Assembly: GCA_017432005.1 (NCBI GenBank) | Contig: JAFRKA010000026.1 | Coordinates: 1-64,000, forward strand | Source of the DNA: Erysipelotrichaceae bacterium | GTDB lineage: Bacteria > Bacillota_I > Bacilli_A > Erysipelotrichales > Erysipelotrichaceae | DNA length: 64,000 nucleotides | Direction of reading: 5' to 3' | Shown: in pieces, positions 1 through 64,000 of the stretch | Layout of the letters: each line of letters starts with the position of its first letter | How positions within the stretch are numbered: the stretch's first letter is position 1 | Notes under the pieces: model-generated | Seen by the model: the letters and a program-made list of their open reading frames with translations, nothing else | Told to the model about the DNA's origin: nothing | Databases searched by the model: none | Made by a program: the position numbers and the translations under genes

Positions 1-98
1 TATTATAATAAATTATGTCGATTTAGTATATAGCCATCTTACAAACTATGGTTATCTAAAATCCTTATAATTAGGCGTTTTAAACCGGTTTTAAACAT

Positions 99-125
99 AA
101 AGAAAGGTTCTGTTTCCAGAACCTT
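99..125 (-). terminator. Rho-independent terminator after the tRNA pair
   Basis: Read on the minus strand, a 9-bp perfect stem (104-112 with 117-125) with a GAAA tetraloop is followed by a T-rich stretch. It lies just downstream of tRNA-Thr and so would end the tRNA transcript. Confidence 0.8.
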
Positions 126-135
126 GATGTTATAA

Positions 136-211
136 TGGTGCCAACTACAGGAATTGAACCCGTAACCTACTGATTACAAATCAGTTGCTCTACCTATTGC
201 GCTAAGTTGGC
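136..211 (-). tRNA. tRNA-Thr (anticodon TGT)
   Basis: The minus strand folds as a cloverleaf: acceptor GCCAACT pairs with AGTTGGC, discriminator A is followed by an encoded CCA, and the T-arm carries GGTTCAATTCC. The anticodon loop TTTGTAA gives TGT, which reads ACA threonine codons. It is 7 nt downstream of tRNA-Val and presumably co-transcribed with it. Confidence 0.93.
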
Positions 212-218
212 ATCCAGA

Positions 219-294
219 TGGTGGAGACTACAGGGCTCGAACCTGTGACCCCCTGCTTGTAAGGCAGGTGCTCTCCCAACTGAGCTAAGTCTCC
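219..294 (-). tRNA. tRNA-Val (anticodon TAC)
   Basis: The minus strand gives acceptor GGAGACT pairing with AGTCTCC, discriminator A and an encoded CCA. The T-loop GGTTCGAGCCC is canonical. The anticodon loop CTTACAA gives TAC, decoding GTA valine. It is the first gene of a two-tRNA unit with tRNA-Thr. Confidence 0.93.
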
Positions 295-371
295 GTTTTC
301 AGATGCTTCATTATATTAACATAAGTATTAGTTCATTTCAAGAAAAAAGGGAAAGATTATAAACCGTTATC

Positions 372-1448
372 GTGTACAGAAAATCATACGTTGAAGTCGA
401 TCTTGATGCACTGATCGACAATGCCAAATACTTTATGAAAAACACCGATAAAAAACTTATCGGTGTCATTAAAGCCAATGGCTACGGCCTTGTCGATCAT
501 ATGGAAGCAGCGGTCCTGAAAGAGTCCGGTGTCGACTTTTTTGCTGTGTCAAGTCTCGATGAAGCACTCAATCTGCGTAGACACGGCTTCACCGACAAGA
601 TCCTGATCCTTGGTTATGTGGATCCTGATGATCTGCATCTGGTCAGAGAAAAAGATCTGTCAGTTGTAAGCGTCAGTAAAGATTATGTCGAAAAAGCTGA
701 TCTCAAAGGCATAAAGGTCCATCTCAAACTCAATACCGGCATGAACAGGATCGGTGTAAGACCTGATGAGGCTAAAGAAGTGCTTGAAATCATGAAGGAA
801 AAAGGAGCCGTTGTCGAAGGCGTTATGTCCCATTTCTCCAGCGCTGATACCGATAAGGAGTATTCCATCAGTCAGTATAAGATGTTCAAAGACTGTGTAA
901 GATCGCTGGATCATGAATTCAGATATATCCACATGTCAGCGACTGATGCTTCGCTCATCATCGATGACGATATCTGCAATTACCACCGTGTAGGTCTTGG
1001 ACTGCTGGGTTTCAGTTCTTATGAAACTGAGCTGAAACCGTGCATAAGACTGTTCTCGGAAGTTTCGATGGTCAAGAAACTGAACAAGGGCGATACCGTA
1101 TCTTATGGCCGTCATTACACAAGTGACGGTGAAGGATATGTCCTGACTCTGCCGATCGGCTATGCGGATGGTTTCTGCAGGGCCAATACCGGCAAGAAAG
1201 TCTATGTCGGAAACGAATACGGGACGATCATCGGCAGCGTCTGTATGGATCAGCTGATGGTTCTCACTGACTCATATCACGAAGTCGGAACCAAAGTTGA
1301 ACTGTATGGCGATCATATCAGTATCGTCGAACGGGCAGCTGACATCGGAACAATCGTCTATGAACTCATCACAGGACTTTCTGACCGTCTCGGAAGAGTA
1401 TACATCAGAGACGGAAAGATCGTCAGAATGATCGATCCTCGGTTCTGA
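372..1448 (+). CDS. alr: alanine racemase
   Basis: A PLP-dependent racemase that interconverts L- and D-alanine and supplies D-Ala for peptidoglycan. The 358-residue protein begins MYRKSYVEVDLDAL, the usual family start. The PLP lysine is K34 in VIKANGYG. The C-terminal catalytic tyrosine lies in LPIGYADG, and VSYGRHY is also family-typical. The GTG start is chosen from this N-terminus. A TATAAA lies 8 nt upstream of it and there is only a distant purine stretch near 347-355, so initiation is not obviously Shine-Dalgarno-led. It is followed by its own terminator and appears monocistronic. Confidence 0.93.
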   Translation: MYRKSYVEVDLDALIDNAKYFMKNTDKKLIGVIKANGYGLVDHMEAAVLKESGVDFFAVSSLDEALNLRRHGFTDKILILGYVDPDDLHLVREKDLSVVSVSKDYVEKADLKGIKVHLKLNTGMNRIGVRPDEAKEVLEIMKEKGAVVEGVMSHFSSADTDKEYSISQYKMFKDCVRSLDHEFRYIHMSATDASLIIDDDICNYHRVGLGLLGFSSYETELKPCIRLFSEVSMVKKLNKGDTVSYGRHYTSDGEGYVLTLPIGYADGFCRANTGKKVYVGNEYGTIIGSVCMDQLMVLTDSYHEVGTKVELYGDHISIVERAADIGTIVYELITGLSDRLGRVYIRDGKIVRMIDPRF

Positions 1449-1465
1449 AACATGAAAAAACACTG

Positions 1466-1491
1466 AAAGTCATTGAAAAATGACTTTTTTT
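1466..1491 (+). terminator. terminator of alr
   Basis: A 9-bp stem AAAGTCATT/AATGACTTT with loop GAAA runs into a T-tract, 18 nt after the alr stop codon. Confidence 0.88.
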
Positions 1492-1492
1492 A

Positions 1493-1536
1493 GCAAAAAG
1501 TGACATCAGGGGGTAGGTAACTGCCCTCTTTTTTGC
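1493..1536 (+). other. imperfect hairpin upstream of the surface-protein cluster
   Basis: GCAAAAAG at 1493-1500 can pair with CTTTTTTGC at 1528-1536, with a G-run at 1509-1513 facing CCC at 1524-1526 inside. The right arm is T-rich, so this could be a second terminator or an attenuator in the leader of the gene at 1566. I do not recognise a known riboswitch in it. Confidence 0.35.
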
Positions 1537-1565
1537 AGATAAAGATATGAAGGGAGTAATAAACC

Positions 1566-2072
1566 ATGAAGAAAACACAGACTCAGAAAGACGAAAAAAG
1601 AAAGAAGATCATCCTGCTGATAATACTGTTACTGTTAATGATCATCCTGATCATCACGACGATCATGCTGATCCAGAAATCGAAGGCAGACGGCAATATC
1701 ATCAGTGACAAGGATGTTTCGGGGTCACAGAGCGATATCGATCTTGATCTGAATCATAGTCAGAACGAAGACGTCTTCACGGAATTGATGGGATTCGGGA
1801 CTCTGGAAATAATAGAAGACTACCCCAATATCTATCTCGTCAATCCTGAAGACAATGATGTCTATCTCAGTTTTGATGTGATATACAACGATGAGGTCCT
1901 TTATACGAGCGGTCTCATCGAACCGGGCAAGATGGAGGCATACGATATCTTCAGCCGTCTGGATGCAGGCAGACATGAACTGATGTATTCGATCACTTCC
2001 TATGAACTCGACAGCAAGACTGTCCTGTGGTCCGGTATTCAGCAGAATCAGGAGATCCTGATCAGAAAGTAA
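1566..2072 (+). CDS. membrane-anchored accessory protein of a surface cluster, unknown function
   Basis: A 168-residue protein with a Lys/Glu-rich cytoplasmic start and one strong transmembrane segment (about residues 16-36, almost all Leu/Ile/Met). An acidic Ser/Asp linker leads to a small extracellular domain of about 80 residues that looks beta-rich (YLSFDVIYNDEVLYTSGLIEPGKMEAYDIF, quoted in parts: YLSFDVIYNDE, SGLIEPGKMEAYDIF). From memory, similar single-pass proteins accompany small secreted beta-domain proteins in gut Bacillota, but no function is established. The start has a good ribosome site (AAGGGAG). It lies 9 nt before the next gene and very likely opens an operon reaching 4656. 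Confidence 0.72.
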   Translation: MKKTQTQKDEKRKKIILLIILLLLMIILIITTIMLIQKSKADGNIISDKDVSGSQSDIDLDLNHSQNEDVFTELMGFGTLEIIEDYPNIYLVNPEDNDVYLSFDVIYNDEVLYTSGLIEPGKMEAYDIFSRLDAGRHELMYSITSYELDSKTVLWSGIQQNQEILIRK

Positions 2073-2081
2073 GGAGAATCA

Positions 2082-2552
2082 ATGAAAAAAATCTTATCTG
2101 TACTGTTGGTTGCCATGATGCTGGCGATCATGCCTGCCACCGTCTTTGCGGATGGCGACACCAATGAAGTTACCGGTGATTCAGCGACCGTTGAACTGGA
2201 AGCAAGCATGACTTCATCATATAGAGTCAGACTGCCGAAGAAAGTCGATGTATCCGATGCTACCAAGACCTTCGACGTCTATGTCTGCGGCGATATCGCT
2301 GCCTCAGAAGAACTGGTCATCGCCTACACTAATAACGAAACACTGTATCTGCACGATACTGTTACAGGCAGTTCCAAGGCCGATGTTCCTCTGAACATCA
2401 GTGTCAGCGGCAACACCTTCGCTCACAATGTCCTACCGGCAACCTATGATACTGCCAAGGCTACTTTCACTGTCACCCACAATGCACTCCAGGCCGGACG
2501 TTATTCAGCGATCATGCCGGTAACGATCACTTTGCGCACTGTTACAGCTTAA
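2082..2552 (+). CDS. small secreted beta-rich protein (first of three related domains)
   Basis: A 156-residue protein with a clear signal peptide (MKKILSVLLVAMMLAIMPATVFA, likely cleaved after VFA), preceded by an AAGGAG ribosome site. The mature part carries a module that recurs in the next two genes: SYRVRLPKKVDV near its start, a CGDI motif, and LQAGRYSA followed by VTITLR at the end. No transmembrane segment, sorting signal or catalytic motif is visible. I recall this general layout (PK..., GDI, AGxWxG, terminal strand) from small secreted proteins of gut Firmicutes with no assigned function. Its role, perhaps a surface or matrix subunit, is inference. Confidence 0.7.
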   Translation: MKKILSVLLVAMMLAIMPATVFADGDTNEVTGDSATVELEASMTSSYRVRLPKKVDVSDATKTFDVYVCGDIAASEELVIAYTNNETLYLHDTVTGSSKADVPLNISVSGNTFAHNVLPATYDTAKATFTVTHNALQAGRYSAIMPVTITLRTVTA

Positions 2553-2596
2553 CCATACGGGGAACCTGCATCCCCATTATCGATTAATTACTGCTT

Positions 2597-3019
2597 ATGA
2601 AAAGAACGATACTTTCCTTACTTATACTGCATCTGATGATCTTTACGGTCTGTGGTGACGATCTTAATGATGAGGGATCATACGTGATCAATCTGAGCTG
2701 TGACATAGCTCCGACATATACGGTAAAGATCCCGAAAAAGATCGATGTTTCAGGCAACCGGACGATCATGACTTTCTATGTCAGAGGTGACATCTATGCC
2801 GATCAGTGCCTGGATGTGATCTTTGACAGTTCTACGGTCATATCTGACCGTGTAAGCAATATCCCTATCTCTGTTGAACAGGACAAACAGTCCTGGTCAT
2901 ATAGTGAACTGAACGATGACTATACTTCTTCGCAGATCATACTTACTCATACAACATTAAAAGCAGGAAGATGGAATGGTCATCTGGATGTGAGAATATC
3001 TTTGCGGGGGGCGTCGTAA
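2597..3019 (+). CDS. small secreted beta-rich protein (second related domain)
   Basis: A 140-residue paralogue of the preceding gene. A hydrophobic signal sequence (MKRTILSLLILHLMIFTVCG) is followed by TYTVKIPKKIDV, RGDI and LKAGRWNGHL..VRISLR in the same order. The conserved Gly-Arg-Trp/Tyr near the end and the terminal alternating strand are the best signature of the module. A small GGGGA/TCCCC stem precedes it, and no convincing Shine-Dalgarno is visible, so translation may depend on the upstream gene. Its stop overlaps the start of the next gene (TAATG), indicating coupled synthesis. Function unknown. Confidence 0.66.
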   Translation: MKRTILSLLILHLMIFTVCGDDLNDEGSYVINLSCDIAPTYTVKIPKKIDVSGNRTIMTFYVRGDIYADQCLDVIFDSSTVISDRVSNIPISVEQDKQSWSYSELNDDYTSSQIILTHTTLKAGRWNGHLDVRISLRGAS

Positions 3020-4656
3020 TGTATCTACAACTCCTATTTGTTCTGCAGTCATTTCTTGGAGGTCCCCTATCCGATACGCCTCCCTGCGAAGATACCTATG
3101 TCATCCGTATCCCTCATGAATTAACCATAGAGGAAAACGGATCCTTTCAGATCGAAATGAGAGAAAACAATCTCTCATCTAATCAGACCTTGCATATCGA
3201 TCTGCCTTCGGCTTTCACACTGAGTGACAGCCATGGCAAAGATGATATCGAAGGTCATCTCAATAACTGTTCTTTCGTTTATGAAATGAACGATACAGGA
3301 AACAGGATAGTTGTCTACAGTATCGATGAGATACCGGTCGGTGACTGGCATGGCGATCTCTCGATCACGATTTGTCTTGAGACAACCGTGATCTCCAACA
3401 AGCTTCAGAAAGGCAGCAATATTAATACATATCTAGACGCCCTGGAACCAAAGACGATCACTTTCTCTGTATCACAGACCTATTCCGAAAATGATACGGA
3501 TGTTTCTGCAGCGAATGACCGCTCCGTACTGGCTCATTACGAGAATGACGAAGTGATCATATATACCAGAGACAATGGTACGATGATCGCCAATGAAGAC
3601 ATGTCTTCCATGTTCGAGAATCTGAATAATCTGGAAACGATCAACGGTCTCAATATACCTGATCTTAGTTCCTGTACCTCGTTTCATAAACTTTTCAAAG
3701 GAGCTTCAAAACTCAAGACCATCAGCGGGATAAACTATATCGATACCGGTAATATCGAGGACATGTCCTATATGTTTGACGGCTGTACTTCGATCACCAG
3801 GATCTCGCTTAACAATCTTGATACCTCAAACTGCCGGAATATGTCATACATGTTCTCCCACTGTCTGAACATGACCAGTCCCGGCAGTGTACGTAACTGG
3901 GATTTGTCGAAGTGTGAGAACACTTCGCATATGTTCTATAACTGCTCAAAGCTTAAAAATGTCGGTTCCATGGCTTCATGGAACACTGCACAGGTAAGGG
4001 ACATGTCTTCAATGTTTGAAAACTGTCCTTTACTGACGACGACAGGCAATATATCTTCCTGGAACGTTGAGAATGTCGAATCATTCAATTCGATGTTCAA
4101 GGCAGCAGCATCTATGGTAAATATCGGTGATCTTTCATCATGGTCGATCAGTTCCCAATGTAAGGACCTTTCAAAGATGTTCGCCTACAGTGAGGATATA
4201 TTGCCTTCGTCACTCGATTTAAGAAACTGGGACGTCTCTTATGTTGAAGACATGTCCGGCATGTTCTGCAACTGCTTCTCGATTAACAGTATCGATATCC
4301 GCGGTTGGGACACTTCTGAAGTAAATGACATGTCCATGATGTTTTCTTCAGATCATGGCACGCTGGATAGTTCACTTCAGATCGTTGACGGACTTGGCGA
4401 TATCGATGTCTCATCCGTAACCGATATGAATCATATCTTCTACGGAAACAAGTATCTGAATTGTGATCTGAGCGGCTGGAAGGACTCTCTGGGAGATCTG
4501 CTCGATCTTTCGTACGCCTTCTGGGGCTGCTGGAACTTCGATCTGAGCAGTTTAAAAGACTGGAATATCTCCAGTCTCTGTAATACTGATGAAGCCTTCG
4601 GCAACGCTGCCGGCTCACAGGTCGCAAGTGATATACCTGACTGGTATGATCACTGA
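3019..4656 (+). CDS. secreted BspA-type (DUF285) repeat surface protein with N-terminal beta module
   Basis: A 545-residue protein read from the ATG that overlaps the previous stop, with a G-rich ribosome site at 3005-3011. A short hydrophobic N-terminus leads into a third, more diverged copy of the module (TYVIRIPHEL ... VGDWHGDLSITICL). From about residue 190 onward it consists of DUF285/BspA repeats, recognisable by recurring units such as MSYMF, NWDxS and MSxMF (at least ten). DUF285 proteins are secreted or surface proteins often linked to adhesion. No LPXTG, GW or transmembrane anchor is seen at the C-terminus, so retention may depend on partners encoded upstream. An upstream in-frame start at 2971 exists but is less likely. 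It overlaps the convergent DUF885 gene by 7 nt. Confidence 0.78.
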   Translation: MYLQLLFVLQSFLGGPLSDTPPCEDTYVIRIPHELTIEENGSFQIEMRENNLSSNQTLHIDLPSAFTLSDSHGKDDIEGHLNNCSFVYEMNDTGNRIVVYSIDEIPVGDWHGDLSITICLETTVISNKLQKGSNINTYLDALEPKTITFSVSQTYSENDTDVSAANDRSVLAHYENDEVIIYTRDNGTMIANEDMSSMFENLNNLETINGLNIPDLSSCTSFHKLFKGASKLKTISGINYIDTGNIEDMSYMFDGCTSITRISLNNLDTSNCRNMSYMFSHCLNMTSPGSVRNWDLSKCENTSHMFYNCSKLKNVGSMASWNTAQVRDMSSMFENCPLLTTTGNISSWNVENVESFNSMFKAAASMVNIGDLSSWSISSQCKDLSKMFAYSEDILPSSLDLRNWDVSYVEDMSGMFCNCFSINSIDIRGWDTSEVNDMSMMFSSDHGTLDSSLQIVDGLGDIDVSSVTDMNHIFYGNKYLNCDLSGWKDSLGDLLDLSYAFWGCWNFDLSSLKDWNISSLCNTDEAFGNAAGSQVASDIPDWYDH

Positions 4657-6479
4657 TTATCAGCTATATACTGATCGACGATCGCTTCCAGCTGTGAGAA
4701 CGGAAGCGGTCCGTTCTTGATCAGCAGTTCGTGGAATTCCGGGAAGTCGAATTTGTTTCCCAGAGCCTTTATCGCCTTGTCCCTGAGCATGAACATCATG
4801 GAAGCACCGGTACCGTAGCTGCAATAGACACCCGGTATCTGGATGACCCAGTTCCTGATGCTTTCAAGATAGGCTTTGGAATAGGAAAGGATGGAATTAT
4901 CCTTGAAATACTTATACAGATCGTTGGTGCTCCAGCCGTAATAGTTGACAGCCATGTCGACCAGGGCATACTCAAAGAAATAGTAGTTGTCCAGATAGAA
5001 CAGACATGCTGAAACATATTCGTTCAGATCCAGGCTCTGTAAAGCATAATAAGTCGTATAGACGGCCCAACCCTCAGAATAACCGATATAGCCTAAAGCC
5101 GTGCGGTACAGATGCGGATTGGTCTTGTAGAAATAGATGTTCTGATAAAGATGACCCGGGAATCCTTCGTGAGCCAGTGTCGCATAGATGCTGTAGCCTT
5201 CACGGTTGGAATTAGGATTGACACGGATAATGTTCTGATCCAGATTGTCGACAGGAGCATGCCAGTAATAGGCGACCGCTCCTTCGGAAGCGGTATCGGC
5301 ATTGATGTAGTCGACCGTATAATCGACATCGCCGAGATCCTTGAAGAAAGCTCTAGTATTGTTACGCAGATGTTCCAGCATATCTTTCGGTGAAAGACCG
5401 AAGATACCTTCCCTGCTTTCAGTGATCGCTTCCAGTTGTGCAGTCAGATCAGTATCATAATAAACACTGACAGCTTCAGCCTGCAGCATCGAGAAAGCAT
5501 CTTCCACGACCGCAAACTGTTCATCGATACTCAGATTCGAACTGGCGGAAAGAATATACTTGAGTTCCGCATAGTTCTTGTCCAGTTTGCACAGGACATA
5601 GTCTTCGCTCTTGGCTTTGCCGCGGTATTTCTCGACTTCTTCAGGGATCTTCCTGTAAAGCGGAAGGATCTCGTCCAGAACGATCCGACGGTTTTCTTTA
5701 CTGTATTCTTCTCTTTCACTGTCGCTGAGAAAATCTAGTTCAGCGAGTCTCTTATCAAAGGAAAGGATCAGCTCATTGTTTTCACTTTCCGTCGTGAAAC
5801 GGTTGCAGAATTCCTGCGTATAATCGATCCAGTCATCGATCATCGGATAGCCGTCTTTCGCCTGTTTCTCCGTATAAGTCAGCACGTCATTCAGATAACG
5901 GGTGACGTCTTTCAACAGGGTGATATAGTCATCGACTGTTTCCTTGTCATAGAAAGTGAAATCGGTAAATTCCGTAATGATATCTTCCGGCGCATTAGTG
6001 CCGGAGCTCATGATGAATTTGAAACGGTAGTAGCACAGATCGGCCAGGGTCTCCAGACATGAATACTCGATGTTCTCATAGTCGATCTGCTGTCTGTAGG
6101 AAAGCTTGTCAAAATCAAAACCGGCCAGTTCATCAAGAACGCCGTTGAAATAATCAAAGCTTTCTTTGTCCAGTGCATATTCGACTTCACCCAGATCGAC
6201 AGGCGGTTTTTCAATGCCCATCTTGTGGTAATCGGTCATGTTGAAATGCATATGCAGATAACTGTCTTCAAAAGACTCGACAAAGAAACGGTCCAGAAAT
6301 TCATCGAACTTCTTATCGTCCGTCGTGGCATTCGGGTTCTTCTTGCGCACTTCGTAATTCTTCAGCCTTTCGATATAGACCAAAGGATCGGCATCAGCGT
6401 CGACCGTCGGTTTGGTCTTTCTGACGTGACAAGATGTCAGTAAGAGGATCGCAAGTAAGATGATGATTACTTTCTTCAT
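4650..6479 (-). CDS. DUF885 family lipoprotein, putative metallopeptidase
   Basis: A 609-residue lipoprotein. MKKVIIILLAILLLTSC carries a lipobox (LTSC), so it should be anchored outside the membrane. The HEGFPGH motif at about residues 437-443 is the hallmark of DUF885, a family with a predicted zinc-peptidase fold. The downstream glutamate-containing GYSEGWAVY segment is also typical. The start at 6479 is chosen over in-frame upstream codons because it gives the signal sequence and has GAGGAAG 8 nt upstream. It is divergent from the gene at 6511. Confidence 0.86.
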   Translation of the reverse strand: MKKVIIILLAILLLTSCHVRKTKPTVDADADPLVYIERLKNYEVRKKNPNATTDDKKFDEFLDRFFVESFEDSYLHMHFNMTDYHKMGIEKPPVDLGEVEYALDKESFDYFNGVLDELAGFDFDKLSYRQQIDYENIEYSCLETLADLCYYRFKFIMSSGTNAPEDIITEFTDFTFYDKETVDDYITLLKDVTRYLNDVLTYTEKQAKDGYPMIDDWIDYTQEFCNRFTTESENNELILSFDKRLAELDFLSDSEREEYSKENRRIVLDEILPLYRKIPEEVEKYRGKAKSEDYVLCKLDKNYAELKYILSASSNLSIDEQFAVVEDAFSMLQAEAVSVYYDTDLTAQLEAITESREGIFGLSPKDMLEHLRNNTRAFFKDLGDVDYTVDYINADTASEGAVAYYWHAPVDNLDQNIIRVNPNSNREGYSIYATLAHEGFPGHLYQNIYFYKTNPHLYRTALGYIGYSEGWAVYTTYYALQSLDLNEYVSACLFYLDNYYFFEYALVDMAVNYYGWSTNDLYKYFKDNSILSYSKAYLESIRNWVIQIPGVYCSYGTGASMMFMLRDKAIKALGNKFDFPEFHELLIKNGPLPFSQLEAIVDQYIADNQ

Positions 6480-6498
6480 GATATTCTTCCTCGAATAG

Positions 6499-6504
6499 TA
6501 TAAT
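6499..6504 (+). promoter_or_regulatory. -10 element, predicted leaderless start
   Basis: TATAAT ends exactly 6 nt before the ATG at 6511, with no ribosome-binding site between. Transcription is therefore expected to begin at or within a base of the start codon. Confidence 0.7.
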
Positions 6505-6510
6505 GTAGGT

Positions 6511-6954
6511 ATGCTTACCAAAAACATGCCCTTAAGGAAAATGCTGGATTTTGCTCCGTCTGACCTCGATATGGCCATGCTGGAACTGAACGTCGTCGTC
6601 TACATCAAAACGACAGTCGTTTCCCTTAATAACACTGATAATTATAACTTTATAAGATATCTTTTTTCAAACCCGGAACTGCCCACATACATCAAAGATC
6701 ACAGGGATACGATCTTCTATGATTTCGATGCCAGAAACACCGATCAGGAGAAATTCATCACGATCTTTGAGATGTACTCACTGTACAATTATGACAACAT
6801 CTCCACGTTCATGAAAGAGGTCCTGGAATCCTATTCTCATGAGGCAGATGTGATCATGGATTTCTATACTCATGATTCAAAAAAATACCGCCTTTCCAAC
6901 CTGGACGGTATCGTAAAACTTGAACAGATGAAAACAGAAAACGCAGCCTCGTAG
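6511..6954 (+). CDS. hypothetical cytoplasmic protein
   Basis: A 147-residue soluble protein with no signal peptide, membrane segment or motif that I recognise. The sequence is rich in Asp, Tyr and Phe (for example NTDNYNFIRYLFSN, FMKEVLESYSHEAD) and is probably alpha/beta. The ATG is supported by the 6-nt spacing from a TATAAT box. It is monocistronic: divergent from the DUF885 gene and convergent with pcrA, whose terminator overlaps its stop codon. Confidence 0.62.
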   Translation: MLTKNMPLRKMLDFAPSDLDMAMLELNVVVYIKTTVVSLNNTDNYNFIRYLFSNPELPTYIKDHRDTIFYDFDARNTDQEKFITIFEMYSLYNYDNISTFMKEVLESYSHEADVIMDFYTHDSKKYRLSNLDGIVKLEQMKTENAAS

Positions 6955-6965
6955 GCTGCGTTTTT
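6939..6965. terminator. bidirectional terminator between 6511 gene and pcrA
   Basis: AAACGCAGCC and GGCTGCGTTT form a 10-bp stem around a 5-nt loop, with T-runs available on both strands. It overlaps the stop codon of the plus-strand gene. Confidence 0.85.
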
Positions 6966-9108
6966 AACTGTATTCTTCTTTGGTCTTCTTGCGGATCGAA
7001 GGATGTGATGCCTGGATCCTTTTGACACCGAACGGATGTGCGAAAGCGATCTGCAGTATCCCTGAATCATTGCCGATGACGATGCCTTCACCATAGATCT
7101 TGTGGATGACGGTATCGCCGTTGCGGTAAAGATCATCCTTCGGTTTTTCTTTTTTCCGATCCTGAATGACGATATCTTCATCAAAGATACCGGAACTGAA
7201 AGTCTTCGGTCTTTCATCGACATGTTCGACATATCTGTCATCGATCTCCTTGATGAAACGTGAAGCCAGCTTGGCCGACTGGATGACATAAGAGAAACTG
7301 TTCGACTCGCTCAGATACAGCAGCTTTTTGGCTCTGGTATAAGCCACATAAGCCAGTCTGCGTTCCTCTTCAAGTCCCTTCGTACCTTCAGCCAGTGTCC
7401 TTTCTGACGGGAAGATTCCTTCAGAAAGACCGATCACGAAGACCACTTCGAATTCCAGTCCCTTGGCGGAATGGACCGTACAGAGACTGAGACCGTCAGC
7501 CGTGTTCTCGGATGCTCGGTCGGTATATAAAGCGATCATCTGCAGATATTCATCTAAGGTCGATTCAGGATAATCACGAGAATACTCCTGGATATCATCG
7601 AGCAGCGACTTGACGTTCTCCAGTCTTTCCGTCTCCCCGTCTTTTTCCAGCATCGTCCTGTAACCGGAATCATCCAGAACTTCCTGTAAAAGGATCTCCA
7701 GTTCGACATTCTTCATGTCCTCACGCCATTTTTCGACCATGCGGACAAAGTTTTCAAAAGTATCACGGTTCTTCGGATAGAGACCTTCCTTTATCACTTC
7801 ATACATGCTCATGTTCTTTTCCATGGCGATGTTCTGGATGGCTTCGATCGTCTTGGCACCGATCGCCCGACGTGGCGTATTGATGATCCTGATGAAAGCC
7901 AGATCATCTGCTCTGGTGATCATACGCAGATATGAAAGGATATCCTTTACTTCCATACGTTCATAGAAACGCAGTCCGCCGTAGATCACATAATTGATCC
8001 TGTTCTCGATCAGCACTTTTTCTATTTCTCTGGACAGGTAGTTGGCTCTGTACAGAACAGCCATATCTTTATAGTTGTAGCCGTCGTTGTGCAGCTTGAT
8101 GATCTGATTGACCACATAGTTGGCTTCAGCCACTTCTGATGAGCAGGTCTTGTGGATGATCTTGCTGCCATCACCGTTCTTCGAGAACAGTTCCTTTTCC
8201 ACCCTCGCCTTGTTGTTGCGGATCAGGGAGTTGGCACCGGAAAGGATATTATTGGTAGAACGGTAATTCTGATTCAGGACGATCGTCTTGAGATCAGGAT
8301 AATCCTTGTCCATATTGACGATGATATTGATATCGGCACCTCTCCAGGTGAAGATCGTCTGGTCCGGATCACCGACGACATAGAGATTGTCATGACAGCG
8401 GCTCAGATATCTGATCAGCTTATACTGTTCCTTGTCCACATCCTGGAACTCATCGACATGGACATAATGAAAACGTTTGGACCATTTTTCCATGATCTTA
8501 GGGAACATTTCAAACAGTCTCGTCGTAAACAGGATCAGATCGTCGAAATCCAGGGCATAAAGCTGTTTTAAACGCTTCTCGTAATAGGCAAAGACTTTGG
8601 CCTTATTCACAAGTCTAGGTTCCCCATAGGCAAATTCAATGGCCTTTTCCGGCATTACATACTGATATTTGTTGTTGGCGATATAATCCAGCATCCCTCC
8701 ATAGGGATATTCCTTCTTGTCGATGCCGATCTCTTTATAAGCTTCCTTCAGGATCTGCTTCTGGTCATCCGCATCGATGACTGTGAAGTTCTTCGGATAA
8801 TTGAGCGCTTCGATATCTTCGGACAGGATGCGCATGCACAGTGAATGGATCGTCGAGATATGACATCCCGTTCCCGCCTCTTTCAGCATGTCGCTGATCC
8901 TGTTCTTCATCTCTCTGGCTGCCTTGTTGGTGAAAGTGATGGCCAGGATATTATAAGGTTTAACGCCCTTATGTTCGATCAGATAGGCAATGCGCATCGT
9001 TAAAACGCGGGTCTTCCCTGAACCGGCACCCGCGATTATCCGTAAGTGATTTGCCTCATCAGTTACGGCCAGTTTCTGATTTTCGTTAAGCTGCGAATAA
9101 GTTACCAT
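6964..9108 (-). CDS. pcrA: ATP-dependent DNA helicase, UvrD/PcrA family
   Basis: A 714-residue superfamily 1A 3'-5' helicase used in repair and in clearing replication blocks. The N-terminus carries the Q-motif (LNENQKLAV) and Walker A AGAGSGKT. DEFQDVD (motif II), GDPDQTIFTWRGA (motif III region), LNQNYRS (motif IV), TVHSAKGLEFEVVF and AYTRAKKLLYLS (motif VI) follow in order. The C-terminus with DTVIHKIYGEGIV matches the PcrA Tudor-like tail. The ATG follows directly after the TAA stop of the upstream NTPase gene, so it is translationally coupled as the last gene of a three-gene unit. Confidence 0.94.
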   Translation of the reverse strand: MVTYSQLNENQKLAVTDEANHLRIIAGAGSGKTRVLTMRIAYLIEHKGVKPYNILAITFTNKAAREMKNRISDMLKEAGTGCHISTIHSLCMRILSEDIEALNYPKNFTVIDADDQKQILKEAYKEIGIDKKEYPYGGMLDYIANNKYQYVMPEKAIEFAYGEPRLVNKAKVFAYYEKRLKQLYALDFDDLILFTTRLFEMFPKIMEKWSKRFHYVHVDEFQDVDKEQYKLIRYLSRCHDNLYVVGDPDQTIFTWRGADINIIVNMDKDYPDLKTIVLNQNYRSTNNILSGANSLIRNNKARVEKELFSKNGDGSKIIHKTCSSEVAEANYVVNQIIKLHNDGYNYKDMAVLYRANYLSREIEKVLIENRINYVIYGGLRFYERMEVKDILSYLRMITRADDLAFIRIINTPRRAIGAKTIEAIQNIAMEKNMSMYEVIKEGLYPKNRDTFENFVRMVEKWREDMKNVELEILLQEVLDDSGYRTMLEKDGETERLENVKSLLDDIQEYSRDYPESTLDEYLQMIALYTDRASENTADGLSLCTVHSAKGLEFEVVFVIGLSEGIFPSERTLAEGTKGLEEERRLAYVAYTRAKKLLYLSESNSFSYVIQSAKLASRFIKEIDDRYVEHVDERPKTFSSGIFDEDIVIQDRKKEKPKDDLYRNGDTVIHKIYGEGIVIGNDSGILQIAFAHPFGVKRIQASHPSIRKKTKEEYS

Positions 9109-10209
9109 TTAATATTTCTGTGATTTAGCCAGATAGTAGTTCTTGTAGTTGATGTCTCCGGTAACATCCTTGATCACCTTTACATAATCAGGAATGCGGA
9201 TCGGTCTGCCGTCAGACGGAACATCGATCGAAAGGATGCCCTTCGTGGTATCGAAATTGAAGACATCCAGTTTATAGAAAAGATCATCATCGATGAAGGA
9301 ATAACGCATCTTGTCCAGTACGTTGAGATCCTTATCAGCCTGATGCAGATAATCCTTGTACTGTCTTTCCGTGATGACGCTGTCGGTCTTGATTCGCTCA
9401 TTGGTATTGAGATAGTTGGCCTCAGAATAGGTATACATGACCGTATCATCGCTCTGACGGCTCCTGACTCTTCTCTCATAGCCGTTCTCGGAACGCAGAT
9501 AATGCTGAACGATATGAGAAGTCGAGTAGTTGGCTTCCTGTGCAAACTTGGCCAGCACTTCATCATCTACTTCGATCAGATACTTGTTGAACTTCTCGAC
9601 CGGTGTACCTTCACCCAGGAATTCAAAGACGGTCTGGATGGCCTTGATCATCTTGACTTCAAACTCGTTCTCATTGCCGATGATCACCCTGTTAGGATGG
9701 CTGTCCCAAGCGCGCAAAGCCATATCATCCATCTCTCTGGCCTGATCGATCGTCTCATAGCGGGCAGCATTGTTTGCCAGCGTATAGGCCTCTTCCTTGC
9801 CCTTGGCGGAAGTCACCAGATGTACGACCATATCATAGCGGTCGTTCAGTTCTTCAAGCTTCATATCAAAACCCTTCAGGATCTGCCGGAAACTGTCTTC
9901 GCCGACATAGGCCATATCATCAAAGATACCTCTGTCGATGAAAATCAGGACCTTGTCACCCTCGATCTCCTGAGCAGCCTGATAGCACAGTTCTTCTTTC
10001 TTGAGCTGCAGAGCGACACAGTATTTCTGGAATTCATACATGCCCATGGTCGCCGGGGAGATACCGCCGGTGATCAGATCGGTCGCCGACTCGTTGTCGA
10101 TGATGACCCGATAGCCTCTTTCCACAAAGACCTGTCTGGCTCTGGAGGTGAAAGTCGTCTTTCCTGAACACGGTCCTCCTGTCAATACGATTCGCTTAAT
10201 TGTTTTCAT
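9109..10209 (-). CDS. P-loop NTPase fused to a CYTH-like domain
   Basis: 366 residues. The first ~190 form an AAA_28-type nucleotide kinase-like ATPase with Walker A GGPCSGKTT and an aspartate in IDRGIFDD. The second half (YLIEVDD, ERRVRSR, YSFIDDDLFYKLDVF) has the spaced acidic and basic pairs expected of a CYTH/triphosphate-tunnel fold. This suggests a nucleoside- or polyphosphate-metabolising enzyme, but the substrate is not known. The start has GGAG upstream and overlaps the Nudix gene by 14 nt. It is operonic with Nudix and pcrA. Confidence 0.75.
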   Translation of the reverse strand: MKTIKRIVLTGGPCSGKTTFTSRARQVFVERGYRVIIDNESATDLITGGISPATMGMYEFQKYCVALQLKKEELCYQAAQEIEGDKVLIFIDRGIFDDMAYVGEDSFRQILKGFDMKLEELNDRYDMVVHLVTSAKGKEEAYTLANNAARYETIDQAREMDDMALRAWDSHPNRVIIGNENEFEVKMIKAIQTVFEFLGEGTPVEKFNKYLIEVDDEVLAKFAQEANYSTSHIVQHYLRSENGYERRVRSRQSDDTVMYTYSEANYLNTNERIKTDSVITERQYKDYLHQADKDLNVLDKMRYSFIDDDLFYKLDVFNFDTTKGILSIDVPSDGRPIRIPDYVKVIKDVTGDINYKNYYLAKSQKY

Positions 10210-10768
10210 ACTGTCTCCTCAACTTCTCATTCAACTTGCTGTAGATATTATCTCTGAACCATTTTTCATTTGATCTCTCAACTGCTTCATCCATTTCAAA
10301 CCAGGCTACACCGCTGTTTTCATCGTCCTTGACCCTCACCTGTTCATGATCATCTGCTTCCAGAAGATAAGTCACATTGAGATGCAGATGGGTCGGTACA
10401 TAGTTTCCTCTTTTCATATGGGCATTGACGCTCAATACTTCCAGCGAGAAGATCTTGTCACTTAAAGCAACGACGGAACTGATGCCTGCTTCTTCCTTTA
10501 CTTCCTTGATGGCCACTTCCAGGCAGTTTGTGTTTCCGTCACAGTGACCGCCCAGCCAGGACCAGGAATCATAGATGTTATGATAAGCCATCAGGATCCT
10601 GTCATGGTCCCTGTTGGTCACCCAGGCAGATGAAGTCATATGTGCCAGTTCATTGCTGCGCTCAAAGGCATCAGGATATTTTTCCAGAAACGCCAGAATG
10701 GTCTTTCTGTCCTTTTCCTCCTGTACATTATATGGCGTATATGCCTTTATCTCCTCGTACACATTCAC
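10196..10768 (-). CDS. Nudix hydrolase with variant Nudix box
   Basis: 190 residues. GHCDGNTNCLEVAIKEVKEE plus AGI aligns with the Nudix signature GX5EX7REUXEEXGU. The first glutamate is Thr and the Arg is Lys, while the metal-binding EVKEE core is kept. Nudix enzymes hydrolyse nucleoside diphosphate-linked compounds, and the substrate here is unknown. The GTG start has TAAAAT exactly 6 nt upstream. It is the first gene of the unit leading to pcrA, which hints at nucleotide sanitation linked to DNA maintenance (inference). Confidence 0.8.
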   Translation of the reverse strand: MNVYEEIKAYTPYNVQEEKDRKTILAFLEKYPDAFERSNELAHMTSSAWVTNRDHDRILMAYHNIYDSWSWLGGHCDGNTNCLEVAIKEVKEEAGISSVVALSDKIFSLEVLSVNAHMKRGNYVPTHLHLNVTYLLEADDHEQVRVKDDENSGVAWFEMDEAVERSNEKWFRDNIYSKLNEKLRRQYENN

Positions 10769-10774
10769 ATATAT

Positions 10775-10799
10775 ATTTTACTACAACGCATGTTAAAAT
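10775..10799. promoter_or_regulatory. divergent leaderless promoters (Nudix operon / methyltransferase)
   Basis: On the minus strand TAAAAT (10775-10780) is 6 nt from the GTG at 10768. On the plus strand TAAAAT (10794-10799), preceded by TGT (an extended -10), is 6 nt from the ATG at 10806. Both promoters share a 37-bp gap. Confidence 0.68.
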
Positions 10800-10805
10800 T
10801 TAGGT

Positions 10806-11669
10806 ATGATTACCAGCGAAAGTTTCAAAGATTATACCCTTCTGGATGCCGGTGACAAAGAAAAGCTGGAAAACTGGAAAGGCGTCATCCTGAGACGTCC
10901 AGATCCTATGGCGATCTGGCCTAAAACAAAGCCTGAACTGTGGGAAAAGGCCGATGCAGTCTATCACCGTTCCCATTCCGGCGGCGGCTCCTGGGAGTAT
11001 AAAAACCGCTTCCCCGAATCCTGGAACGTCAATTACCGTGAGCTTGTTTTCAAGGTCTCACCGACCGGTTTCAAGCACACCGGACTCTTTCCGGAACAGG
11101 CAGCCAACTGGGATTTCATCTATGAGCGCATTCAGGCAGCAGACAGGCCGAAGATCCTGAATCTTTTTGCCTATACCGGTGCAGCCACGATGGTTGCGGC
11201 CGCAGCAGGAGCTGAAGAGACGGTCCATCTGGATGCTTCAAAAGGCATCAATGAATGGGCTAAAGAAAACATGAATCTTTCAAAGCTGCAGGATAAGACG
11301 ATCCGTTTCATCGTCGATGATGCCCTGAAATTTACGAGCCGTGAGATACGCCGGGGCCGGCGATATGACGGCATCATCATGGATCCGCCATCATACGGCC
11401 GGGGGCCGGACAATGAACTCTTCCGTTTTGAAGACAAGATCAATCCGCTCATCTGCAACTGTCTGGATCTTCTCAGTGATAAGCCGCTGTTTTTCATCAT
11501 CAATACCTACACGACCGGCTATTCACCGACCGTCATGTACAATCTGATGAAAAGGCACACGGAAGAAAGAAAACTTGAAGGAAAGATCATTGCCGATGAG
11601 ATCGGCATCAGTATGAAAGACAGTGACTATGTCCTGCCTTGCGGACAGACGACCAGGTGGTACAGATGA
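10806..11669 (+). CDS. class I SAM-dependent methyltransferase, likely rRNA
   Basis: 287 residues. LNLFAYTGAATMVAAAAGA is the SAM-binding motif I and MDPPSYGRGP is the DPPY-like catalytic motif of RlmI/RlmK-type RNA methyltransferases. The N-terminal ~100 residues resemble the substrate-binding part of that family, without a clear PUA domain. The next gene, an RNA pseudouridine synthase, overlaps by 4 nt (ATGA), supporting a joint role in RNA modification. The start is defined by the leaderless -10 spacing. Confidence 0.83.
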   Translation: MITSESFKDYTLLDAGDKEKLENWKGVILRRPDPMAIWPKTKPELWEKADAVYHRSHSGGGSWEYKNRFPESWNVNYRELVFKVSPTGFKHTGLFPEQAANWDFIYERIQAADRPKILNLFAYTGAATMVAAAAGAEETVHLDASKGINEWAKENMNLSKLQDKTIRFIVDDALKFTSREIRRGRRYDGIIMDPPSYGRGPDNELFRFEDKINPLICNCLDLLSDKPLFFIINTYTTGYSPTVMYNLMKRHTEERKLEGKIIADEIGISMKDSDYVLPCGQTTRWYR

Positions 11670-12307
11670 AAGTCCTCTACGAAGACAATCATCTGCTGGT
11701 GATCGAAAAACCGGCAAACGTTCCCATGCAGGAAGACAGTTCAAAAGACGAAGATCTTCTGACCATGGCCAAAGCATATATCAAAGAAAAATACAATAAA
11801 CCGGGAGCAGTCTATCTGGGACTGGTCCATCGGCTCGACAGACCGGTAGGCGGCGTCTGTGTTTTTGCCAGGACCTCCAAAGCCGCTTCACGTCTCAGCA
11901 AGCAGATCCAGGATCACACTTTTCATAAAGAATATCTCGCCGTAGTCGAAGATAGTGATCTGGAAGACAGAGGTCATTTTGAAGACCGGTTGCTCAAAGA
12001 TCACAGAAACAATACCGTTAAAGTCGATCCGCAGGGAAAAACTGCCATCCTTGACTATGAAGTATTAAGAAGAAAAGATGGTCTGGCTCTGGTAAAGGTC
12101 GATCTCAAGACGGGCCGATCCCATCAGATCAGAGTCCAGTTCGCTTCCCGCAATCATCCTCTGTGGGGCGATCAGCGCTACAACAAAAAAGCGATCGCCG
12201 GCCAGCAGATCGCTCTATGGTCACACAAGATCGAATTCAGACACCCCACCACTGATGAAGTGATGAGCTTCACCAGCGTCACTGACCGTTATCCTTTCGA
12301 TATCTGA
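11666..12307 (+). CDS. RNA pseudouridine synthase, RluA family
   Basis: 213 residues from the ATG that overlaps the preceding stop. The catalytic aspartate lies in GLVHRLDRPVGGVCVFA, the RluA motif II. VIEKPANVPM and VDLKTGRSHQIRVQFA are further conserved blocks. It lacks an S4 domain and matches the short RluA subfamily. It isomerises uridine to pseudouridine in rRNA or tRNA; the exact site cannot be told. Its 3' end overlaps the convergent lipoprotein gene by 19 nt. Confidence 0.88.
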   Translation: MKVLYEDNHLLVIEKPANVPMQEDSSKDEDLLTMAKAYIKEKYNKPGAVYLGLVHRLDRPVGGVCVFARTSKAASRLSKQIQDHTFHKEYLAVVEDSDLEDRGHFEDRLLKDHRNNTVKVDPQGKTAILDYEVLRRKDGLALVKVDLKTGRSHQIRVQFASRNHPLWGDQRYNKKAIAGQQIALWSHKIEFRHPTTDEVMSFTSVTDRYPFDI

Positions 12308-13539
12308 TTGTTGCGTTTATACGCTATACATTCATCCGACAGAAACAGCTCCAGAGCTGTTTTAAATTTCTCCGGACTTTCGATATTGGAATAAGCTCCG
12401 GTGAAGGTGCCTTTATCCACAAAGACCGCCGTCGGATAAGCGATGATCCCGAAACCGAAGAAGTTATCAGGCATATAACCTAAGACCGATACGACCGGAC
12501 AGTTGAATGATTGAGACATGCCGTTTAATGCAGCTGATGAAGAATCCATACCCTCGATCAGCACGACGATATATCTGACATCACTGTTTTCATCCATGAG
12601 TTCATTGATGAATCTTACTTTTTCTGTTTCCGTACTGTCCTTGAGATATGTATAGATGAGTACCAGTCTCTCATCCTCATAGGCGCTGAAATCACCGATA
12701 TCATTTCGGTACAGTTCGCTGTGAGGATTGCTGAAGGTATTAAAATCCAGTTTCTTTCCCATCAGTTTCAGCGTCAGCTCTTCCGAATAATCGTCATTAT
12801 CCAAGGCTTTCAGTTTCTTAAGATTTTCATCCGAGAGATCATTTCTGACCTCATCGATACTGCGGCTGAGTTCGGTATAAAGAACACCGTTCTCATCCTT
12901 CAGATCATCTTCGCTGATCAGCTCAGTGAAACCGATGTTCAGGATCCTGCGGAATGCCCTGAGATCGATCTCCCCTTCCGCTGCGAATGTTACTTTATCA
13001 TCTTTAAAGGTGATCGTCGTCGGATAAGTCTTGATCTGTAATGTCTTCTTCAGATAATCATTCAGTCCGTCATCGTGAGCGACGACGATGATATCATCCG
13101 GTATCGTCATACCTTCCTCTTCATAGAGTTCCACTATCTCATCTTTTGTGCCGACATTGAAATACTGAACGAACGGCACCTTGTTTTCAGCCATGAACGC
13201 TTCCAGCATCCCCAGCTGCCTGCGGCAGTGTGAACACTCGACTGAAACGATCTCCAGGATCACCTGATCATAATCGCTTAATCTGAACTTATTGCCATTT
13301 ATATCTTCCAGTACACCGTCATAGATATCCTTATACAGCATCATGAACTGATAGTTCTTGAAATCTTTACCGGCGTTGGCATCCTTGATCCTTGAGGCAA
13401 GGTTTCCATCGATCTGATCAAAAATAAAAATATCCTTTGCAGGATCGATGTACTCTTCTTTTGTGATCACTGGTTCTTCTTCCTTCTTCGTACAGGAAGT
13501 CAGAAAAAGAAGCAGGACAAGCATGATCTTCTTAAACAC
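12289..13539 (-). CDS. thioredoxin-fold lipoprotein (two thioredoxin-like domains, one CxxC)
   Basis: 416 residues from a GTG start inside the end of the patatin gene. VFKKIMLVLLLFLTSC gives a lipobox. The first thioredoxin-like domain has the redox motif VECSHCRRQLG and a later cis-proline YPTTITF. A second C-terminal domain (VVSVLGYMPDNFF ... AYPTAVFVDKG) keeps the fold signature but has no CxxC. It probably acts as an extracytoplasmic thiol oxidoreductase, partner unknown. The CcdA-thioredoxin encoded at 49824 could supply electrons (inference). Confidence 0.75.
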   Translation of the reverse strand: MFKKIMLVLLLFLTSCTKKEEEPVITKEEYIDPAKDIFIFDQIDGNLASRIKDANAGKDFKNYQFMMLYKDIYDGVLEDINGNKFRLSDYDQVILEIVSVECSHCRRQLGMLEAFMAENKVPFVQYFNVGTKDEIVELYEEEGMTIPDDIIVVAHDDGLNDYLKKTLQIKTYPTTITFKDDKVTFAAEGEIDLRAFRRILNIGFTELISEDDLKDENGVLYTELSRSIDEVRNDLSDENLKKLKALDNDDYSEELTLKLMGKKLDFNTFSNPHSELYRNDIGDFSAYEDERLVLIYTYLKDSTETEKVRFINELMDENSDVRYIVVLIEGMDSSSAALNGMSQSFNCPVVSVLGYMPDNFFGFGIIAYPTAVFVDKGTFTGAYSNIESPEKFKTALELFLSDECIAYKRNNQISKG

Positions 13540-14386
13540 CAAGCAACCTGAAGATCGCATCCTTACGCATCTCCATGTCTTCATAACCAAGATTGAAAAG
13601 CTCTGAAAGTTCTTCTTTGGAACCGCCGAGCCTCGTCACTTTCGATTCCTTTGACGGATAGGAATAGACCGCTTCTCCCTTATCTTCAAGATCTTTGATC
13701 ATGCTGATCTGATCCTGATAATTGAGATGTCTCACCTCATAGTCATGAGAGATCCTGTCACATTGCGGATAGGTCATCTTCATCAGTTTAACAATCGCCG
13801 GTTTGGCCGGCTTGCGCACATAGTTGCCCGGTTTGGTCGTGATGATCAGATGCCTGTTGCAGCCGTCCTCGACGGACTTTCTGATCGGGATCATATCGGT
13901 GATGCCTCCGTCAAGGATCTCCTTGCCGTTGTCATTGACGATCTTGCCGATGATCGGCAAAGATGTGGAAGCCTTGAGTTCATCAAGATTCATCTCTTTT
14001 ACCGGATAGTAGACCGTCAGGCCTTTATCCAGTTCATAAAGACCGACGTAGCCATCAGTTGTGATATCCTTGAGACCGCTCATGTCGAAACCGCGCTGGG
14101 CGACCATCAGTTCATCGAAAACGAAATCGTAGTCGACGATCCTTCCGCAGCGCAGGATCGCTCTGATACCGATGGCTCTCTTATCGGCGATCGCATCGGT
14201 CGAAAAATCAAAAAGATCTTTCTTGTTTTTAAGCAGGAAATTCACAAGATGAACGGCACCGGTAGAGATGCCATATGCATTGTCAAATTCTATATCATGG
14301 TCGATAAGCCAGGTGAGTGATCCGGCGGTATAGGCACCGCGCATTCCTCCGCCTTCCAGGACCAGTGATGTCTTCAATCTGCTCAT
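13532..14386 (-). CDS. patatin-like phospholipase
   Basis: 284 residues. The oxyanion loop EGGGMRGAYTAG, the nucleophile elbow GISTG and the aspartate of LDGGITDMIPI together form the Ser-Asp dyad of bacterial patatins. No signal peptide is present, so it is a cytoplasmic lipid acyl hydrolase. It is 8 nt overlapped with the downstream lipoprotein start. TAAAAT lies 6 nt before its ATG, so the mRNA is predicted to be leaderless. Confidence 0.9.
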   Translation of the reverse strand: MSRLKTSLVLEGGGMRGAYTAGSLTWLIDHDIEFDNAYGISTGAVHLVNFLLKNKKDLFDFSTDAIADKRAIGIRAILRCGRIVDYDFVFDELMVAQRGFDMSGLKDITTDGYVGLYELDKGLTVYYPVKEMNLDELKASTSLPIIGKIVNDNGKEILDGGITDMIPIRKSVEDGCNRHLIITTKPGNYVRKPAKPAIVKLMKMTYPQCDRISHDYEVRHLNYQDQISMIKDLEDKGEAVYSYPSKESKVTRLGGSKEELSELFNLGYEDMEMRKDAIFRLLGV

Positions 14387-14392
14387 GTCTTA

Positions 14393-14425
14393 ATTTTATG
14401 CTTTACCCTCTTTTTGTGCAATAAT
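14393..14425. promoter_or_regulatory. divergent leaderless promoters (patatin / rhomboid)
   Basis: The minus-strand TAAAAT at 14393-14398 is 6 nt from the patatin ATG. The plus-strand AATAAT at 14420-14425, preceded by TGC, is 6 nt from the rhomboid ATG at 14432. The whole gap is 45 bp. Confidence 0.62.
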
Positions 14426-14431
14426 ATAAAC

Positions 14432-14995
14432 ATGAGTAAAAAGCAGATCCGCATCTATATAAATGCCCCGATCACGATCGCCTTTGCGTGCATCTGTATC
14501 CTGGCACTGGCTCTCGATTATCTGACCGGCGGAAGGTCCACGGTCCTGATCTTTTCGACCTATGGAAGCTCGTTTCTCGACCCCCTGGCCTATATCAGAC
14601 TCGTCTGCCATATCTTCGGCCATGCCAATATAAACCACCTGGTCTCCAACATGCTTTATATACTGCTGCTGGGACCGATCCTGGAAGAGAAATACCATGA
14701 TAGACTGTTGACGGTCATCATTGCTACCGCTTTAGTCACCGGTATGGTCCACAATCTCTTACAGCCTAATGTCATGCTTCTGGGCGCAAGCGGTGTCGTC
14801 TTTGCTTTCATCCTGCTGGCTTCGATCACCGGCAAGGAGCACGGCATTCCGATCACCCTGATCCTGGTCGCCATCCTGTGGCTCGGACAGGAGATATATT
14901 CCGGTGTCACTTCTTCCGACAATATCTCTCAGATCACCCATATCATCGGCGGCATTTCCGGAACGGCTCTGGGCATGTTCTTTAAGAAAAAATAA
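14432..14995 (+). CDS. rhomboid family intramembrane serine protease
   Basis: 187 residues with about six hydrophobic segments. HIFGHANINHLVSNM, the catalytic-serine motif LGASGVVFAF and the catalytic histidine in THIIGGISG are diagnostic of rhomboids. It cleaves membrane proteins within the bilayer; the target is unknown. The ATG at 14432 is preferred over an upstream one at 14414 because of the extended -10 at 14417-14425. Confidence 0.88.
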   Translation: MSKKQIRIYINAPITIAFACICILALALDYLTGGRSTVLIFSTYGSSFLDPLAYIRLVCHIFGHANINHLVSNMLYILLLGPILEEKYHDRLLTVIIATALVTGMVHNLLQPNVMLLGASGVVFAFILLASITGKEHGIPITLILVAILWLGQEIYSGVTSSDNISQITHIIGGISGTALGMFFKKK

Positions 14996-15003
14996 AAAAG
15001 CCT

Positions 15004-15255
15004 TTACTTGCGGTAATACCGGTAATAGGCTTCATCCTTTGTTTCATCGATCTCGGCACTTTCTTCATACAGATAGAAAGTGCTTTTCTTATACAGCTGT
15101 ACAAAGTCTTCAGGTTCCAGAAAGAAACGCGTTCCCTCATTATAGACACAGATCTTCTCATTTTTAAGCACAAACTGATCTTTTCCATTGGAAGTAATGA
15201 CATCACCTTCATTCAGATAAGATACGGCTTCTGCGATATCGTGCAGTTTTAACAT
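15004..15255 (-). CDS. small hypothetical protein
   Basis: An 83-residue acidic protein with no signal peptide or membrane span. It contains EGDVITSNGKDQFVLKNEKI, a beta-hairpin-like stretch, followed by an acidic helix. It has its own TATAAT on the minus strand and, unlike its divergent neighbour, an AAGGAT ribosome site before the ATG. Function not recognised. Confidence 0.62.
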   Translation of the reverse strand: MLKLHDIAEAVSYLNEGDVITSNGKDQFVLKNEKICVYNEGTRFFLEPEDFVQLYKKSTFYLYEESAEIDETKDEAYYRYYRK

Positions 15256-15280
15256 ATTTATCCTTGAATTACGAATATAT

Positions 15281-15286
15281 TATAAT
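15281..15286 (+). promoter_or_regulatory. -10 element, predicted leaderless start
   Basis: TATAAT is 6 nt upstream of the GTG at 15293. An ATG at 15291 is immediately followed by a stop, so the GTG must be the start. This is a clear case where the spacing selects a non-ATG codon. Confidence 0.7.
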
Positions 15287-15292
15287 TAATAT

Positions 15293-15955
15293 GTGAAAGA
15301 AAACAAAACCGGAAAAAAGATCGGCTTAGGGATTATGGCCGGACTCGCCTCAGTTTCCGTGATACTCGGAGGACTTTTTGATTCGGCTCAGGAACTTAAA
15401 CAGGAATATCCCAAGACACCTAAAGCCGTGATCGAAAGTATCGAAGACTATTCGGAAGACAACCTGGAAGAAAATGAGAGAGTCGATTCCTTCAAGGAGA
15501 AACTGAAGAAGATGATCTACCGCATCCCGGTCAAGGTCAGGATCTGTTTCCTGGTCCCGCTCTGGGCCTTAGGTACAGTCATCATCGCCCTGGCTGAACT
15601 GGCCTTCAAGACGCTGATCGCTCCGTTCGCCCATATCATCCTGGGTTTCCTGCTTCAGACGCTGATCTTGTTTGCAGTGATTGGGATCTGTATCAAGATC
15701 CTCTTCCCTGATCTGCCATGGTCCAAGATCTTCAACAAGAAGACCTTCCTGATCGTGATCATCGGCAGTCTGTTCATGTCGGCGTGCGATTACGTCGTAC
15801 CGAAGTTCTGGAAAGACTACACATTATACAGGAACATCTCCAAATTCGTCCTCGGACTGATCGTCATCCTGATCGTCCTCAAGCCGTTCATAAAAAAGAA
15901 GCTGGCTGACGGACCGGTGTACGAGATACTATATAACGGCAAAGCGCTCGGTTAG
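15293..15955 (+). CDS. hypothetical membrane protein
   Basis: 220 residues. After a short basic N-terminus there is a weak hydrophobic segment (GLGIMAGLASVSVILGGLF), a charged region of about 50 residues, and then four transmembrane segments in the second half. No transporter or enzyme signature is recognised. A strong terminator overlaps its stop codon. Confidence 0.62.
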   Translation: MKENKTGKKIGLGIMAGLASVSVILGGLFDSAQELKQEYPKTPKAVIESIEDYSEDNLEENERVDSFKEKLKKMIYRIPVKVRICFLVPLWALGTVIIALAELAFKTLIAPFAHIILGFLLQTLILFAVIGICIKILFPDLPWSKIFNKKTFLIVIIGSLFMSACDYVVPKFWKDYTLYRNISKFVLGLIVILIVLKPFIKKKLADGPVYEILYNGKALG

Positions 15956-15966
15956 GAGCGCTTTTT
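15941..15966. terminator. bidirectional terminator between 15293 gene and mntP
   Basis: AAAGCGCTC and GAGCGCTTT form a 9-bp stem with loop GGTTAG and T-runs on both strands. Confidence 0.86.
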
Positions 15967-16522
15967 AAATGATATTCAGATGTTCAAGGACCGTCTTGAT
16001 CCCTAAGAGGATCAGGATGATCCCGCCCAGGATCGGAGCTCTGTCTTTCAGCAGCAGGCCGATCTTTTTTCCGGCCAGATGGCCGAAAAGGCAGACGACA
16101 GTAGTGACGATCACGATGATCAGACAGCTAAGATACGGATTAAGACTGATCTCCGGCAGCAGGACACAGGAGCTCAGGGCATCGATCGAAGTCGCGATCG
16201 ATTCAAACAGTAGGATCTTCCAGGTAAAGGTCTCGCCTTTGTTTTCCTCTTCTTTCTTCTCGAAAGCCTCCCTGATCATATTGATGCCCAAGATTGACAG
16301 AACGATAAGTACGACCCAGTGATCGATGTTTTCGATATATGATATGAAAGGCAGAAACAGAAGATAGCCCAGAAGCGGCATCAGTCCCTGAAACAGACCG
16401 AAAGAAAAGGAAGAAAGGATCATCTGTTTTCTTCCATAATTACTGTATCTTAGACCGTTGGCGATCGAAACGGTAAGTGAATCCATCGCCAGGGCAAAAC
16501 CTAACAATATCGCATCGAACAT
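15965..16522 (-). CDS. mntP: manganese efflux pump MntP
   Basis: 185 residues with six transmembrane segments in two repeats. LGFALAMDSLTVSIANG in the first and ESIATSIDALSS in the second carry the conserved membrane aspartates of MntP. It exports Mn2+ and protects against manganese excess. The start at 16522 (MFDAILLGFA) is preferred over one 21 nt upstream by family alignment. No yybP-ykoY manganese riboswitch fits in the short gap upstream. Confidence 0.88.
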   Translation of the reverse strand: MFDAILLGFALAMDSLTVSIANGLRYSNYGRKQMILSSFSFGLFQGLMPLLGYLLFLPFISYIENIDHWVVLIVLSILGINMIREAFEKKEEENKGETFTWKILLFESIATSIDALSSCVLLPEISLNPYLSCLIIVIVTTVVCLFGHLAGKKIGLLLKDRAPILGGIILILLGIKTVLEHLNII

Positions 16523-16560
16523 ACAAGTGTTATGATATAGCAATTCTTCCTTCAGCGCAA

Positions 16561-17034
16561 TCAGTTAAGATCGATCTTGTAGCGGAAGATATACTTCGTC
16601 TTTTCTCCCGTCGCATAAAGCTTGTGGTTGCGGGGAACTTCGACCAGTTCCAGAAGTTCACCATTCAGTCTTTTTAAGGTCATATAGGAAGCAATGTTTT
16701 CCGGTGAACAGGTGATGATCAGCTCATCCATCCCGAATTCACCACGGGCGATCTCAAAAAGCACTCTGCAGGCTTCATAGGCATAGGAATTGCCCCGGTA
16801 TGCTGGTAAGACATTGTATCCGACGTGACCGTAGTAATACATATCACCTTCCACCGTCATCCTCAGATCGATCGTTCCGACCTTTACCTGATCCGCGTGT
16901 CTGATGATGTCGTAATAGACGGTAGCTACTCCGTCATAGGCTTCCTGTTCACTGACGCGGTATCTTTCCTTCAGATCGACGATCTGACCTTCATAGATCT
17001 TCTTTTTAAACAGGCGATTGAAAAAAGAATACAT
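16561..17034 (-). CDS. GNAT family N-acetyltransferase
   Basis: 157 residues. The acetyl-CoA pyrophosphate-binding motif appears as VLPAYRGNSYAYEACR, followed by DELIITCSPENIASYMTLKRLNGE, the typical GNAT beta5-alpha4 region. The substrate is unknown. The start is supported by an extended -10 (TGCTATAAT) exactly 6 nt upstream. Confidence 0.8.
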   Translation of the reverse strand: MYSFFNRLFKKKIYEGQIVDLKERYRVSEQEAYDGVATVYYDIIRHADQVKVGTIDLRMTVEGDMYYYGHVGYNVLPAYRGNSYAYEACRVLFEIARGEFGMDELIITCSPENIASYMTLKRLNGELLELVEVPRNHKLYATGEKTKYIFRYKIDLN

Positions 17035-17040
17035 AAATGA

Positions 17041-17049
17041 ATTATAGCA
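17041..17049 (-). promoter_or_regulatory. extended -10, predicted leaderless start of GNAT gene
   Basis: TGC followed by TATAAT on the minus strand, 6 nt before the ATG at 17034 and only 3 nt beyond the T-run of the preceding gene's terminator. Confidence 0.7.
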
Positions 17050-17052
17050 CTC

Positions 17053-17076
17053 AAAAAGCCTTCTTTCGAAGGCTTT
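17053..17076 (-). terminator. terminator of the DUF1836/membrane-protein operon
   Basis: On the minus strand AAAGCCTTC and GAAGGCTTT pair around a GAAA loop and are followed by T residues. Confidence 0.87.
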
Positions 17077-17082
17077 GACTGT

Positions 17083-18675
17083 CTATTCAACCGGAGTGAT
17101 CGAGATGAAATCGGTTATCTTTCCCTCTCCGGTGACATTTGCGCTGATCAGATCACCCTCATGGATGAATGATGCGGCATAGTAGGAACCCGAGAGATCA
17201 TACCAGTAAATCTTTCCTTCACTGTCCTTCATCAGGACGATACTGTTGCCGTCCTTCACGATGATCCTGACCTCATCGACGGTGAAGTGTTTCAGTGTCG
17301 TTTCGCTGTTGCCGCTGTCAACTGGAGTATCCGTTTCACCGATCAGTTTCAGATAATTATTATATGCCTCTTCCACGGTCTTTCCGACAGCTACTGTCTG
17401 ATAGTTCTCATAGCTCACAAAAGCGTAGTTCTTGATCAGATTCGCACCGTCGACCAGTCCCATGAAATAAGTCGGGACGCCCTTTACATTGACCATGCTC
17501 GGGAAGATGGCAGTGTAGTGATACTGCTGGACAGCACCTTCAGCTGAGCTTCTGGCAGAGTATTCCTCAGCTCCAGCTCTTCTGATGTATGATACTTCAC
17601 CGTTGCGCAGATTCACATAGGCGAAGCCGACATTTGATTCATCCTTGCCAACACTGGTCACGCCGGTATAAATGCAGACATTGTGGTCGAACTGGACATA
17701 AGCATAGTCGTCAGTGAATTCCACGACGCCCTTGTTGGACCAGTTGAACAGACCGTTTTCATATTTCTTGCTCTGCATGAACTGTGTGTAGACCAGGGAG
17801 ACCGGATAGATGTTGTCCACCCATTTCGGAGCTGAAGCATTGTCATAATAATCGCTCTTGCCGCTGACCGGATCGGTGATATAGATACCTTTTATATCTC
17901 TGGTCTTGCCTACCCAGGTCACATCATAGACCGGAGTCACCCAGTATGGTTTCTGATTGTCATCGAGTTCAAACTTCGGGCTGCCGAAGATCGCAGTCGG
18001 ATCTTTGAAGAACAGATGACGCTGCAGGTTATCGTTGAAGTAAGCGCTGGTCATGTATCTCATGCCTTCGCTTCTCACCAGTTTCGCATCACCGCTCTCA
18101 CAGTCGACCATGATATAGCCGGGCGTCGTCCTCGTTATGAGATACTTGAACATCCCACCGAAATCGATCGGTGTGACTCTGAACAGTGAATCATTCAGAA
18201 CGATCTGGACCCAGTCATCTCCGACATCATACTGTGATACTTCATCTGATCCCAGAGTACCGAAGACTCTATCACCAAGCTGAACGGCCGTGTTCTTGTC
18301 GACCAGCTGGACCTGATTCGGATCGAATTCCTCGATCTGTTCGAAATCGATCTCTCTGATCGGTGACTGATCACGGTAATTGCTCAGACCACCGGTATAA
18401 GGTGTGCCGATCAGCACCGCGATAAAGAAGACGCTGATGATGATCGACAGAATGCCGATCGAAGCAGAAAACTTTCTTTTTCTGGCTTCCTTTGGCACCG
18501 TTATGAAACCACCCAGGAACAGAAAGACGATCAGGGCGATGAACAACAGTTCGATCACGAAGGCCGGCGAGTGCAGATTCAAAGGAATGCAGCACATATA
18601 CTGGCAGAATATCAGCAGGATAGCCAGTACGATCGCCATCATGATCAGATAGATTCCTTTATTCTTTTTCTTCAT
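17083..18675 (-). CDS. membrane protein with large extracytoplasmic domain, unknown function
   Basis: 530 residues. Three N-terminal transmembrane segments (about residues 8-28, 36-58 and 70-92) are followed by a ~430-residue domain outside the membrane, rich in Tyr, Asp and beta-strand patterns (DYAYVQFDHNVCIYTG, GEVSYIRRAGAEEY). No catalytic or binding motif is recognised. A GAGGTGGTAG ribosome site lies in the end of the upstream DUF1836 gene, and the two genes overlap by ATGA, so they are co-translated. This suggests the DUF1836 regulator and this protein act in one response. Confidence 0.65.
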   Translation of the reverse strand: MKKKNKGIYLIMMAIVLAILLIFCQYMCCIPLNLHSPAFVIELLFIALIVFLFLGGFITVPKEARKRKFSASIGILSIIISVFFIAVLIGTPYTGGLSNYRDQSPIREIDFEQIEEFDPNQVQLVDKNTAVQLGDRVFGTLGSDEVSQYDVGDDWVQIVLNDSLFRVTPIDFGGMFKYLITRTTPGYIMVDCESGDAKLVRSEGMRYMTSAYFNDNLQRHLFFKDPTAIFGSPKFELDDNQKPYWVTPVYDVTWVGKTRDIKGIYITDPVSGKSDYYDNASAPKWVDNIYPVSLVYTQFMQSKKYENGLFNWSNKGVVEFTDDYAYVQFDHNVCIYTGVTSVGKDESNVGFAYVNLRNGEVSYIRRAGAEEYSARSSAEGAVQQYHYTAIFPSMVNVKGVPTYFMGLVDGANLIKNYAFVSYENYQTVAVGKTVEEAYNNYLKLIGETDTPVDSGNSETTLKHFTVDEVRIIVKDGNSIVLMKDSEGKIYWYDLSGSYYAASFIHEGDLISANVTGEGKITDFISITPVE

Positions 18676-19229
18676 TTTCTACCACCTCTCAAACTGTCAA
18701 GGTTGATGGCAATCTGTTCAAGACATCTTCCGGATATATAGGCATAGACCATGACCTTAAGAGCTTTTAAGAGCCTGTCATAGTTGATCTCCTCCACTTT
18801 ATCAAGTAATGAAGAGATCGTTGCCTCAATGCTTGTTTCAGACAGACACTGTTCATCCAGACGGCTGACAGCCTTGCAGAAATAATCATAGAGGTCCTCT
18901 TCCGAGACGATATCATCGCTCTCATCATCGGTATCACCGTTGATCAGATGCATGAGTTCTCCGATATCCTCGATATTCATACAGTCTCTCAAAGCTGAAA
19001 TAAGTAAGACTCTGGACAGATGCCTCTCAAAATACTTCTTTCTTTCAGGCCGCGGTACGAATTTACGCTTGACCCAGTTTTGGATCGTCGAAGCCTGAAG
19101 ACCCGTGATCCTGCAGATCTGACCGAGAGACAAACCTCCCGTGATCTCGATCATCGGTTTCAGTACCGAGAATGCATCTTCATTTCCGCCGTATTCGATA
19201 TTCGTGCCAGGAATCGTCTTGCTTAACAT
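18672..19229 (-). CDS. DUF1836 protein, putative MerR-like DNA-binding regulator
   Basis: 185 residues. Residues ~30-60 (GGLSLGQICRITGLQASTIQNWVKR) form a helix-turn-helix like that of MerR/DUF1836 proteins, followed by KFVPRPERKKYFERHLSRVLLISALRD, the family continuation. The C-terminal half is acidic and helical. A GGGGG ribosome site precedes the ATG. It lies upstream of, and overlaps, the membrane protein gene. Confidence 0.82.
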   Translation of the reverse strand: MLSKTIPGTNIEYGGNEDAFSVLKPMIEITGGLSLGQICRITGLQASTIQNWVKRKFVPRPERKKYFERHLSRVLLISALRDCMNIEDIGELMHLINGDTDDESDDIVSEEDLYDYFCKAVSRLDEQCLSETSIEATISSLLDKVEEINYDRLLKALKVMVYAYISGRCLEQIAINLDSLRGGRK

Positions 19230-19261
19230 ATTGCCCCCTTTTTCTTTTTTCGATCAATAGA

Positions 19262-19305
19262 TTAAAGAGGATCAGCTGCTCTTAAGCAGCCTGATCACTC
19301 TTTAA
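19262..19305. terminator. long inverted repeat, likely bidirectional terminator
   Basis: TTAAAGAGGATCAG...CTGATC(A)CTCTTTAA forms a near-perfect stem of about 18 bp with a short loop at 19281-19284, between the 48-codon gene and the DUF1836 gene. T-content next to the stem is moderate, so an operator or RNA-structural role is not excluded. Confidence 0.6.
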
Positions 19306-19323
19306 AGGTAAGATAAGTTATGC

Positions 19324-19470
19324 TTAGTAGCGTCTGTAGCCTCTGGGTCTCAGAAGGAAGATCAGGATCCATAATGGGCTCAGATAGAAGCAGACCCTGA
19401 TGATCAGCCAGACAAATGATAATGCCAGATCCAGCATAAGACCAAACATTCCAAATAATATCATTAACAT
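19324..19470 (-). CDS. 48-residue membrane peptide
   Basis: A short gene reading MLMILFGMFGLMLDLALSFV and on through a second hydrophobic run to a basic tail RPRGYRRY. It is preceded by AAAGGAGG 9 nt before the ATG and by a consensus promoter. The mostly hydrophobic sequence predicts one long or two short membrane helices with a positively charged C-terminus. An overlapping longer frame starting at 19492 uses the same DNA but has no ribosome site and an unremarkable product, so the 48-codon frame is preferred. Function unknown; possibilities include a small regulator of a membrane protein or a toxin-like peptide. Confidence 0.68.
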   Translation of the reverse strand: MLMILFGMFGLMLDLALSFVWLIIRVCFYLSPLWILIFLLRPRGYRRY

Positions 19471-19493
19471 TATTTTCTACCTCCTTTACCATC

Positions 19494-19523
19494 CCATGAA
19501 AACTACATTACCTTCATGGTAAT
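19494..19523 (-). promoter_or_regulatory. candidate operator (palindrome over the start site)
   Basis: ATTACCTTCATGGTAAT (19507-19523) has 6-bp arms and a 5-nt centre. CCATGAA (19494-19500) and TTCATGG (19513-19519) form a second, nested inverted repeat. The palindrome covers the expected +1 of the promoter at 19527-19555, a classical repressor position. It could alternatively be an RNA hairpin in the leader. Confidence 0.5.
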
Positions 19524-19526
19524 TTG

Positions 19527-19555
19527 ATTATATCAGAGGTTCATATGACTGTCAA
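19527..19555 (-). promoter_or_regulatory. consensus sigma-A promoter of the 48-residue peptide
   Basis: TTGACA (19550-19555 on the minus strand), a 17-nt spacer and TATAAT (19527-19532) match the vegetative consensus perfectly. I noticed no other promoter in the window this close to consensus in both hexamers. Confidence 0.85.
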
Positions 19556-19573
19556 GTGATTATGATAAAAATC

Positions 19574-19981
19574 TTACAGATCTTTTATCGCCCTTTCCAG
19601 CTGCTGATAAACACCTTCAAAATCGCCTGTATACCACGGATCGTCGATCTGCTCTTCAGACAGCAGACTGATCTTGTGATCATGGTCATCGATTATCCTG
19701 TTAATATAACGCAGATTGAGGTCATCCATAATATATATCTCATCGAAAGTCTCATAATCTTCCTGAGTGATCCTTCTGGCGTGATGCCTTTCATAAGGGA
19801 TCTTATGCTTATCCAGACATCTTTTTGCCGGCGGATAGATATCATTACCATCTTCTTCATAAGAAACAGCCCGAGATTCACAATAAAGATCAGGTTTCAG
19901 ATACTTACATATATACTCAGCCATCACACTGCGACAGATATTGCCGTGGCAGACAAAAAGCACTTTTCTTTTCTCTTCCAT
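19574..19981 (-). CDS. low-molecular-weight protein tyrosine phosphatase
   Basis: 135 residues. VLFVCHGNICRSVMAEY is the CX5R P-loop with the nucleophilic cysteine, and DDPWYTGDFEGVY holds the general-acid aspartate. The ATG at 19981 is preceded by CGGAGA; a TTG one codon upstream is also possible. It dephosphorylates phosphotyrosine, and perhaps arginine-phosphate as some Bacillota homologues do. The rhodanese lipoprotein gene is just upstream. Confidence 0.88.
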   Translation of the reverse strand: MEEKRKVLFVCHGNICRSVMAEYICKYLKPDLYCESRAVSYEEDGNDIYPPAKRCLDKHKIPYERHHARRITQEDYETFDEIYIMDDLNLRYINRIIDDHDHKISLLSEEQIDDPWYTGDFEGVYQQLERAIKDL

Positions 19982-19995
19982 CAAAAAAATCTCCG

Positions 19996-20370
19996 TTATT
20001 CTACATCATAGATCCAGTCGATTATCCCGCCGAAATCATAGACGTTCTCATAACCCATCTTCACCAGCTTCTCAGCCGCTTCCTTGCTGCGACGTCCGCT
20101 GCGGCAGTAGACCAGGATCTTCTGTTTCTTGTCTTTCAGCGTCTCACTGATCTTCTCATCGATCGATTCATTAGGGTAACAGATCGCACCTGGAATATGT
20201 CCACTGTCAAATTCATCCTGTCTGCGCACATCCAGGATCACATAACCGGTCTCTTCATCCATGATCTTTTTGGCTTCTTCTTGTGAGATCAGATGATATT
20301 CGGCTGCACTGTTACCGGTATTGCAGGCACATAAGATCAGCAGCATGATCGCGATGATCACCTTTTTCAT
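19996..20370 (-). CDS. rhodanese-domain lipoprotein
   Basis: 124 residues. MKKVIIAIMLLILCAC contains a lipobox, and a single rhodanese domain follows with DVRRQDEFDSGHIPGA and the active-site loop YCRSGRRS, including the catalytic cysteine. It likely handles sulfane sulfur or thiol redox at the outer membrane face. It is packed 3 nt after a small membrane-protein gene and 15 nt before the tyrosine phosphatase gene, probably one transcript. Confidence 0.85.
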   Translation of the reverse strand: MKKVIIAIMLLILCACNTGNSAAEYHLISQEEAKKIMDEETGYVILDVRRQDEFDSGHIPGAICYPNESIDEKISETLKDKKQKILVYCRSGRRSKEAAEKLVKMGYENVYDFGGIIDWIYDVE

Positions 20371-20373
20371 ATT

Positions 20374-20673
20374 TCAGTGTCTCACTTTCTCGAATATCGT
20401 AATGATCAAATAAACGATCACAGCGATCACCAGGATATGGATCAGCAGATTGACAGGCGCAAAACGCAGTGACTGGCTGCCGCTTTGTCCCATCTCCATC
20501 GCATAGATATGTACACATCTGAGACCAAATCCATCCTGGATCGTGATCTCTCCGCCGTGATTCGTGATGCACAGTTTCAGATATCCTCTTTTAAGATAAC
20601 TGCGATAATTTATCAGCATTCCCAGCAGACTGACCACCAGTCCCGCTGTCAGAGAAATCAGCAGTTTTTTCAT
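20374..20673 (-). CDS. small membrane protein, unknown
   Basis: 99 residues with two transmembrane segments, one at the N-terminus and one near the C-terminus (VNLLIHILVIAVIVYLIITIF), and a short loop between (CITNHGGEITIQDGFGLRC). The ATG has GGGAGGATCA upstream. It opens the three-gene unit with the rhodanese lipoprotein and tyrosine phosphatase. Function not recognised. Confidence 0.6.
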   Translation of the reverse strand: MKKLLISLTAGLVVSLLGMLINYRSYLKRGYLKLCITNHGGEITIQDGFGLRCVHIYAMEMGQSGSQSLRFAPVNLLIHILVIAVIVYLIITIFEKVRH

Positions 20674-20717
20674 TCAGTGATCCTCCCTCGTATCATCTTC
20701 AATTATAGCCCCTATTG

Positions 20718-20723
20718 TATAAT
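20718..20723 (+). promoter_or_regulatory. -10 element, predicted leaderless start of GH2 gene
   Basis: TATAAT with the spacer TAAGAT (6 nt) before the ATG at 20730, and no ribosome site. Confidence 0.7.
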
Positions 20724-20729
20724 TAAGAT

Positions 20730-22349
20730 ATGAACAGCTATGACACATACTATCCCCGTCCGCAGCTGAAAAGAGCTTCGTTCTTTTCGCTCAACGGTAA
20801 GTGGAAACTCAATGATCAGACCATCAATGTACCTTATCCACCGGAAGCCGAACTCTCCGGATACAAAGGGCCGACTGAGCAGCTGCACTATGAAAAAAGC
20901 TTTGTTCTGCCTGCCGATTTCTACGGATCAGACGACAAAGTGATCCTTCATTTCGGAGCTGTCGATCAGGTCTGCGATGTTTATCTCAACGATACATTCC
21001 TCACTCATCATGAAGGAGGCTATCTGCCTTTTTCTGTCGATATCACTTCCCATCTTAAAAAGAATAATATCCTGAAAGTCGATGTTACGGACACCCTGGA
21101 TCCTTTCTACCCCTATGGCAAGCAATGCAAGGATCCCAAAGGCATGTGGTATACACCGGTATCCGGTATCTGGCAATCTGTCTGGATCGAAGCCTATCCG
21201 CAAAACGGTATCGATAGTATAGAACTGATCGCTGATGCGGATACACTTAAGATCCATATCGATTCCAAGGCCGATCATTTTATGATCGAAACGGAAGGAT
21301 ATAAAGAGACAACTGATCAAAAAGATATCACGATCAGTTTCAAAGATCCTCATCTCTGGTCACCGGCTGATCCGTATCTTTATAATCTGAAGATCTCAAC
21401 TGATAATGATTCGATCGAATCCTATTTCGCTTTAAGAAAGATCAGTGTCAGAGAGATCGATGGCCAAAAGAAACTCTTCCTCAACGATGAGCCGCTGTTC
21501 ATCAACGGTCTACTGGATCAGGGCTACTTTGAACCGGGCATCTATGTGCCTGAAGATCCTGAAGACTATGAAAAAGATGTAGTTAATATAAAGAAACTCG
21601 GTTTCAACACCTTAAGGAAACATATCAAGATCGAAGCTGAAGCCTTCTATTATTACTGTGATCTTCACGGTATCCTGGTGATCCAGGATATGGTCAATTC
21701 CGGACCTTACCGTTTCTTTAAAGACACGATCCTGCCGACGATCGGATTCACCCATCTTAAACAGAAGATCAAAGATCAGAAAAGATATGATTTCTTCCTG
21801 GAACAGGCCAAAGAGACGATCACCCATCTGAAAAACCATCCGTGTATCATCGCCTATACGATCTATAATGAAGGCTGGGGTCAGCAGGATGCATCAGGGA
21901 CCTACGAGATCCTCAAGCAGTGCGATCCGGAAAGACTGTTTGATTCAACATCCGGATGGTTCTTTGATGACAAGTCGGATTTTGATTCCTATCATATCTA
22001 TTTCCGCAACAAGGTACTCAATGGCGGCAAAAACCTGCTGTTCCTCTCGGAGTGCGGAGGCTTTATCAGAAATATCGCTGAACACCGTTCCGAGAAAGGC
22101 AGCACCTGGGGATACGGCAAGACCGATTCTGAAGAAGAACTGACGGACAAGATCATCGGCATGCATGAAAAGATGGTCATCCCATCGATCAGAAACGGAC
22201 TTGTAGGTCTCATCATGACTCAGATCAGCGATGTCGAAGGAGAAGTCAATGGTCTGTTCACTTATGACCGTTCTATCTGCAAAGTGAATAAAGAAAAGAT
22301 CCTGGAAGCCAACAGGAGACTTGACAGGATCTATAAGGAACAGTTTTAA
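20730..22349 (+). CDS. glycoside hydrolase family 2 protein
   Basis: 539 residues without a signal peptide, so the enzyme is cytoplasmic. The N-terminal sugar-binding jelly roll (LNGKWKLND ... VILHFGAVDQVCDVYLND) and immunoglobulin-like domain precede a TIM barrel. The likely acid/base is E381 in YNEGWGQ and the nucleophile E441 in FLSECGGF. The family includes beta-galactosidases, beta-glucuronidases and beta-mannosidases; specificity cannot be fixed by reading. The protein is shorter than LacZ-type enzymes and resembles compact GH2 members. It ends 1 nt before the convergent lipoprotein gene. Confidence 0.88.
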   Translation: MNSYDTYYPRPQLKRASFFSLNGKWKLNDQTINVPYPPEAELSGYKGPTEQLHYEKSFVLPADFYGSDDKVILHFGAVDQVCDVYLNDTFLTHHEGGYLPFSVDITSHLKKNNILKVDVTDTLDPFYPYGKQCKDPKGMWYTPVSGIWQSVWIEAYPQNGIDSIELIADADTLKIHIDSKADHFMIETEGYKETTDQKDITISFKDPHLWSPADPYLYNLKISTDNDSIESYFALRKISVREIDGQKKLFLNDEPLFINGLLDQGYFEPGIYVPEDPEDYEKDVVNIKKLGFNTLRKHIKIEAEAFYYYCDLHGILVIQDMVNSGPYRFFKDTILPTIGFTHLKQKIKDQKRYDFFLEQAKETITHLKNHPCIIAYTIYNEGWGQQDASGTYEILKQCDPERLFDSTSGWFFDDKSDFDSYHIYFRNKVLNGGKNLLFLSECGGFIRNIAEHRSEKGSTWGYGKTDSEEELTDKIIGMHEKMVIPSIRNGLVGLIMTQISDVEGEVNGLFTYDRSICKVNKEKILEANRRLDRIYKEQF

Positions 22350-22350
22350 A

Positions 22351-23457
22351 CTAAGTCAATGAACAGGCGGTATCGCAGTCGTCGATCTGACTGACTGTTT
22401 CCGAATGCAGGACATCGATATCCAGATATCCGGCGAACCAGCTGCTCAGACCTTCCAGAGTCTGATAGTACGGAAGATCATCATTGCTTCCGGGATCAAG
22501 GTAAGCCTTGACTTCACCGTTCTCGTAGATGAACATCGAAGGTGTATAGGAAACTCTGTCGCTGACGGAGTTTTTTGTTTTTGCCAGCACCGTCAGATCC
22601 ACCGCATACATGTCGATCTGATTGCTTTCGGTAAATTCTCTGACGATCGGAGCGAATGAAGCACAGGAGACACAGCCCGGCAGATAGACATAAAGAGCGA
22701 AGGTCTTCCCCTCTTTTTCCAGTTCTTCCAGCTGTTGTAAGGAAGTGATCTCGATGAACAGATCATCGGTGATCTTGTCTTCCTGCTTGTCTGCTTTTGA
22801 ACCGGCGATCGGTGTAAGAGTCAGGAAATCGATATTGTGGTAATTCACTATCGAGAAATCGTAATGATCGCTTCCACCGTCTGAATACTTGGTCTCGACC
22901 TTGTTGTCACCGTCATAGTACCAGTAACCGCCGACATTGTAGATCTTCGTCTCATCCCAGCCCAGTTCCACCAGCATGTTTTTGGTCATGCCGGCATAAC
23001 CGCCGCCGCCGCACATCAGGAAGATATATTTGTCTTTAGGGAAAAGACTTTCCAGGATATGCAGGGATTCTTCATAGTTGGCGGTATATCCGTTCTCATC
23101 ATGAGTGAACAGCGTATAACCGCTGTAGGAACTTCCGACTTCTTCCGGCAGTCCTTCGACATTGCACAGATAAGGATAAGGAACGACTTCAAAGCCTTTC
23201 ACAAAACCTGAAAGATAGGAATCACCGCCGATCGCTTCGTAATTGGCTTCATCCTTCAGCATCCGCATATCGCGGTATACCGCATCCTCTCTGCCCAGAT
23301 ATTTATCGATCGTCTTCTCATTGATATTCCTGTCGATGCCCAGCTGTCCTCGCATACCGTCTTCCACTTCCGGAAGCGGCAAAGTATCATCAGCTTTGCA
23401 GGCTGATAAGGACATGAACATACACAGGATCATCAGAATACTTATTGCTTTTTTCAT
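22351..23457 (-). CDS. rhodanese-thioredoxin fusion lipoprotein
   Basis: 368 residues. A lipobox (LSAC) follows a signal peptide. The first ~200 residues contain a rhodanese-like fold, with FLMCGGGGYAGMTKNMLVEL as the active-site loop and NVGGYWYYDG afterwards. The C-terminal thioredoxin-like domain has YVYLPGCVSCASFAPIV (CxxC) and the cis-proline in SYTPSMFIY. Joining the two suggests transfer of sulfane sulfur or persulfide reduction outside the membrane (inference). TATAGT/TAGTAT sequences lie 6-8 nt before the ATG. Confidence 0.78.
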   Translation of the reverse strand: MKKAISILMILCMFMSLSACKADDTLPLPEVEDGMRGQLGIDRNINEKTIDKYLGREDAVYRDMRMLKDEANYEAIGGDSYLSGFVKGFEVVPYPYLCNVEGLPEEVGSSYSGYTLFTHDENGYTANYEESLHILESLFPKDKYIFLMCGGGGYAGMTKNMLVELGWDETKIYNVGGYWYYDGDNKVETKYSDGGSDHYDFSIVNYHNIDFLTLTPIAGSKADKQEDKITDDLFIEITSLQQLEELEKEGKTFALYVYLPGCVSCASFAPIVREFTESNQIDMYAVDLTVLAKTKNSVSDRVSYTPSMFIYENGEVKAYLDPGSNDDLPYYQTLEGLSSWFAGYLDIDVLHSETVSQIDDCDTACSLT

Positions 23458-23579
23458 ACCTATATACTATATCACTAATCTGAAGACAAGCTGAATTTTA
23501 CTCTCTACATAAAAAAGAAGCAGATCCTTTTTAGTTAGATACTAATTAATAAAATTTAAACGTATGAAAAGAGCGAAAC

Positions 23580-23607
23580 TTGACAAAATCTGGGGGGGGG
23601 ATACTAT
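23580..23607 (+). promoter_or_regulatory. promoter with a nine-G homopolymer in its spacer
   Basis: TTGACA (23580-23585) and TACTAT (23602-23607) are separated by 16 nt, nine of which are an uninterrupted G-run (23592-23600). One added G would give the optimal 17-nt spacing, so slippage could change expression of the lipoprotein downstream. The flanking 186-nt gap holds nothing else recognisable. Confidence 0.6.
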
Positions 23608-23655
23608 TCACATATACAAATAAATAAGATTAATTTTATACATATGGAGGTAAAT

Positions 23656-25131
23656 GTGAAGAAGTTTTTTATATCATCTATACTCATGATTATAATAGCT
23701 ATTTCTTTAGTAGGTTGCAGCTCCGGAGGAACATCTACTAAAAAGCCATCTGGTCTTTATCGTGATAGCGATAACATCCTGATGTCTCATCCTGACAACA
23801 ACATGTTATGGAAAACGAATGTAGTTGTCATTGGCGATGAATATGAATATGAGTTTAAACTTAAAAACGATAAGCTTGAATTGACAGATCGTGAAGATGG
23901 CACATCATATGCGTGTAAGATAGAGTTTTTTGATGGAATAAAAGGTTATGATATTGATGATTATGATGCTGACAAGGATGAGTACTGTCCTGTAGGAGGC
24001 ACATATTTCAAGTATGACAGCTCAGGAAAACCTTCTGGTCAGAATATCTCTGAAACAGATTCGCAGGACACAAATGAATCAGAAACCAATAGTTCGCTTT
24101 CAGAGAAAAAAACTGTATACGAGATTCCTGTTGAAGCTTTGAAATATAGGAAGGGGACTGTTGCTGAGATTGCAGGGTTAGATATTGACAAATATGGGGT
24201 TACCGAAATGTTCTATCCTCTTGAATCTTACTTTACTATTTCGATACCAAATTATGCAGCAAACTATTTTGGAGATGAGGTCTTTTATGATAATTATTAT
24301 TATTATAACTTAGTGGATCAACTGAAAAACGACGTTGTAAATAATTGCAACAGCGAAGGCATATTTGTATACGGAGTATATACAGATCTTCTAGGCGATA
24401 TTGATGCTGATGTTATAAAACTCCCGGAAGAAATTGACGGCTTACCTGTTATAGCCGAAAAACTAGATTTAACAGTAAATGATTGTGGCGGCGCAGCATA
24501 TGAACAAGTTGGTAAAAATGTTATTCTGTTTCTTAGTGAAAATGGTCTTTCAAATTTAAATCAGATATTCGCTGGAAACACTCTCATAATTGATGGAAGC
24601 AGAAATCCAGAATTTCTAAACGATTATGAGCTGTTATATCTAAAAGCCACATTTGAAGACACTTTGAACTCAAAATCTGTGCCAGATGCAAAATATGCCT
24701 GTCTGGAAATAAGAGATGATGCGGCAAAATCTGATGTTACTTTGAATTTTGATAATACAAAAGTCCTTCTTATTGATAGTGTAATCCCTGGTCAAGTTAA
24801 TTCACATGACCTATATAAGGTAAATTTGCACGCAGAAAATGTTGATTATTTAAATATCGAAGGGACATGGAATAGTGTTTATATAGAAGAAACAAATCTG
24901 GCTTTGTTTGATCAGTTTATTACAATTAATAAAGTTTTAACACTTAAAGGAGAAAATCATTTAGAGGATCTTGCTAATATCGAAATGCGTTCAGGTTCAA
25001 AAATAATCAATAAGACAGGGCAGGAAATAGATTGGAAGAGATTAATACAAAATTGTTATAATGAACAGGCAACATTTGAAACAGGACGTATAGATTGCGG
25101 TTCATATCCCGTGGAAGTTGTAAGTGAATAA
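23656..25131 (+). CDS. AT-rich lipoprotein of unknown function
   Basis: 491 residues from the GTG that follows GGAGGTAAAT; an in-frame ATG at 23644 overlaps that ribosome site and is rejected. The signal sequence MKKFFISSILMIIIAISLVGC gives a lipobox. An acidic Ser/Thr-rich linker (about residues 135-160) leads to a mainly beta-strand second half. A segment IKLPEEIDGLPVIAEKLDLT recalls the start of BspA-type leucine-rich repeats, but clear repeats are not seen. Its base composition and codons (many TTA, AAT, GAT, ATA) are noticeably more AT-rich than its neighbours, suggesting acquisition by transfer. Confidence 0.68.
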   Translation: MKKFFISSILMIIIAISLVGCSSGGTSTKKPSGLYRDSDNILMSHPDNNMLWKTNVVVIGDEYEYEFKLKNDKLELTDREDGTSYACKIEFFDGIKGYDIDDYDADKDEYCPVGGTYFKYDSSGKPSGQNISETDSQDTNESETNSSLSEKKTVYEIPVEALKYRKGTVAEIAGLDIDKYGVTEMFYPLESYFTISIPNYAANYFGDEVFYDNYYYYNLVDQLKNDVVNNCNSEGIFVYGVYTDLLGDIDADVIKLPEEIDGLPVIAEKLDLTVNDCGGAAYEQVGKNVILFLSENGLSNLNQIFAGNTLIIDGSRNPEFLNDYELLYLKATFEDTLNSKSVPDAKYACLEIRDDAAKSDVTLNFDNTKVLLIDSVIPGQVNSHDLYKVNLHAENVDYLNIEGTWNSVYIEETNLALFDQFITINKVLTLKGENHLEDLANIEMRSGSKIINKTGQEIDWKRLIQNCYNEQATFETGRIDCGSYPVEVVSE

Positions 25132-25172
25132 TCAAATTAATGTAACAGTTTATAAGTAGTTATACAGGAATC

Positions 25173-25514
25173 GTGAAAAAGGATCGTCTAAATTTTCTTA
25201 GTCATATCAATACGATCGAAAACACCAGCATCTATACGATCGCCGATGAGTGCTTCGTATCCCGCAGCAGCGTCCAGCGTTTCATCAAGAATATCGGCTA
25301 TGACAGCTATACGCTGCTCAAGAATTATCTGAAGGATGTCATCTCTCACGAAAACGCACTGATCTACTATATCGGCAAAGACATCATGATCTCATCACGC
25401 AACATCACGATGTCCAAAAACGTCTACACCACCTACGGTCTGACTTTCTTCTTCGACCTGTTCTATCACGGGTGTTACGTCGAATACAATCGTCTCAACA
25501 ATAAAGGGCAGTGA
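25173..25514 (+). pseudogene. RpiR-type regulator remnant, internally deleted
   Basis: 113 codons, GTG start. Residues ~10-55 (TSIYTIADECFVSRSSVQRFIKNIGYDSY, quoted in parts: IADECFVSRSSVQRFIK, NIGYDSY) are a clear RpiR/MurR helix-turn-helix. After about residue 70 the sequence (YTTYGLTFFFDLFYHGCYVEY) resembles the very end of such regulators. The ~130-150-residue SIS sugar-phosphate core between them is absent. Codon use is like the chromosome, unlike the AT-rich gene just upstream. It could still make a short DNA-binding protein. Confidence 0.58.
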
Positions 25515-25533
25515 TCGATCACTGTCCTTTATT
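25500..25533. terminator. bidirectional terminator between RpiR remnant and pepP
   Basis: AATAAAGG, one mismatch, CAGTGATC and its complement form a 34-bp near-perfect palindrome covering the stop codons of both convergent genes. Confidence 0.78.
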
Positions 25534-26763
25534 CATATATCTTTCAATATCATCGGGATCCTTGATGATCTCATGAGACAGGACTTCGCATCCTGATTCA
25601 TAGATCAGCAGATCATCCTCTATCCTGATGCCGATCCCTTCATCGGCGATATACAGTCCCGGTTCATTTGTAATGACATTCCCGGCCTGCAGCATAGATC
25701 CAAGTCCTCCGTCCACATCATGGGTATCAAGACCCAGATGATGAGAGACACTGTGGAAGTAGTATTCTGTAACATCTTTATCCAGCCCGTGCTTGGGCAG
25801 TTCTTCTTTATAAAAATCAACGACCAGCTGATTGAGTTCTTTCAGCTTTACACCGGCCTTCGCATTGTCTTCCACGATCTTCTGTGCCTTCAGAACGATC
25901 TCATAGATCTCACGCTGTCTTGGCGTAAAGACACCGTTGATTGGGAATGTTCTTGAGATATCGGCACAGTAGTAATCATTTGTCGCACCCAGATCACACA
26001 GGAAAAGCTCCCCGTCATTCATGATCTGATCATTGTCCTGATAGTGTAAGATCGTCGCTCTTTCTCCACTGGCCGCGATCGTATGGAAAGCATTCCTCTT
26101 ACATAAGGATTGAGCCAGCACAAAGTTGAAGACTCCTTCCATCGTCATCTCATTGATGCCCGGCTTGGCTGTACGCATCATCTGCATGATGCCCAAATTG
26201 GTGGTATGGATAGCCTTGCGGATGCAGGAGATCTCATATTCATCCTTGATCAGGCGCATGCCGGTCAAGGTTGGATAGATATCTTTCAGATTAAGACCGG
26301 GATAATTGACTCTGAGCCCCGCAGCATAATTGTGAGCAGCTGTCAGCGGCTGATCTTTCTCATAATGCCAGAAATCGAAGTACATCGTGAAAGCCGGATC
26401 CTTGCGGCTTCTGTTGAGCAGCGATGCGATACTGTCATCGAGATCACCTCTGTCTTCAACTGACTTGATCTCTGAAATATTAGTCGCTTCTTCTGCCAGC
26501 ATCCTTCCTCCGACCCATCTGGCCATCGTCTCGTCATAAGGCGGGATGAACAGCGTCTCGTGTTCCGTACCGTCCAGTCTGTACATCAGTAAGACCATGT
26601 CCTCTTTGTCGAGACCCGTCAGGTAATAGAAATTGCGGTCGACAGAAAAATCATAGGCTTCATCGGCAGAACGCATCGGTGCCTTTCCCGAGAACAGGAT
26701 CACAGCCGCATTGCCCTGCAGTGAATCGAAAACACTGTGTCTACGCTTAGAATATTGATTCAT
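25519..26763 (-). CDS. Xaa-Pro aminopeptidase (M24B)
   Basis: 414 residues. The N-terminal AMP_N domain (ILFSGKAPMRSADEAYDFSVD) precedes a pita-bread fold with metal ligands in FLCDLGATNDYYCADISRTF (two Asp), HHLGLDTHD (His), NEPGLY (Glu) and GIRIEDDLL (Glu). It removes N-terminal residues preceding proline. Two in-frame ATGs lie six nt apart; the second (26763) is 8 nt from AAGGA and is preferred. The start overlaps the end of thiI, so it belongs to the ezrA-nifS-thiI transcript. Confidence 0.92.
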   Translation of the reverse strand: MNQYSKRRHSVFDSLQGNAAVILFSGKAPMRSADEAYDFSVDRNFYYLTGLDKEDMVLLMYRLDGTEHETLFIPPYDETMARWVGGRMLAEEATNISEIKSVEDRGDLDDSIASLLNRSRKDPAFTMYFDFWHYEKDQPLTAAHNYAAGLRVNYPGLNLKDIYPTLTGMRLIKDEYEISCIRKAIHTTNLGIMQMMRTAKPGINEMTMEGVFNFVLAQSLCKRNAFHTIAASGERATILHYQDNDQIMNDGELFLCDLGATNDYYCADISRTFPINGVFTPRQREIYEIVLKAQKIVEDNAKAGVKLKELNQLVVDFYKEELPKHGLDKDVTEYYFHSVSHHLGLDTHDVDGGLGSMLQAGNVITNEPGLYIADEGIGIRIEDDLLIYESGCEVLSHEIIKDPDDIERYMNKGQ

Positions 26764-27949
26764 CTTCATTTTCCTTCTTTCGATAAGATACGTTTATGAT
26801 CTCGTCATTGCTGACGCATTGTGCTACTAAAGTCTGATAATCAAACAGTGATTCATAATAAAGACACTTGTCTTCCTTAGGTTTGGTGACCGGATTCTTC
26901 GGATCGAAGATCGTACAGCAGTCCTCATACGGAAGGATACTGGTCTCGTAGGTGTCGATATGCTTGGCGATATCGATGATCTCCAGTTTATCCATCATAC
27001 ATAAAGGTCTCAGGATCAGCGTATCAGAAACTCTGGAGATGACACTGATCGATTCCGGAGTCTGGGATGCCACCTGACCGATCGATTCGCCGTTGGTGAT
27101 GACTCTGATCTTGCGTCTGCGACATATCTCATCAGCGATCCGGTACATCATCCTGCGCATGATCGTGATACAGTAAGGCTCATCGACGTTCTTGTAGATG
27201 GCCAGCTGCAGATCAGTGAACGGGATGACATGAACATTTACTTCCTCCTGACAGCAGGAAAGCTTCCTGGCCAGGGTCAGTACTTTTTCCAGCGCCTGCT
27301 TGGAAGTATACGGTTGAGAAGCGAAATGGATACATTCGATCTTCAAGCCCCTCTTCATCGTCAGATAGGCAGCGACCGGTGAATCGATACCACCGGACAT
27401 CATGACCATGGCCATACCGTTGATGCCGGTAGGATAACCGCCCGGTCCTTTGACCTTCTCATCCATGATATAGATGAAATCGCGATCGACGGAGACATAG
27501 ATCATCAGATCCGGTTCGTGGACATCGACCCGCAGTTCGGTGTTATGCAAGATGTTGCCCGCAACGGCTCTGTTGATATCATCGGAACGAAGCGGAAAAG
27601 ACTTGTCATGACGTTTGGTGGCGACCTTGAAAGTCTTTGCTTCATGAGTCTTTGCCAGAGCCAGCGTCACCTTCTTGACTTCTTCGATATCCTTTTCCGT
27701 TCTGATGGCACCGGAAAAATAGGCATAACCGAAGATGTCTTTCAGTTCTTCTTTGATCTGCGTATAGTCTTCACCGTTGAGTCTGATGAACAGACCGTCA
27801 TGGAGCATATTGAAAGTCAGTCCGTTATGATCCTTCAGCCTCTTGCGGATATTCTGGGTCAGCTGTCTGGTGAATTCCTTGCGGTTCTTGCCTTTGGTGG
27901 AGAGTTCACCGTAGCGGATGACGATGTGGTCATATAACAGTTCAAGCAT
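26747..27949 (-). CDS. thiI: tRNA 4-thiouridine synthase / thiamine thiazole sulfur transferase ThiI
   Basis: 400 residues: an N-terminal ferredoxin-like and THUMP domain (YGYAYFSGAIR region) and a PP-loop ATPase domain with MMSGGIDSPVAAYL. It lacks the C-terminal rhodanese domain, as in Bacillus ThiI, where a dedicated cysteine desulfurase supplies sulfur. The ATG at 27949 overlaps the end of the upstream desulfurase gene by 8 nt, so the pair is made together. It activates tRNA uridine-8 for thiolation; a thiamine role is not assured in Bacillota. Confidence 0.93.
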   Translation of the reverse strand: MLELLYDHIVIRYGELSTKGKNRKEFTRQLTQNIRKRLKDHNGLTFNMLHDGLFIRLNGEDYTQIKEELKDIFGYAYFSGAIRTEKDIEEVKKVTLALAKTHEAKTFKVATKRHDKSFPLRSDDINRAVAGNILHNTELRVDVHEPDLMIYVSVDRDFIYIMDEKVKGPGGYPTGINGMAMVMMSGGIDSPVAAYLTMKRGLKIECIHFASQPYTSKQALEKVLTLARKLSCCQEEVNVHVIPFTDLQLAIYKNVDEPYCITIMRRMMYRIADEICRRRKIRVITNGESIGQVASQTPESISVISRVSDTLILRPLCMMDKLEIIDIAKHIDTYETSILPYEDCCTIFDPKNPVTKPKEDKCLYYESLFDYQTLVAQCVSNDEIINVSYRKKENEDESIF

Positions 27950-29045
27950 ACTTATCAAGTATCTCCTTCAGATTCTTATTGAAATAATCGATCTCTTCTT
28001 CCGTATTGGAATGATCCATCGAGATCCTGATCGCATAGTCTTCATCGATGTTCATGGCATTAAGTGTCCGGTTGGGTTCGTTCTTCCTCGAACCGCAGGT
28101 CGACTTCGAGGAGACCATGATCCCTTTTTCGTTCAACGCATTAAGCAGCACTTCCGATTGTATCGGTGTCGAGATGTTCACCAGCGTGATGAGCCCTTTA
28201 TCGTAATTAATATGTACTCTTTCATCGAATCCTTTCACAAGCCGGTCATGTAAGGACTTCAGATGATCCTGATACTTATCTTTATTCTCAAGCGCGATCC
28301 TCAGCGTCTTGGCCAGTACGATATTGCTTAAGGCGTTGGAAGTGCCGCCGCGCAGCGAATACTCCTGCTGGCCGCCGGAGATCAGCGGGATCATAGGGAC
28401 GTGTTCACGGCGGAAAAGGACACCGCTGCCCTTGAGTCCGTGGATCTTGTGTGCCGAGAAGGATGCCATATCCGTATCCGTCAGATCGAAATCCGTCTTG
28501 CCCAAGCCTTGAGTGATATCCGTATGGAAGAAAGTACCGGGATGTTTCTTGACGATCTTTGCGATCTTGTCGACTTCATTCACGGCTCCGATCTCATTGT
28601 TCACCTGCATGATCGACACCAGCAGCGTGTCATCTCTCAACGCTTCCTTTACCGCTTCCGGAGTGATCTGCCCGTTTTCATCAGGGTTCAGATAAGTGAC
28701 TTCAAAACCGAATTCCTCTTCCAGCTGTTTGAAACTGTTATAGGCTGAAGAGTGTTCATAGATCGAAGTGATCAGATGCTTTCTCTTCTTCTGGGAAAGA
28801 CAGAGTCCCTTGATGGCCAATGAATTAGCTTCCGAAGCACCGGACGTAAAAATGATCTCATCTTTTCTGACCTTCAACAGATCAGCGATGAGCTTGCGGG
28901 ATCTTTCCTGCATATCATAAATAGCGACGCCATCATCATAAAGGGCATCGCTATTACAGTAATAATCATCAAGCAGTTTGGTGTAGGTCTTTCTGACTTC
29001 CGGATCGAGCGAAGTCGTCGAGACATTATCCAGATAGACCTTCAT
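27942..29045 (-). CDS. cysteine desulfurase, NifS/NifZ type
   Basis: 367 residues of the class V aminotransferase fold. The PLP lysine is in FSAHKIHGLKGSG and the active-site cysteine in SSKSTCGSRKNEP. Placement directly before thiI matches the Bacillus NifZ-ThiI arrangement, in which the enzyme donates persulfide sulfur for 4-thiouridine. The start overlaps the ezrA stop (TGATG). Confidence 0.92.
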   Translation of the reverse strand: MKVYLDNVSTTSLDPEVRKTYTKLLDDYYCNSDALYDDGVAIYDMQERSRKLIADLLKVRKDEIIFTSGASEANSLAIKGLCLSQKKRKHLITSIYEHSSAYNSFKQLEEEFGFEVTYLNPDENGQITPEAVKEALRDDTLLVSIMQVNNEIGAVNEVDKIAKIVKKHPGTFFHTDITQGLGKTDFDLTDTDMASFSAHKIHGLKGSGVLFRREHVPMIPLISGGQQEYSLRGGTSNALSNIVLAKTLRIALENKDKYQDHLKSLHDRLVKGFDERVHINYDKGLITLVNISTPIQSEVLLNALNEKGIMVSSKSTCGSRKNEPNRTLNAMNIDEDYAIRISMDHSNTEEEIDYFNKNLKEILDKYA

Positions 29046-30766
29046 CAGGCATTCTCCATGATCTTTTCGTCAGCGTTCTCCGGGAACAGCGTCTCCATGC
29101 AGGTGATGGCCGTCTTTAAAGCTCTCGTATATTCACCGTTGAGATACTGGAACTCCGCTTTGGACAGTTCTCTGTCGATCTCCGGATAAGTTGAACGGTA
29201 TTTGTTGCCAAAGACGATCGCGTTCTCGACCATGATGGCCATACCCACGACATTGTTGATGTTGTTGTAGAACTTGTAGGTGAAGTCGATGGCTTCATCC
29301 AGCAAGGCATTCAGTTTGGCGATATCGATCGGGACCTGGCCGATCAGTGATCTGATCCTGGCGATATAGTCTCTCGACTTCTTCAGGTCTTCCTTGTATG
29401 ATTCATCGATCGAAGGCAGGTTGTATTCTGCCAGTTTGGTCTCGACTTCAGCCACGACCAGCTGCAGTTTGGTGAGCTGGGTGATGGCTCTGGTCTCGCC
29501 GTCCGTCGACTTGTCGATCGTCGACTTGTAGGAATACAGCGTCTTCATATCGGCTTCGACTTTACTGTCCAGCTCTTCCGCACTGACCAGGATCTCGGAA
29601 GACGGTTTGAGACAGCTGCCCAGATCGGCACTGATATTCTCATATTCCTGACGGTATTTCTCGATATTCTCCCGTTTCTGTCTCAGAACTTCCTTGACAT
29701 CCTCAAGACCGAATCTTTCAGAATCTTTATCATAAGCGATCCTGACATAGTTCTCGACCTTCTCCATATCCTGGATATGTTCATAGGCTCTGTCATTGGT
29801 CTCTCTGGCTTCCTTGAAGGAACGGTTCTCCGCAGCGATCTGTTCAGTGAGTTCGTTCAGGATATCCTTGGCTTCATTGACATCGTCCCTGATGCCTTCC
29901 GTATCCGCACTCATGATCTTCTTGACGTCTTCATTGAGCATCGCCTCGATACTGGCGACTTTCTCTTCGGCATGCAGATGATCGGTATAGACGCCTCTTT
30001 GTCTGGTCAGAGCCAGTTCACGCTTGAATTCATCCAGCATGAGCGGCACGACGCCCTTGGTGTCCTTGATCAGCTTCGGGATCGCATTGGCGCAGCGCTT
30101 GATGTCCTCGAGATTCTTTTCGATGGTCTCGAGATCGATCTGGGCTGATCCGTAATCGGAAGCATACATGTATTCCTCCGAAGATGAGAAAAGCCTTTCG
30201 CATTCCTCGAGTCTCTCGACGAAACCGTCATAGGAAATGGAAAGGACCTGAGAATTCTTATTGATGGTCGTTTTGACGACCCGGTATTTTTCCTTGAGTT
30301 TGGAAGAATACTCGCGCTGTTCGCTCTCCTTGCGGGAGAATTCTTCCAGGAAATCATCGATCTGCTTGACTTCCTCTTCACACTTGGTCAGTTCATCACC
30401 GATCTTGGTCATGACCTCCAGATTTTCTTTGTATTTTCTCTGACTCAGTGAGTCATCAGCGTCGTTGAGCATGTCCTGGATCTCGTTGATGTGCTGTTCC
30501 GTCGCTTCATAGCGGGTATAGTAGTCAGCGACTGCGGCTGCCGTATCCGCATTGCGTCTGGCCATGGTCTGAGCCTTGTTCAGTTTGAAGGCCAGCGGAA
30601 CAGTCTTGACGGCGGTGAAACGCACATACAGCTGATCCAGCATATCCTTGATCTTCTTTTTACGTGATTTATTGACAATCAGCAGCACGATGAGGGCAAT
30701 AAAAACGATCACGGCGGCTGCGATGATCATAAGCTTGGTCTTATCCATATTCTTAATGAATTCCAT
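29045..30766 (-). CDS. ezrA: septation ring formation regulator EzrA
   Basis: 573 residues, close to the family length. One N-terminal transmembrane segment (TKLMIIAAAVIVFIALIVLLIV) is followed by ~540 residues of heptad-rich helices forming spectrin-like bundles. C-terminal YLNGEYTRALKTAITCMETLFP is near the conserved QNR-type end region. EzrA binds FtsZ and blocks aberrant Z-rings. Its gene order with nifS and thiI and divergent rpsD is conserved in Bacillota. A TAAAAT lies 8 nt before the ATG (30775-30780), so the leader would be nearly absent. Confidence 0.92.
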   Translation of the reverse strand: MEFIKNMDKTKLMIIAAAVIVFIALIVLLIVNKSRKKKIKDMLDQLYVRFTAVKTVPLAFKLNKAQTMARRNADTAAAVADYYTRYEATEQHINEIQDMLNDADDSLSQRKYKENLEVMTKIGDELTKCEEEVKQIDDFLEEFSRKESEQREYSSKLKEKYRVVKTTINKNSQVLSISYDGFVERLEECERLFSSSEEYMYASDYGSAQIDLETIEKNLEDIKRCANAIPKLIKDTKGVVPLMLDEFKRELALTRQRGVYTDHLHAEEKVASIEAMLNEDVKKIMSADTEGIRDDVNEAKDILNELTEQIAAENRSFKEARETNDRAYEHIQDMEKVENYVRIAYDKDSERFGLEDVKEVLRQKRENIEKYRQEYENISADLGSCLKPSSEILVSAEELDSKVEADMKTLYSYKSTIDKSTDGETRAITQLTKLQLVVAEVETKLAEYNLPSIDESYKEDLKKSRDYIARIRSLIGQVPIDIAKLNALLDEAIDFTYKFYNNINNVVGMAIMVENAIVFGNKYRSTYPEIDRELSKAEFQYLNGEYTRALKTAITCMETLFPENADEKIMENA

Positions 30767-30803
30767 ACAGGTTCATTTTACAATTTATATAGGCTTTTTT
30801 CAA

Positions 30804-30832
30804 TTGACAGGCCGGTGCTGATTTGCGATAAT
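30804..30832 (+). promoter_or_regulatory. rpsD promoter
   Basis: TTGACA, 17-nt spacer, GATAAT, the latter preceded by TGC. Transcription would start near 30839, leaving a leader of about 150 nt before rpsD. Confidence 0.8.
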
Positions 30833-30838
30833 AAATGA

Positions 30839-30988
30839 GCACATAAATTTTTATAGCAGCATGTAAAGTCATCAGTCATGCGTCAGTACCCGCGGCGGAG
30901 ACAAGTAGCCAGGCGCTATTGGTGAAAGTCAAATACGGACACACCTGATGATGATTTACACCTGTACTTACTTAAGGAGGAGAAACTT
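30839..30988 (+). promoter_or_regulatory. structured 5' leader of rpsD, candidate S4 autoregulatory RNA
   Basis: GCATG near 30859 can pair with CATGC near 30877, and TGTAAAGTCATCAG (30862-30875) can alternatively pair with CTGATGATGATTTACA (30945-30960) to close a long domain. Firmicutes rpsD genes are known to be repressed by S4 binding their leader. I see structure consistent with that but cannot confirm the consensus. AAGGAGGAG follows as the ribosome site. Confidence 0.6.
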
Positions 30989-31594
30989 ATGGCAAGAAAC
31001 ACAGGTCCTACTTGGAGAATCTCCAGACGTCTTAACTTCTCTGTTCTTGAAACAGGCGAAGAACTGACAAAGAGACCTTACATCCCGGGCATGCACGGAT
31101 CCGCAACCAGAAGGATCAAGCAGTCCAACTACGGCTTACAGAAGGCCGAAAAGCAGAAGATGAGACATATGTACGGACTGAGCGAAAAGCAGTTCTACAA
31201 CACTTATGTCAAAGCTGTCAAAAAGAAAGGTGTTACCGGTACTAACCTGTTCGTCATGCTGGAATCAAGACTGGACAACCTCGTCTACCGCATGGGCTTC
31301 GCAAGCACCAGAAAACAGGCCAGACAGATCGTAGCACACGGCCATGTCATGGTCGACGGCAAAAAGGTCGATATCCCTTCATGCCAGATCAGACCTGGAT
31401 CAGTCATCGAGCTCAAGGACAACTACAAGAACAATCCGTTCGTAGCTGAATCCCTCGAGGCAACAGCTTCATTCAAGGATTTCGTTGAAGTAGACAAAGA
31501 TGCCCGCAAAGGCAAATACGTCAGATACCCTGAAAGAAAAGAACTCAATCAGGAGATCAACGAACTGCTCGTCATCGAGTACTACAACAGATAA
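30989..31594 (+). CDS. rpsD: 30S ribosomal protein S4
   Basis: 201 residues, full family length. The N-terminal part MARNTGPTWRISRRLNFSVL and the S4 RNA-binding domain (LESRLDNLVYRMGFASTRKQ ARQIVAHGHVMVDG) are typical. S4 binds 16S rRNA early in small-subunit assembly and often autoregulates its own mRNA. It is monocistronic, between its own leader and a strong terminator. Confidence 0.97.
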   Translation: MARNTGPTWRISRRLNFSVLETGEELTKRPYIPGMHGSATRRIKQSNYGLQKAEKQKMRHMYGLSEKQFYNTYVKAVKKKGVTGTNLFVMLESRLDNLVYRMGFASTRKQARQIVAHGHVMVDGKKVDIPSCQIRPGSVIELKDNYKNNPFVAESLEATASFKDFVEVDKDARKGKYVRYPERKELNQEINELLVIEYYNR

Positions 31595-31601
31595 TCTGAA
31601 G

Positions 31602-31632
31602 AAAGAATTCCCGCAATGGGAATTCTTTTTTT
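31602..31632 (+). terminator. rpsD terminator
   Basis: A stem of AAAGAATTCCC with GGGAATTCTTT, loop GCAAT, then seven T residues. Confidence 0.92.
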
Positions 31633-31633
31633 G

Positions 31634-31639
31634 TATAAT
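31634..31639 (+). promoter_or_regulatory. -10 element at the end of the rpsD terminator, predicted leaderless start
   Basis: TATAAT begins 2 nt after the terminator T-run and ends 6 nt before the ATG at 31646. The upstream in-frame codons lie inside the terminator, so this ATG is the start. Confidence 0.72.
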
Positions 31640-31645
31640 ACAGAT

Positions 31646-32482
31646 ATGCTCTGTGATTATCACGTACACACGGAATTCTCCGATGATTCGATATACGATA
31701 TGGAAGATGCCGTAAAAGACGGCATCAGGATCGGTCTTGATGAGATCTGCTTTACCGACCATGTCGATTTCGGCGTCAAGCTCGATGTCGGTGAACCGGG
31801 AACTACTTTCCGTCTGGGTCATGATGGCAAGCCTTTAAGGAACGTCGACTACCCTCGCTATTTTGCCAAGATCGAGATGCTGCAGCAGAAATACGCCGGA
31901 CAGATCACGATCAGAAAAGGCCTGGAATTCGGACTGCAGATGTGTCAGCTTGAACGCTATCAGAAACTCTACGACAGCTATCCGCTGGATTTTGTGATCC
32001 ATTCCAATCACCAGGTCAACGACATTGAGATCCACCTGCCTGAGTTCTATGCCGGCAAGACCCAGAGAGAATACAACCGCGTCTATTACGAAGAGATACT
32101 AAGAACCGTGAACGCCTACAAAGACTACAGTGTCCTTGGCCATCTCGATGCCTTCAACCGCTATGATCCTAAAGGCGAATGTCCTCTAAGCGATTTCGAA
32201 GATCTCGTCTATGAGATATTCAAAGTCGTCATTAGAGATGACAAAGGCATCGAACTCAATACTTCCAACGTCCGCTACGGCGTCAGAGATCTTACCCCTT
32301 CAAGAGCTATCCTGAAGATCTATCATGATCTGGGCGGAAGGATCATCACGATCGGCTCGGATGCCCATTGTGCCAAGGATCTCGGTTTCAATATCGAAAA
32401 CGGCAAGGAAGAACTTAAAAAGATCGGCTTCAAGGAATTCTGTACCTTCGAAAACATGACACCGATCTTCCATCCACTGTAA
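31646..32482 (+). CDS. PHP-domain phosphatase, histidinol-phosphatase-like
   Basis: 278 residues beginning MLCDYHVHTEFSDDS, the PHP metal-binding motif I (HxH). ICFTDHVDF, HSNHQV, VLGHLDAFNRY and GSDAHCAKDLG supply the other metal-binding histidines and aspartates. Homologues are annotated as HisK histidinol phosphatases, but no other his gene lies nearby, so another phosphoester may be the substrate. Confidence 0.85.
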   Translation: MLCDYHVHTEFSDDSIYDMEDAVKDGIRIGLDEICFTDHVDFGVKLDVGEPGTTFRLGHDGKPLRNVDYPRYFAKIEMLQQKYAGQITIRKGLEFGLQMCQLERYQKLYDSYPLDFVIHSNHQVNDIEIHLPEFYAGKTQREYNRVYYEEILRTVNAYKDYSVLGHLDAFNRYDPKGECPLSDFEDLVYEIFKVVIRDDKGIELNTSNVRYGVRDLTPSRAILKIYHDLGGRIITIGSDAHCAKDLGFNIENGKEELKKIGFKEFCTFENMTPIFHPL

Positions 32483-32484
32483 AC

Positions 32485-32515
32485 AAAAAAGAGATGAACG
32501 TTACCTGTTCATCTC
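32485..32515 (-). terminator. gmk terminator
   Basis: GAGATGAAC pairs with GTTCATCTC (9 bp, 7-nt loop), with six T residues following on the minus strand. It overlaps the last codons of gmk and could also act weakly on the plus strand. Confidence 0.82.
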
Positions 32516-33067
32516 ATTTAATATTATTTCTCTTACTTCGGCAACGGCGATATCCAGATCGTCATTGCAGACAATGTGCTCATAGAAGTCGATATCCTTG
32601 AGCTCCTCACGGGCCTTGGAGATCCTCTTCATGATCGTCTGTTCATCTTCGGATTTGCGTTCCAGCAGTCTTCTTTCCAGTTCCTCAAGTGAAGGAGGTA
32701 CGATGTAGATGCTCAAGGCATCAGGACACTTCTCCATGACCTGTCTGGCACCCTTGATCTCGATCTCCAGGATGACATTCTTGCCTTCTTCCCTCATCTT
32801 GTCCACATATTCTTTAGGTGTGCCATAGTCATTGTCGACGAAGCGGGCATGCTCAAGCAGTTCTCCGTTTTTGATGGCTTCCAGGAAGCGCTTTTTTGTT
32901 ACAAAAAAGTAATTGACACCCTCCACTTCACCTTCTCTTGGAGCTCTCGTAGTCATGGATACCGAATACGCCAGATTGAGGTCTTCCATCTCCATCAGCT
33001 TGGAAAGGATCGTCCCTTTTCCGACACCGCTGACTCCGCTGAATACAATCAATAATCCTTTTTCCAT
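32501..33067 (-). CDS. gmk: guanylate kinase
   Basis: 188 residues. The P-loop GVSGVGKGT, SMTTRAPREGEVEGVNYFFV (GMP-binding segment) and LLEHARFVDNDYGTP are diagnostic. It phosphorylates GMP to GDP. In many Bacillota gmk sits with rpoZ and priA; here it stands alone, divergent from rlmA. The start is supported by TAGAAT 6 nt upstream. Confidence 0.95.
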   Translation of the reverse strand: MEKGLLIVFSGVSGVGKGTILSKLMEMEDLNLAYSVSMTTRAPREGEVEGVNYFFVTKKRFLEAIKNGELLEHARFVDNDYGTPKEYVDKMREEGKNVILEIEIKGARQVMEKCPDALSIYIVPPSLEELERRLLERKSEDEQTIMKRISKAREELKDIDFYEHIVCNDDLDIAVAEVREIILNEMNR

Positions 33068-33073
33068 ATATTT

Positions 33074-33095
33074 ATTCTACTACATATTTTAAAAT
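33074..33095. promoter_or_regulatory. divergent leaderless promoters (gmk / rlmA)
   Basis: The minus-strand TAGAAT (33074-33079) is 6 nt from the gmk ATG. The plus-strand TAAAAT (33090-33095) is 6 nt from the ATG at 33102. The intergenic gap is 34 bp. Confidence 0.66.
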
Positions 33096-33101
33096 AGAAG
33101 C

Positions 33102-33872
33102 ATGAATATCTTGTGTCCCGTATGCAAAAAAATACTATACAGAGAAGACCGTTCATACAGGTGTGAAAACGGACATTGTTTCGATCTGGCTAAGGAGGGT
33201 TATCTCAATCTGAACCTGAAGAATTCCCAGAATACCGGTGACAATCCGACCATGATAAAAGCCCGCAAAGCCTTTCTGGAAAAAGGCTATTATCAGTTCC
33301 TCAGAGATGGGGTCAACGCTCTGATCGACAATGAAGATGAACTGGTCGATCTGGCCTGCGGAGAAGGTTATTACACATCTTTTTTCAACGCCAAGGAAAG
33401 GATCGGCATCGATCTTAGCAAGACCGGACTCAAGATCGCTTCAAAGAGCGATCCTGATGGCATATACCTGCTCAATTCGATCTTCCACGATCCTCTGGAA
33501 GACGAAAGTGCCGATGTCATAACAACGATCTTCGCCCCATTAGCTAAAGAAGAGATCGTCAGGATCTTAAAACCCAAAGGAAGATTCATCTTTGTCAGAC
33601 CGGATCAGAGACATCTCTATGAACTCAAGGAAGTACTCTACGATGAACCGTATCTCAACGAAACAAAGAATATCGATATCGAAGGACTGACTCTGGAAAA
33701 GCAGATACCGATAGCTCAGAAACGTGAAGTCCCTCAGGAAGATCTGCAGAACCTCTTCATGATGACACCGTATTTCAATACGACTTCAGATAAAGATAAG
33801 GAAAAGCTCAAAAAAAGCGAAAGCCTAAACATCACTTTCGCCTTCCTGATCGATGTTTACCGTAAAAGCTGA
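33102..33872 (+). CDS. 23S rRNA (guanine-N1)-methyltransferase, RlmA family
   Basis: 256 residues. An N-terminal zinc finger (CPVCKK ... CENGHCFD) and the phrase DLAKEGYLNLNL are characteristic of RlmA. LVDLACGEGYYTSFF is the SAM-binding motif. It methylates a guanine in helix 35 of 23S rRNA (position 745 or 748); Gram-positive members are usually the 748 type. Confidence 0.88.
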   Translation: MNILCPVCKKILYREDRSYRCENGHCFDLAKEGYLNLNLKNSQNTGDNPTMIKARKAFLEKGYYQFLRDGVNALIDNEDELVDLACGEGYYTSFFNAKERIGIDLSKTGLKIASKSDPDGIYLLNSIFHDPLEDESADVITTIFAPLAKEEIVRILKPKGRFIFVRPDQRHLYELKEVLYDEPYLNETKNIDIEGLTLEKQIPIAQKREVPQEDLQNLFMMTPYFNTTSDKDKEKLKKSESLNITFAFLIDVYRKS

Positions 33873-33890
33873 TCTTCAGCTTTTCTTTTT
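33864..33890. terminator. bidirectional terminator between rlmA and the SDR gene
   Basis: AAAAGCTGA pairs with TCAGCTTTT around a 3-nt loop and overlaps both stop codons. A T-run follows on the plus strand. Confidence 0.78.
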
Positions 33891-34658
33891 GGTGCGATCC
33901 TGGATCATGCCTACGAGTCTGGCACACAGTTCCAGCGGCATGTGTCTGGCAGCACCGATGATGATGCGGTAAGCCAGGCCGTCGATCGCATACGGTTTAT
34001 TCGTTTCAAACAGCATGTATCCTGTTTTAGCAGCATCAGTCGTCGTGCGGAAGACCCGCTGATCGAAGTCTGAAGAAGTATCAGCTTCAGCCGTATTCCA
34101 GAAATCCGACTTGGTCGGTGCCGGACATAAGACAGATACCTTGATACCGTCCTTGCGCAGTTCTTCTCTTAAAGCCATCGAGAAGGACATTACGAAAGCC
34201 TTGGTCGCATAGTAGACGGCCATATGCGGACCGGGGATCAGCGAAGCTACCGATCCGACATTGATCACATGACCGTAGCCTCTTTCTTTCATATCCTTGA
34301 TGAAGTGATAAGTCAGCGTGATCAGAGCCTTGTTGTTGAGATCGATCATCCCTTCCAGTTTCCGGATATCACTGTCGATGAAGTCTCCGTAATCGCCATA
34401 GCCGGCATTGTTGACCAGTACGCTGATCTCATAAGCGTTGTCCTTGCAGAAATCATAGACAGCCTTGGGATCAGCAGCGATATCACAGGCCAGACAGGCG
34501 ATCTCGATATTGTATTCTTCTTCAAATTCCGCTTTGATCTGTTCCAGCAGATCTTCTCTTCTGGCGACCAGCACCAGATTGTAGCCCCGGTAGGCAAACT
34601 GCCGGGCGAATTCCTTGCCGATGCCCCGTGATGCACCGGTGACCAGTACAGCTTTCAT
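33876..34658 (-). CDS. short-chain dehydrogenase/reductase
   Basis: 260 residues. The Rossmann motif TGASRGIGKEFA, NNAG, the catalytic serine in INVGSVASL and YATKAF (YxxxK) are all present. The substrate is unknown. It starts 1 nt after the whiA stop and is the last gene of the rapZ-glmR-whiA unit, an unusual addition to that conserved block. Confidence 0.9.
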   Translation of the reverse strand: MKAVLVTGASRGIGKEFARQFAYRGYNLVLVARREDLLEQIKAEFEEEYNIEIACLACDIAADPKAVYDFCKDNAYEISVLVNNAGYGDYGDFIDSDIRKLEGMIDLNNKALITLTYHFIKDMKERGYGHVINVGSVASLIPGPHMAVYYATKAFVMSFSMALREELRKDGIKVSVLCPAPTKSDFWNTAEADTSSDFDQRVFRTTTDAAKTGYMLFETNKPYAIDGLAYRIIIGAARHMPLELCARLVGMIQDRTKKKS

Positions 34659-34659
34659 T

Positions 34660-35595
34660 TCATTCCTCCAAAGTTTCGGCCAATGCCTCGATCTTATTCA
34701 GGCGGTGTTTCATCCCCGATTTGGAGATGACTTCACCGTAACTCTTCTGATAGAGATCACACAGTTCCAGTAAAGATGCTTCCGGATGTTTCTTTCTGAT
34801 CTCTGCCACGTTCTTCAGTTTCTCCGGCAGAGCGTCATAGCGGTCTGCCCCGATGATCTTCATGATCCCTTCCAGCTGTTTCTGACCGGCTCTGATGATC
34901 TTCTCTTCATTGGCGATCTCACAGTTGTCGATCCGGCTCAGGGAATTGCGGATATCTCTGCCGATCCGCTCATCTTCAAAACGCATCTTCGCATCATGAG
35001 CTCCGATCAGCGCCAGGAAATCAGATACGTAGTCGGCTTTCTTCAGATAGACGATATAGTATTTACGCCTGCGGGCGATCTTTGCTTTTATCTCAAAGCG
35101 CGCGATCATCCTGACGATGAAGTTGGCGTATTCCAGTTCATTCAGGGAGATCTCCAGATGGTAGTTGGCGTTCTGCGGATCGTTGCAGGAACCGTAGGCC
35201 AGAAAAGCTCCGGCCAGATAGGATGCTGCACAGCAGTTCTTCGTGACGATCTCATGGCTCGGATGTGATTCAAGTCCTCTTGATGTATAAAGACCCAGAT
35301 CCTCCAGGATCATCCTTCCCTTGTCGATGATATCGATCGTATAGACGTTGTTTTTCTTGAGATTGGTCTTCTTCGCTATCTGCAGATGAGTATCCACATC
35401 ATAAAGTTCCTTCACCAGGAAGACGATCCTTTTGGCCGTCGTCGGTGATTCACTTCTGACCTGAATACCGAGATTGCCTTTAGAGATGACTAAAGAACTG
35501 GTCAGCTGGATCAGAGCGCTCAATTGGGCTCTTTCACAGTGTCTTTCCAGCTGCCCGTTGGCTATCTCCTGTTTTATTTCTGCCGTAAAAGACAT
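34660..35595 (-). CDS. whiA: DNA-binding protein WhiA
   Basis: 311 residues. The N-terminal LAGLIDADG-like fold includes GAFLAYGSCNDPQNANYHLEI split over the usual positions, and the C-terminal helix-turn-helix reads KKHPEASLLELCDLYQKS. In Bacillota WhiA influences division and chromosome segregation. It overlaps glmR by 1 nt in the standard RapZ-GlmR-WhiA order. Confidence 0.95.
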   Translation of the reverse strand: MSFTAEIKQEIANGQLERHCERAQLSALIQLTSSLVISKGNLGIQVRSESPTTAKRIVFLVKELYDVDTHLQIAKKTNLKKNNVYTIDIIDKGRMILEDLGLYTSRGLESHPSHEIVTKNCCAASYLAGAFLAYGSCNDPQNANYHLEISLNELEYANFIVRMIARFEIKAKIARRRKYYIVYLKKADYVSDFLALIGAHDAKMRFEDERIGRDIRNSLSRIDNCEIANEEKIIRAGQKQLEGIMKIIGADRYDALPEKLKNVAEIRKKHPEASLLELCDLYQKSYGEVISKSGMKHRLNKIEALAETLEE

Positions 35596-36521
35596 CAGAG
35601 GATGCTCTCCAGAGCAGTTCTGATCTTTTCCGGATCGTGTCTCACAAGTCCGTTATCGAATTTCAGCATTTTGAACTTCAGTACTTCCAGTCCCGTATCG
35701 CCGTTATCGACGACTTCGATGGAATTCTGCTGACTGTAGCGGTAGAGGATCTCTTCCGGGATCTTGTCTTCGTGCATGATGACCATGTCTACAGCCGTAT
35801 CATGATTTCTGAAAGCATCGATATGAGCCTTCAGATCGTAATTGTATGTCTCATTTGACTGCGTCATACAATTGGCGATATAGACCTTGCGGGCCTTGCT
35901 TCTGTTCAATGCTTCGTTGATGCCTTTGATGATCGTATTAGGAAGAATTGATGTGTAAAGTGAACCGATACCGTAGACGATCAGATCGGCATCGTCGATC
36001 GCTTCGATCGCTTCCTTGCTGGCCTCGACATGTTCCTCATAAAAGACTTTCTCGATATTGTGGATGAGGCTCGGGATATTAGCCTCCCCTTTGACGATCG
36101 TATCGTCATCCATGCGGGCAAACAGCGTGACGTTCTGTAAAGTCGAGGGAATGATCCGACCTTTGATCTTCAACATTTCTGAAGTGATCCTGATCGCTTC
36201 CGAAAAAGATCCGGTCATATTGGTCAGGGCCGTCAGGATCAGATTGCCCAAGGAGTGCCCGGCGATGTCCATGTTGTCTTCACCTTCAAAGCGGTAGTTC
36301 ATGAGCTCATGAAGCAGCGGTTCACTGTCTGAAAGAGCCAGTTCCACATTGCGGATATCGCCCATGGCCGGTATCGTATAACGTTTTCTCAGTCTCCCGG
36401 TCGAACCGCCGTCATCGGCTACGGTCACGACAGCCGAAATACTGATATCCTCGATATCTCTGATACCTCTTAAAATGGCGGAAAGACCGTGTCCTCCGCC
36501 TATTGCTACGACATTCTTCAT
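35595..36521 (-). CDS. glmR: GlmR (YvcK) family regulator of cell-envelope carbon flow
   Basis: 308 residues from the ATG overlapping the rapZ stop (ATGA). AIGGGHGLSAILRGI and VADDGGSTGRLR are the family nucleotide-sugar-binding motifs, and AGHSLGNLILTAL follows. In Bacillus the protein stimulates GlmS and binds UDP-GlcNAc, supporting growth on gluconeogenic carbon. The synonym is yvcK. Confidence 0.94.
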   Translation of the reverse strand: MKNVVAIGGGHGLSAILRGIRDIEDISISAVVTVADDGGSTGRLRKRYTIPAMGDIRNVELALSDSEPLLHELMNYRFEGEDNMDIAGHSLGNLILTALTNMTGSFSEAIRITSEMLKIKGRIIPSTLQNVTLFARMDDDTIVKGEANIPSLIHNIEKVFYEEHVEASKEAIEAIDDADLIVYGIGSLYTSILPNTIIKGINEALNRSKARKVYIANCMTQSNETYNYDLKAHIDAFRNHDTAVDMVIMHEDKIPEEILYRYSQQNSIEVVDNGDTGLEVLKFKMLKFDNGLVRHDPEKIRTALESIL

Positions 36522-37360
36522 TTGAGTTCCCTGTGTGTCACATAACACATGTATTTATCTTTATAGTGATCATAAAGATAATTTGCCATCGTCACACTTC
36601 GATGCTGACCTCCTGTACAGCCCACACAGATCGTCAGGTGACGTTTTTCTTCGTTATCATAAGCCTTGAACATAAAGTCCAGATAAGCCAGAGTCTTCTT
36701 GATGTAACGCTGGGTCAGTTTGGAATTGAGGACATAGTCCCTGACCGGCTTGTCATTACCGGTCTTGTGCTTGAGCTTGTCGACATAGAACGGGTTGTCC
36801 AGCATCCTGACATCCAGGATCACGTCCGCATCATCAGGCAGTCCGTTCTTGAAACCGAAAGACTCAAAAGTGATGGCCAGATTATTGAAATCATCATACT
36901 TGAGGATCTTGTCCAGTTTGGCCTTGTGCTGCTTGTTGCTGAGATTGGTCGTATCGATCACATGAACATTGCGTTTCTTGAACTTGTTCAGGATGTTCTT
37001 TTCGATATCGATCGCTTCTTCCAATGTTGAACAGGTATTGGAAGTGACCAGCGGATGGACTCTTCGGGTGAACTTGTAGCGGTTGATGACCGCATCCTTG
37101 CTGGCATCCAGCAGGATCAGTTTCGTATCCAGATCCGAATTGGAGACCAGATGCAAAAACTTGTCCAGATCGCTCAAAGGAATCGTCAGAACGACCTTGT
37201 CAAATTTGATGGAATCGTCTGACTTGATCAGTTCGATAAGATCCGGCAGCAGTTCGACCGGATACTGGTCGATACAGGTATAGCCCATATCTTCCAGGAT
37301 GTTGGAAGCCGTCGATTTGCCGGCTCCGGAGATTCCGCTTATCAGTACCAGTTTCTTCAT
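36518..37360 (-). CDS. rapZ: RapZ-family nucleotide-binding protein (YvcJ)
   Basis: 280 residues. Walker A GISGAGKST at the N-terminus, TTNLSNKQHKAKLD in the middle, and CVGCTGGQHRSVTMANYL at the C-terminus are the family signatures. In Gammaproteobacteria RapZ controls GlmS through small RNAs. In Bacillota the homologue is linked to competence and its RNA role is not settled. It is first in the unit; GATAAT is 6 nt before its ATG. Confidence 0.94.
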   Translation of the reverse strand: MKKLVLISGISGAGKSTASNILEDMGYTCIDQYPVELLPDLIELIKSDDSIKFDKVVLTIPLSDLDKFLHLVSNSDLDTKLILLDASKDAVINRYKFTRRVHPLVTSNTCSTLEEAIDIEKNILNKFKKRNVHVIDTTNLSNKQHKAKLDKILKYDDFNNLAITFESFGFKNGLPDDADVILDVRMLDNPFYVDKLKHKTGNDKPVRDYVLNSKLTQRYIKKTLAYLDFMFKAYDNEEKRHLTICVGCTGGQHRSVTMANYLYDHYKDKYMCYVTHRELK

Positions 37361-37366
37361 GTCTTT

Positions 37367-37372
37367 ATTATC
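37367..37372 (-). promoter_or_regulatory. -10 element, predicted leaderless start of rapZ
   Basis: GATAAT on the minus strand, 6 nt from the ATG at 37360, no ribosome site. It lies in the 45-nt gap after uvrB. Confidence 0.62.
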
Positions 37373-37405
37373 TCACATTCTATGGTGTTTCATGATCATC
37401 AGAAA

Positions 37406-39379
37406 CTATTTTTCATCTCTGAGTTCATACAGTATATCTCTGAGTTCGGCCGCTCTTTCGAAATTGAGCTCCTTGGCCGCCTGGCGCATCTCAACCTCGA
37501 TCGAAGCCATCATCTTCTCTTTCTCAGCCTTGGTATGATGAGTTTTCTCGCGATACTTGCGGCTCATCTCCTGGGTCTCTTTCGAATGGATGACCTCACT
37601 GATCTCCTTGACGATAGACTTAGGAACGATATTGTGTTCAGCGTTGTATTTCTCCTGAATGCTGCGGCGTCGGTTGGTCTCGTCGATCGCTGTCTTCATC
37701 GAATCGGTCATCGTATCCGCATACATGATGACTCTGCCATGTTCGTTTCTTGCCGCTCTACCGATCGTCTGGATCAGTGATCTTGAAGAACGTAAGAAGC
37801 CTTCCTTGTCCGCATCCAGGATCGCGATCAGTGATACTTCCGGGATATCGAGACCTTCTCTTAAAAGGTTGATACCGACCAGCACATCGTATTTGCCGGC
37901 ACGCAGGTCATGGATGATCTCACTTCTTTCCAGCGTCTTGGTCTCGTGATGGAGATAGGCCACCTTGAAATTGAGCTTCTTGAGATAATCGGTGAGATCT
38001 TCCGCCATCTTGACCGTCAGGGTCGTCACCAGCGTCCTTTCTTTTCTTTCGATGTTGTTTCTGATCTCTTCCATCAGATCATCGATCTGGCCGGAAGTCT
38101 TGCGGACTTCGATCTTGGGATCCACGAGTCCTGTCGGACGGATCAGCTGTTCGACCGGTCTTCCTCCTCTTTCCAGTTCATAATCGCCCGGAGTGGCAGA
38201 CATGTAGATGCGCGGCGCATCAAGTTCTTCCCACTCTTCAAAGGTCATCGGACGGTTCTCCAGAGCACTTGGTAAGCGGAAGCCATATTCGACCAGCGTC
38301 AGCTTGCGCTGATGGTCGCCGTTATACATGCCTCTGATCTGCGGCAGAGAGACATGAGACTCATCTACGACGATCAGAAAATCATCATCAAAATAATCGA
38401 AAAGATTGAAAGGTCTTTGTCCCGGGACACGATGGTCGATATGCATCGCATAGTTCTCGATGCCGGAACACATGCCCATCTCTCTTAAAGCTTCGATATC
38501 ATAACGGCAGCGCTGTTCAAGTCTTTCATATTCCAGAGGCTTGTTGTTGGCCTTGAAGTAAGCCAGTCTTTCTTCCAGTTCCTTTTCGATATTGTCACAG
38601 GCGATATTGATATCTTCCTGTTTGCGGGCATAGCCGCTGGCCGGGAAGAAAGAATAGACGGTATAGCCGTCCAGGACGTTCTTGGTGACCGGATCGATCT
38701 CGGTGATCCTTTCCACTTCATCATCGAACATCTCGACGCGGATCATGAATTTGTCGGTATGACCCGGACAGATCTCGATCACATCGCCCTTGACGGAGAA
38801 CGTACCCCTTAACCTGTCGGTATCGTTCCTCCTGTACTGCATGACGATCAGTCTTCTGATCAGGGTCTGCCTGTCGATGATCTCACCGGTCTTCAGTGTG
38901 AAGAACATCTCCTTGTAGTCTTCCGGATTGCTTCCGGCATAGATGCAGGCGACGGAAGCCACGACGATGACATCTCTTCTTTCAAGCAATGAGTTGTATG
39001 CCGACATCCTCAGCATATCGATCTCATCGTTAGTCACAGCGTTCTTTTCAATATAAGTATCAGTCTTGGGCATATAGGCTTCCGGCTGATAGAAATCAAA
39101 GTTGGAGATGAAATACTCGACCGCGTTATGCGGAAAAAGTGCCTTGAACTCAGAATAAAGCTGACCTGCCAGTGTCTTGTTGTGCGCAAAGACCAGGGTA
39201 GGCTTGTTGACCTGCTGGATGACATTGGCGATCGTAAAAGTCTTGCCTGTTCCGGTCGCACCCAGAAGGACCTGTTCGTGTTTTCCCTCTTTCAGGCCTT
39301 CAACGAGCTTCGCGATCGCTTCCGGCTGATCACCGGTCGGCTTATAATCTGATACCAGTTCAAAACGGCTTTCTTTCAT
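37406..39379 (-). CDS. uvrB: excinuclease ABC subunit B
   Basis: 657 residues, normal length. Walker [16 protein letters not shown], the beta-hairpin [18 protein letters not shown], and the C-terminal UVR domain ([20 protein letters not shown], residues ~630-650). It verifies DNA damage and loads UvrC. uvrA and uvrC are not in the window. The promoter TATAAT is 7 nt before the ATG. Confidence 0.97.
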
Positions 39380-39386
39380 GTTTATT

Positions 39387-39392
39387 ATTATA
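39387..39392 (-). promoter_or_regulatory. -10 element of uvrB
   Basis: TATAAT on the minus strand, 7 nt from the ATG. Transcription would start at or one base before the start codon. No SOS (LexA) box of the Bacillus type is apparent next to it. Confidence 0.65.
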
Positions 39393-39407
39393 CCTTAATA
39401 ATAATGG

Positions 39408-39413
39408 TATGAT
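39408..39413 (+). promoter_or_regulatory. -10 element of the aminopeptidase C gene
   Basis: TATGAT at the end of the divergent uvrB gap. Unlike its neighbours it is followed by a 24-nt leader with a purine-rich ribosome site (AAGGAAAGAGG). Confidence 0.55.
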
Positions 39414-39437
39414 AGTTTAAGGAAAGAGGATCTGTTT

Positions 39438-40772
39438 ATGAAGAAATTCAACGCACTGAATGAAAAGAAGCTCGCTGAGCTCAACAAAGAATATCTAGGA
39501 AACAACACTCACCGGATCGTGAGGAACGCCTTAAGTGAGAACGATATCGGCCTGATCTCCAAACGCCTTGAAGGCAAGATCGATAATCCCAATCTGTTCT
39601 CGATCGACATCAAGACTCTGCCGGTCAACGACCAGATGCATTCGGGAAGATGCTGGATCTTCTCTTCGATGACACTGTTAAGAGAGATGCTGGCGAAGAA
39701 ATACCACATCAAAGATCAGTTTGAACTCTCCCAGAACTACATCGCCTTCTATGACAAGCTCGAGAAGGTCAACTACTTCCTCGAGACGATGCTGGCCGAA
39801 AGAGAAAGTGAAATGGATTCCGACACGATGCGTTACCTGCTGAAAACAGCGATCGGTGACGGTGGACAGTGGGACATGATGGTCTCTTTGGTCAGAAAGT
39901 ACGGCATCTGTCCGAAAACAGCCATGCCGGAGACCTTCCAGTCATCCAATACTTCGAAGATGAATTCCATTCTGAACAAACGTTTGCGCAAGTTCGCCTG
40001 TGATATCCGCAGAACAGATGACGAAAAACAACTAAGAGAACTGAAAGATAAATGTCTGAAGGAATGTTACGGTCTGATCTGTGACTGCTTCGGTGTACCG
40101 CCGAAATCATTCACCTTCGAATTCTATGATCAGAAAGACAGATATCATGCCTTCCATTATGTCACTCCATTAGAGATGTACAACAAGTATCTCGGTGTCG
40201 ATCTTGATGAATACATCGGCATCATCAACGGTCCGACCGCTGACAAGCCGTTTTATCAGACCTATACCGTCAGATATTTGGGCAATGTCGCCGGTACACA
40301 GAATGAAGTCTTCTTCCTCAATCTGCCGATGAAGGAATTCAAGGAACTGATCCTGAAACAGCTCAAGGACGATGAACCGGTCTGGTTCGGCTGCGACTGC
40401 GGCAAGGACATGGACCGCAAAGCCGGCTTATGGGATGATTCCAGTTTCGATTACGGAAACACCTTCGGCATGGATCTTTCCATGAGTAAGGAAGATATGC
40501 TGAATTCCAGAGAATCGGCGATGAATCATGCCATGGTGCTGACCGGTGTCAATCTGTATAAGAATAGACCGACCCGCTGGAAGATCGAAAACTCCTGGGG
40601 TGAAAAAGCCGGTATCAAAGGCTACTATATCGCTTCCGATACCTGGTTCGATAACTATGTTTATGAAGCGGTCGTACACAAAAAATACCTGAATAAAAAA
40701 CAGTTAACGGCAGCGAAAAAGAGACCGGTCGTTCTTGAACCATGGGATCCGTTCGGTTCACTGGCTGATTAA
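39438..40772 (+). CDS. pepC: aminopeptidase C (bleomycin hydrolase family C1B)
   Basis: 444 residues. The catalytic cysteine is in HSGRCWIFSS after the oxyanion glutamine of NDQ, the histidine in MNHAMVLTGV, and the asparagine in KIENSWGEKAG. It is a cytoplasmic hexameric cysteine peptidase that degrades peptides and thiolactones. Monocistronic with its own terminator. Confidence 0.95.
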   Translation: MKKFNALNEKKLAELNKEYLGNNTHRIVRNALSENDIGLISKRLEGKIDNPNLFSIDIKTLPVNDQMHSGRCWIFSSMTLLREMLAKKYHIKDQFELSQNYIAFYDKLEKVNYFLETMLAERESEMDSDTMRYLLKTAIGDGGQWDMMVSLVRKYGICPKTAMPETFQSSNTSKMNSILNKRLRKFACDIRRTDDEKQLRELKDKCLKECYGLICDCFGVPPKSFTFEFYDQKDRYHAFHYVTPLEMYNKYLGVDLDEYIGIINGPTADKPFYQTYTVRYLGNVAGTQNEVFFLNLPMKEFKELILKQLKDDEPVWFGCDCGKDMDRKAGLWDDSSFDYGNTFGMDLSMSKEDMLNSRESAMNHAMVLTGVNLYKNRPTRWKIENSWGEKAGIKGYYIASDTWFDNYVYEAVVHKKYLNKKQLTAAKKRPVVLEPWDPFGSLAD

Positions 40773-40777
40773 AAAAC

Positions 40778-40803
40778 AAGGCACGTCGATCGTGCCTTTC
40801 GTT
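40778..40803. terminator. bidirectional terminator between pepC and the NAD operon
   Basis: AAGGCACG and CGTGCCTT pair around TCGAT. T-runs flank it on both strands. Confidence 0.85.
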
Positions 40804-42398
40804 TACCATTTATTGCTTACTTTTTCCGCAAAACCGGTAAAGTCTTTTATCTTTATTTCCTTACCGTCATCCAGGATCGCTGTTCCGCTGAAGCGGCCGA
40901 AGACCTGATGCTGGTCAGAGCCCAGGATCACGAAATCCGTATTGGAAGCCCGATCCATGATCGGCACGAAGTCCATCTCGAATCTTCCGTCATCGGAAGT
41001 GAAAGTCCAAGGTGAGAGATAATCTTCCTTACCGTCTTCCATCGGGATATTGAAAGTGACCTGTGAGAGCTTGTGTGCCTTGCCGTCATAGAACAGCATG
41101 TTTTCACTGGCGGCACTGGTATCACCGAAACCGTAGCCGATATTGAAACCGAAACGGTGTCCGTCCACCTTACCGGATGCCGAACCCCAGTACCAGGTAT
41201 TCTTGTAGGTCCAGACGCCTCTGCCCCAGTCCAGAGTACCGAAGCTGCTGTTCTTATCGAAGATATACTCCCTGCCGTCAAAGAGCACTTTCCCTTCTGC
41301 CGGCATGCAGTTGATCTTCTGATTGTAGTAGAAGTGGACCTTGCTTTCTTTATATGGGGTCACGATGACCATCGATTCGTCATTGTCATCATACAGTGTC
41401 ACTGTTCCTTCGATCTTCTTGCCATCCAGGAAATCATCCATCCGGAAATCAAGGATCCTCTTTCCTTCTTCCTTCCTGAATTCGATCCTGTAGCCCTTGC
41501 CTTCTCCTTTGACATCTCCTTCAAGGGAAGATGCAGGGAAGTTGCGTTTACCCAGGGTCATGAACTTCATCGGTGAATTAGTATGTTCCCACGGGATCCT
41601 GAAATCCAGCAGTGAGATCGAATCCAATGCCATATAGGAGTTGTCATCAACCGTCAGCGCAAGTGCAAAATCATCGTTACAGACCAGATAATAATCCCAT
41701 TCCTTGATCCTCAAGGAATTGGCTCTGATCTTGCTTCGCTCATAATCCAGGATCAGTGACTTCGCAAAACCGGTCTCGATCAGATGACCGTTTTCATCCA
41801 GTAGAGGATGTCTTTCTGTAATCTCGTGCTGCATAATGTTTCCTTTCTTTCTGACAAGATAGGCATATACTTCAGGATCGATCATATCTTCGATCAGTTT
41901 CGGTTCATTCAGATGGTTCCTGATGAAAGTTGAACTGATGTCGATATTCTCCAGATCCAGGATATGATATGAGGTCTTATGGAAACCTTCCATGATCTCA
42001 ATGATCTTATCTTTGCTGATATCATCTCTGGCGATCACGATGAACTCGTGCTCCAGCAGTTTCTCATATTCTCTCCATCTGCTGAATTCCGGCAGATTGT
42101 CGGCTCCGACGATCAGAGCGAATTCATCTTCAGGATGATCCTTCTCCAGCTGATCGAAGATCATGTAGGTATAGGGAAGATCGTTCATCGTATGATCGAT
42201 GATGATATCTTTGCCTGCCACCATCTCCAGCATCCTTATCCTGTCTGCCAGCGGGATCAGTTCCTTCTTGTCCCAATATGCACCGGTAGCGATGATCAAA
42301 ACTCTGTCGACCAGTTTTTCCTTCAGACATTCATTGGCGATCTTCAGATGTCCTTTATGGACAGGCGAAAAAGATCCGCAGTATACTCCGATCTTCAT
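40803..42398 (-). CDS. nadD: nicotinate-nucleotide adenylyltransferase fused to a DUF2804 domain
   Basis: 531 residues in one frame. Residues 1-188 are a complete NadD: GSFSPVHKGHLKIA with the HxGH motif, IVGADNLPEFSRWREYE, and ISSTFIRN. It makes deamido-NAD from nicotinate mononucleotide. Residues 189-531 (starting MQHEITERHPLLDENGHL) match a full DUF2804 protein, normally separate and of unknown function, with a Trp/Gly-rich beta-sheet region (SSFGTLDWGRGVWTYKNTWY). The junction carries its own ribosome site, so both fusion and free DUF2804 are possible. The start overlaps nadE by 4 nt. Confidence 0.85.
   Translation of the reverse strand: MKIGVYCGSFSPVHKGHLKIANECLKEKLVDRVLIIATGAYWDKKELIPLADRIRMLEMVAGKDIIIDHTMNDLPYTYMIFDQLEKDHPEDEFALIVGADNLPEFSRWREYEKLLEHEFIVIARDDISKDKIIEIMEGFHKTSYHILDLENIDISSTFIRNHLNEPKLIEDMIDPEVYAYLVRKKGNIMQHEITERHPLLDENGHLIETGFAKSLILDYERSKIRANSLRIKEWDYYLVCNDDFALALTVDDNSYMALDSISLLDFRIPWEHTNSPMKFMTLGKRNFPASSLEGDVKGEGKGYRIEFRKEEGKRILDFRMDDFLDGKKIEGTVTLYDDNDESMVIVTPYKESKVHFYYNQKINCMPAEGKVLFDGREYIFDKNSSFGTLDWGRGVWTYKNTWYWGSASGKVDGHRFGFNIGYGFGDTSAASENMLFYDGKAHKLSQVTFNIPMEDGKEDYLSPWTFTSDDGRFEMDFVPIMDRASNTDFVILGSDQHQVFGRFSGTAILDDGKEIKIKDFTGFAEKVSNKW
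41832..41848 (-). promoter_or_regulatory. internal ribosome site and start for the DUF2804 half
   Basis: On the minus strand AAAGGAAAC is followed after a few nt by ATGCAG, the codon (41832-41834) encoding Met189. The position coincides with the normal start of standalone DUF2804 proteins. Confidence 0.55.
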
Positions 42399-43150
42399 TC
42401 TTCGACCTTGTATACCGGGATATTGAATTTATGAGCCGCCTTCTTATGCAGGATCTCGATCTTTTCTTTTTCAGCCGGATCGACTTCTTCATTCCTGATG
42501 ACAGCGGCAATGTCTTTATACTTTACTCCAAGCTTGTCTTCATCGCTCTGATTGGAGATGCCATCATCCGGTGTCCGGTAAAGGACCTCAGGAGGTACGC
42601 CGATGACTTCTCCGACCTTGATGACTTCTTCGACCGTCAGACCATAGATCGGAGCGATATCGTAGACGGAATCACCTCCCTTGGTGAAATAGCCGACATA
42701 GAGCTCACAGGCATTGCTGGTACCGGGAACGATATATGTCCCGCCTTTTGTCGCTGACAAAAGAGCTGCCATATAATATACAGACGCCATCCTCAGACGC
42801 GGTTTGATGTTGATGTCCGAATTCTTCCTTTCTTCTTCCGTGAAATCACCGAGTTTCTTAATCTCTTCACCGAACGAATCAAAGACCGTAGTCAGGTCGA
42901 TGTTGAGCAGTTCAAATCCGAAATGGTCAGCGACCAGTTTAGCGCCTTCAGCATCCCTGCTTTTAGAGTGACACGGAAGTGTGAGTCCGACGACATTCTC
43001 CGGACCGATGGCCTTGCACATGAGACCAGCAACGACTCCCGAGTCCTTGCCTCCGGATATACCCAGCACGGCACCTTTCAGTCCGCACTTCTGGTAATAA
43101 TCGCGGATGAACGCAATGATCTTCTCAGTTTCTTTTACAGCATCAAACAT
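42395..43150 (-). CDS. nadE: ammonia-dependent NAD synthetase
   Basis: 251 residues, the short form without a glutaminase domain. GISGGKDSGVVAGL is the PP-loop; the deamido-NAD and ATP-binding segments PGTSNACELYVGYFTKGGDS and YGLTVEEV follow. It amidates deamido-NAD with ammonia. Located between pncB and nadD with overlapping stop/start codons. Confidence 0.95.
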   Translation of the reverse strand: MFDAVKETEKIIAFIRDYYQKCGLKGAVLGISGGKDSGVVAGLMCKAIGPENVVGLTLPCHSKSRDAEGAKLVADHFGFELLNIDLTTVFDSFGEEIKKLGDFTEEERKNSDINIKPRLRMASVYYMAALLSATKGGTYIVPGTSNACELYVGYFTKGGDSVYDIAPIYGLTVEEVIKVGEVIGVPPEVLYRTPDDGISNQSDEDKLGVKYKDIAAVIRNEEVDPAEKEKIEILHKKAAHKFNIPVYKVEE

Positions 43151-44358
43151 TATTTCACCACCTCGTTATTCATACGCCATTCGATACTTCTTGACAGATA
43201 CTCGACATAATCCTGATTCTTGCACATGGACTTGCCATCGACATCGGAGATCTTGGCCACATCCTGTCCGTTGCATCTGGTGACCTTCATGACGATATTC
43301 AGAGCTTTCTCCAATGTATCGTTGGAAAGGAAGGTCCCGATACCGAACGCCACCTTGCAGCGTCCCTTGAAATGATCGTAGATCTTCGTCGCCTTATCAA
43401 AGTTCAGGCTGTCCGAGAACAGCAGCGTCTTGTTTTTCGCATCGATGTCGAGACTCTCGTAGTGCTTCAACATCTTCTCGCCCCACTCGATCGGATCACC
43501 GCTGTCGTGTCTGACGCCCGAGAACAGCGTCGCAAATGTCAGCCGGAAATCTCTCAAGAAACAGTCGGTCGTGATCGTATCGGTCAGTGCCGTACCGTTG
43601 AGGACTCCGTATTCCTTGATCCAGGCATTCAGGGCATAGTAGTTGGAATAAGCCGGATTGTGCTTGTGATCGCCCTGTCCGACACACATGATCCACTCGT
43701 GTGCCATCGTGCCGACCGGCGTCAGATCATACTTCCTCGCCAGATAGACATTGGAAGTACCTAAGAAGAATGAGTTCTCAGCCTTCGTGTCTTTGAGTTT
43801 CCTGACGATGTAATCCTGAGCCTCACCGGAAAGTCTTCTTCTAAGACCGAACTCCGAATAGGAACCCAGGCGGTATTCTCCTTTGGAGACCTTCAGAGCT
43901 TTCTCATCAGCTCTTTTTTTGAATTCTTCAAAGAGCTTATCGTGATCATAACTCATGCGGAAGTAAACTTCATTGACGATCGCCAGGGTCGGGACTTCAT
44001 ACATCGAAGTGTTGAGCCAGGTCCCCATCGTCTCCAGCAGCAGTTCACCGTTTTCACCTTCCGAAATATGGAAGTCCTCATAGCGCGGTTTCCACAGTCT
44101 CAGGAAATCCACATAACTGCCCTTGATCCATTTGATATTGTGAAGATACTCCAGTTCATCTTCCTGGAAACGCAGGTCGCAATAAAGTCTGATCTGATGT
44201 TTTATCTCATCGATCATTTCCGGCGTAAAACGCACACCTTCATTGCGGCAGCGGAAAGTCCAGGTCGTCTTGTAGTCTGAGTACTGATGATAGATGGCCT
44301 GTCCCATGGAGAACTTGTAAAGGTCGTTTTCCAGCAGGCTTTTGATTATCTGTTCCAT
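43150..44358 (-). CDS. pncB: nicotinate phosphoribosyltransferase
   Basis: 402 residues. NDLYKFSMGQAIYHQY, GTMAHEWIMCVGQ with the phosphorylated histidine, and SGVRHDSGDPIEWGEKML are characteristic. It converts nicotinate plus PRPP to nicotinate mononucleotide, the first step of the Preiss-Handler route, which NadD and NadE then complete. A GAGGGAAG ribosome site precedes the ATG. Confidence 0.95.
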   Translation of the reverse strand: MEQIIKSLLENDLYKFSMGQAIYHQYSDYKTTWTFRCRNEGVRFTPEMIDEIKHQIRLYCDLRFQEDELEYLHNIKWIKGSYVDFLRLWKPRYEDFHISEGENGELLLETMGTWLNTSMYEVPTLAIVNEVYFRMSYDHDKLFEEFKKRADEKALKVSKGEYRLGSYSEFGLRRRLSGEAQDYIVRKLKDTKAENSFFLGTSNVYLARKYDLTPVGTMAHEWIMCVGQGDHKHNPAYSNYYALNAWIKEYGVLNGTALTDTITTDCFLRDFRLTFATLFSGVRHDSGDPIEWGEKMLKHYESLDIDAKNKTLLFSDSLNFDKATKIYDHFKGRCKVAFGIGTFLSNDTLEKALNIVMKVTRCNGQDVAKISDVDGKSMCKNQDYVEYLSRSIEWRMNNEVVK

Positions 44359-44401
44359 ATCTTAGCTTCCCTCTTTTCAGCTTTTTTCTGTTACATATAT
44401 T

Positions 44402-44407
44402 ATTATA
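44402..44407 (-). promoter_or_regulatory. -10 element of the pncB-nadE-nadD operon
   Basis: TATAAT on the minus strand, with TTTTCA about 17 nt further upstream as a weak -35. The leader of about 40 nt carries a ribosome site. A CACGGC/GCCGTG hairpin (44444-44459) lies upstream of it. Confidence 0.5.
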
Positions 44408-44471
44408 AACAATCAGAAAAAGATTGAAAAACAGGCCTTTTGGCACGGCTGAAGCCGTGAAACTGCAGAAT

Positions 44472-44488
44472 ATGCATATAATATGCAT
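44472..44488. repeat. 17-bp perfect palindrome between pncB and rpsL
   Basis: ATGCATAT, one central A, ATATGCAT. It contains TATAAT on the plus strand. It sits 65 nt upstream of the pncB -10 and just upstream of the rpsL promoter, so it could be an operator for either unit. Regulator unknown. Confidence 0.45.
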
Positions 44489-44495
44489 TTTATGC

Positions 44496-44619
44496 TTGAT
44501 TTGGGCGATCATTTCTGTTAGTATAAAAAAGCTGATCAGATCCGAAAGGATCTATATATAAGTCAGTTATTTGGCACACCTGATAAAGTGTGCTTACAAA
44601 AGAAAGAAAGGAGATACAG
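44496..44619 (+). promoter_or_regulatory. rpsL operon promoter and hairpin leader
   Basis: TTGATT (44496-44501), 17 nt, TAGTAT (44519-44524) form a likely promoter. The ~90-nt leader contains AGATCC-GAAA-GGATCT (44538-44553) and GCACAC/GTGTGC (44574-44593), then AAAGGAGA before the rpsL ATG. The hairpins may serve mRNA stability or ribosomal-protein feedback. Confidence 0.5.
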
Positions 44620-45030
44620 ATGCCAACAATTAATCAGTTAGTAAGAAAAGGCAGAAAAGCTAGAACATTCAAGTCAAAAGCTCCGGCACTCAACAAGGGT
44701 TACAACTCGCTGAAGAGCCGTCCTATTGATCTGGCTTCACCGCAAAAAAGAGGTGTTTGTACCCGTGTCGGTACGATGACTCCGAAGAAGCCTAACTCAG
44801 CTTTAAGAAAGTATGCCCGTGTCCGTTTATCAAACGGTATGGAAGTCACTGCTTACATTCCGGGAATCGGACACAACCTTCAGGAACACTCAGTTGTTAT
44901 GATCCGTGGCGGACGTGTTAAGGATTTACCAGGTGTACGTTACCACATCATAAGAGGCACACTGGACTGTGCGGGTGTTGATGGAAGAATGCAGGGTCGT
45001 TCATTATACGGCGCTAAAAAACCTAAGTAA
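44620..45030 (+). CDS. rpsL: 30S ribosomal protein S12
   Basis: 136 residues starting [13 protein letters not shown]; an upstream in-frame start at 44590 is rejected because it precedes the ribosome site. [20 protein letters not shown] carries the decoding-centre lysine associated with streptomycin response, unmodified here. First gene of the str operon. Confidence 0.97.
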
Positions 45031-45050
45031 AACATGAAAGGAGATTAAAA

Positions 45051-45521
45051 ATGCCTAGAAAAGGACACATTGCGAAACGAGATGTATTAGTAGATCCTAT
45101 TTACAATTCGAAGCTCGTGACACGCTTAATCAACAAAATCATGTTAGATGGTAAAAAAGGCGTTGCACAGAACATTCTATATAATGCATTCGATATCGTA
45201 GAAAAGAAGACAGGACAGCAGCCAATGGAAGTATTCGAGAAAGCCTTGGACAATGTCATGCCTGAACTGGAACTGAAATTAAGAAGAGTCGGTGGTGCCA
45301 ACTACCAGGTCCCGGTCGAAGTATCTGACGAGAGAAGACTTACTTTAGGTCTCAGATGGATCGTCAACTACTCCAGACTCAGATCCGAAAGGACCATGGA
45401 AGAAAGACTCGCTGCCGAGATCATTGATGCCTCTAACGGTGCAGGTCAGTCCGTCAAGAAGAAAGACGACACGCACAAGATGGCAGAAGCAAACAAAGCA
45501 TTTGCTCATTATCGCTGGTAA
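45051..45521 (+). CDS. rpsG: 30S ribosomal protein S7
   Basis: 156 residues, full length: [31 protein letters not shown] and [13 protein letters not shown] are typical. S7 nucleates assembly of the 30S head. It has AAAGGAG upstream and sits between rpsL and fusA. Confidence 0.97.
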
Positions 45522-45539
45522 AAGAAAGGATACAACGTT

Positions 45540-47633
45540 ATGTCACGTCAATATGCTTTAGAAAATACAAGAAATATTGGCATCATGGCGCATATCGATG
45601 CAGGCAAGACTACCTGTACCGAAAGAATCCTTTTCTTCACAGGAAAAACACATAAAATCGGTGAGACACACGACGGCGCCAGCCAGATGGACTGGATGGA
45701 ACAGGAACAGGAAAGAGGTATCACGATCACCTCTGCTGCGACTACCACTTTCTGGCCGGGCTCAAAGAATCAGCTGCCCAAGACCAGAATAAACATCATC
45801 GATACTCCGGGACACGTCGATTTCACAGTCGAAGTCGAAAGATCCCTGCGTGTACTCGACGGTGCAGTCACGGTGCTCGATTCCAAAGCCGGTGTTGAAC
45901 CACAGACCGAAACAGTGTGGAGACAGGCGTCGACCTACAGGGTCCCGCGCATCGTCTTCGCCAACAAGATGGATGCTACAGGTGCTGACTTCATGATGTC
46001 TGTAAGATCGATCGGAGAAAAGCTTGCTGCCAATGCGGCTGCGATCCAGATGCCGATCGGTGCGGAAAACACTTTCCGCGGTATCATCGATCTGGTCGAA
46101 AGGAGAGAATATCTCTATCCTAACGATCAGGGAACGGATATCCAGGAAAAGGACATCGAAGACCAGTATAAAGATGAAGCCGAACTGCTCAGGACCGAGC
46201 TGATCGAAAAACTCTGCGATTATGACGATGAACTGATGGAAGTATTCCTTGACGGAAAAGAACCAGAAGTTCCGCTGATCAAAAGAGCGATCCGTAATGC
46301 CGTTCTGACATCCGAATTCTTCCCTGTGCTCTGCGGCTCTGCCTACAAGAACAAAGGTATTCAGCTGCTGCTCGATGCGGTCATCGAATATCTGCCTTCA
46401 CCGCTTGATGTTCCGGCGATCAAAGGAACGACCAAGTTCGGTGATGAAGCGGAGAGACACGCCAGCGACAGCGAACCGTTTGCGGCTCTGGCCTTCAAGG
46501 TCATGACCGATCCGTTCGTCGGCAGACTCACCTACTTCAGAGTTTACTCCGGAGTTGCGAGTGCCGGTTCTTATGTGCTCAATGCTACTAAAAATTATAA
46601 GGAAAGATTTGGAAGATTGGTACAAATGCACGCAAATCATCGTGCAGACATCGAAGAGGTCGATGCCGGTGATATTGCTGCTGCTGTAGGACTTAAAAAC
46701 ACTACAACAGGTGATACCCTCTGTGATGAGAAACATCCGATCATTCTGGAATCCATGATCTTCCCTGAGCCGGTCATTCAGATGTCGGTCGAGCCTAAAA
46801 CAAAGGCCGATTCCGACAAGATGGATGCAGCTCTGGCCAAACTGGCTGAAGAAGATCCTACATTCAGAACATATACTGACGAAGAGACGGGTCAGACCAT
46901 CATCGCCGGTATGGGTGAGCTCCATCTGGATATCATCGTCGATAGAATGAAGCGTGAATTCAAGGTCGAATGCAATGTCGGCAAACCGCAGGTAGCCTAC
47001 CGTGAGACCATCAGGTCGGCTGCTGACTGTGAAGGACGATTCGTCAGACAGTCAGGCGGACGCGGACAGTATGGTCACGTCTGGATCAGATTTGAACCTA
47101 ACGAGACCGGAAAAGGTTTTGAGTTCATTGATGCCGTTGTCGGCGGAACAGTTCCGAAAGAATACATCAAGCCGACACAGGAAGGACTTAAAGCAGCTCT
47201 CGAGAACGGTCTGATCGCCGGTTATCCGGTCGTCGACATCAAGGCTACCCTGTTCGACGGTTCAGCTCACGAAGTAGACTCTTCGGAGATGGCCTTCAAG
47301 ACAGCCGCCAGCCTTGCGCTCAAAGAAGCTGCCAAGAAATGCGATCCGGTCATTCTGGAACCGATCATGGATGTTGAAATTACCGTCCCGACCGAGTACC
47401 TCGGTACCGTCATGGGCGATGTCACAAAACGTCGCGGACACATCAACAACCAGGAAGAAAGAGGCAATGCAGTGGTCATCAGAGCATTCATTCCTCTGTC
47501 CCAGATGTTCGGTTACGCAACCGATCTGCGGTCCAATACACAGGGCCGTGGAAACTACATGATGCAGATGGATCACTATGCTGAAGTACCATCAAGCATC
47601 GCAGAAGAAATTGCCAAGAAAAACGCCAGATAG
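45540..47633 (+). CDS. fusA: elongation factor G
   Basis: 697 residues. G1 [43 protein letters not shown] and [10 protein letters not shown] give the GTPase core, with domains II-V complete to the C-terminus. It drives translocation on the ribosome. GAAAGGA precedes the start. A further promoter for tuf lies immediately downstream. Confidence 0.97.
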
Positions 47634-47636
47634 CAA

Positions 47637-47665
47637 TTGCTTATTACTGCGTTTTATCTTAAAAT
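47637..47665 (+). promoter_or_regulatory. internal promoter of tuf
   Basis: TTGCTT, exactly 17 nt, TAAAAT, in the 64-nt fusA-tuf gap, followed by AGGAGG 11 nt before the tuf ATG. It would allow EF-Tu to be made in excess over EF-G. Confidence 0.6.
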
Positions 47666-47697
47666 ATTAATTGTTAAATTAGGAGGAAAAACTTAAG

Positions 47698-48882
47698 ATG
47701 GCAAAAGAGAAATTTGACCGTTCGTTAGAACATGTCAATATCGGTACTATCGGTCACGTTGACCATGGTAAAACAACATTAACAGCTGCTATCACCAAGA
47801 GATTAGCAGAAAAAGGTCAGGCTGAATTCAAGGCTTATGACCAGATCGACGGCGCCCCTGAAGAGAAGGCACGTGGTATCACTATCAACACTGCACACGT
47901 TGAATACAAGACAGACAAGAGACACTATGCTCACGTCGACTGCCCGGGACATGCTGACTATGTTAAGAACATGATCACCGGTGCTGCTCAGATGGATGGT
48001 GCTATCCTGGTCGTTGCAGCAACTGATGGACCGATGCCTCAGACTCGTGAACATATCCTGTTAGCCAGACAGGTCGGTGTTCCATATATCGTAGTATTCC
48101 TTAACAAGTGCGATATGGTCGACGATCCAGAACTTATCGACTTAGTTGAAATGGAAGTAAGAGAACTTCTTGATGAATACGGATTCGACGGTGACAATAC
48201 TCCTGTCATTCGTGGTTCAGCATTAAAGGCTCTTGAAGGTGATCCAGAAGCTATGAAAGCTATCGATGAACTGATGGATGCATGTGACTCATATATCCCT
48301 TCTCCAGCCAGAGAAATGGACAAGCCATTCTTAATGTCAGTAGAAGACGTATTCACAATTTCAGGTCGTGGTACAGTTGCTACTGGTAGAGTTGAGCGTG
48401 GTGTTGCTCACCTGAATGATGAAGCTGAAATCGTTGGCTTAAGAGAAACAAGAAAGACTGTCATTACCGGTCTTGAAATGTTCCACAAGCAGCTGGATGA
48501 AGCTGAAGCTGGTGATAACATCGGTGCTCTGCTCCGTGGTGTCAACCGTGACGAAATCGAAAGAGGTCAGGTCTTAGCTAAACCTGGTTCAGTTACTCCT
48601 CATACTCAGTTTACTGCTCAGGTATACGTATTAACTAAGGATGAAGGCGGCAGACATACTCCGTTCGTTGCCAACTACCGTCCGCAGTTCTATTTCCGTA
48701 CAACTGACGTAACCGGTATCGTTAAGGAATTAGGCGGTGCTGAAATGGTTATGCCTGGTGACCACGTCGAAATGACTGTTGAACTGATCGCTCCGATTGC
48801 TATCGAAGAAGGAACTAAGTTCTCTATTCGTGAAGGCGGCAGAACTGTTGGTTCAGGTTCCGTTATCAAGATCATCAAATAA
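47698..48882 (+). CDS. tuf: elongation factor Tu
   Basis: 394 residues. [30 protein letters not shown] and NKCDMVDD are the G motifs, and all three domains are present. It delivers aminoacyl-tRNA to the ribosome. Codon choice leans to GCT, GGT, TTA and GTT more than in its neighbours, as expected for strong expression. Confidence 0.98.
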
Positions 48883-48910
48883 TAACTGACTGATTAATTG
48901 ATTCAATATT

Positions 48911-48936
48911 AACCTTCCCTAACCGGGAAGGTTTTT
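48911..48936 (+). terminator. terminator of the str operon
   Basis: AACCTTCCC and GGGAAGGTT pair around TAACC, followed by a T-run. Confidence 0.92.
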
Positions 48937-48937
48937 A

Positions 48938-48943
48938 TATACT
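48938..48943 (+). promoter_or_regulatory. -10 element directly after the tuf terminator, predicted leaderless start
   Basis: TATACT begins 1 nt after the terminator T-run and ends 6 nt before the ATG at 48950. Confidence 0.65.
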
Positions 48944-48949
48944 TAAGTT

Positions 48950-49780
48950 ATGCTGATAAATATCGTTATCCTCATCATTGTCGTCTATCTGGCGCTCATC
49001 TATCCCAACGTCTCTTCGATCCGCAAGGAAAAAATGAGACCCTATGAACAGAAATACATCTGTCACAGAGGCCTCTACAATAACAAGGACGTTCCGGAGA
49101 ATTCCCTGAAAGCCTTCAAGCTGGCAGTCGAGAACGGCTACGGGATCGAACTGGATATCCAGATCACTACCGATAATCAACTGGTCGTCTTCCATGATGA
49201 ATCGCTGGAAAGGATCTGCGGTATCGATAAAAAGCTCAATGAATGTACCTTTAAAGAGATCAGAAAACTAAAACTTCTCGATACTGATGAGAAGATCCCA
49301 TTGTTCTCTGAAGTGCTCAAAGTACTGAAGCCAGATACGCCGCTGGTGATCGAGATCAAACCCGAAGGAAGATGCCTTGAAGCACTGGATCGGACAGTCG
49401 AAATGATGAAAGACTATGACGGACTCTACAACATCGAATCCTTCAATCCGACGGTCGTCACTTCCCTTCGTCACAACTATCCTCATATCATCAGAGGACA
49501 GCTGGCATACGATTCGATTCACGATCCTGAATGCGATCTTTCACTGGTAAAGAAGATCATAGAGACCTATATGCTGTGCAACTTCCTAAGCAAACCAGAC
49601 TACATCGCCTATGAATGCAACAGCTATAAAAATCTGTCCTTCCAGATCATCTCCAGACTGTATAAAGCTGAATGTATCGCCTGGACAGTCAAGTCACAGA
49701 AACAGCTCGAAGAGCTGAAAAACCTGTATCAGTGTTTCATCTTCGATTCCTTCATCCCTGATGAAAAAAAAGGATCCTGA
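48950..49780 (+). CDS. glycerophosphodiester phosphodiesterase
   Basis: 276 residues. One N-terminal transmembrane segment (INIVILIIVVYLALIYP) is followed by a GDPD TIM barrel with CHRGLYNN (HRG), GIELDIQITTDNQLVVFHDE (ELD and catalytic His) and VIEIKPEG. It hydrolyses glycerophosphodiesters or teichoic-acid-like polymers; the membrane anchor suggests an envelope substrate. Confidence 0.9.
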   Translation: MLINIVILIIVVYLALIYPNVSSIRKEKMRPYEQKYICHRGLYNNKDVPENSLKAFKLAVENGYGIELDIQITTDNQLVVFHDESLERICGIDKKLNECTFKEIRKLKLLDTDEKIPLFSEVLKVLKPDTPLVIEIKPEGRCLEALDRTVEMMKDYDGLYNIESFNPTVVTSLRHNYPHIIRGQLAYDSIHDPECDLSLVKKIIETYMLCNFLSKPDYIAYECNSYKNLSFQIISRLYKAECIAWTVKSQKQLEELKNLYQCFIFDSFIPDEKKGS

Positions 49781-49793
49781 ATGATCAGGATCC
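49764..49793. terminator. bidirectional terminator
   Basis: GGATCCTGA and TCAGGATCC pair around ATGA. Eight A residues precede and a T-rich stretch follows, so it can stop both the GDPD gene and the convergent operon. Confidence 0.88.
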
Positions 49794-49823
49794 ATTATTT
49801 TATTTTTATGTCAGTAATACCGT

Positions 49824-50987
49824 CTACTCGCTCATGCCGCTTTTGACGTATTCATACAGTTTACTGAAACTATTGGCAGTCATCGCTCCGTTGATATAGG
49901 TCAGGAAATCTCCGTCAGGATCGATCACGAAAGTCGTCGGGAAACTTCTGACACTGCAATAGTAGAACATCGTGCCGTTCTCATCGATCAGCGTCTTGAC
50001 AGGACTTTCGTGAGTCTTCAGATACTCTTCGATATCGCTCATACCGTTCTGTTCTTCACCCGGACTCATCACAAAGAGACACTGCACATCACTGTTCTCC
50101 GCGAACTTTGCGAATTCCGGACGTTCCGCCTCGCAATATGTACACCACGTTGTCGCGAAGTTCATAAATATATATTTTCCTTTATAATCAGAAAGTCTGA
50201 CCGTATTGCCGTCGATATCTTTCAGTTCCAGTTCATACAGATACTTCTCCAGATCCTCTTTCTCATCTGTAACTGAAGAAGACTCTTCGATCGTTTTGAT
50301 ACTGGCGATCGACTTTGAAGCATCCATGATCATATAGACACCGAAGATGATCATGATGATCCCGGCGATCCTGAGCACATTTGCGAAAAGCTGTTTCTTC
50401 TCTCTGATCAGCTGCAACACTTTGGAAGTGAAAAGACCAGTGATCAAAAATGGGATCACCAGACCCAGAGAGTAGGCAACGATATAAAGATAGCCTTCAG
50501 CCGAAGTTGCCGCCAGCAGCAGTGCATTGGCCAGTAAAGGTCCGATGCATGGTGACCAGCCCAGTGAAAAGACAAAGCCCAGTAAAAAGGCCTTGAAATA
50601 ATTCATCTTCTCCAAATGCAGGTCAGGACGGAAGCGGAAATCTTTATCTAAAAGATCGATATGGATCAGTCCAACTTCATGAAGGCCAAATACTATCATC
50701 AGTGTTCCGCCGATGATCGAGATGACTTCACGATAGCGGTCCAGGAACGTTCTGAATGTTTCCAGTGAGACCGCCAGCAGGAAAAATGTCAGGCAGATCC
50801 CGGCAATAAAGAAAAGTGTTGTGATGAACACTTTACCTGTTTTATATGTTACATTGCCTTCCTCGTCTTCTTCTCTGGCATCAGCTGAAAGATAAGACAT
50901 ATACAGCGGTATCAGCGGCAGGACGCACGGAGATACGAAAGAGAGAAGTCCTTCAAGGAAGGTACCGAAAAGCAGCTTAAGATCCAT
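49824..50987 (-). CDS. CcdA-type thiol transporter fused to thioredoxin
   Basis: 387 residues. Six transmembrane segments contain the two redox cysteines of the CcdA/DsbD core, SFVSPCVLPLIP and LGWSPCIGP. The C-terminal thioredoxin-like domain outside the membrane has FATTWCTYCEAERPEFAKF (CxxC) and SFPTTFVIDPDG. It passes cytoplasmic reducing power to extracytoplasmic thiol proteins in one polypeptide. Likely partners are the thioredoxin and rhodanese lipoproteins encoded at 12289, 19996 and 22351 (inference). Last gene of a five-gene unit. Confidence 0.9.
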   Translation of the reverse strand: MDLKLLFGTFLEGLLSFVSPCVLPLIPLYMSYLSADAREEDEEGNVTYKTGKVFITTLFFIAGICLTFFLLAVSLETFRTFLDRYREVISIIGGTLMIVFGLHEVGLIHIDLLDKDFRFRPDLHLEKMNYFKAFLLGFVFSLGWSPCIGPLLANALLLAATSAEGYLYIVAYSLGLVIPFLITGLFTSKVLQLIREKKQLFANVLRIAGIIMIIFGVYMIMDASKSIASIKTIEESSSVTDEKEDLEKYLYELELKDIDGNTVRLSDYKGKYIFMNFATTWCTYCEAERPEFAKFAENSDVQCLFVMSPGEEQNGMSDIEEYLKTHESPVKTLIDENGTMFYYCSVRSFPTTFVIDPDGDFLTYINGAMTANSFSKLYEYVKSGMSE

Positions 50988-50988
50988 T

Positions 50989-51825
50989 TTATCTTAAGAA
51001 GACCAGAATGATGATACCAAGCAGAATACGGTAGATGCCAAACATCGTAAAGGTATTCTTGCGGATATAGTTCAGCATGAAACGGATCATGAATAGTGAG
51101 ACCAGGAAAGCTGAGATACAGCCGACGAGCAGAGTCATGATCTCACCGAAAGTGACGGCAGCCGAGAACTTCAGGATCTTCATCAGGCTCGCTCCGAACA
51201 TGACCGGGATGGCCAGTTCAAAAGTGAATTCCGTTGCGCAGGAACGCGAGATGCCAAGCAAGAGCGCCGCAATGATCGTCGAACCGGAACGGGAAACGCC
51301 CGGGAAGATCGCTGCGATCAGCTGGGTCATGCCGATGATGAATGCCTGCATGAAAGTGATCTGTTTAGTCGAGATATACTTAGGCTTCTTTCCCTTTATG
51401 AGCATCTCTACGACGATAAAGATGATACCGACGATGATCAGAGCTGCTCCGATAAAGATCATCTCATTCTTCTCGTTGATGAAACTGATCCTGTCTTCAA
51501 GCAGAAGTTCGTACAGGATGACCGGAATACAGGCGATGACGATCTTGATCCACAGGAAGAACTTGTCTTTCTTGACGATGGACAGGATGCCCTCGCCCAG
51601 CGGATTCTTGGATTCGCCAAACGGCCAGATCTTGTTCCAGAAGACGATCACCAGGGCGATGATGGCACCCAGCTGGATGACAACTTCAAAGACCTCATAG
51701 AATTCAGGCGAGACCTCTAAAGGGATGATCGCATTCAGGATCTTCATATGTGCCGTTGAAGAAACAGGCATCCACTCGGTGATGCCTTCAACGATACCAA
51801 ACAATATAGCTTTGATAATATTCAT
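50989..51825 (-). CDS. uppP: undecaprenyl-diphosphatase UppP (BacA)
   Basis: 278 residues with about eight transmembrane segments. EGITEWMPVSSTAH and PGVSRSGSTIIAALLLGI are the two catalytic motifs. It recycles undecaprenyl pyrophosphate for wall synthesis and can confer bacitracin tolerance. Preceded by AGGAGG; second to last in the operon. Confidence 0.95.
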   Translation of the reverse strand: MNIIKAILFGIVEGITEWMPVSSTAHMKILNAIIPLEVSPEFYEVFEVVIQLGAIIALVIVFWNKIWPFGESKNPLGEGILSIVKKDKFFLWIKIVIACIPVILYELLLEDRISFINEKNEMIFIGAALIIVGIIFIVVEMLIKGKKPKYISTKQITFMQAFIIGMTQLIAAIFPGVSRSGSTIIAALLLGISRSCATEFTFELAIPVMFGASLMKILKFSAAVTFGEIMTLLVGCISAFLVSLFMIRFMLNYIRKNTFTMFGIYRILLGIIILVFLR

Positions 51826-51833
51826 AAAACCTC

Positions 51834-52763
51834 CTAGTTGAAAGTCACGAGCTCGTCTTTCGGAGCTTCCGCTTCCTTGTAGCTTTTGACGTTAAGGGCA
51901 ATGAGTTTCACTCCTTCATCATTGGTCACACAGCGTCCCACGCCCTTCAATGTGTAGTATTTTTCTTTATCGATCTTGTCTTCACTGAGTCCGATACACG
52001 GCAATGCAATATCCGTGATGTCATTGGCACAGCACACCATGGCTTTACGTCCCATGATCAGAACTCTCTTCTCATCTTCGATCTTGCCGACATATTTGGC
52101 TTTGATGCTCAGCTCGACCTTGTCATATTTCATCGGATTGTCGATCGCATCCATGAACCAGAGTCCGTAATCGATATCCGAGATATCCAGAGGCTTGCTG
52201 GTATCGAAGAGCTCATCTTCGATCTTGTTGGTGACATTGCCCTTTGAATCTTCAAAGATCAGTTCCACATACTGATTGATAGATTTCAGGTTGTTTCTCA
52301 GATAACGCTTGTCGACATCGTCGGACCTATTTAAGATCACGACTTCCGCATTTACGACATGGTTATAGAGGAACTGCCGCATATTGGTCAGATACATGGA
52401 GAACTTGGACGCATCGATCGTCGTCAATGTCTGAGCCAGCTCCCAATTTGCGATAAAGCCGTTATTGTAGAGGATGTTGTCATCCTCCATACCGTTGAGC
52501 TCAAGAAAGATCCTCTCGACGTTATACTGACTGTCGATCTCTTTCTGTTTCTCGATCGTCAGATCATTGATCGAATCCATATAGATGACCTGTGTATTGG
52601 TCATCTCCAGGAACTTTTTATCGTACTCCACATCACCCTGTTCAAAACAGATGATCAGTGATGCACCACCTTCATTGAAACGGGGATTATAGAGCGTTCC
52701 CTTGATCGCCTGGGTCTTGCCGGAATCAAGGAAACCGGAAAACACATAGACAGGTTTAATCAT
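51834..52763 (-). CDS. CobW/G3E-like GTP-binding protein without the CxCC motif
   Basis: 309 residues from the ATG that overlaps the upstream gene by 8 nt. Walker A GFLDSGKT and an E-rich switch region (FLELNGMED) mark a G3E-type GTPase, but the metal-binding CxCC found in the upstream paralogue is absent. The C-terminal domain contains a CCAND element. It probably works with the upstream protein as a heteromeric partner or has diverged in function (inference). Confidence 0.72.
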   Translation of the reverse strand: MIKPVYVFSGFLDSGKTQAIKGTLYNPRFNEGGASLIICFEQGDVEYDKKFLEMTNTQVIYMDSINDLTIEKQKEIDSQYNVERIFLELNGMEDDNILYNNGFIANWELAQTLTTIDASKFSMYLTNMRQFLYNHVVNAEVVILNRSDDVDKRYLRNNLKSINQYVELIFEDSKGNVTNKIEDELFDTSKPLDISDIDYGLWFMDAIDNPMKYDKVELSIKAKYVGKIEDEKRVLIMGRKAMVCCANDITDIALPCIGLSEDKIDKEKYYTLKGVGRCVTNDEGVKLIALNVKSYKEAEAPKDELVTFN

Positions 52764-53790
52764 TGAACAGCTCCCTGAAATACTGTTCATCTATCTCGGT
52801 ACCGATGATCGAAACAAGTGCTTCGTCTCGCTCAGTCCCTTTGAAGATATTGTATTCATTCAGCACATAGTTGAAATAACAGGTCCCCTTATCGGTATGG
52901 ACATAGCCTTTGACACGGATGATGTCTTCCGGGATCCTGGCCAGGATATCCTGCAGTTCTTCTTCAGTGAAGACATGTTCAGGTCTTAAGATCAGATTCT
53001 TGAACAGTTCATCATCATGATGATGGTGATGTTCATGATCATGGTGATGATGCTCATGATCGCATTCGCACTCTTCGTCATCATCGTGGTGATGGTGATG
53101 ACACTCGCATTCTTCGTCATGATCATGGTGATGATGGCATCCGCATTCCTCACCATGATGATGGTGGTGGTGCTGATGTTCCAGTTCCTCATCGATCTCA
53201 GGCAGGATATCGCCTCCTGCAACGATGATGTTTATGAGTTCTTCGATCGGGATCTCACTGATCGGTCTTCTGATGATCGCCGCATCTTTATTCAGTTCTC
53301 TGACGATCGCTTCAGCCTTATCGATCGTTTCTTCATCAGCCACATCGGTATGCGAAAGGATGATCGCATTGGCAACTATGACCTGGTCATCGAAGTATTC
53401 CTTGAAATTTAGATGATACTTGCGGCAGGTCTTGACGTCGACGATACAGATATGGGAAACGATACGGAAATCAGGATCAGCTTTGATGACATTGATGATC
53501 TCCGAAAGCTTGCCGACACCGGATGGTTCGATGATGAGATCAGAGATCTCCATTTCTTCGATCTCTTCCAGAGCCTTTTCAAAATCGCCCTGCAGCGAGC
53601 AGCAGATACAGCCGTTGTTGATCTCTCTGATGCTCAGCGATCTATCAAAAAAAGCTCCGTCAACACCGACTTCGCCGAATTCGTTCTCCAGCAACATTAC
53701 TCTTTCAAACTTCTTTTCTTTTAAGAGTTTCTGGATGAAAGTGGTCTTTCCTGAACCCAGAAAACCTGAAACGATATAAACATTGATCAT
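52756..53790 (-). CDS. CobW family GTPase with a His/Cys-rich metal-binding linker
   Basis: 344 residues. Walker A GFLGSGKTT (9-17), the metal-coordinating CICC (61-64) and EPSGVGK are COG0523/CobW hallmarks; such proteins are metal chaperones, often for zinc. Between the GTPase and C-terminal domains, residues ~203-261 hold 28 histidines and three CxC pairs in units like EECECHHHHH. The C-terminal CobW_C domain is intact. It is second in a five-gene operon, 0 nt after the PPC gene. Confidence 0.88.
   Translation of the reverse strand: MINVYIVSGFLGSGKTTFIQKLLKEKKFERVMLLENEFGEVGVDGAFFDRSLSIREINNGCICCSLQGDFEKALEEIEEMEISDLIIEPSGVGKLSEIINVIKADPDFRIVSHICIVDVKTCRKYHLNFKEYFDDQVIVANAIILSHTDVADEETIDKAEAIVRELNKDAAIIRRPISEIPIEELINIIVAGGDILPEIDEELEHQHHHHHHGEECGCHHHHDHDEECECHHHHHDDDEECECDHEHHHHDHEHHHHHDDELFKNLILRPEHVFTEEELQDILARIPEDIIRVKGYVHTDKGTCYFNYVLNEYNIFKGTERDEALVSIIGTEIDEQYFRELFND
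53008..53183 (-). repeat. tandem His/Cys/acidic coding repeat
   Basis: Inside the CobW gene, codons for EECxC followed by four or five His recur three times, then continue as His/Asp/Glu runs. The DNA is a low-complexity CAT/CAC/GAT tract prone to length change. Confidence 0.75.
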
Positions 53791-54192
53791 TTATCCTACC
53801 TTCTTTCTGAACACGATCTCATCATATCCCGTCTTCTCATCAAACAAACGCTCGGAACTGTATTCTTCCAGGATCCCCAATACCAGTTCACAGGTGGTGT
53901 TGATCAGGCATCCTTCCATGAGATGCCCGCCGATCGTCGCGCCTGAATCATCAGCCAGCGCGATATGGATATGGGCTTTTCCCTTGGATACCGTCCCGTT
54001 GAGGGATACGATCTCGTAATCTTCTTCTTTCTCAAAGAATGCCGTAGCCTTGGCCCGTCTGAATTTCGCATGATACACGCAGCCGACACCGCTTAAAACC
54101 ACAGCTGTATCAAAGCCGTTCTCCCTGCAGATCTTCTCGATGGAAAGTTTCAGATCAGCGCCTCTTTCCAGTCTTACAGCATATTCTTTCAT
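53791..54192 (-). CDS. PPC (DUF296) domain protein
   Basis: 133 residues, all one domain. AHIHIALADDSGATIGGHLMEG carries the conserved histidines that bind metal in bacterial PPC proteins, and VVLSGVGCVYHAKFRR is the N-terminal strand region. The family is often described as DNA-binding because plants join it to AT-hooks, but the bacterial role is unknown. First gene of the operon with two CobW proteins; the metal-binding site fits a metal theme (inference). Confidence 0.85.
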   Translation of the reverse strand: MKEYAVRLERGADLKLSIEKICRENGFDTAVVLSGVGCVYHAKFRRAKATAFFEKEEDYEIVSLNGTVSKGKAHIHIALADDSGATIGGHLMEGCLINTTCELVLGILEEYSSERLFDEKTGYDEIVFRKKVG

Positions 54193-54198
54193 ACAGTT

Positions 54199-54215
54199 AT
54201 TTTATCATTTAAAAT
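54199..54215. promoter_or_regulatory. back-to-back leaderless promoters (PPC operon / alkD-like)
   Basis: The minus-strand TAAAAT (54199-54204) is 6 nt from the ATG at 54192. The plus-strand TAAAAT (54210-54215) is 6 nt from the ATG at 54222. The two -10 boxes are only 5 bp apart in a 29-bp gap. Confidence 0.68.
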
Positions 54216-54221
54216 AATAGT

Positions 54222-54890
54222 ATGATAAGCAAATTACACAGTGATCTGAAGCCTCTGAAAGATGAAAAGTACCGGGAATTCCAGCTGGGTATCGTCTCCT
54301 CGAAATATCCTCTGATCGGTATCCGTCTGCCCGATCTGAGAAATCTTGCCAGAGACCTTCTCAAGAAAAAAGAGGAACCGGAATTCCTCGATCAGTACTA
54401 TGAGGAAGTGCTGCTCCACGGTTTTTATATCGCCGGAAAAAAGTGTCCATTTAAGGAAAAGATCGGTCTCATCGAAGACTTTCTTCCTTTGATCGACAAC
54501 TGGGCGATCTGTGACAGTTTCGTCTCCTCGCTCAAGGACATAAAGAAAAACAGAGAGACCTATTACCCCTATGTGAAGAAATATCTTAAGTCAGATGAGG
54601 AATTCATCCAGCGCTATGCTCTGGTAGTGCTTCTTAACCATTATCTCTGTGATGAATATCTCGATGATCTATATACGATAATTAAAAAACAGAAATATAA
54701 AGGATACTATTCGGAAATGGCCGGTGCTTGGCTTTTGTCATTTCTGTTCATGAATCATTTTGAGCGGACCGTCGATTTCATCAGGAACGAAAAGCTCAAT
54801 GAAACGGTCAGAAAAAAAGGAATCCGTAAAGCACTGGATTCCTATCGTTTGAGTTCAGATCAGAAAGATCTCTTACGCAGCCTTGGCTGA
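54222..54890 (+). CDS. AlkD-like DNA alkylation repair protein
   Basis: 222 residues of HEAT-like helical repeats. GIRLPDLRNLAR, IDNWAICDSFVSSL and a YSEMAGAWLLS helix are typical of the AlkD family, DNA glycosylases that remove bulky alkylated bases without base flipping. Some members lack activity. Its last 18 nt overlap the 3' end of glgB on the other strand. Confidence 0.85.
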   Translation: MISKLHSDLKPLKDEKYREFQLGIVSSKYPLIGIRLPDLRNLARDLLKKKEEPEFLDQYYEEVLLHGFYIAGKKCPFKEKIGLIEDFLPLIDNWAICDSFVSSLKDIKKNRETYYPYVKKYLKSDEEFIQRYALVVLLNHYLCDEYLDDLYTIIKKQKYKGYYSEMAGAWLLSFLFMNHFERTVDFIRNEKLNETVRKKGIRKALDSYRLSSDQKDLLRSLG

Positions 54891-56882
54891 TTTGGCCCTG
54901 GCTGTTTTTGTTTTGGCAGTTTTAGTCGTCTTAACAGTCTTAGCCTTGGTCTTGGTCTCTTTTACTGTCTTTTTCTCTTTGGTCGATTTGGCTGTTGCCG
55001 ATTTGGCTGTTCTGCTGACTCTCGTCTTCGGCTTGATCGTCTCGACCATCTCCGGATCCTCCAGGACCGGAGCTTTCTTTTTGGTCTTGACGGAGAAGAC
55101 GACGCCTGCATAAGGTGCCAGATCGATCGCGATCGAATTAGGCAGTCCATGCGATTTGACCTTCTTGGATCGGATCGGCTTGAAGTTGCACATATTGCAG
55201 CCGGAATAGATATCCTTCTCCGAATTGATCAGCTCGGTATAAGTTCCGGAATACGGAACACCGATGCGATAATTCGTATAAGGGATAGGTTTCATATTCA
55301 GTACGACTACGAAACAGTAATCCTCTTCATATCTAGAATAGATATAGACCGACTGTTTGTAGTTGTCGGCATCGATCCATTTGAAGGAAGCAGGATCGTA
55401 ATCATAGGAATTGAACGCTTTATAGGCATTGTAGATCTGACACAGATCACGGAAGAAGCGGTTGAAGGAATCATGCAGCGGATACTGCAGGATGTCCCAG
55501 TCGATGCCCCTTCTTTCATCGAATTCTCTGTACATGGCGATATCATTGCCCAAGAAGTTCAGCTTCTTGCCCGGATGGGTGAACATGTACAGGAAGAGGT
55601 TGCGGCACATGCGGAACTGATCTTCCTGACTGCCCCACATCTTGTCGACGATCGTCTTCTTGGAGTGGACGACTTCATCATGCGACAATGGCAGGATGAA
55701 TTTCTCGGAATAGAAATAAGCCATTGAGAATGTCAGCATATTGTGATGGTACTGTCTGTATTCAGGATCCATCATGTAGTATTTCAGCGTATCGTTCATC
55801 CAGCCCAGATCCCATTTGTAGTCAAAGCCCAGACCGTCATATTCGGTCGGAACGGTGACCTTCGGGAAGTCGGTGGAATCTTCGGCGATCAGCATCACAT
55901 CCGGATGTTCCTTCTTGATGGAATAGTTGAAACGCTTCACGAAAGACAGACCGGAGGCGTTCTCACCGATATTCTTGTTTCCGTCAAAGAAGATGATATT
56001 GGATACCGCATCCATCCTCAGTCCGTCAAAATGATACTCGTTGAGGAAGATATTGGCAGCTGACATCAGATAGGAGATGACCGGACCTGATCCGAGATTG
56101 AACTGATATGAGCCCCACTGTGAGCGGGAAAGTTTCGGATCATCATATTCATAGCACGGTCTGCCGTCAAAGGTGCACAGACCGTAGGCATCGGTCGCAA
56201 AGTGGACATAGGCCACATCCAGGATGACACCGATATTGTTCAGATGACATTCATTGACGAAATCCATCAGATCCCAAGGTGTACCATAGCGGCTGGTCGC
56301 TGACATGAAGCCGGTAGCCTGATAGCCCCAGGAACCGTCAAACGGATGTTCGACGATCGGCATCATCTCGATATGGGTATAACCCATCTGTTTGACATAA
56401 GGGATCAGCTCTTCCTTGAGCTCCCTGTAGGTCGTCAGTTCGCCTTCGTGCTTGAAACCGTTGACGTGGACTTCATAGATGTTTAAAGGATTGTTGTAGG
56501 AGAAATTGCGCTTCTCCATGTATTCGTTATCCGTAAACTTGTATTGCGAAAGATCGTACATGACTGAGGCATTGGATGGTCTCCTCTCCGAATAGAAAGC
56601 ATACGGGTCGGATTTCTCGATCACATGGCCTCTGTCGGTCGTAATGCGGAAACGGTAAGAATAGATACATTCACAGTTTCCGATGACCAGATGCCAGATA
56701 CCGCGATCATCCACTTTTTCCATGCCGTAGAAATGCCTGAAATCTTCTCTTGAAGTGAAGACTTCGACTTTTCTTGCATGAGGAGCCCACACATAAAACT
56801 CGACTCCATCGCCGAGTTTATGACAGCCCATGTACTTGTAGGCCTGTGTATCAAGACCTGAAAAGAAATAATCCAGATTCAT
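54873..56882 (-). CDS. glgB: 1,4-alpha-glucan branching enzyme with a lysine-rich C-terminal tail
   Basis: 669 residues. A CBM48-like N-terminus precedes the GH13 barrel, with the nucleophile Asp in FDGLRMDAVSNI, the acid Glu in LIAEDSTDFP and LPLSHDEVVHSKKT. After the usual all-beta C-terminal domain ends near residue 616, a 53-residue tail (617-669) contains 17 Lys, 3 Arg and mostly Thr and Ala, recalling histone H1-like tails. I do not know such a tail from GlgB. It overlaps glgA by 4 nt and is last in the glgC-D-A-B unit. Confidence 0.93.
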   Translation of the reverse strand: MNLDYFFSGLDTQAYKYMGCHKLGDGVEFYVWAPHARKVEVFTSREDFRHFYGMEKVDDRGIWHLVIGNCECIYSYRFRITTDRGHVIEKSDPYAFYSERRPSNASVMYDLSQYKFTDNEYMEKRNFSYNNPLNIYEVHVNGFKHEGELTTYRELKEELIPYVKQMGYTHIEMMPIVEHPFDGSWGYQATGFMSATSRYGTPWDLMDFVNECHLNNIGVILDVAYVHFATDAYGLCTFDGRPCYEYDDPKLSRSQWGSYQFNLGSGPVISYLMSAANIFLNEYHFDGLRMDAVSNIIFFDGNKNIGENASGLSFVKRFNYSIKKEHPDVMLIAEDSTDFPKVTVPTEYDGLGFDYKWDLGWMNDTLKYYMMDPEYRQYHHNMLTFSMAYFYSEKFILPLSHDEVVHSKKTIVDKMWGSQEDQFRMCRNLFLYMFTHPGKKLNFLGNDIAMYREFDERRGIDWDILQYPLHDSFNRFFRDLCQIYNAYKAFNSYDYDPASFKWIDADNYKQSVYIYSRYEEDYCFVVVLNMKPIPYTNYRIGVPYSGTYTELINSEKDIYSGCNMCNFKPIRSKKVKSHGLPNSIAIDLAPYAGVVFSVKTKKKAPVLEDPEMVETIKPKTRVSRTAKSATAKSTKEKKTVKETKTKAKTVKTTKTAKTKTARAKSAKAA

Positions 56883-58321
56883 TTGTCCAGCACCTTCCTG
56901 TAAAGATCTTCGTATTCTCTCGCTGACTTGTTGAATGAGACATCATAGCGCATCGCATTCTTGATCAGCATCTTCCATCTTTCCGGATACTCATAATACT
57001 GTGTATAGGCGTAATTGAAGATATTCAGGAAATCACTGGAAGAGTATTCCCGGAAGGAGAAGCCCGTTCCGGTATTCGTGTATTCGTTGAGCGGTTCGAC
57101 GGTATCCTTGAGTCCGCCGGTCTCTCTGACCATCGGCAAAGTACCGTAGCGCATCGAGATCAGCTGTGAGATCCCGCACGGTTCAAACAGTGACGGCATC
57201 ACCAGCATATCCAGTCCGGCATACATCGCATGAGCCAGCGGCTCGTTGTAGCCGCAATAGTAGACGAAACGGCCCTTGTTTTCATTCTCCAGCATCTTGA
57301 ATGAATACTCATGTTTGGATTCTCCGGTCCCCAGTACGGCGATCTGCACATCTTTGCGTAAGATGTCCTGAATGGCACCCAGGAAGATATCCGCACCCTT
57401 CTGGAAAGTCAGGCGTGACACCATGCCCAGCAACAGCGTATCAGGCTTTTCCTCAAGGCCCAGCTGGTATTGCAGCGAACGCTTGTTCTCACGCTTGCCG
57501 GTGATGTAGTTGCGCAATGAATAATTGTGATGGATATACTTATCCGTACTTGGATCGAAGGATTCGGTATCGATACCGTTCACGATACCATAGAGATCGG
57601 CACTGCGGTATTTCAGGATGACATCCAGCTTGCAGCCGTATTCCGGCGTCTGGATCTCTTCCGCATAGGTCCTGGAGACCGTTGTCACGAAATCCGCATA
57701 GACGATACCGATCTTCATGAAGTTGCAGTAATCATTGAAACGCAGATCACCGTTCTCATAGTAGCGGTAATCAAAACCAAGATAATCGAAGAGGACCTGC
57801 TTGTCATATTCGCCCTGATAAGCCAGGTTGTGGATCGTCAGGATGTGTTTGATCTTGCGGATCGCTTCGATCTCGTTGAATCTGATCTTGCATAAAGCCG
57901 GTAAGATCGCGGTATGGTAGTCATGTTCATGACAGATATCCGGATAATAATCGAGTTTGATCATCATCTCCAGAACAGCCACATTGAAGAATGAGAACCT
58001 TGCCGCATCATCGGCATAGCCGTAGACACCATCTCTGTTGAAGTAGGTATCGTTCTCGATGAACCAGTACTCTACCCCTTCATTCACATATGAGAGAATG
58101 TTTGCTTCTTCGTTGATGAAACCGCTCTGAACATAGATATGATCGAGATACTTCATATCTTCACCGTACTTTTCCTTGATGGTCTTGAACATCGGCATGA
58201 CGACACGTACTTCAAATTCATCTTTGTTGAGAGCCTTTGGCAGGGCATACACAACATCGGCCAGTCCCCCGGTCTTCACAAAAGGCAGCGATTCAAAAGA
58301 AACAAACATTACTCTGGTCAT
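56879..58321 (-). CDS. glgA: glycogen synthase (ADP-glucose)
   Basis: 480 residues, GT5 family. VKTGGLADVVYALPKALN near the N-terminus is the KTGGL ADP-glucose motif, and MPSLFEPCGISQLISMRYG is the EX7E catalytic region. It extends alpha-1,4-glucan from ADP-glucose. The start overlaps the glgD stop (TGATG). Confidence 0.96.
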   Translation of the reverse strand: MTRVMFVSFESLPFVKTGGLADVVYALPKALNKDEFEVRVVMPMFKTIKEKYGEDMKYLDHIYVQSGFINEEANILSYVNEGVEYWFIENDTYFNRDGVYGYADDAARFSFFNVAVLEMMIKLDYYPDICHEHDYHTAILPALCKIRFNEIEAIRKIKHILTIHNLAYQGEYDKQVLFDYLGFDYRYYENGDLRFNDYCNFMKIGIVYADFVTTVSRTYAEEIQTPEYGCKLDVILKYRSADLYGIVNGIDTESFDPSTDKYIHHNYSLRNYITGKRENKRSLQYQLGLEEKPDTLLLGMVSRLTFQKGADIFLGAIQDILRKDVQIAVLGTGESKHEYSFKMLENENKGRFVYYCGYNEPLAHAMYAGLDMLVMPSLFEPCGISQLISMRYGTLPMVRETGGLKDTVEPLNEYTNTGTGFSFREYSSSDFLNIFNYAYTQYYEYPERWKMLIKNAMRYDVSFNKSAREYEDLYRKVLDK

Positions 58322-59436
58322 CAGATACGATCTCCCCGTTTGATGTATATAGGTTCTTCTTTGGTTCCTTTAAGATCCTTAATATGCGTGATGATCGACA
58401 GTCTGTCGACGACACTGCATTCTAGTTTGACATTCTTGTCGATCAGGGTATCAGGAAGGACGACAGAGTCCTTGATGACAGCGCCCTCTTTAATGACGAC
58501 ATTACGGCCGATGACCGAGTTGATGACGGTACCTTCGATCTGGCAGCCGTTGGCGACCAGCGAACCGGTGACCTTGGCACCCTTCTTATACAAAGTCGGG
58601 CAGGAGTCATTGGTCATCGTATAGATCGGCCAGTCATCATTGATCAGTCTGAGCAGTTCCTTTTCCTTCTTGATCTGCATATTGGCATCATAGTAGGCAT
58701 TCAGCGTTGAGATGCAGGCTGAGAAACCGTGATGCTGATAAGCACCGATCTTCATGGCTCTGGCACAGTCGGCGATGATGTCGGAAAGTGAATAGAGACT
58801 TGAAGTCATGACGGCTTCATCGACCAGCTGTTTAAAAGTCAGGGTCGACATGATATAAGACTCCAGGGAAACAGAAGCTTTCTTGTATTTGCCGCGGTTC
58901 TTGTGGATCTCCGTGACGCGTTTGTGATCGTTGATGTTCAAAAGATCGCCCATCAGATACTGTTTGTCAGCATCATTGACGTTCTGATAAAGGATCGTGA
59001 TATCGTTCTTGGATTTGATGTGGTAATCCAGCATCTCCGAGAAATCCTGTTTGAAGATGAAATGTGAAGGAGCGATGATCACATAAGACGGATTCTCGAC
59101 ATCGATGAATTCCATGTAGGCCCTGAAAGCCTGGACATCCACATTGAAAAGATCGTTGTTGGAATAATCGGTATCACCGTTGAGCAGCTGGATCTTGCCT
59201 CTCTTGGAGTTGAGATTGTAGCTGGTCCTGGTGATATGTTCGACCGTTGAACGCGGTCTGTTCTTGATGAAGACCTTGATCGCTTCGATGCCGGAATTGG
59301 TGAAATTCGAAAGCATGAAGTCGATTACTCTGTAACGGCCCAAAATAGAAGTTGCGGAGATCGGACGGAAGTCCTCCAGACCTCTGACATGGACATATGA
59401 AGGTTCAAAATTAAGGATTCCTAATACTTTACTCAT
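58321..59436 (-). CDS. glgD: GlgD, regulatory subunit of ADP-glucose pyrophosphorylase
   Basis: 371 residues from [13 protein letters not shown]; a GTG three codons upstream is less likely. It shares the nucleotidyltransferase fold and left-handed beta-helix with GlgC but lacks the GGRGSRL glycine loop, as expected of the non-catalytic partner in Bacillota. It overlaps the glgC end by 8 nt, with the ribosome site within glgC. Confidence 0.92.
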
Positions 59437-60586
59437 GCTCGGCACCTACCTTTTTAGCTATCAGGGCTTTTGATACAAGCAGAATTTCTTTAGATTTATC
59501 ATCTCCCAGTTTCATTCCTTCAGGGATCCTGACATCATCAGCTACCAGACATCTGGTCAGTTTGGCGCCCTTACCTACTGTAACGTTGTTCATGATAACT
59601 GATTCATCGACTTTCGCATCCTCGCAGATCTCAGCACCTGAGAAGATGACGGAATGATTGACTTTGCCGTTGATGATGGCACCCTGAGTGATGAACGCAT
59701 TGTCGATCTGTGCCTTGTTGCCGATGCACTGCGGTGTGGCTGCAGCGTCGTCGGTATAGATCTTCCAGTCCGGATCGAAAAGATCCAGGCCGCTGTTGTC
59801 CTTGAGCAGATCCATGTTGGCTTCCCATAAGGAATCGATCGTACCGACATCCTTCCAGTAGCCCTTGAAACGGTAAGCCTGCAGTTTCAGGCCGTCCGCC
59901 AGATAAGCCGGAATAATGCTCTTGCCGAAGTCATGAGCGGATTCCGCATTCTTCGCATCCTCTTTCAGATACTTGCGGAAATTCTTGTAAGAGAAGATGT
60001 AGACGCCCATTGAAGCCAGATTGGATTTCGGCTCCTTTGGTTTCTCTTCGAATTCGATGATCCTGTCATCCTTGTCGGTATTCATGATACCGAAACGGCT
60101 GGCTTCCTTCTTTGGTACTTCAATGACGGCGATCGTCGCCTCGGCATTGGTATCGATGTGAGCCTGAAGCATCTTTTCGTAGTCCATCTTGTAGATGTGG
60201 TCACCAGAGAGTACCAGTACGTAATCAGCCTCTTCCTGATCGAGGAAGTCCAGGTTCTGATAGATGGCATCGGCCGTACCGTTGTAGAGTCCGAGGCCTG
60301 TCTCATCCTTCTCACGCGGAGAAAGGACATAGACGCCACCGCCCTTGGAATCGAGTCCCCAGGTCGAGCTTCTTGCGGAGTATGAACTCAAAAGGATCGA
60401 TTCATACTGAACAAGAACACCTACAGTGGAAATGTGTGAATTTGCGCAATTGGACAGCGCAAAATCAATGATGCGATACTTACCGCCGAAGTGTACAGCA
60501 GGTTTTGCGACCTTTTTGGTCAAATCAAAAAGACGAGAACCTCTACCTCCAGCAAGTATCATTGCTACCATATTGTTCTTTTTCAT
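59429..60586 (-). CDS. glgC: glucose-1-phosphate adenylyltransferase
   Basis: 385 residues. [29 protein letters not shown] is the pyrophosphorylase motif (given here by its key parts LAGGRGSRL and KPAVHFGG), followed by [16 protein letters not shown] and a C-terminal hexapeptide-repeat helix. It makes ADP-glucose, the committed step of glycogen synthesis. A GAGGGG ribosome site lies 11 nt before the ATG. It has its own promoter just after pulA. Confidence 0.95.
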
Positions 60587-60602
60587 GATAAATAATACCC
60601 CT

Positions 60603-60625
60603 CAGTATTTACTGTCTTAATTATA
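60603..60625 (-). promoter_or_regulatory. glgC operon -10 and adjacent palindrome
   Basis: TATAAT (60620-60625 on the minus strand) is followed by the palindrome CAGTATTTACTG (60603-60614) at the expected start of transcription, a plausible operator position. No good -35 is seen. Confidence 0.5.
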
Positions 60626-60630
60626 ACTCA

Positions 60631-62319
60631 TTACAGTTTACAAATCACCAGCGAAACGGAGGAAACAGTGATCAGATTATTGCGGTAATCACACGCTCCC
60701 CGCTCACTGAAGATCACATCATAGGTCTGCCCGTCATCATAGACATAATCATGGACCGTCGGATTGATGATGATCTTCATCGTGCCCAGCCTGAATACCA
60801 GGCACTCGTAATACTCATAGAAATCGATAGTTGTCTCAGGATCATCGAAACAGCTGTTTTCCTTCCTTATCCTGATCAGATCCCTTACATAGTCACAGAG
60901 CTGCGCATTCTCGACTCTGAGTTCCCAGTCGATCGCATTGATGTGATCACCTGAATTATAGGAATCGCGCAGGCCATACTTGGTACGGTTGAATTCTTCA
61001 CCCATGTGGATGAAAGGTGCGCCTCTGGCTATAAGTAATAAAGACAAAGCAAGCTTGCAGCGTTTTGCGGCCAGCCACTTCGGCTCATCGGATTTATACA
61101 GATTCATCCTGTCGATCATCGTGTAGTTGTCGTGACACTCCACGTAGTTGAGCGTATGTTCCTGATCGAGGTATGCTTCGTTGGCTGCCAGAGCTCTTTT
61201 CACTTCTTCCTTGATCTCATTGTTGCCGGAGATGTAATTGATGATCGTATCGCGGAAGAAATCATTGAACATCCTGACACCGGGCAGCTGACGGTAGTTG
61301 TTTATCGAAGCTCTTTCACCTTCCGGTAAAACATCGCCCATGTTCCAGCCTTCGCCATAGACCAGGAAATCCTTTTTGAAGAAACACAGCTCATTTCTGA
61401 TCGCATTGATCGTTTCTATATCGAGCATCCCCATGAGATCCATGCGGATACCGTCGATGTCATAAAGCTTCAGATAGCGGGTGACCATCTCTACGAAATA
61501 AGCCCTAACGAAAGGATCTTCGCTCTTCACTTCGTTGCCGCACAGCGATCCCTGAGCGATCTCACCGTTATCCTTATACCGGTACAGTCTCCCTTTCAGC
61601 ATCTTCCCCAGATCGTTCTTCTTGTGATCATAGACGTGATTGAAGACAACATCCAGGGTGACTCTGATACCTTTTTTATGTAAGATATTGACTGTTTTTC
61701 TTAATTCGTTGATATAGGCATAAGGATCCTTCTGATCATAGACGAAATCCTTCTGCACATAGTTGTAGGCTATCGGATTGTAGCCCCAGTTATAGGTGCT
61801 CTTATCGTAATCGAATTCCAGGATCGGCATCAGCTGCAGATGGGTGATACCCAGATACACCAGATGATCCAGTCCGATCGGCTGACCTTTGATCTTCAGC
61901 CCTTCCTCACTGAGTCCCAGGAACTTCTTTTTGTGTTTTCCGGTAAAAGAGCGGTCAGCGGAAAAATCCCGGACCGAGCACTCATAGATGATCGGTGTCC
62001 TGAAGCCGTTGACCGGTACGATGGTCTCGTTCAGAAACTTCTTCCTGTTTAAAACGATCGATTCTTTGCCGATATCAAGATATGAAAAAGGATCCCGGAA
62101 AGACACGCCGTCACCTTCAAAGTGATAGCCGGCCTTCTCAAGATCCCCGCTGATGGCTATTTCAAAACACGCACCGTTACGATGCATGGCATAGGAACGT
62201 CCCTTTATGACCAGATCCAGTTCACTGTAATCAGGTGCATAGACTCTGAACAGTGTCTTGTCCGGAAAATAAAAACTCCCTAAAGACCTGATATTGAAAT
62301 CAGCCTGTTGTTCGCTCAT
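60631..62319 (-). CDS. pulA: type I pullulanase
   Basis: 562 residues, GH13_14 without a signal peptide. YNWGYNPIAYN is the pullulanase type I signature, with catalytic residues in GIRMDLMGMLD (Asp), YGEGWNMG (Glu) and ECHDNYTMIDRM (Asp). It debranches alpha-1,6 linkages, balancing GlgB. The ATG directly follows the stop of the HAD gene. The N-terminal CBM48 is short, so the protein is smaller than many pullulanases. Confidence 0.93.
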   Translation of the reverse strand: MSEQQADFNIRSLGSFYFPDKTLFRVYAPDYSELDLVIKGRSYAMHRNGACFEIAISGDLEKAGYHFEGDGVSFRDPFSYLDIGKESIVLNRKKFLNETIVPVNGFRTPIIYECSVRDFSADRSFTGKHKKKFLGLSEEGLKIKGQPIGLDHLVYLGITHLQLMPILEFDYDKSTYNWGYNPIAYNYVQKDFVYDQKDPYAYINELRKTVNILHKKGIRVTLDVVFNHVYDHKKNDLGKMLKGRLYRYKDNGEIAQGSLCGNEVKSEDPFVRAYFVEMVTRYLKLYDIDGIRMDLMGMLDIETINAIRNELCFFKKDFLVYGEGWNMGDVLPEGERASINNYRQLPGVRMFNDFFRDTIINYISGNNEIKEEVKRALAANEAYLDQEHTLNYVECHDNYTMIDRMNLYKSDEPKWLAAKRCKLALSLLLIARGAPFIHMGEEFNRTKYGLRDSYNSGDHINAIDWELRVENAQLCDYVRDLIRIRKENSCFDDPETTIDFYEYYECLVFRLGTMKIIINPTVHDYVYDDGQTYDVIFSERGACDYRNNLITVSSVSLVICKL

Positions 62320-63132
62320 TTATCTGTATTCTTCCAATCTGCTTTTTGCTTCCAGAGAATCGATGATACCTTCTACGATCTTTTCGATGCGGCTGCCCTT
62401 GGAATAATCGGCCTTTACTACGAAGTTGGCCCTTTTATCCACATAGAGCTTCTCGGCCTTATTGCGCTTGGCTTCATCGCCAAAGACGGCGATCGTGATG
62501 CCGCCGTTCTGCTGAACGACCTTCATGCTTGGAACATCGGTACTTCCGTCACCGAAATAGACCATGTTCTCCATCGGTACGTATTTTTCCGTATCCGGAG
62601 TGGAACTGTTGAGATCCTCGTCATTGGTCTCTTTGAAGATACCGTTATTGATCCTGAAAAGATACTGAGTCTTCATCGTATAGTTGACCAGTCTGGATGG
62701 CCAAAGGATCTTGCCGTTCTCATCATAGGCATAGGTGCACGCATAGATCTTCTTGAACTCTCTGGCGATCGGTGTGCCTTTGATGATATCAGTTAATCCG
62801 GAAGAAATGATGAAATGCTCAACATTCACATGATGAGCCTTTCCGTATTCATTGATCCTGGAAAACCAGGTCTTGACCCCGGTATAGAGCTTGACGTATT
62901 TTCCCTCTTCCTGCAGCTGTTTTTTGGTCAGATTTTTATTCTTATTAGCCATCAGGTACATGTAGGAAAGGATGCCGTCACAGTTGTGTTTATCTGAAAA
63001 CTCTCCGCATTCAGCCCAGAAATCAGCCGGGTTCTCATAACCCAGTGACTTTATGTAATGAAACTCCTGCATATCCCGGGGAGAAAGGGTCTTATCAAAG
63101 TCGTAGATCAGAGCCAGTTTTGCGTTTTTCAT
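62320..63132 (-). CDS. HAD-family phosphatase
   Basis: 270 residues. IYDFDKTLSPRD is motif I (DxDxT), FIISSGLTDI motif II, and VYFGDGSTDVPSM motif III. Substrate unknown. It is transcribed just ahead of pullulanase from a leaderless extended -10 promoter, so a sugar phosphate is possible but not shown. Confidence 0.88.
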   Translation of the reverse strand: MKNAKLALIYDFDKTLSPRDMQEFHYIKSLGYENPADFWAECGEFSDKHNCDGILSYMYLMANKNKNLTKKQLQEEGKYVKLYTGVKTWFSRINEYGKAHHVNVEHFIISSGLTDIIKGTPIAREFKKIYACTYAYDENGKILWPSRLVNYTMKTQYLFRINNGIFKETNDEDLNSSTPDTEKYVPMENMVYFGDGSTDVPSMKVVQQNGGITIAVFGDEAKRNKAEKLYVDKRANFVVKADYSKGSRIEKIVEGIIDSLEAKSRLEEYR

Positions 63133-63138
63133 GCCCTT

Positions 63139-63147
63139 ATTATAACA
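63139..63147 (-). promoter_or_regulatory. extended -10, predicted leaderless start of HAD-pulA unit
   Basis: TGT then TATAAT on the minus strand, ending 6 nt before the ATG at 63132. Confidence 0.7.
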
Positions 63148-63159
63148 TGCCCCAACATT

Positions 63160-63183
63160 AAAAAACCGTATCAGAGATACGGT
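63160..63183 (-). terminator. terminator of the dipeptidase gene
   Basis: ACCGTATC and GATACGGT pair around TCT, followed by six T residues on the minus strand. Confidence 0.88.
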
Positions 63184-63192
63184 AATTAATGA

Positions 63193-64000
63193 TCAGATCT
63201 CAGCCTCATTGAGGTTCTTGATCGCCTGTACATAGATCTCGATCTGTTTCTTGAACGATTCGATGCTCTGGCACTCATTCGCATCATGGATATGATTGTT
63301 TTCACCGGCGAATTCGTCACCGAAAGCAATACAGTTGTGGATGGCCTTGGCATAAGTACCGCCGCCGATCGCCTCCATCTGGCTCTCTTTGTCTCCGGTC
63401 ACATCTTCATAGGCCTTCTTCAGAGCTTTGATCATCGGATTGTTCACATCGAAGTAGAGCGGTTCAGTCAGTTCGGTGATAACGACCTCGTTGCTTCCTT
63501 CGCTGATCTTCATGTATTCAGAAACTGTCGCACAGTTGCTCTTGACCGGGAAACGCATGTCCAGAGAGACGACGATATCGTCACCCTGCTTGTCCATGAC
63601 ACCGAGGTTGATCGAAGTATTGGAGATCTCATCGGCGATCTTTTCATAGCCCAGAAGTTCACCATGGACAGTAAGCGCGAAGTTCTTGTGGATCCAGTCT
63701 ACGAACGGATCGTTGAGATCAGCATAATAAAGTGCTTCCATCAGATGGTTGAACGCATTGACACCAAGATCCGGAGTGGAGGCATGCGCTGCCACACCAT
63801 TGACTGTCACCGTGATATCGTCACCCTTTTCGATCTCAAAGCTCAGACCTTTATCCATCAGATATTTCTTGAATTTGTCTTCATCGAACGATCCGGCAGG
63901 CAAAACAGCAGTGACTTTCTTGCAGACGACATTGGAAGCTTCACCGCCTTTGATGGATTTGATCTTCGTCTTGTGTCCGACCAGGTTTGCCATCAGCATG
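63193..64000 (-). CDS. M20 family dipeptidase, PepV-like (5' part outside window)
   Basis: About 268 C-terminal residues of a ~460-residue metallopeptidase. VNGVAAHASTPDLGVNAFN is in the dimerisation/lid domain and the metal-binding C-terminal motif appears as IGGGTYAKAIHNCIAFG with HDANECQSIES. The N-terminal metal ligands lie beyond position 64000, so the methionine codon at 63999 is internal. It cleaves dipeptides in the cytoplasm. Confidence 0.88.
   Translation of the reverse strand, partial: MLMANLVGHKTKIKSIKGGEASNVVCKKVTAVLPAGSFDEDKFKKYLMDKGLSFEIEKGDDITVTVNGVAAHASTPDLGVNAFNHLMEALYYADLNDPFVDWIHKNFALTVHGELLGYEKIADEISNTSINLGVMDKQGDDIVVSLDMRFPVKSNCATVSEYMKISEGSNEVVITELTEPLYFDVNNPMIKALKKAYEDVTGDKESQMEAIGGGTYAKAIHNCIAFGDEFAGENNHIHDANECQSIESFKKQIEIYVQAIKNLNEAEI

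Follow-up and report, generated by a model that had tools for sequence, protein, structure and literature searches.

The 64,000-nt stretch of DNA analyzed here (the window; positions 1 to 64,000 of contig JAFRKA010000026.1 of an Erysipelotrichaceae bacterium of the gut) carries on its + strand a gene for a predicted lipoprotein of 491 aa (23656..25131), the N terminus of which reads MKKFFISSILMIIIAISLVGC, a lipoprotein signal with the lipobox LVGC. The start of the gene is probably the GTG at 23656 and not the listed ATG at 23644, because a Shine-Dalgarno sequence, GGAGG (23646..23650, + strand), lies 5 nt upstream of the former. The preliminary description, made from the letters of the sequence, had held the gene to code for an AT-rich lipoprotein, and this is borne out: its GC content is 34%, against 46% for the window, and the product has both a signal sequence and a lipobox, from which a surface location is predicted. 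The protein belongs to no Pfam family, the region has no match in Rfam, and a plasmid collection gave no match. Among 316 genomes of the order no ortholog was found except in one near-clonal assembly (G035), and the weak matches to the protein cover mostly its signal peptide. Its structure, predicted without an alignment, has a mean pLDDT of 36 and is unusable.

The lipoprotein gene is part of an extra 2.06 kb (23458..25518) located between a thioredoxin-like lipoprotein gene and a pepP-like gene. In other members of the genus (L173, L174, L176, L177 and L178) these two genes adjoin, about 60 nt apart, and in further relatives the same gap carries rpiR together with GH1/PTS-like genes (names inferred from sequence). 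In the window the insert holds, besides the AT-rich lipoprotein gene, a 113-aa rpiR remnant (25173-25514), in which the N terminus of a SIS-type RpiR regulator is fused in frame to its C terminus; about 135 residues from the middle of the protein, present in the full-length versions of L186 and L188, are missing. The variable content of the gap across relatives indicates that the site is plastic and the lipoprotein gene accessory. An imperfect inverted repeat is also found here (23447-23472 / 23549-23574; 77% over 26 nt, with the arms 76 nt apart); its right arm, GTATGAAAAGAGC, is similar to the beginning of the thioredoxin-like lipoprotein gene, which is divergent.

Upstream of the lipoprotein gene, and on the same strand, the sequence TTGACA (23580-23585), a perfect -35 element, is separated by 16 nt from TACTAT (23602-23607), a -10 element that matches TATAAT at four of six positions. 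The spacer consists of AAATCT (23586-23591), an uninterrupted run of nine G residues (23592-23600), which we propose to be a slippage tract, and a single A (23601), so that the -10 element begins 1 nt past the tract; the spacing and the nine G residues out of 16 that had been described for this promoter are thus exact. In a consensus scan the promoter scores 10/12, among the best of the region, but consensus matches are as many in shuffled sequence as in the real one, and the hexamers alone therefore prove nothing. The G tract itself is the sole run of G or C of at least 8 in the 2,193,879-base assembly, the second-longest G run within the window being 6. A first-order model of the composition of the window predicts about 2.5 G and C runs of nine genome-wide, whereas extrapolation from the observed decay of run lengths predicts about 0.02, and for this reason the length of the tract by itself is only moderately surprising. 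Its placement between the -35 and -10 elements, together with the repetition of this arrangement in relatives, is not what chance would give.

The G9 tract is also present in G035. The two assemblies have 129,434 bp in common, with 29 mismatches and no gaps, which indicates a single strain or two very close ones; the tract length is equal in these two near-clonal assemblies. The assemblies concerned are listed as different species; as their contigs (G035:C4 and G000:C24) are 99.98% identical over 129 kb, an error in one of the bins, or in one of the assignments to species, is probable.

The same layout recurs in relatives. A run of nine G residues is present in 14 of the 36 genomes of the genus, and about 10 of the 23 distinct tracts lie 3-12 nt behind TTGAC and ahead of a TA-rich -10 element, far above chance. 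In the order, TTGAC followed after 3-12 nt by at least eight G residues is found in 32 of 316 genomes, at about 54 sites in all, against two matches to a reversed-pattern control; the poly-C version, with seven sites, is at background level and not enriched. The form with the complete TTGACA hexamer is found in 40 of the 392 genomes of a phylum sample, which is in effect a sample of the same class, and here too the reversed control gave two matches. We have read 62 sites in detail, 57 of which have the main layout. In 51 of these 57, TAnnnT, most commonly TATAAT, follows 0-3 nt past the tract, directly abutting it in 43. Tract length among the sites read is 8-16, and the spacers between the -35 and -10 elements are 15-24 nt long, mostly 16-20. 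As the sites were chosen by TTGAC, independent evidence comes only from the -10 element, from the genes that follow and from the differences in tract length. Four stretches of viral contigs match a strict form of the pattern. In two genomes, G171 and G172 (L072, L073, L098, L100 and L101), there is a variant in which 2 nt separate the G tract from TTGACA and about 10 nt separate it from the -10 element downstream; these sites precede secreted proteins. In two species of the genus (L014 and L015) a G9 tract occurs in a common context, AAAAAAGC-G9-TGAAAAAAATGA, that is not a -35/-10 spacer.

The genes behind these promoters are biased toward predicted surface proteins. When N termini are judged by a simple rule of hydrophobicity, those of 32 of 55 ORFs downstream of tracts are signal-peptide-like, as compared with 43 of 347 other ORFs (Fisher p of about 7e-13, an optimistic value since a few contigs supply most of the background and paralogs do not count as independent). 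Their Pfam domains include Big_2, Listeria-Bacteroides repeats, DUF285 leucine-rich repeats, VWA and a pectate-lyase-like adhesive domain, as well as GH20, Polysacc_synt_2, LytR_cpsA_psr, PTS EIIC, ABC transporter, SIS and radical SAM/SPASM. The set takes in adhesin-like, capsule and transporter genes, as phase-variable genes typically do. At one site (L054, in G001:C18) a G11 promoter is followed, about 30 nt on, by a gene for a 39-aa Cys-containing peptide and then by one for a radical SAM/SPASM protein; the G-tract promoter may here control an operon for a RiPP (modified peptide).

The preliminary description had called for tract lengths to be counted across related strains. At the locus itself the count is nine in both near-clonal assemblies, and in relatives near-identical copies do differ in length. 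Orthologous promoters of two species (G001 and G002) have G11 and G10, with 94.8% identity over 991 bp, and two copies within one genome (G126) have G9 and G10, with 97.0% identity over 333 bp. Near-identical promoters also differ in G208 (G8/G9) and G084 (G14/G16), and across genomes in G245 and G247 (G12/G10) and in G172 and G171 (G9/G8); the homopolymer consensus in metagenome assemblies may err by one base, however, and lone one-base differences are weak evidence. A consistent pattern of lengths across promoters is stronger evidence than any single difference of this kind. In a 1.0-Mb genome of the same class (G597) about 20 tract promoters serve two paralogous families of secreted proteins. 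The promoters of one type, ten of which could be read, comprise six with G10 and four with G9, and the eight of the other type comprise five with G9, two with G10 and one with G11. Related promoters with the same flanks thus vary in tract length.

How are these tracts to be interpreted? One alternative is that the G tract is a fixed feature, structural or bound by a regulator, that gives the promoter a constant strength or is recognized by a DNA-binding protein. The tracts being same-stranded and abutting the -10 element would agree with this, as would the conservation of promoter flanks within a genome and the equal tract length of the two near-clonal assemblies; yet a fixed site would not vary as much as these tracts (8-16) and spacers (15-24 nt) do, and the length differs while the neighboring bases stay alike, so that we regard a fixed feature as unlikely. 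Still less probable is a chance run of G between promoter-like hexamers, with the true start of transcription elsewhere. That the consensus matches of the region are no commoner than in shuffled sequence and that the composition model permits a few G9 or C9 runs per genome are both compatible with chance, but the genome has no second run of the kind, and the order TTGACA, G tract, TAnnnT in relatives far exceeds both the reversed and the poly-C controls.

We give very little credence to an artefact of sequencing or assembly, such as the poly-G calls of two-color Illumina chemistry, even though this genome and many of the relatives are probably metagenome assemblies and a few tracts are located at contig ends (L149 and L094): the tract lies in the interior of a contig in both near-clonal assemblies, between which there are 29 differences, and an artefact would have no preference for the spacer between the -35 and -10 elements. 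A switch by recombination, such as an invertible promoter, is just as hard to credit. The inverted repeat just upstream could be taken to suggest one, but it is imperfect and one of its arms runs into the beginning of the divergent gene; moreover, when inverted repeats enclosing the promoter were sought, this repeat was seen to leave the promoter outside.

The best explanation, to which we assign a probability of about three in four, is a promoter with a slippable G tract that switches expression of the lipoprotein. The promoter would be of the sigma-A type; slippage during replication would add or drop a G and shift the length of the spacer (16 nt with G9), the surface lipoprotein gene downstream would in consequence be transcribed more or less strongly, and the population would then be a mix of high and low expressers. 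Points against this reading are the equal G9 of the two near-clonal assemblies, with no gap in 129 kb, the agreement of the -10 element with the consensus at only four of six positions, and the one-base errors to which homopolymers in metagenome assemblies are liable. Of the phase-variable promoter originally proposed, the G tract in the spacer ahead of a lipoprotein gene stands, and the layout recurs before surface genes across the order and class; what we infer is that the tract slips at the window locus, that transcription depends on its length and at which length the gene is "on". It is plausible, as had been suggested, that one more G would restore the 17-nt optimum.

The closest known case is porA of Neisseria meningitidis, in which the surface level of PorA is 2.2-fold lower with 10G and 13-fold lower with 9G than with 11G (PMC3639595). 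As in the window, with its predicted surface lipoprotein, a G homopolymer lies in the -35/-10 spacer of a gene for a surface protein, and graded expression with tract length would be the expected outcome; in porA, however, length switching and its effect on expression are proven, whereas the window promoter, in an unrelated gene and phylum, is known from its sequence. In Mycoplasma hyorhinis, several surface lipoprotein genes (vlp) each have a poly-A tract in the promoter spacer. This is the nearest parallel to G597 and its many secreted-protein genes with promoter homopolymers, the two secreted families of which resemble the Vlp/Vsp repertoires of mycoplasmas; in contrast, the window has a tract of G, not A, and its genome a single such promoter. 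In Bordetella, a poly-C tract in the promoter region of fim controls a surface structure via slippage. The promoter-region homopolymer is shared with the window, and so, by prediction, is the surface product, slippage being known in fim; the tract there is of C, however, a form that is not enriched in this order. In a gut commensal, Bifidobacterium breve, slippage of pilus G tracts has been measured by deep sequencing (PMC9187656), although there, unlike in the window, the tract is situated in or between coding frames and its slippage alters the reading frame.

The mechanism is thus already known, as promoter-spacer slippage in porA, and the window adds to it a further, candidate member. No report for Erysipelotrichaceae was found among open-licence papers, and among the searchable papers of this kind the broad, multi-locus use of such tracts in commensal Bacilli seems unreported. 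Somewhat less firmly than for the window promoter, we favor the view that a large and hitherto unrecognized class of G-tract promoters (TTGACA, 4-11 nt, G8-16 and a TATAAT-like -10 element) provides multi-locus phase variation of surface proteins in many uncultured Bacilli that are commensals of the animal gut, with up to about 20 loci per 1-Mb genome, the window being a single-locus case. A 2025 review leaves open why genomes with many phase-variable loci seem confined to pathogens, and whether this could reflect a bias of the databases (PMC11868660). The carriers of the layout in the phylum sample are apparently mostly uncultured, host-associated Bacilli, and these relatives probably turn surface proteins up and down by slippage of G runs. 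That 40 of 392 genomes have the layout suggests that commensals may employ it widely.
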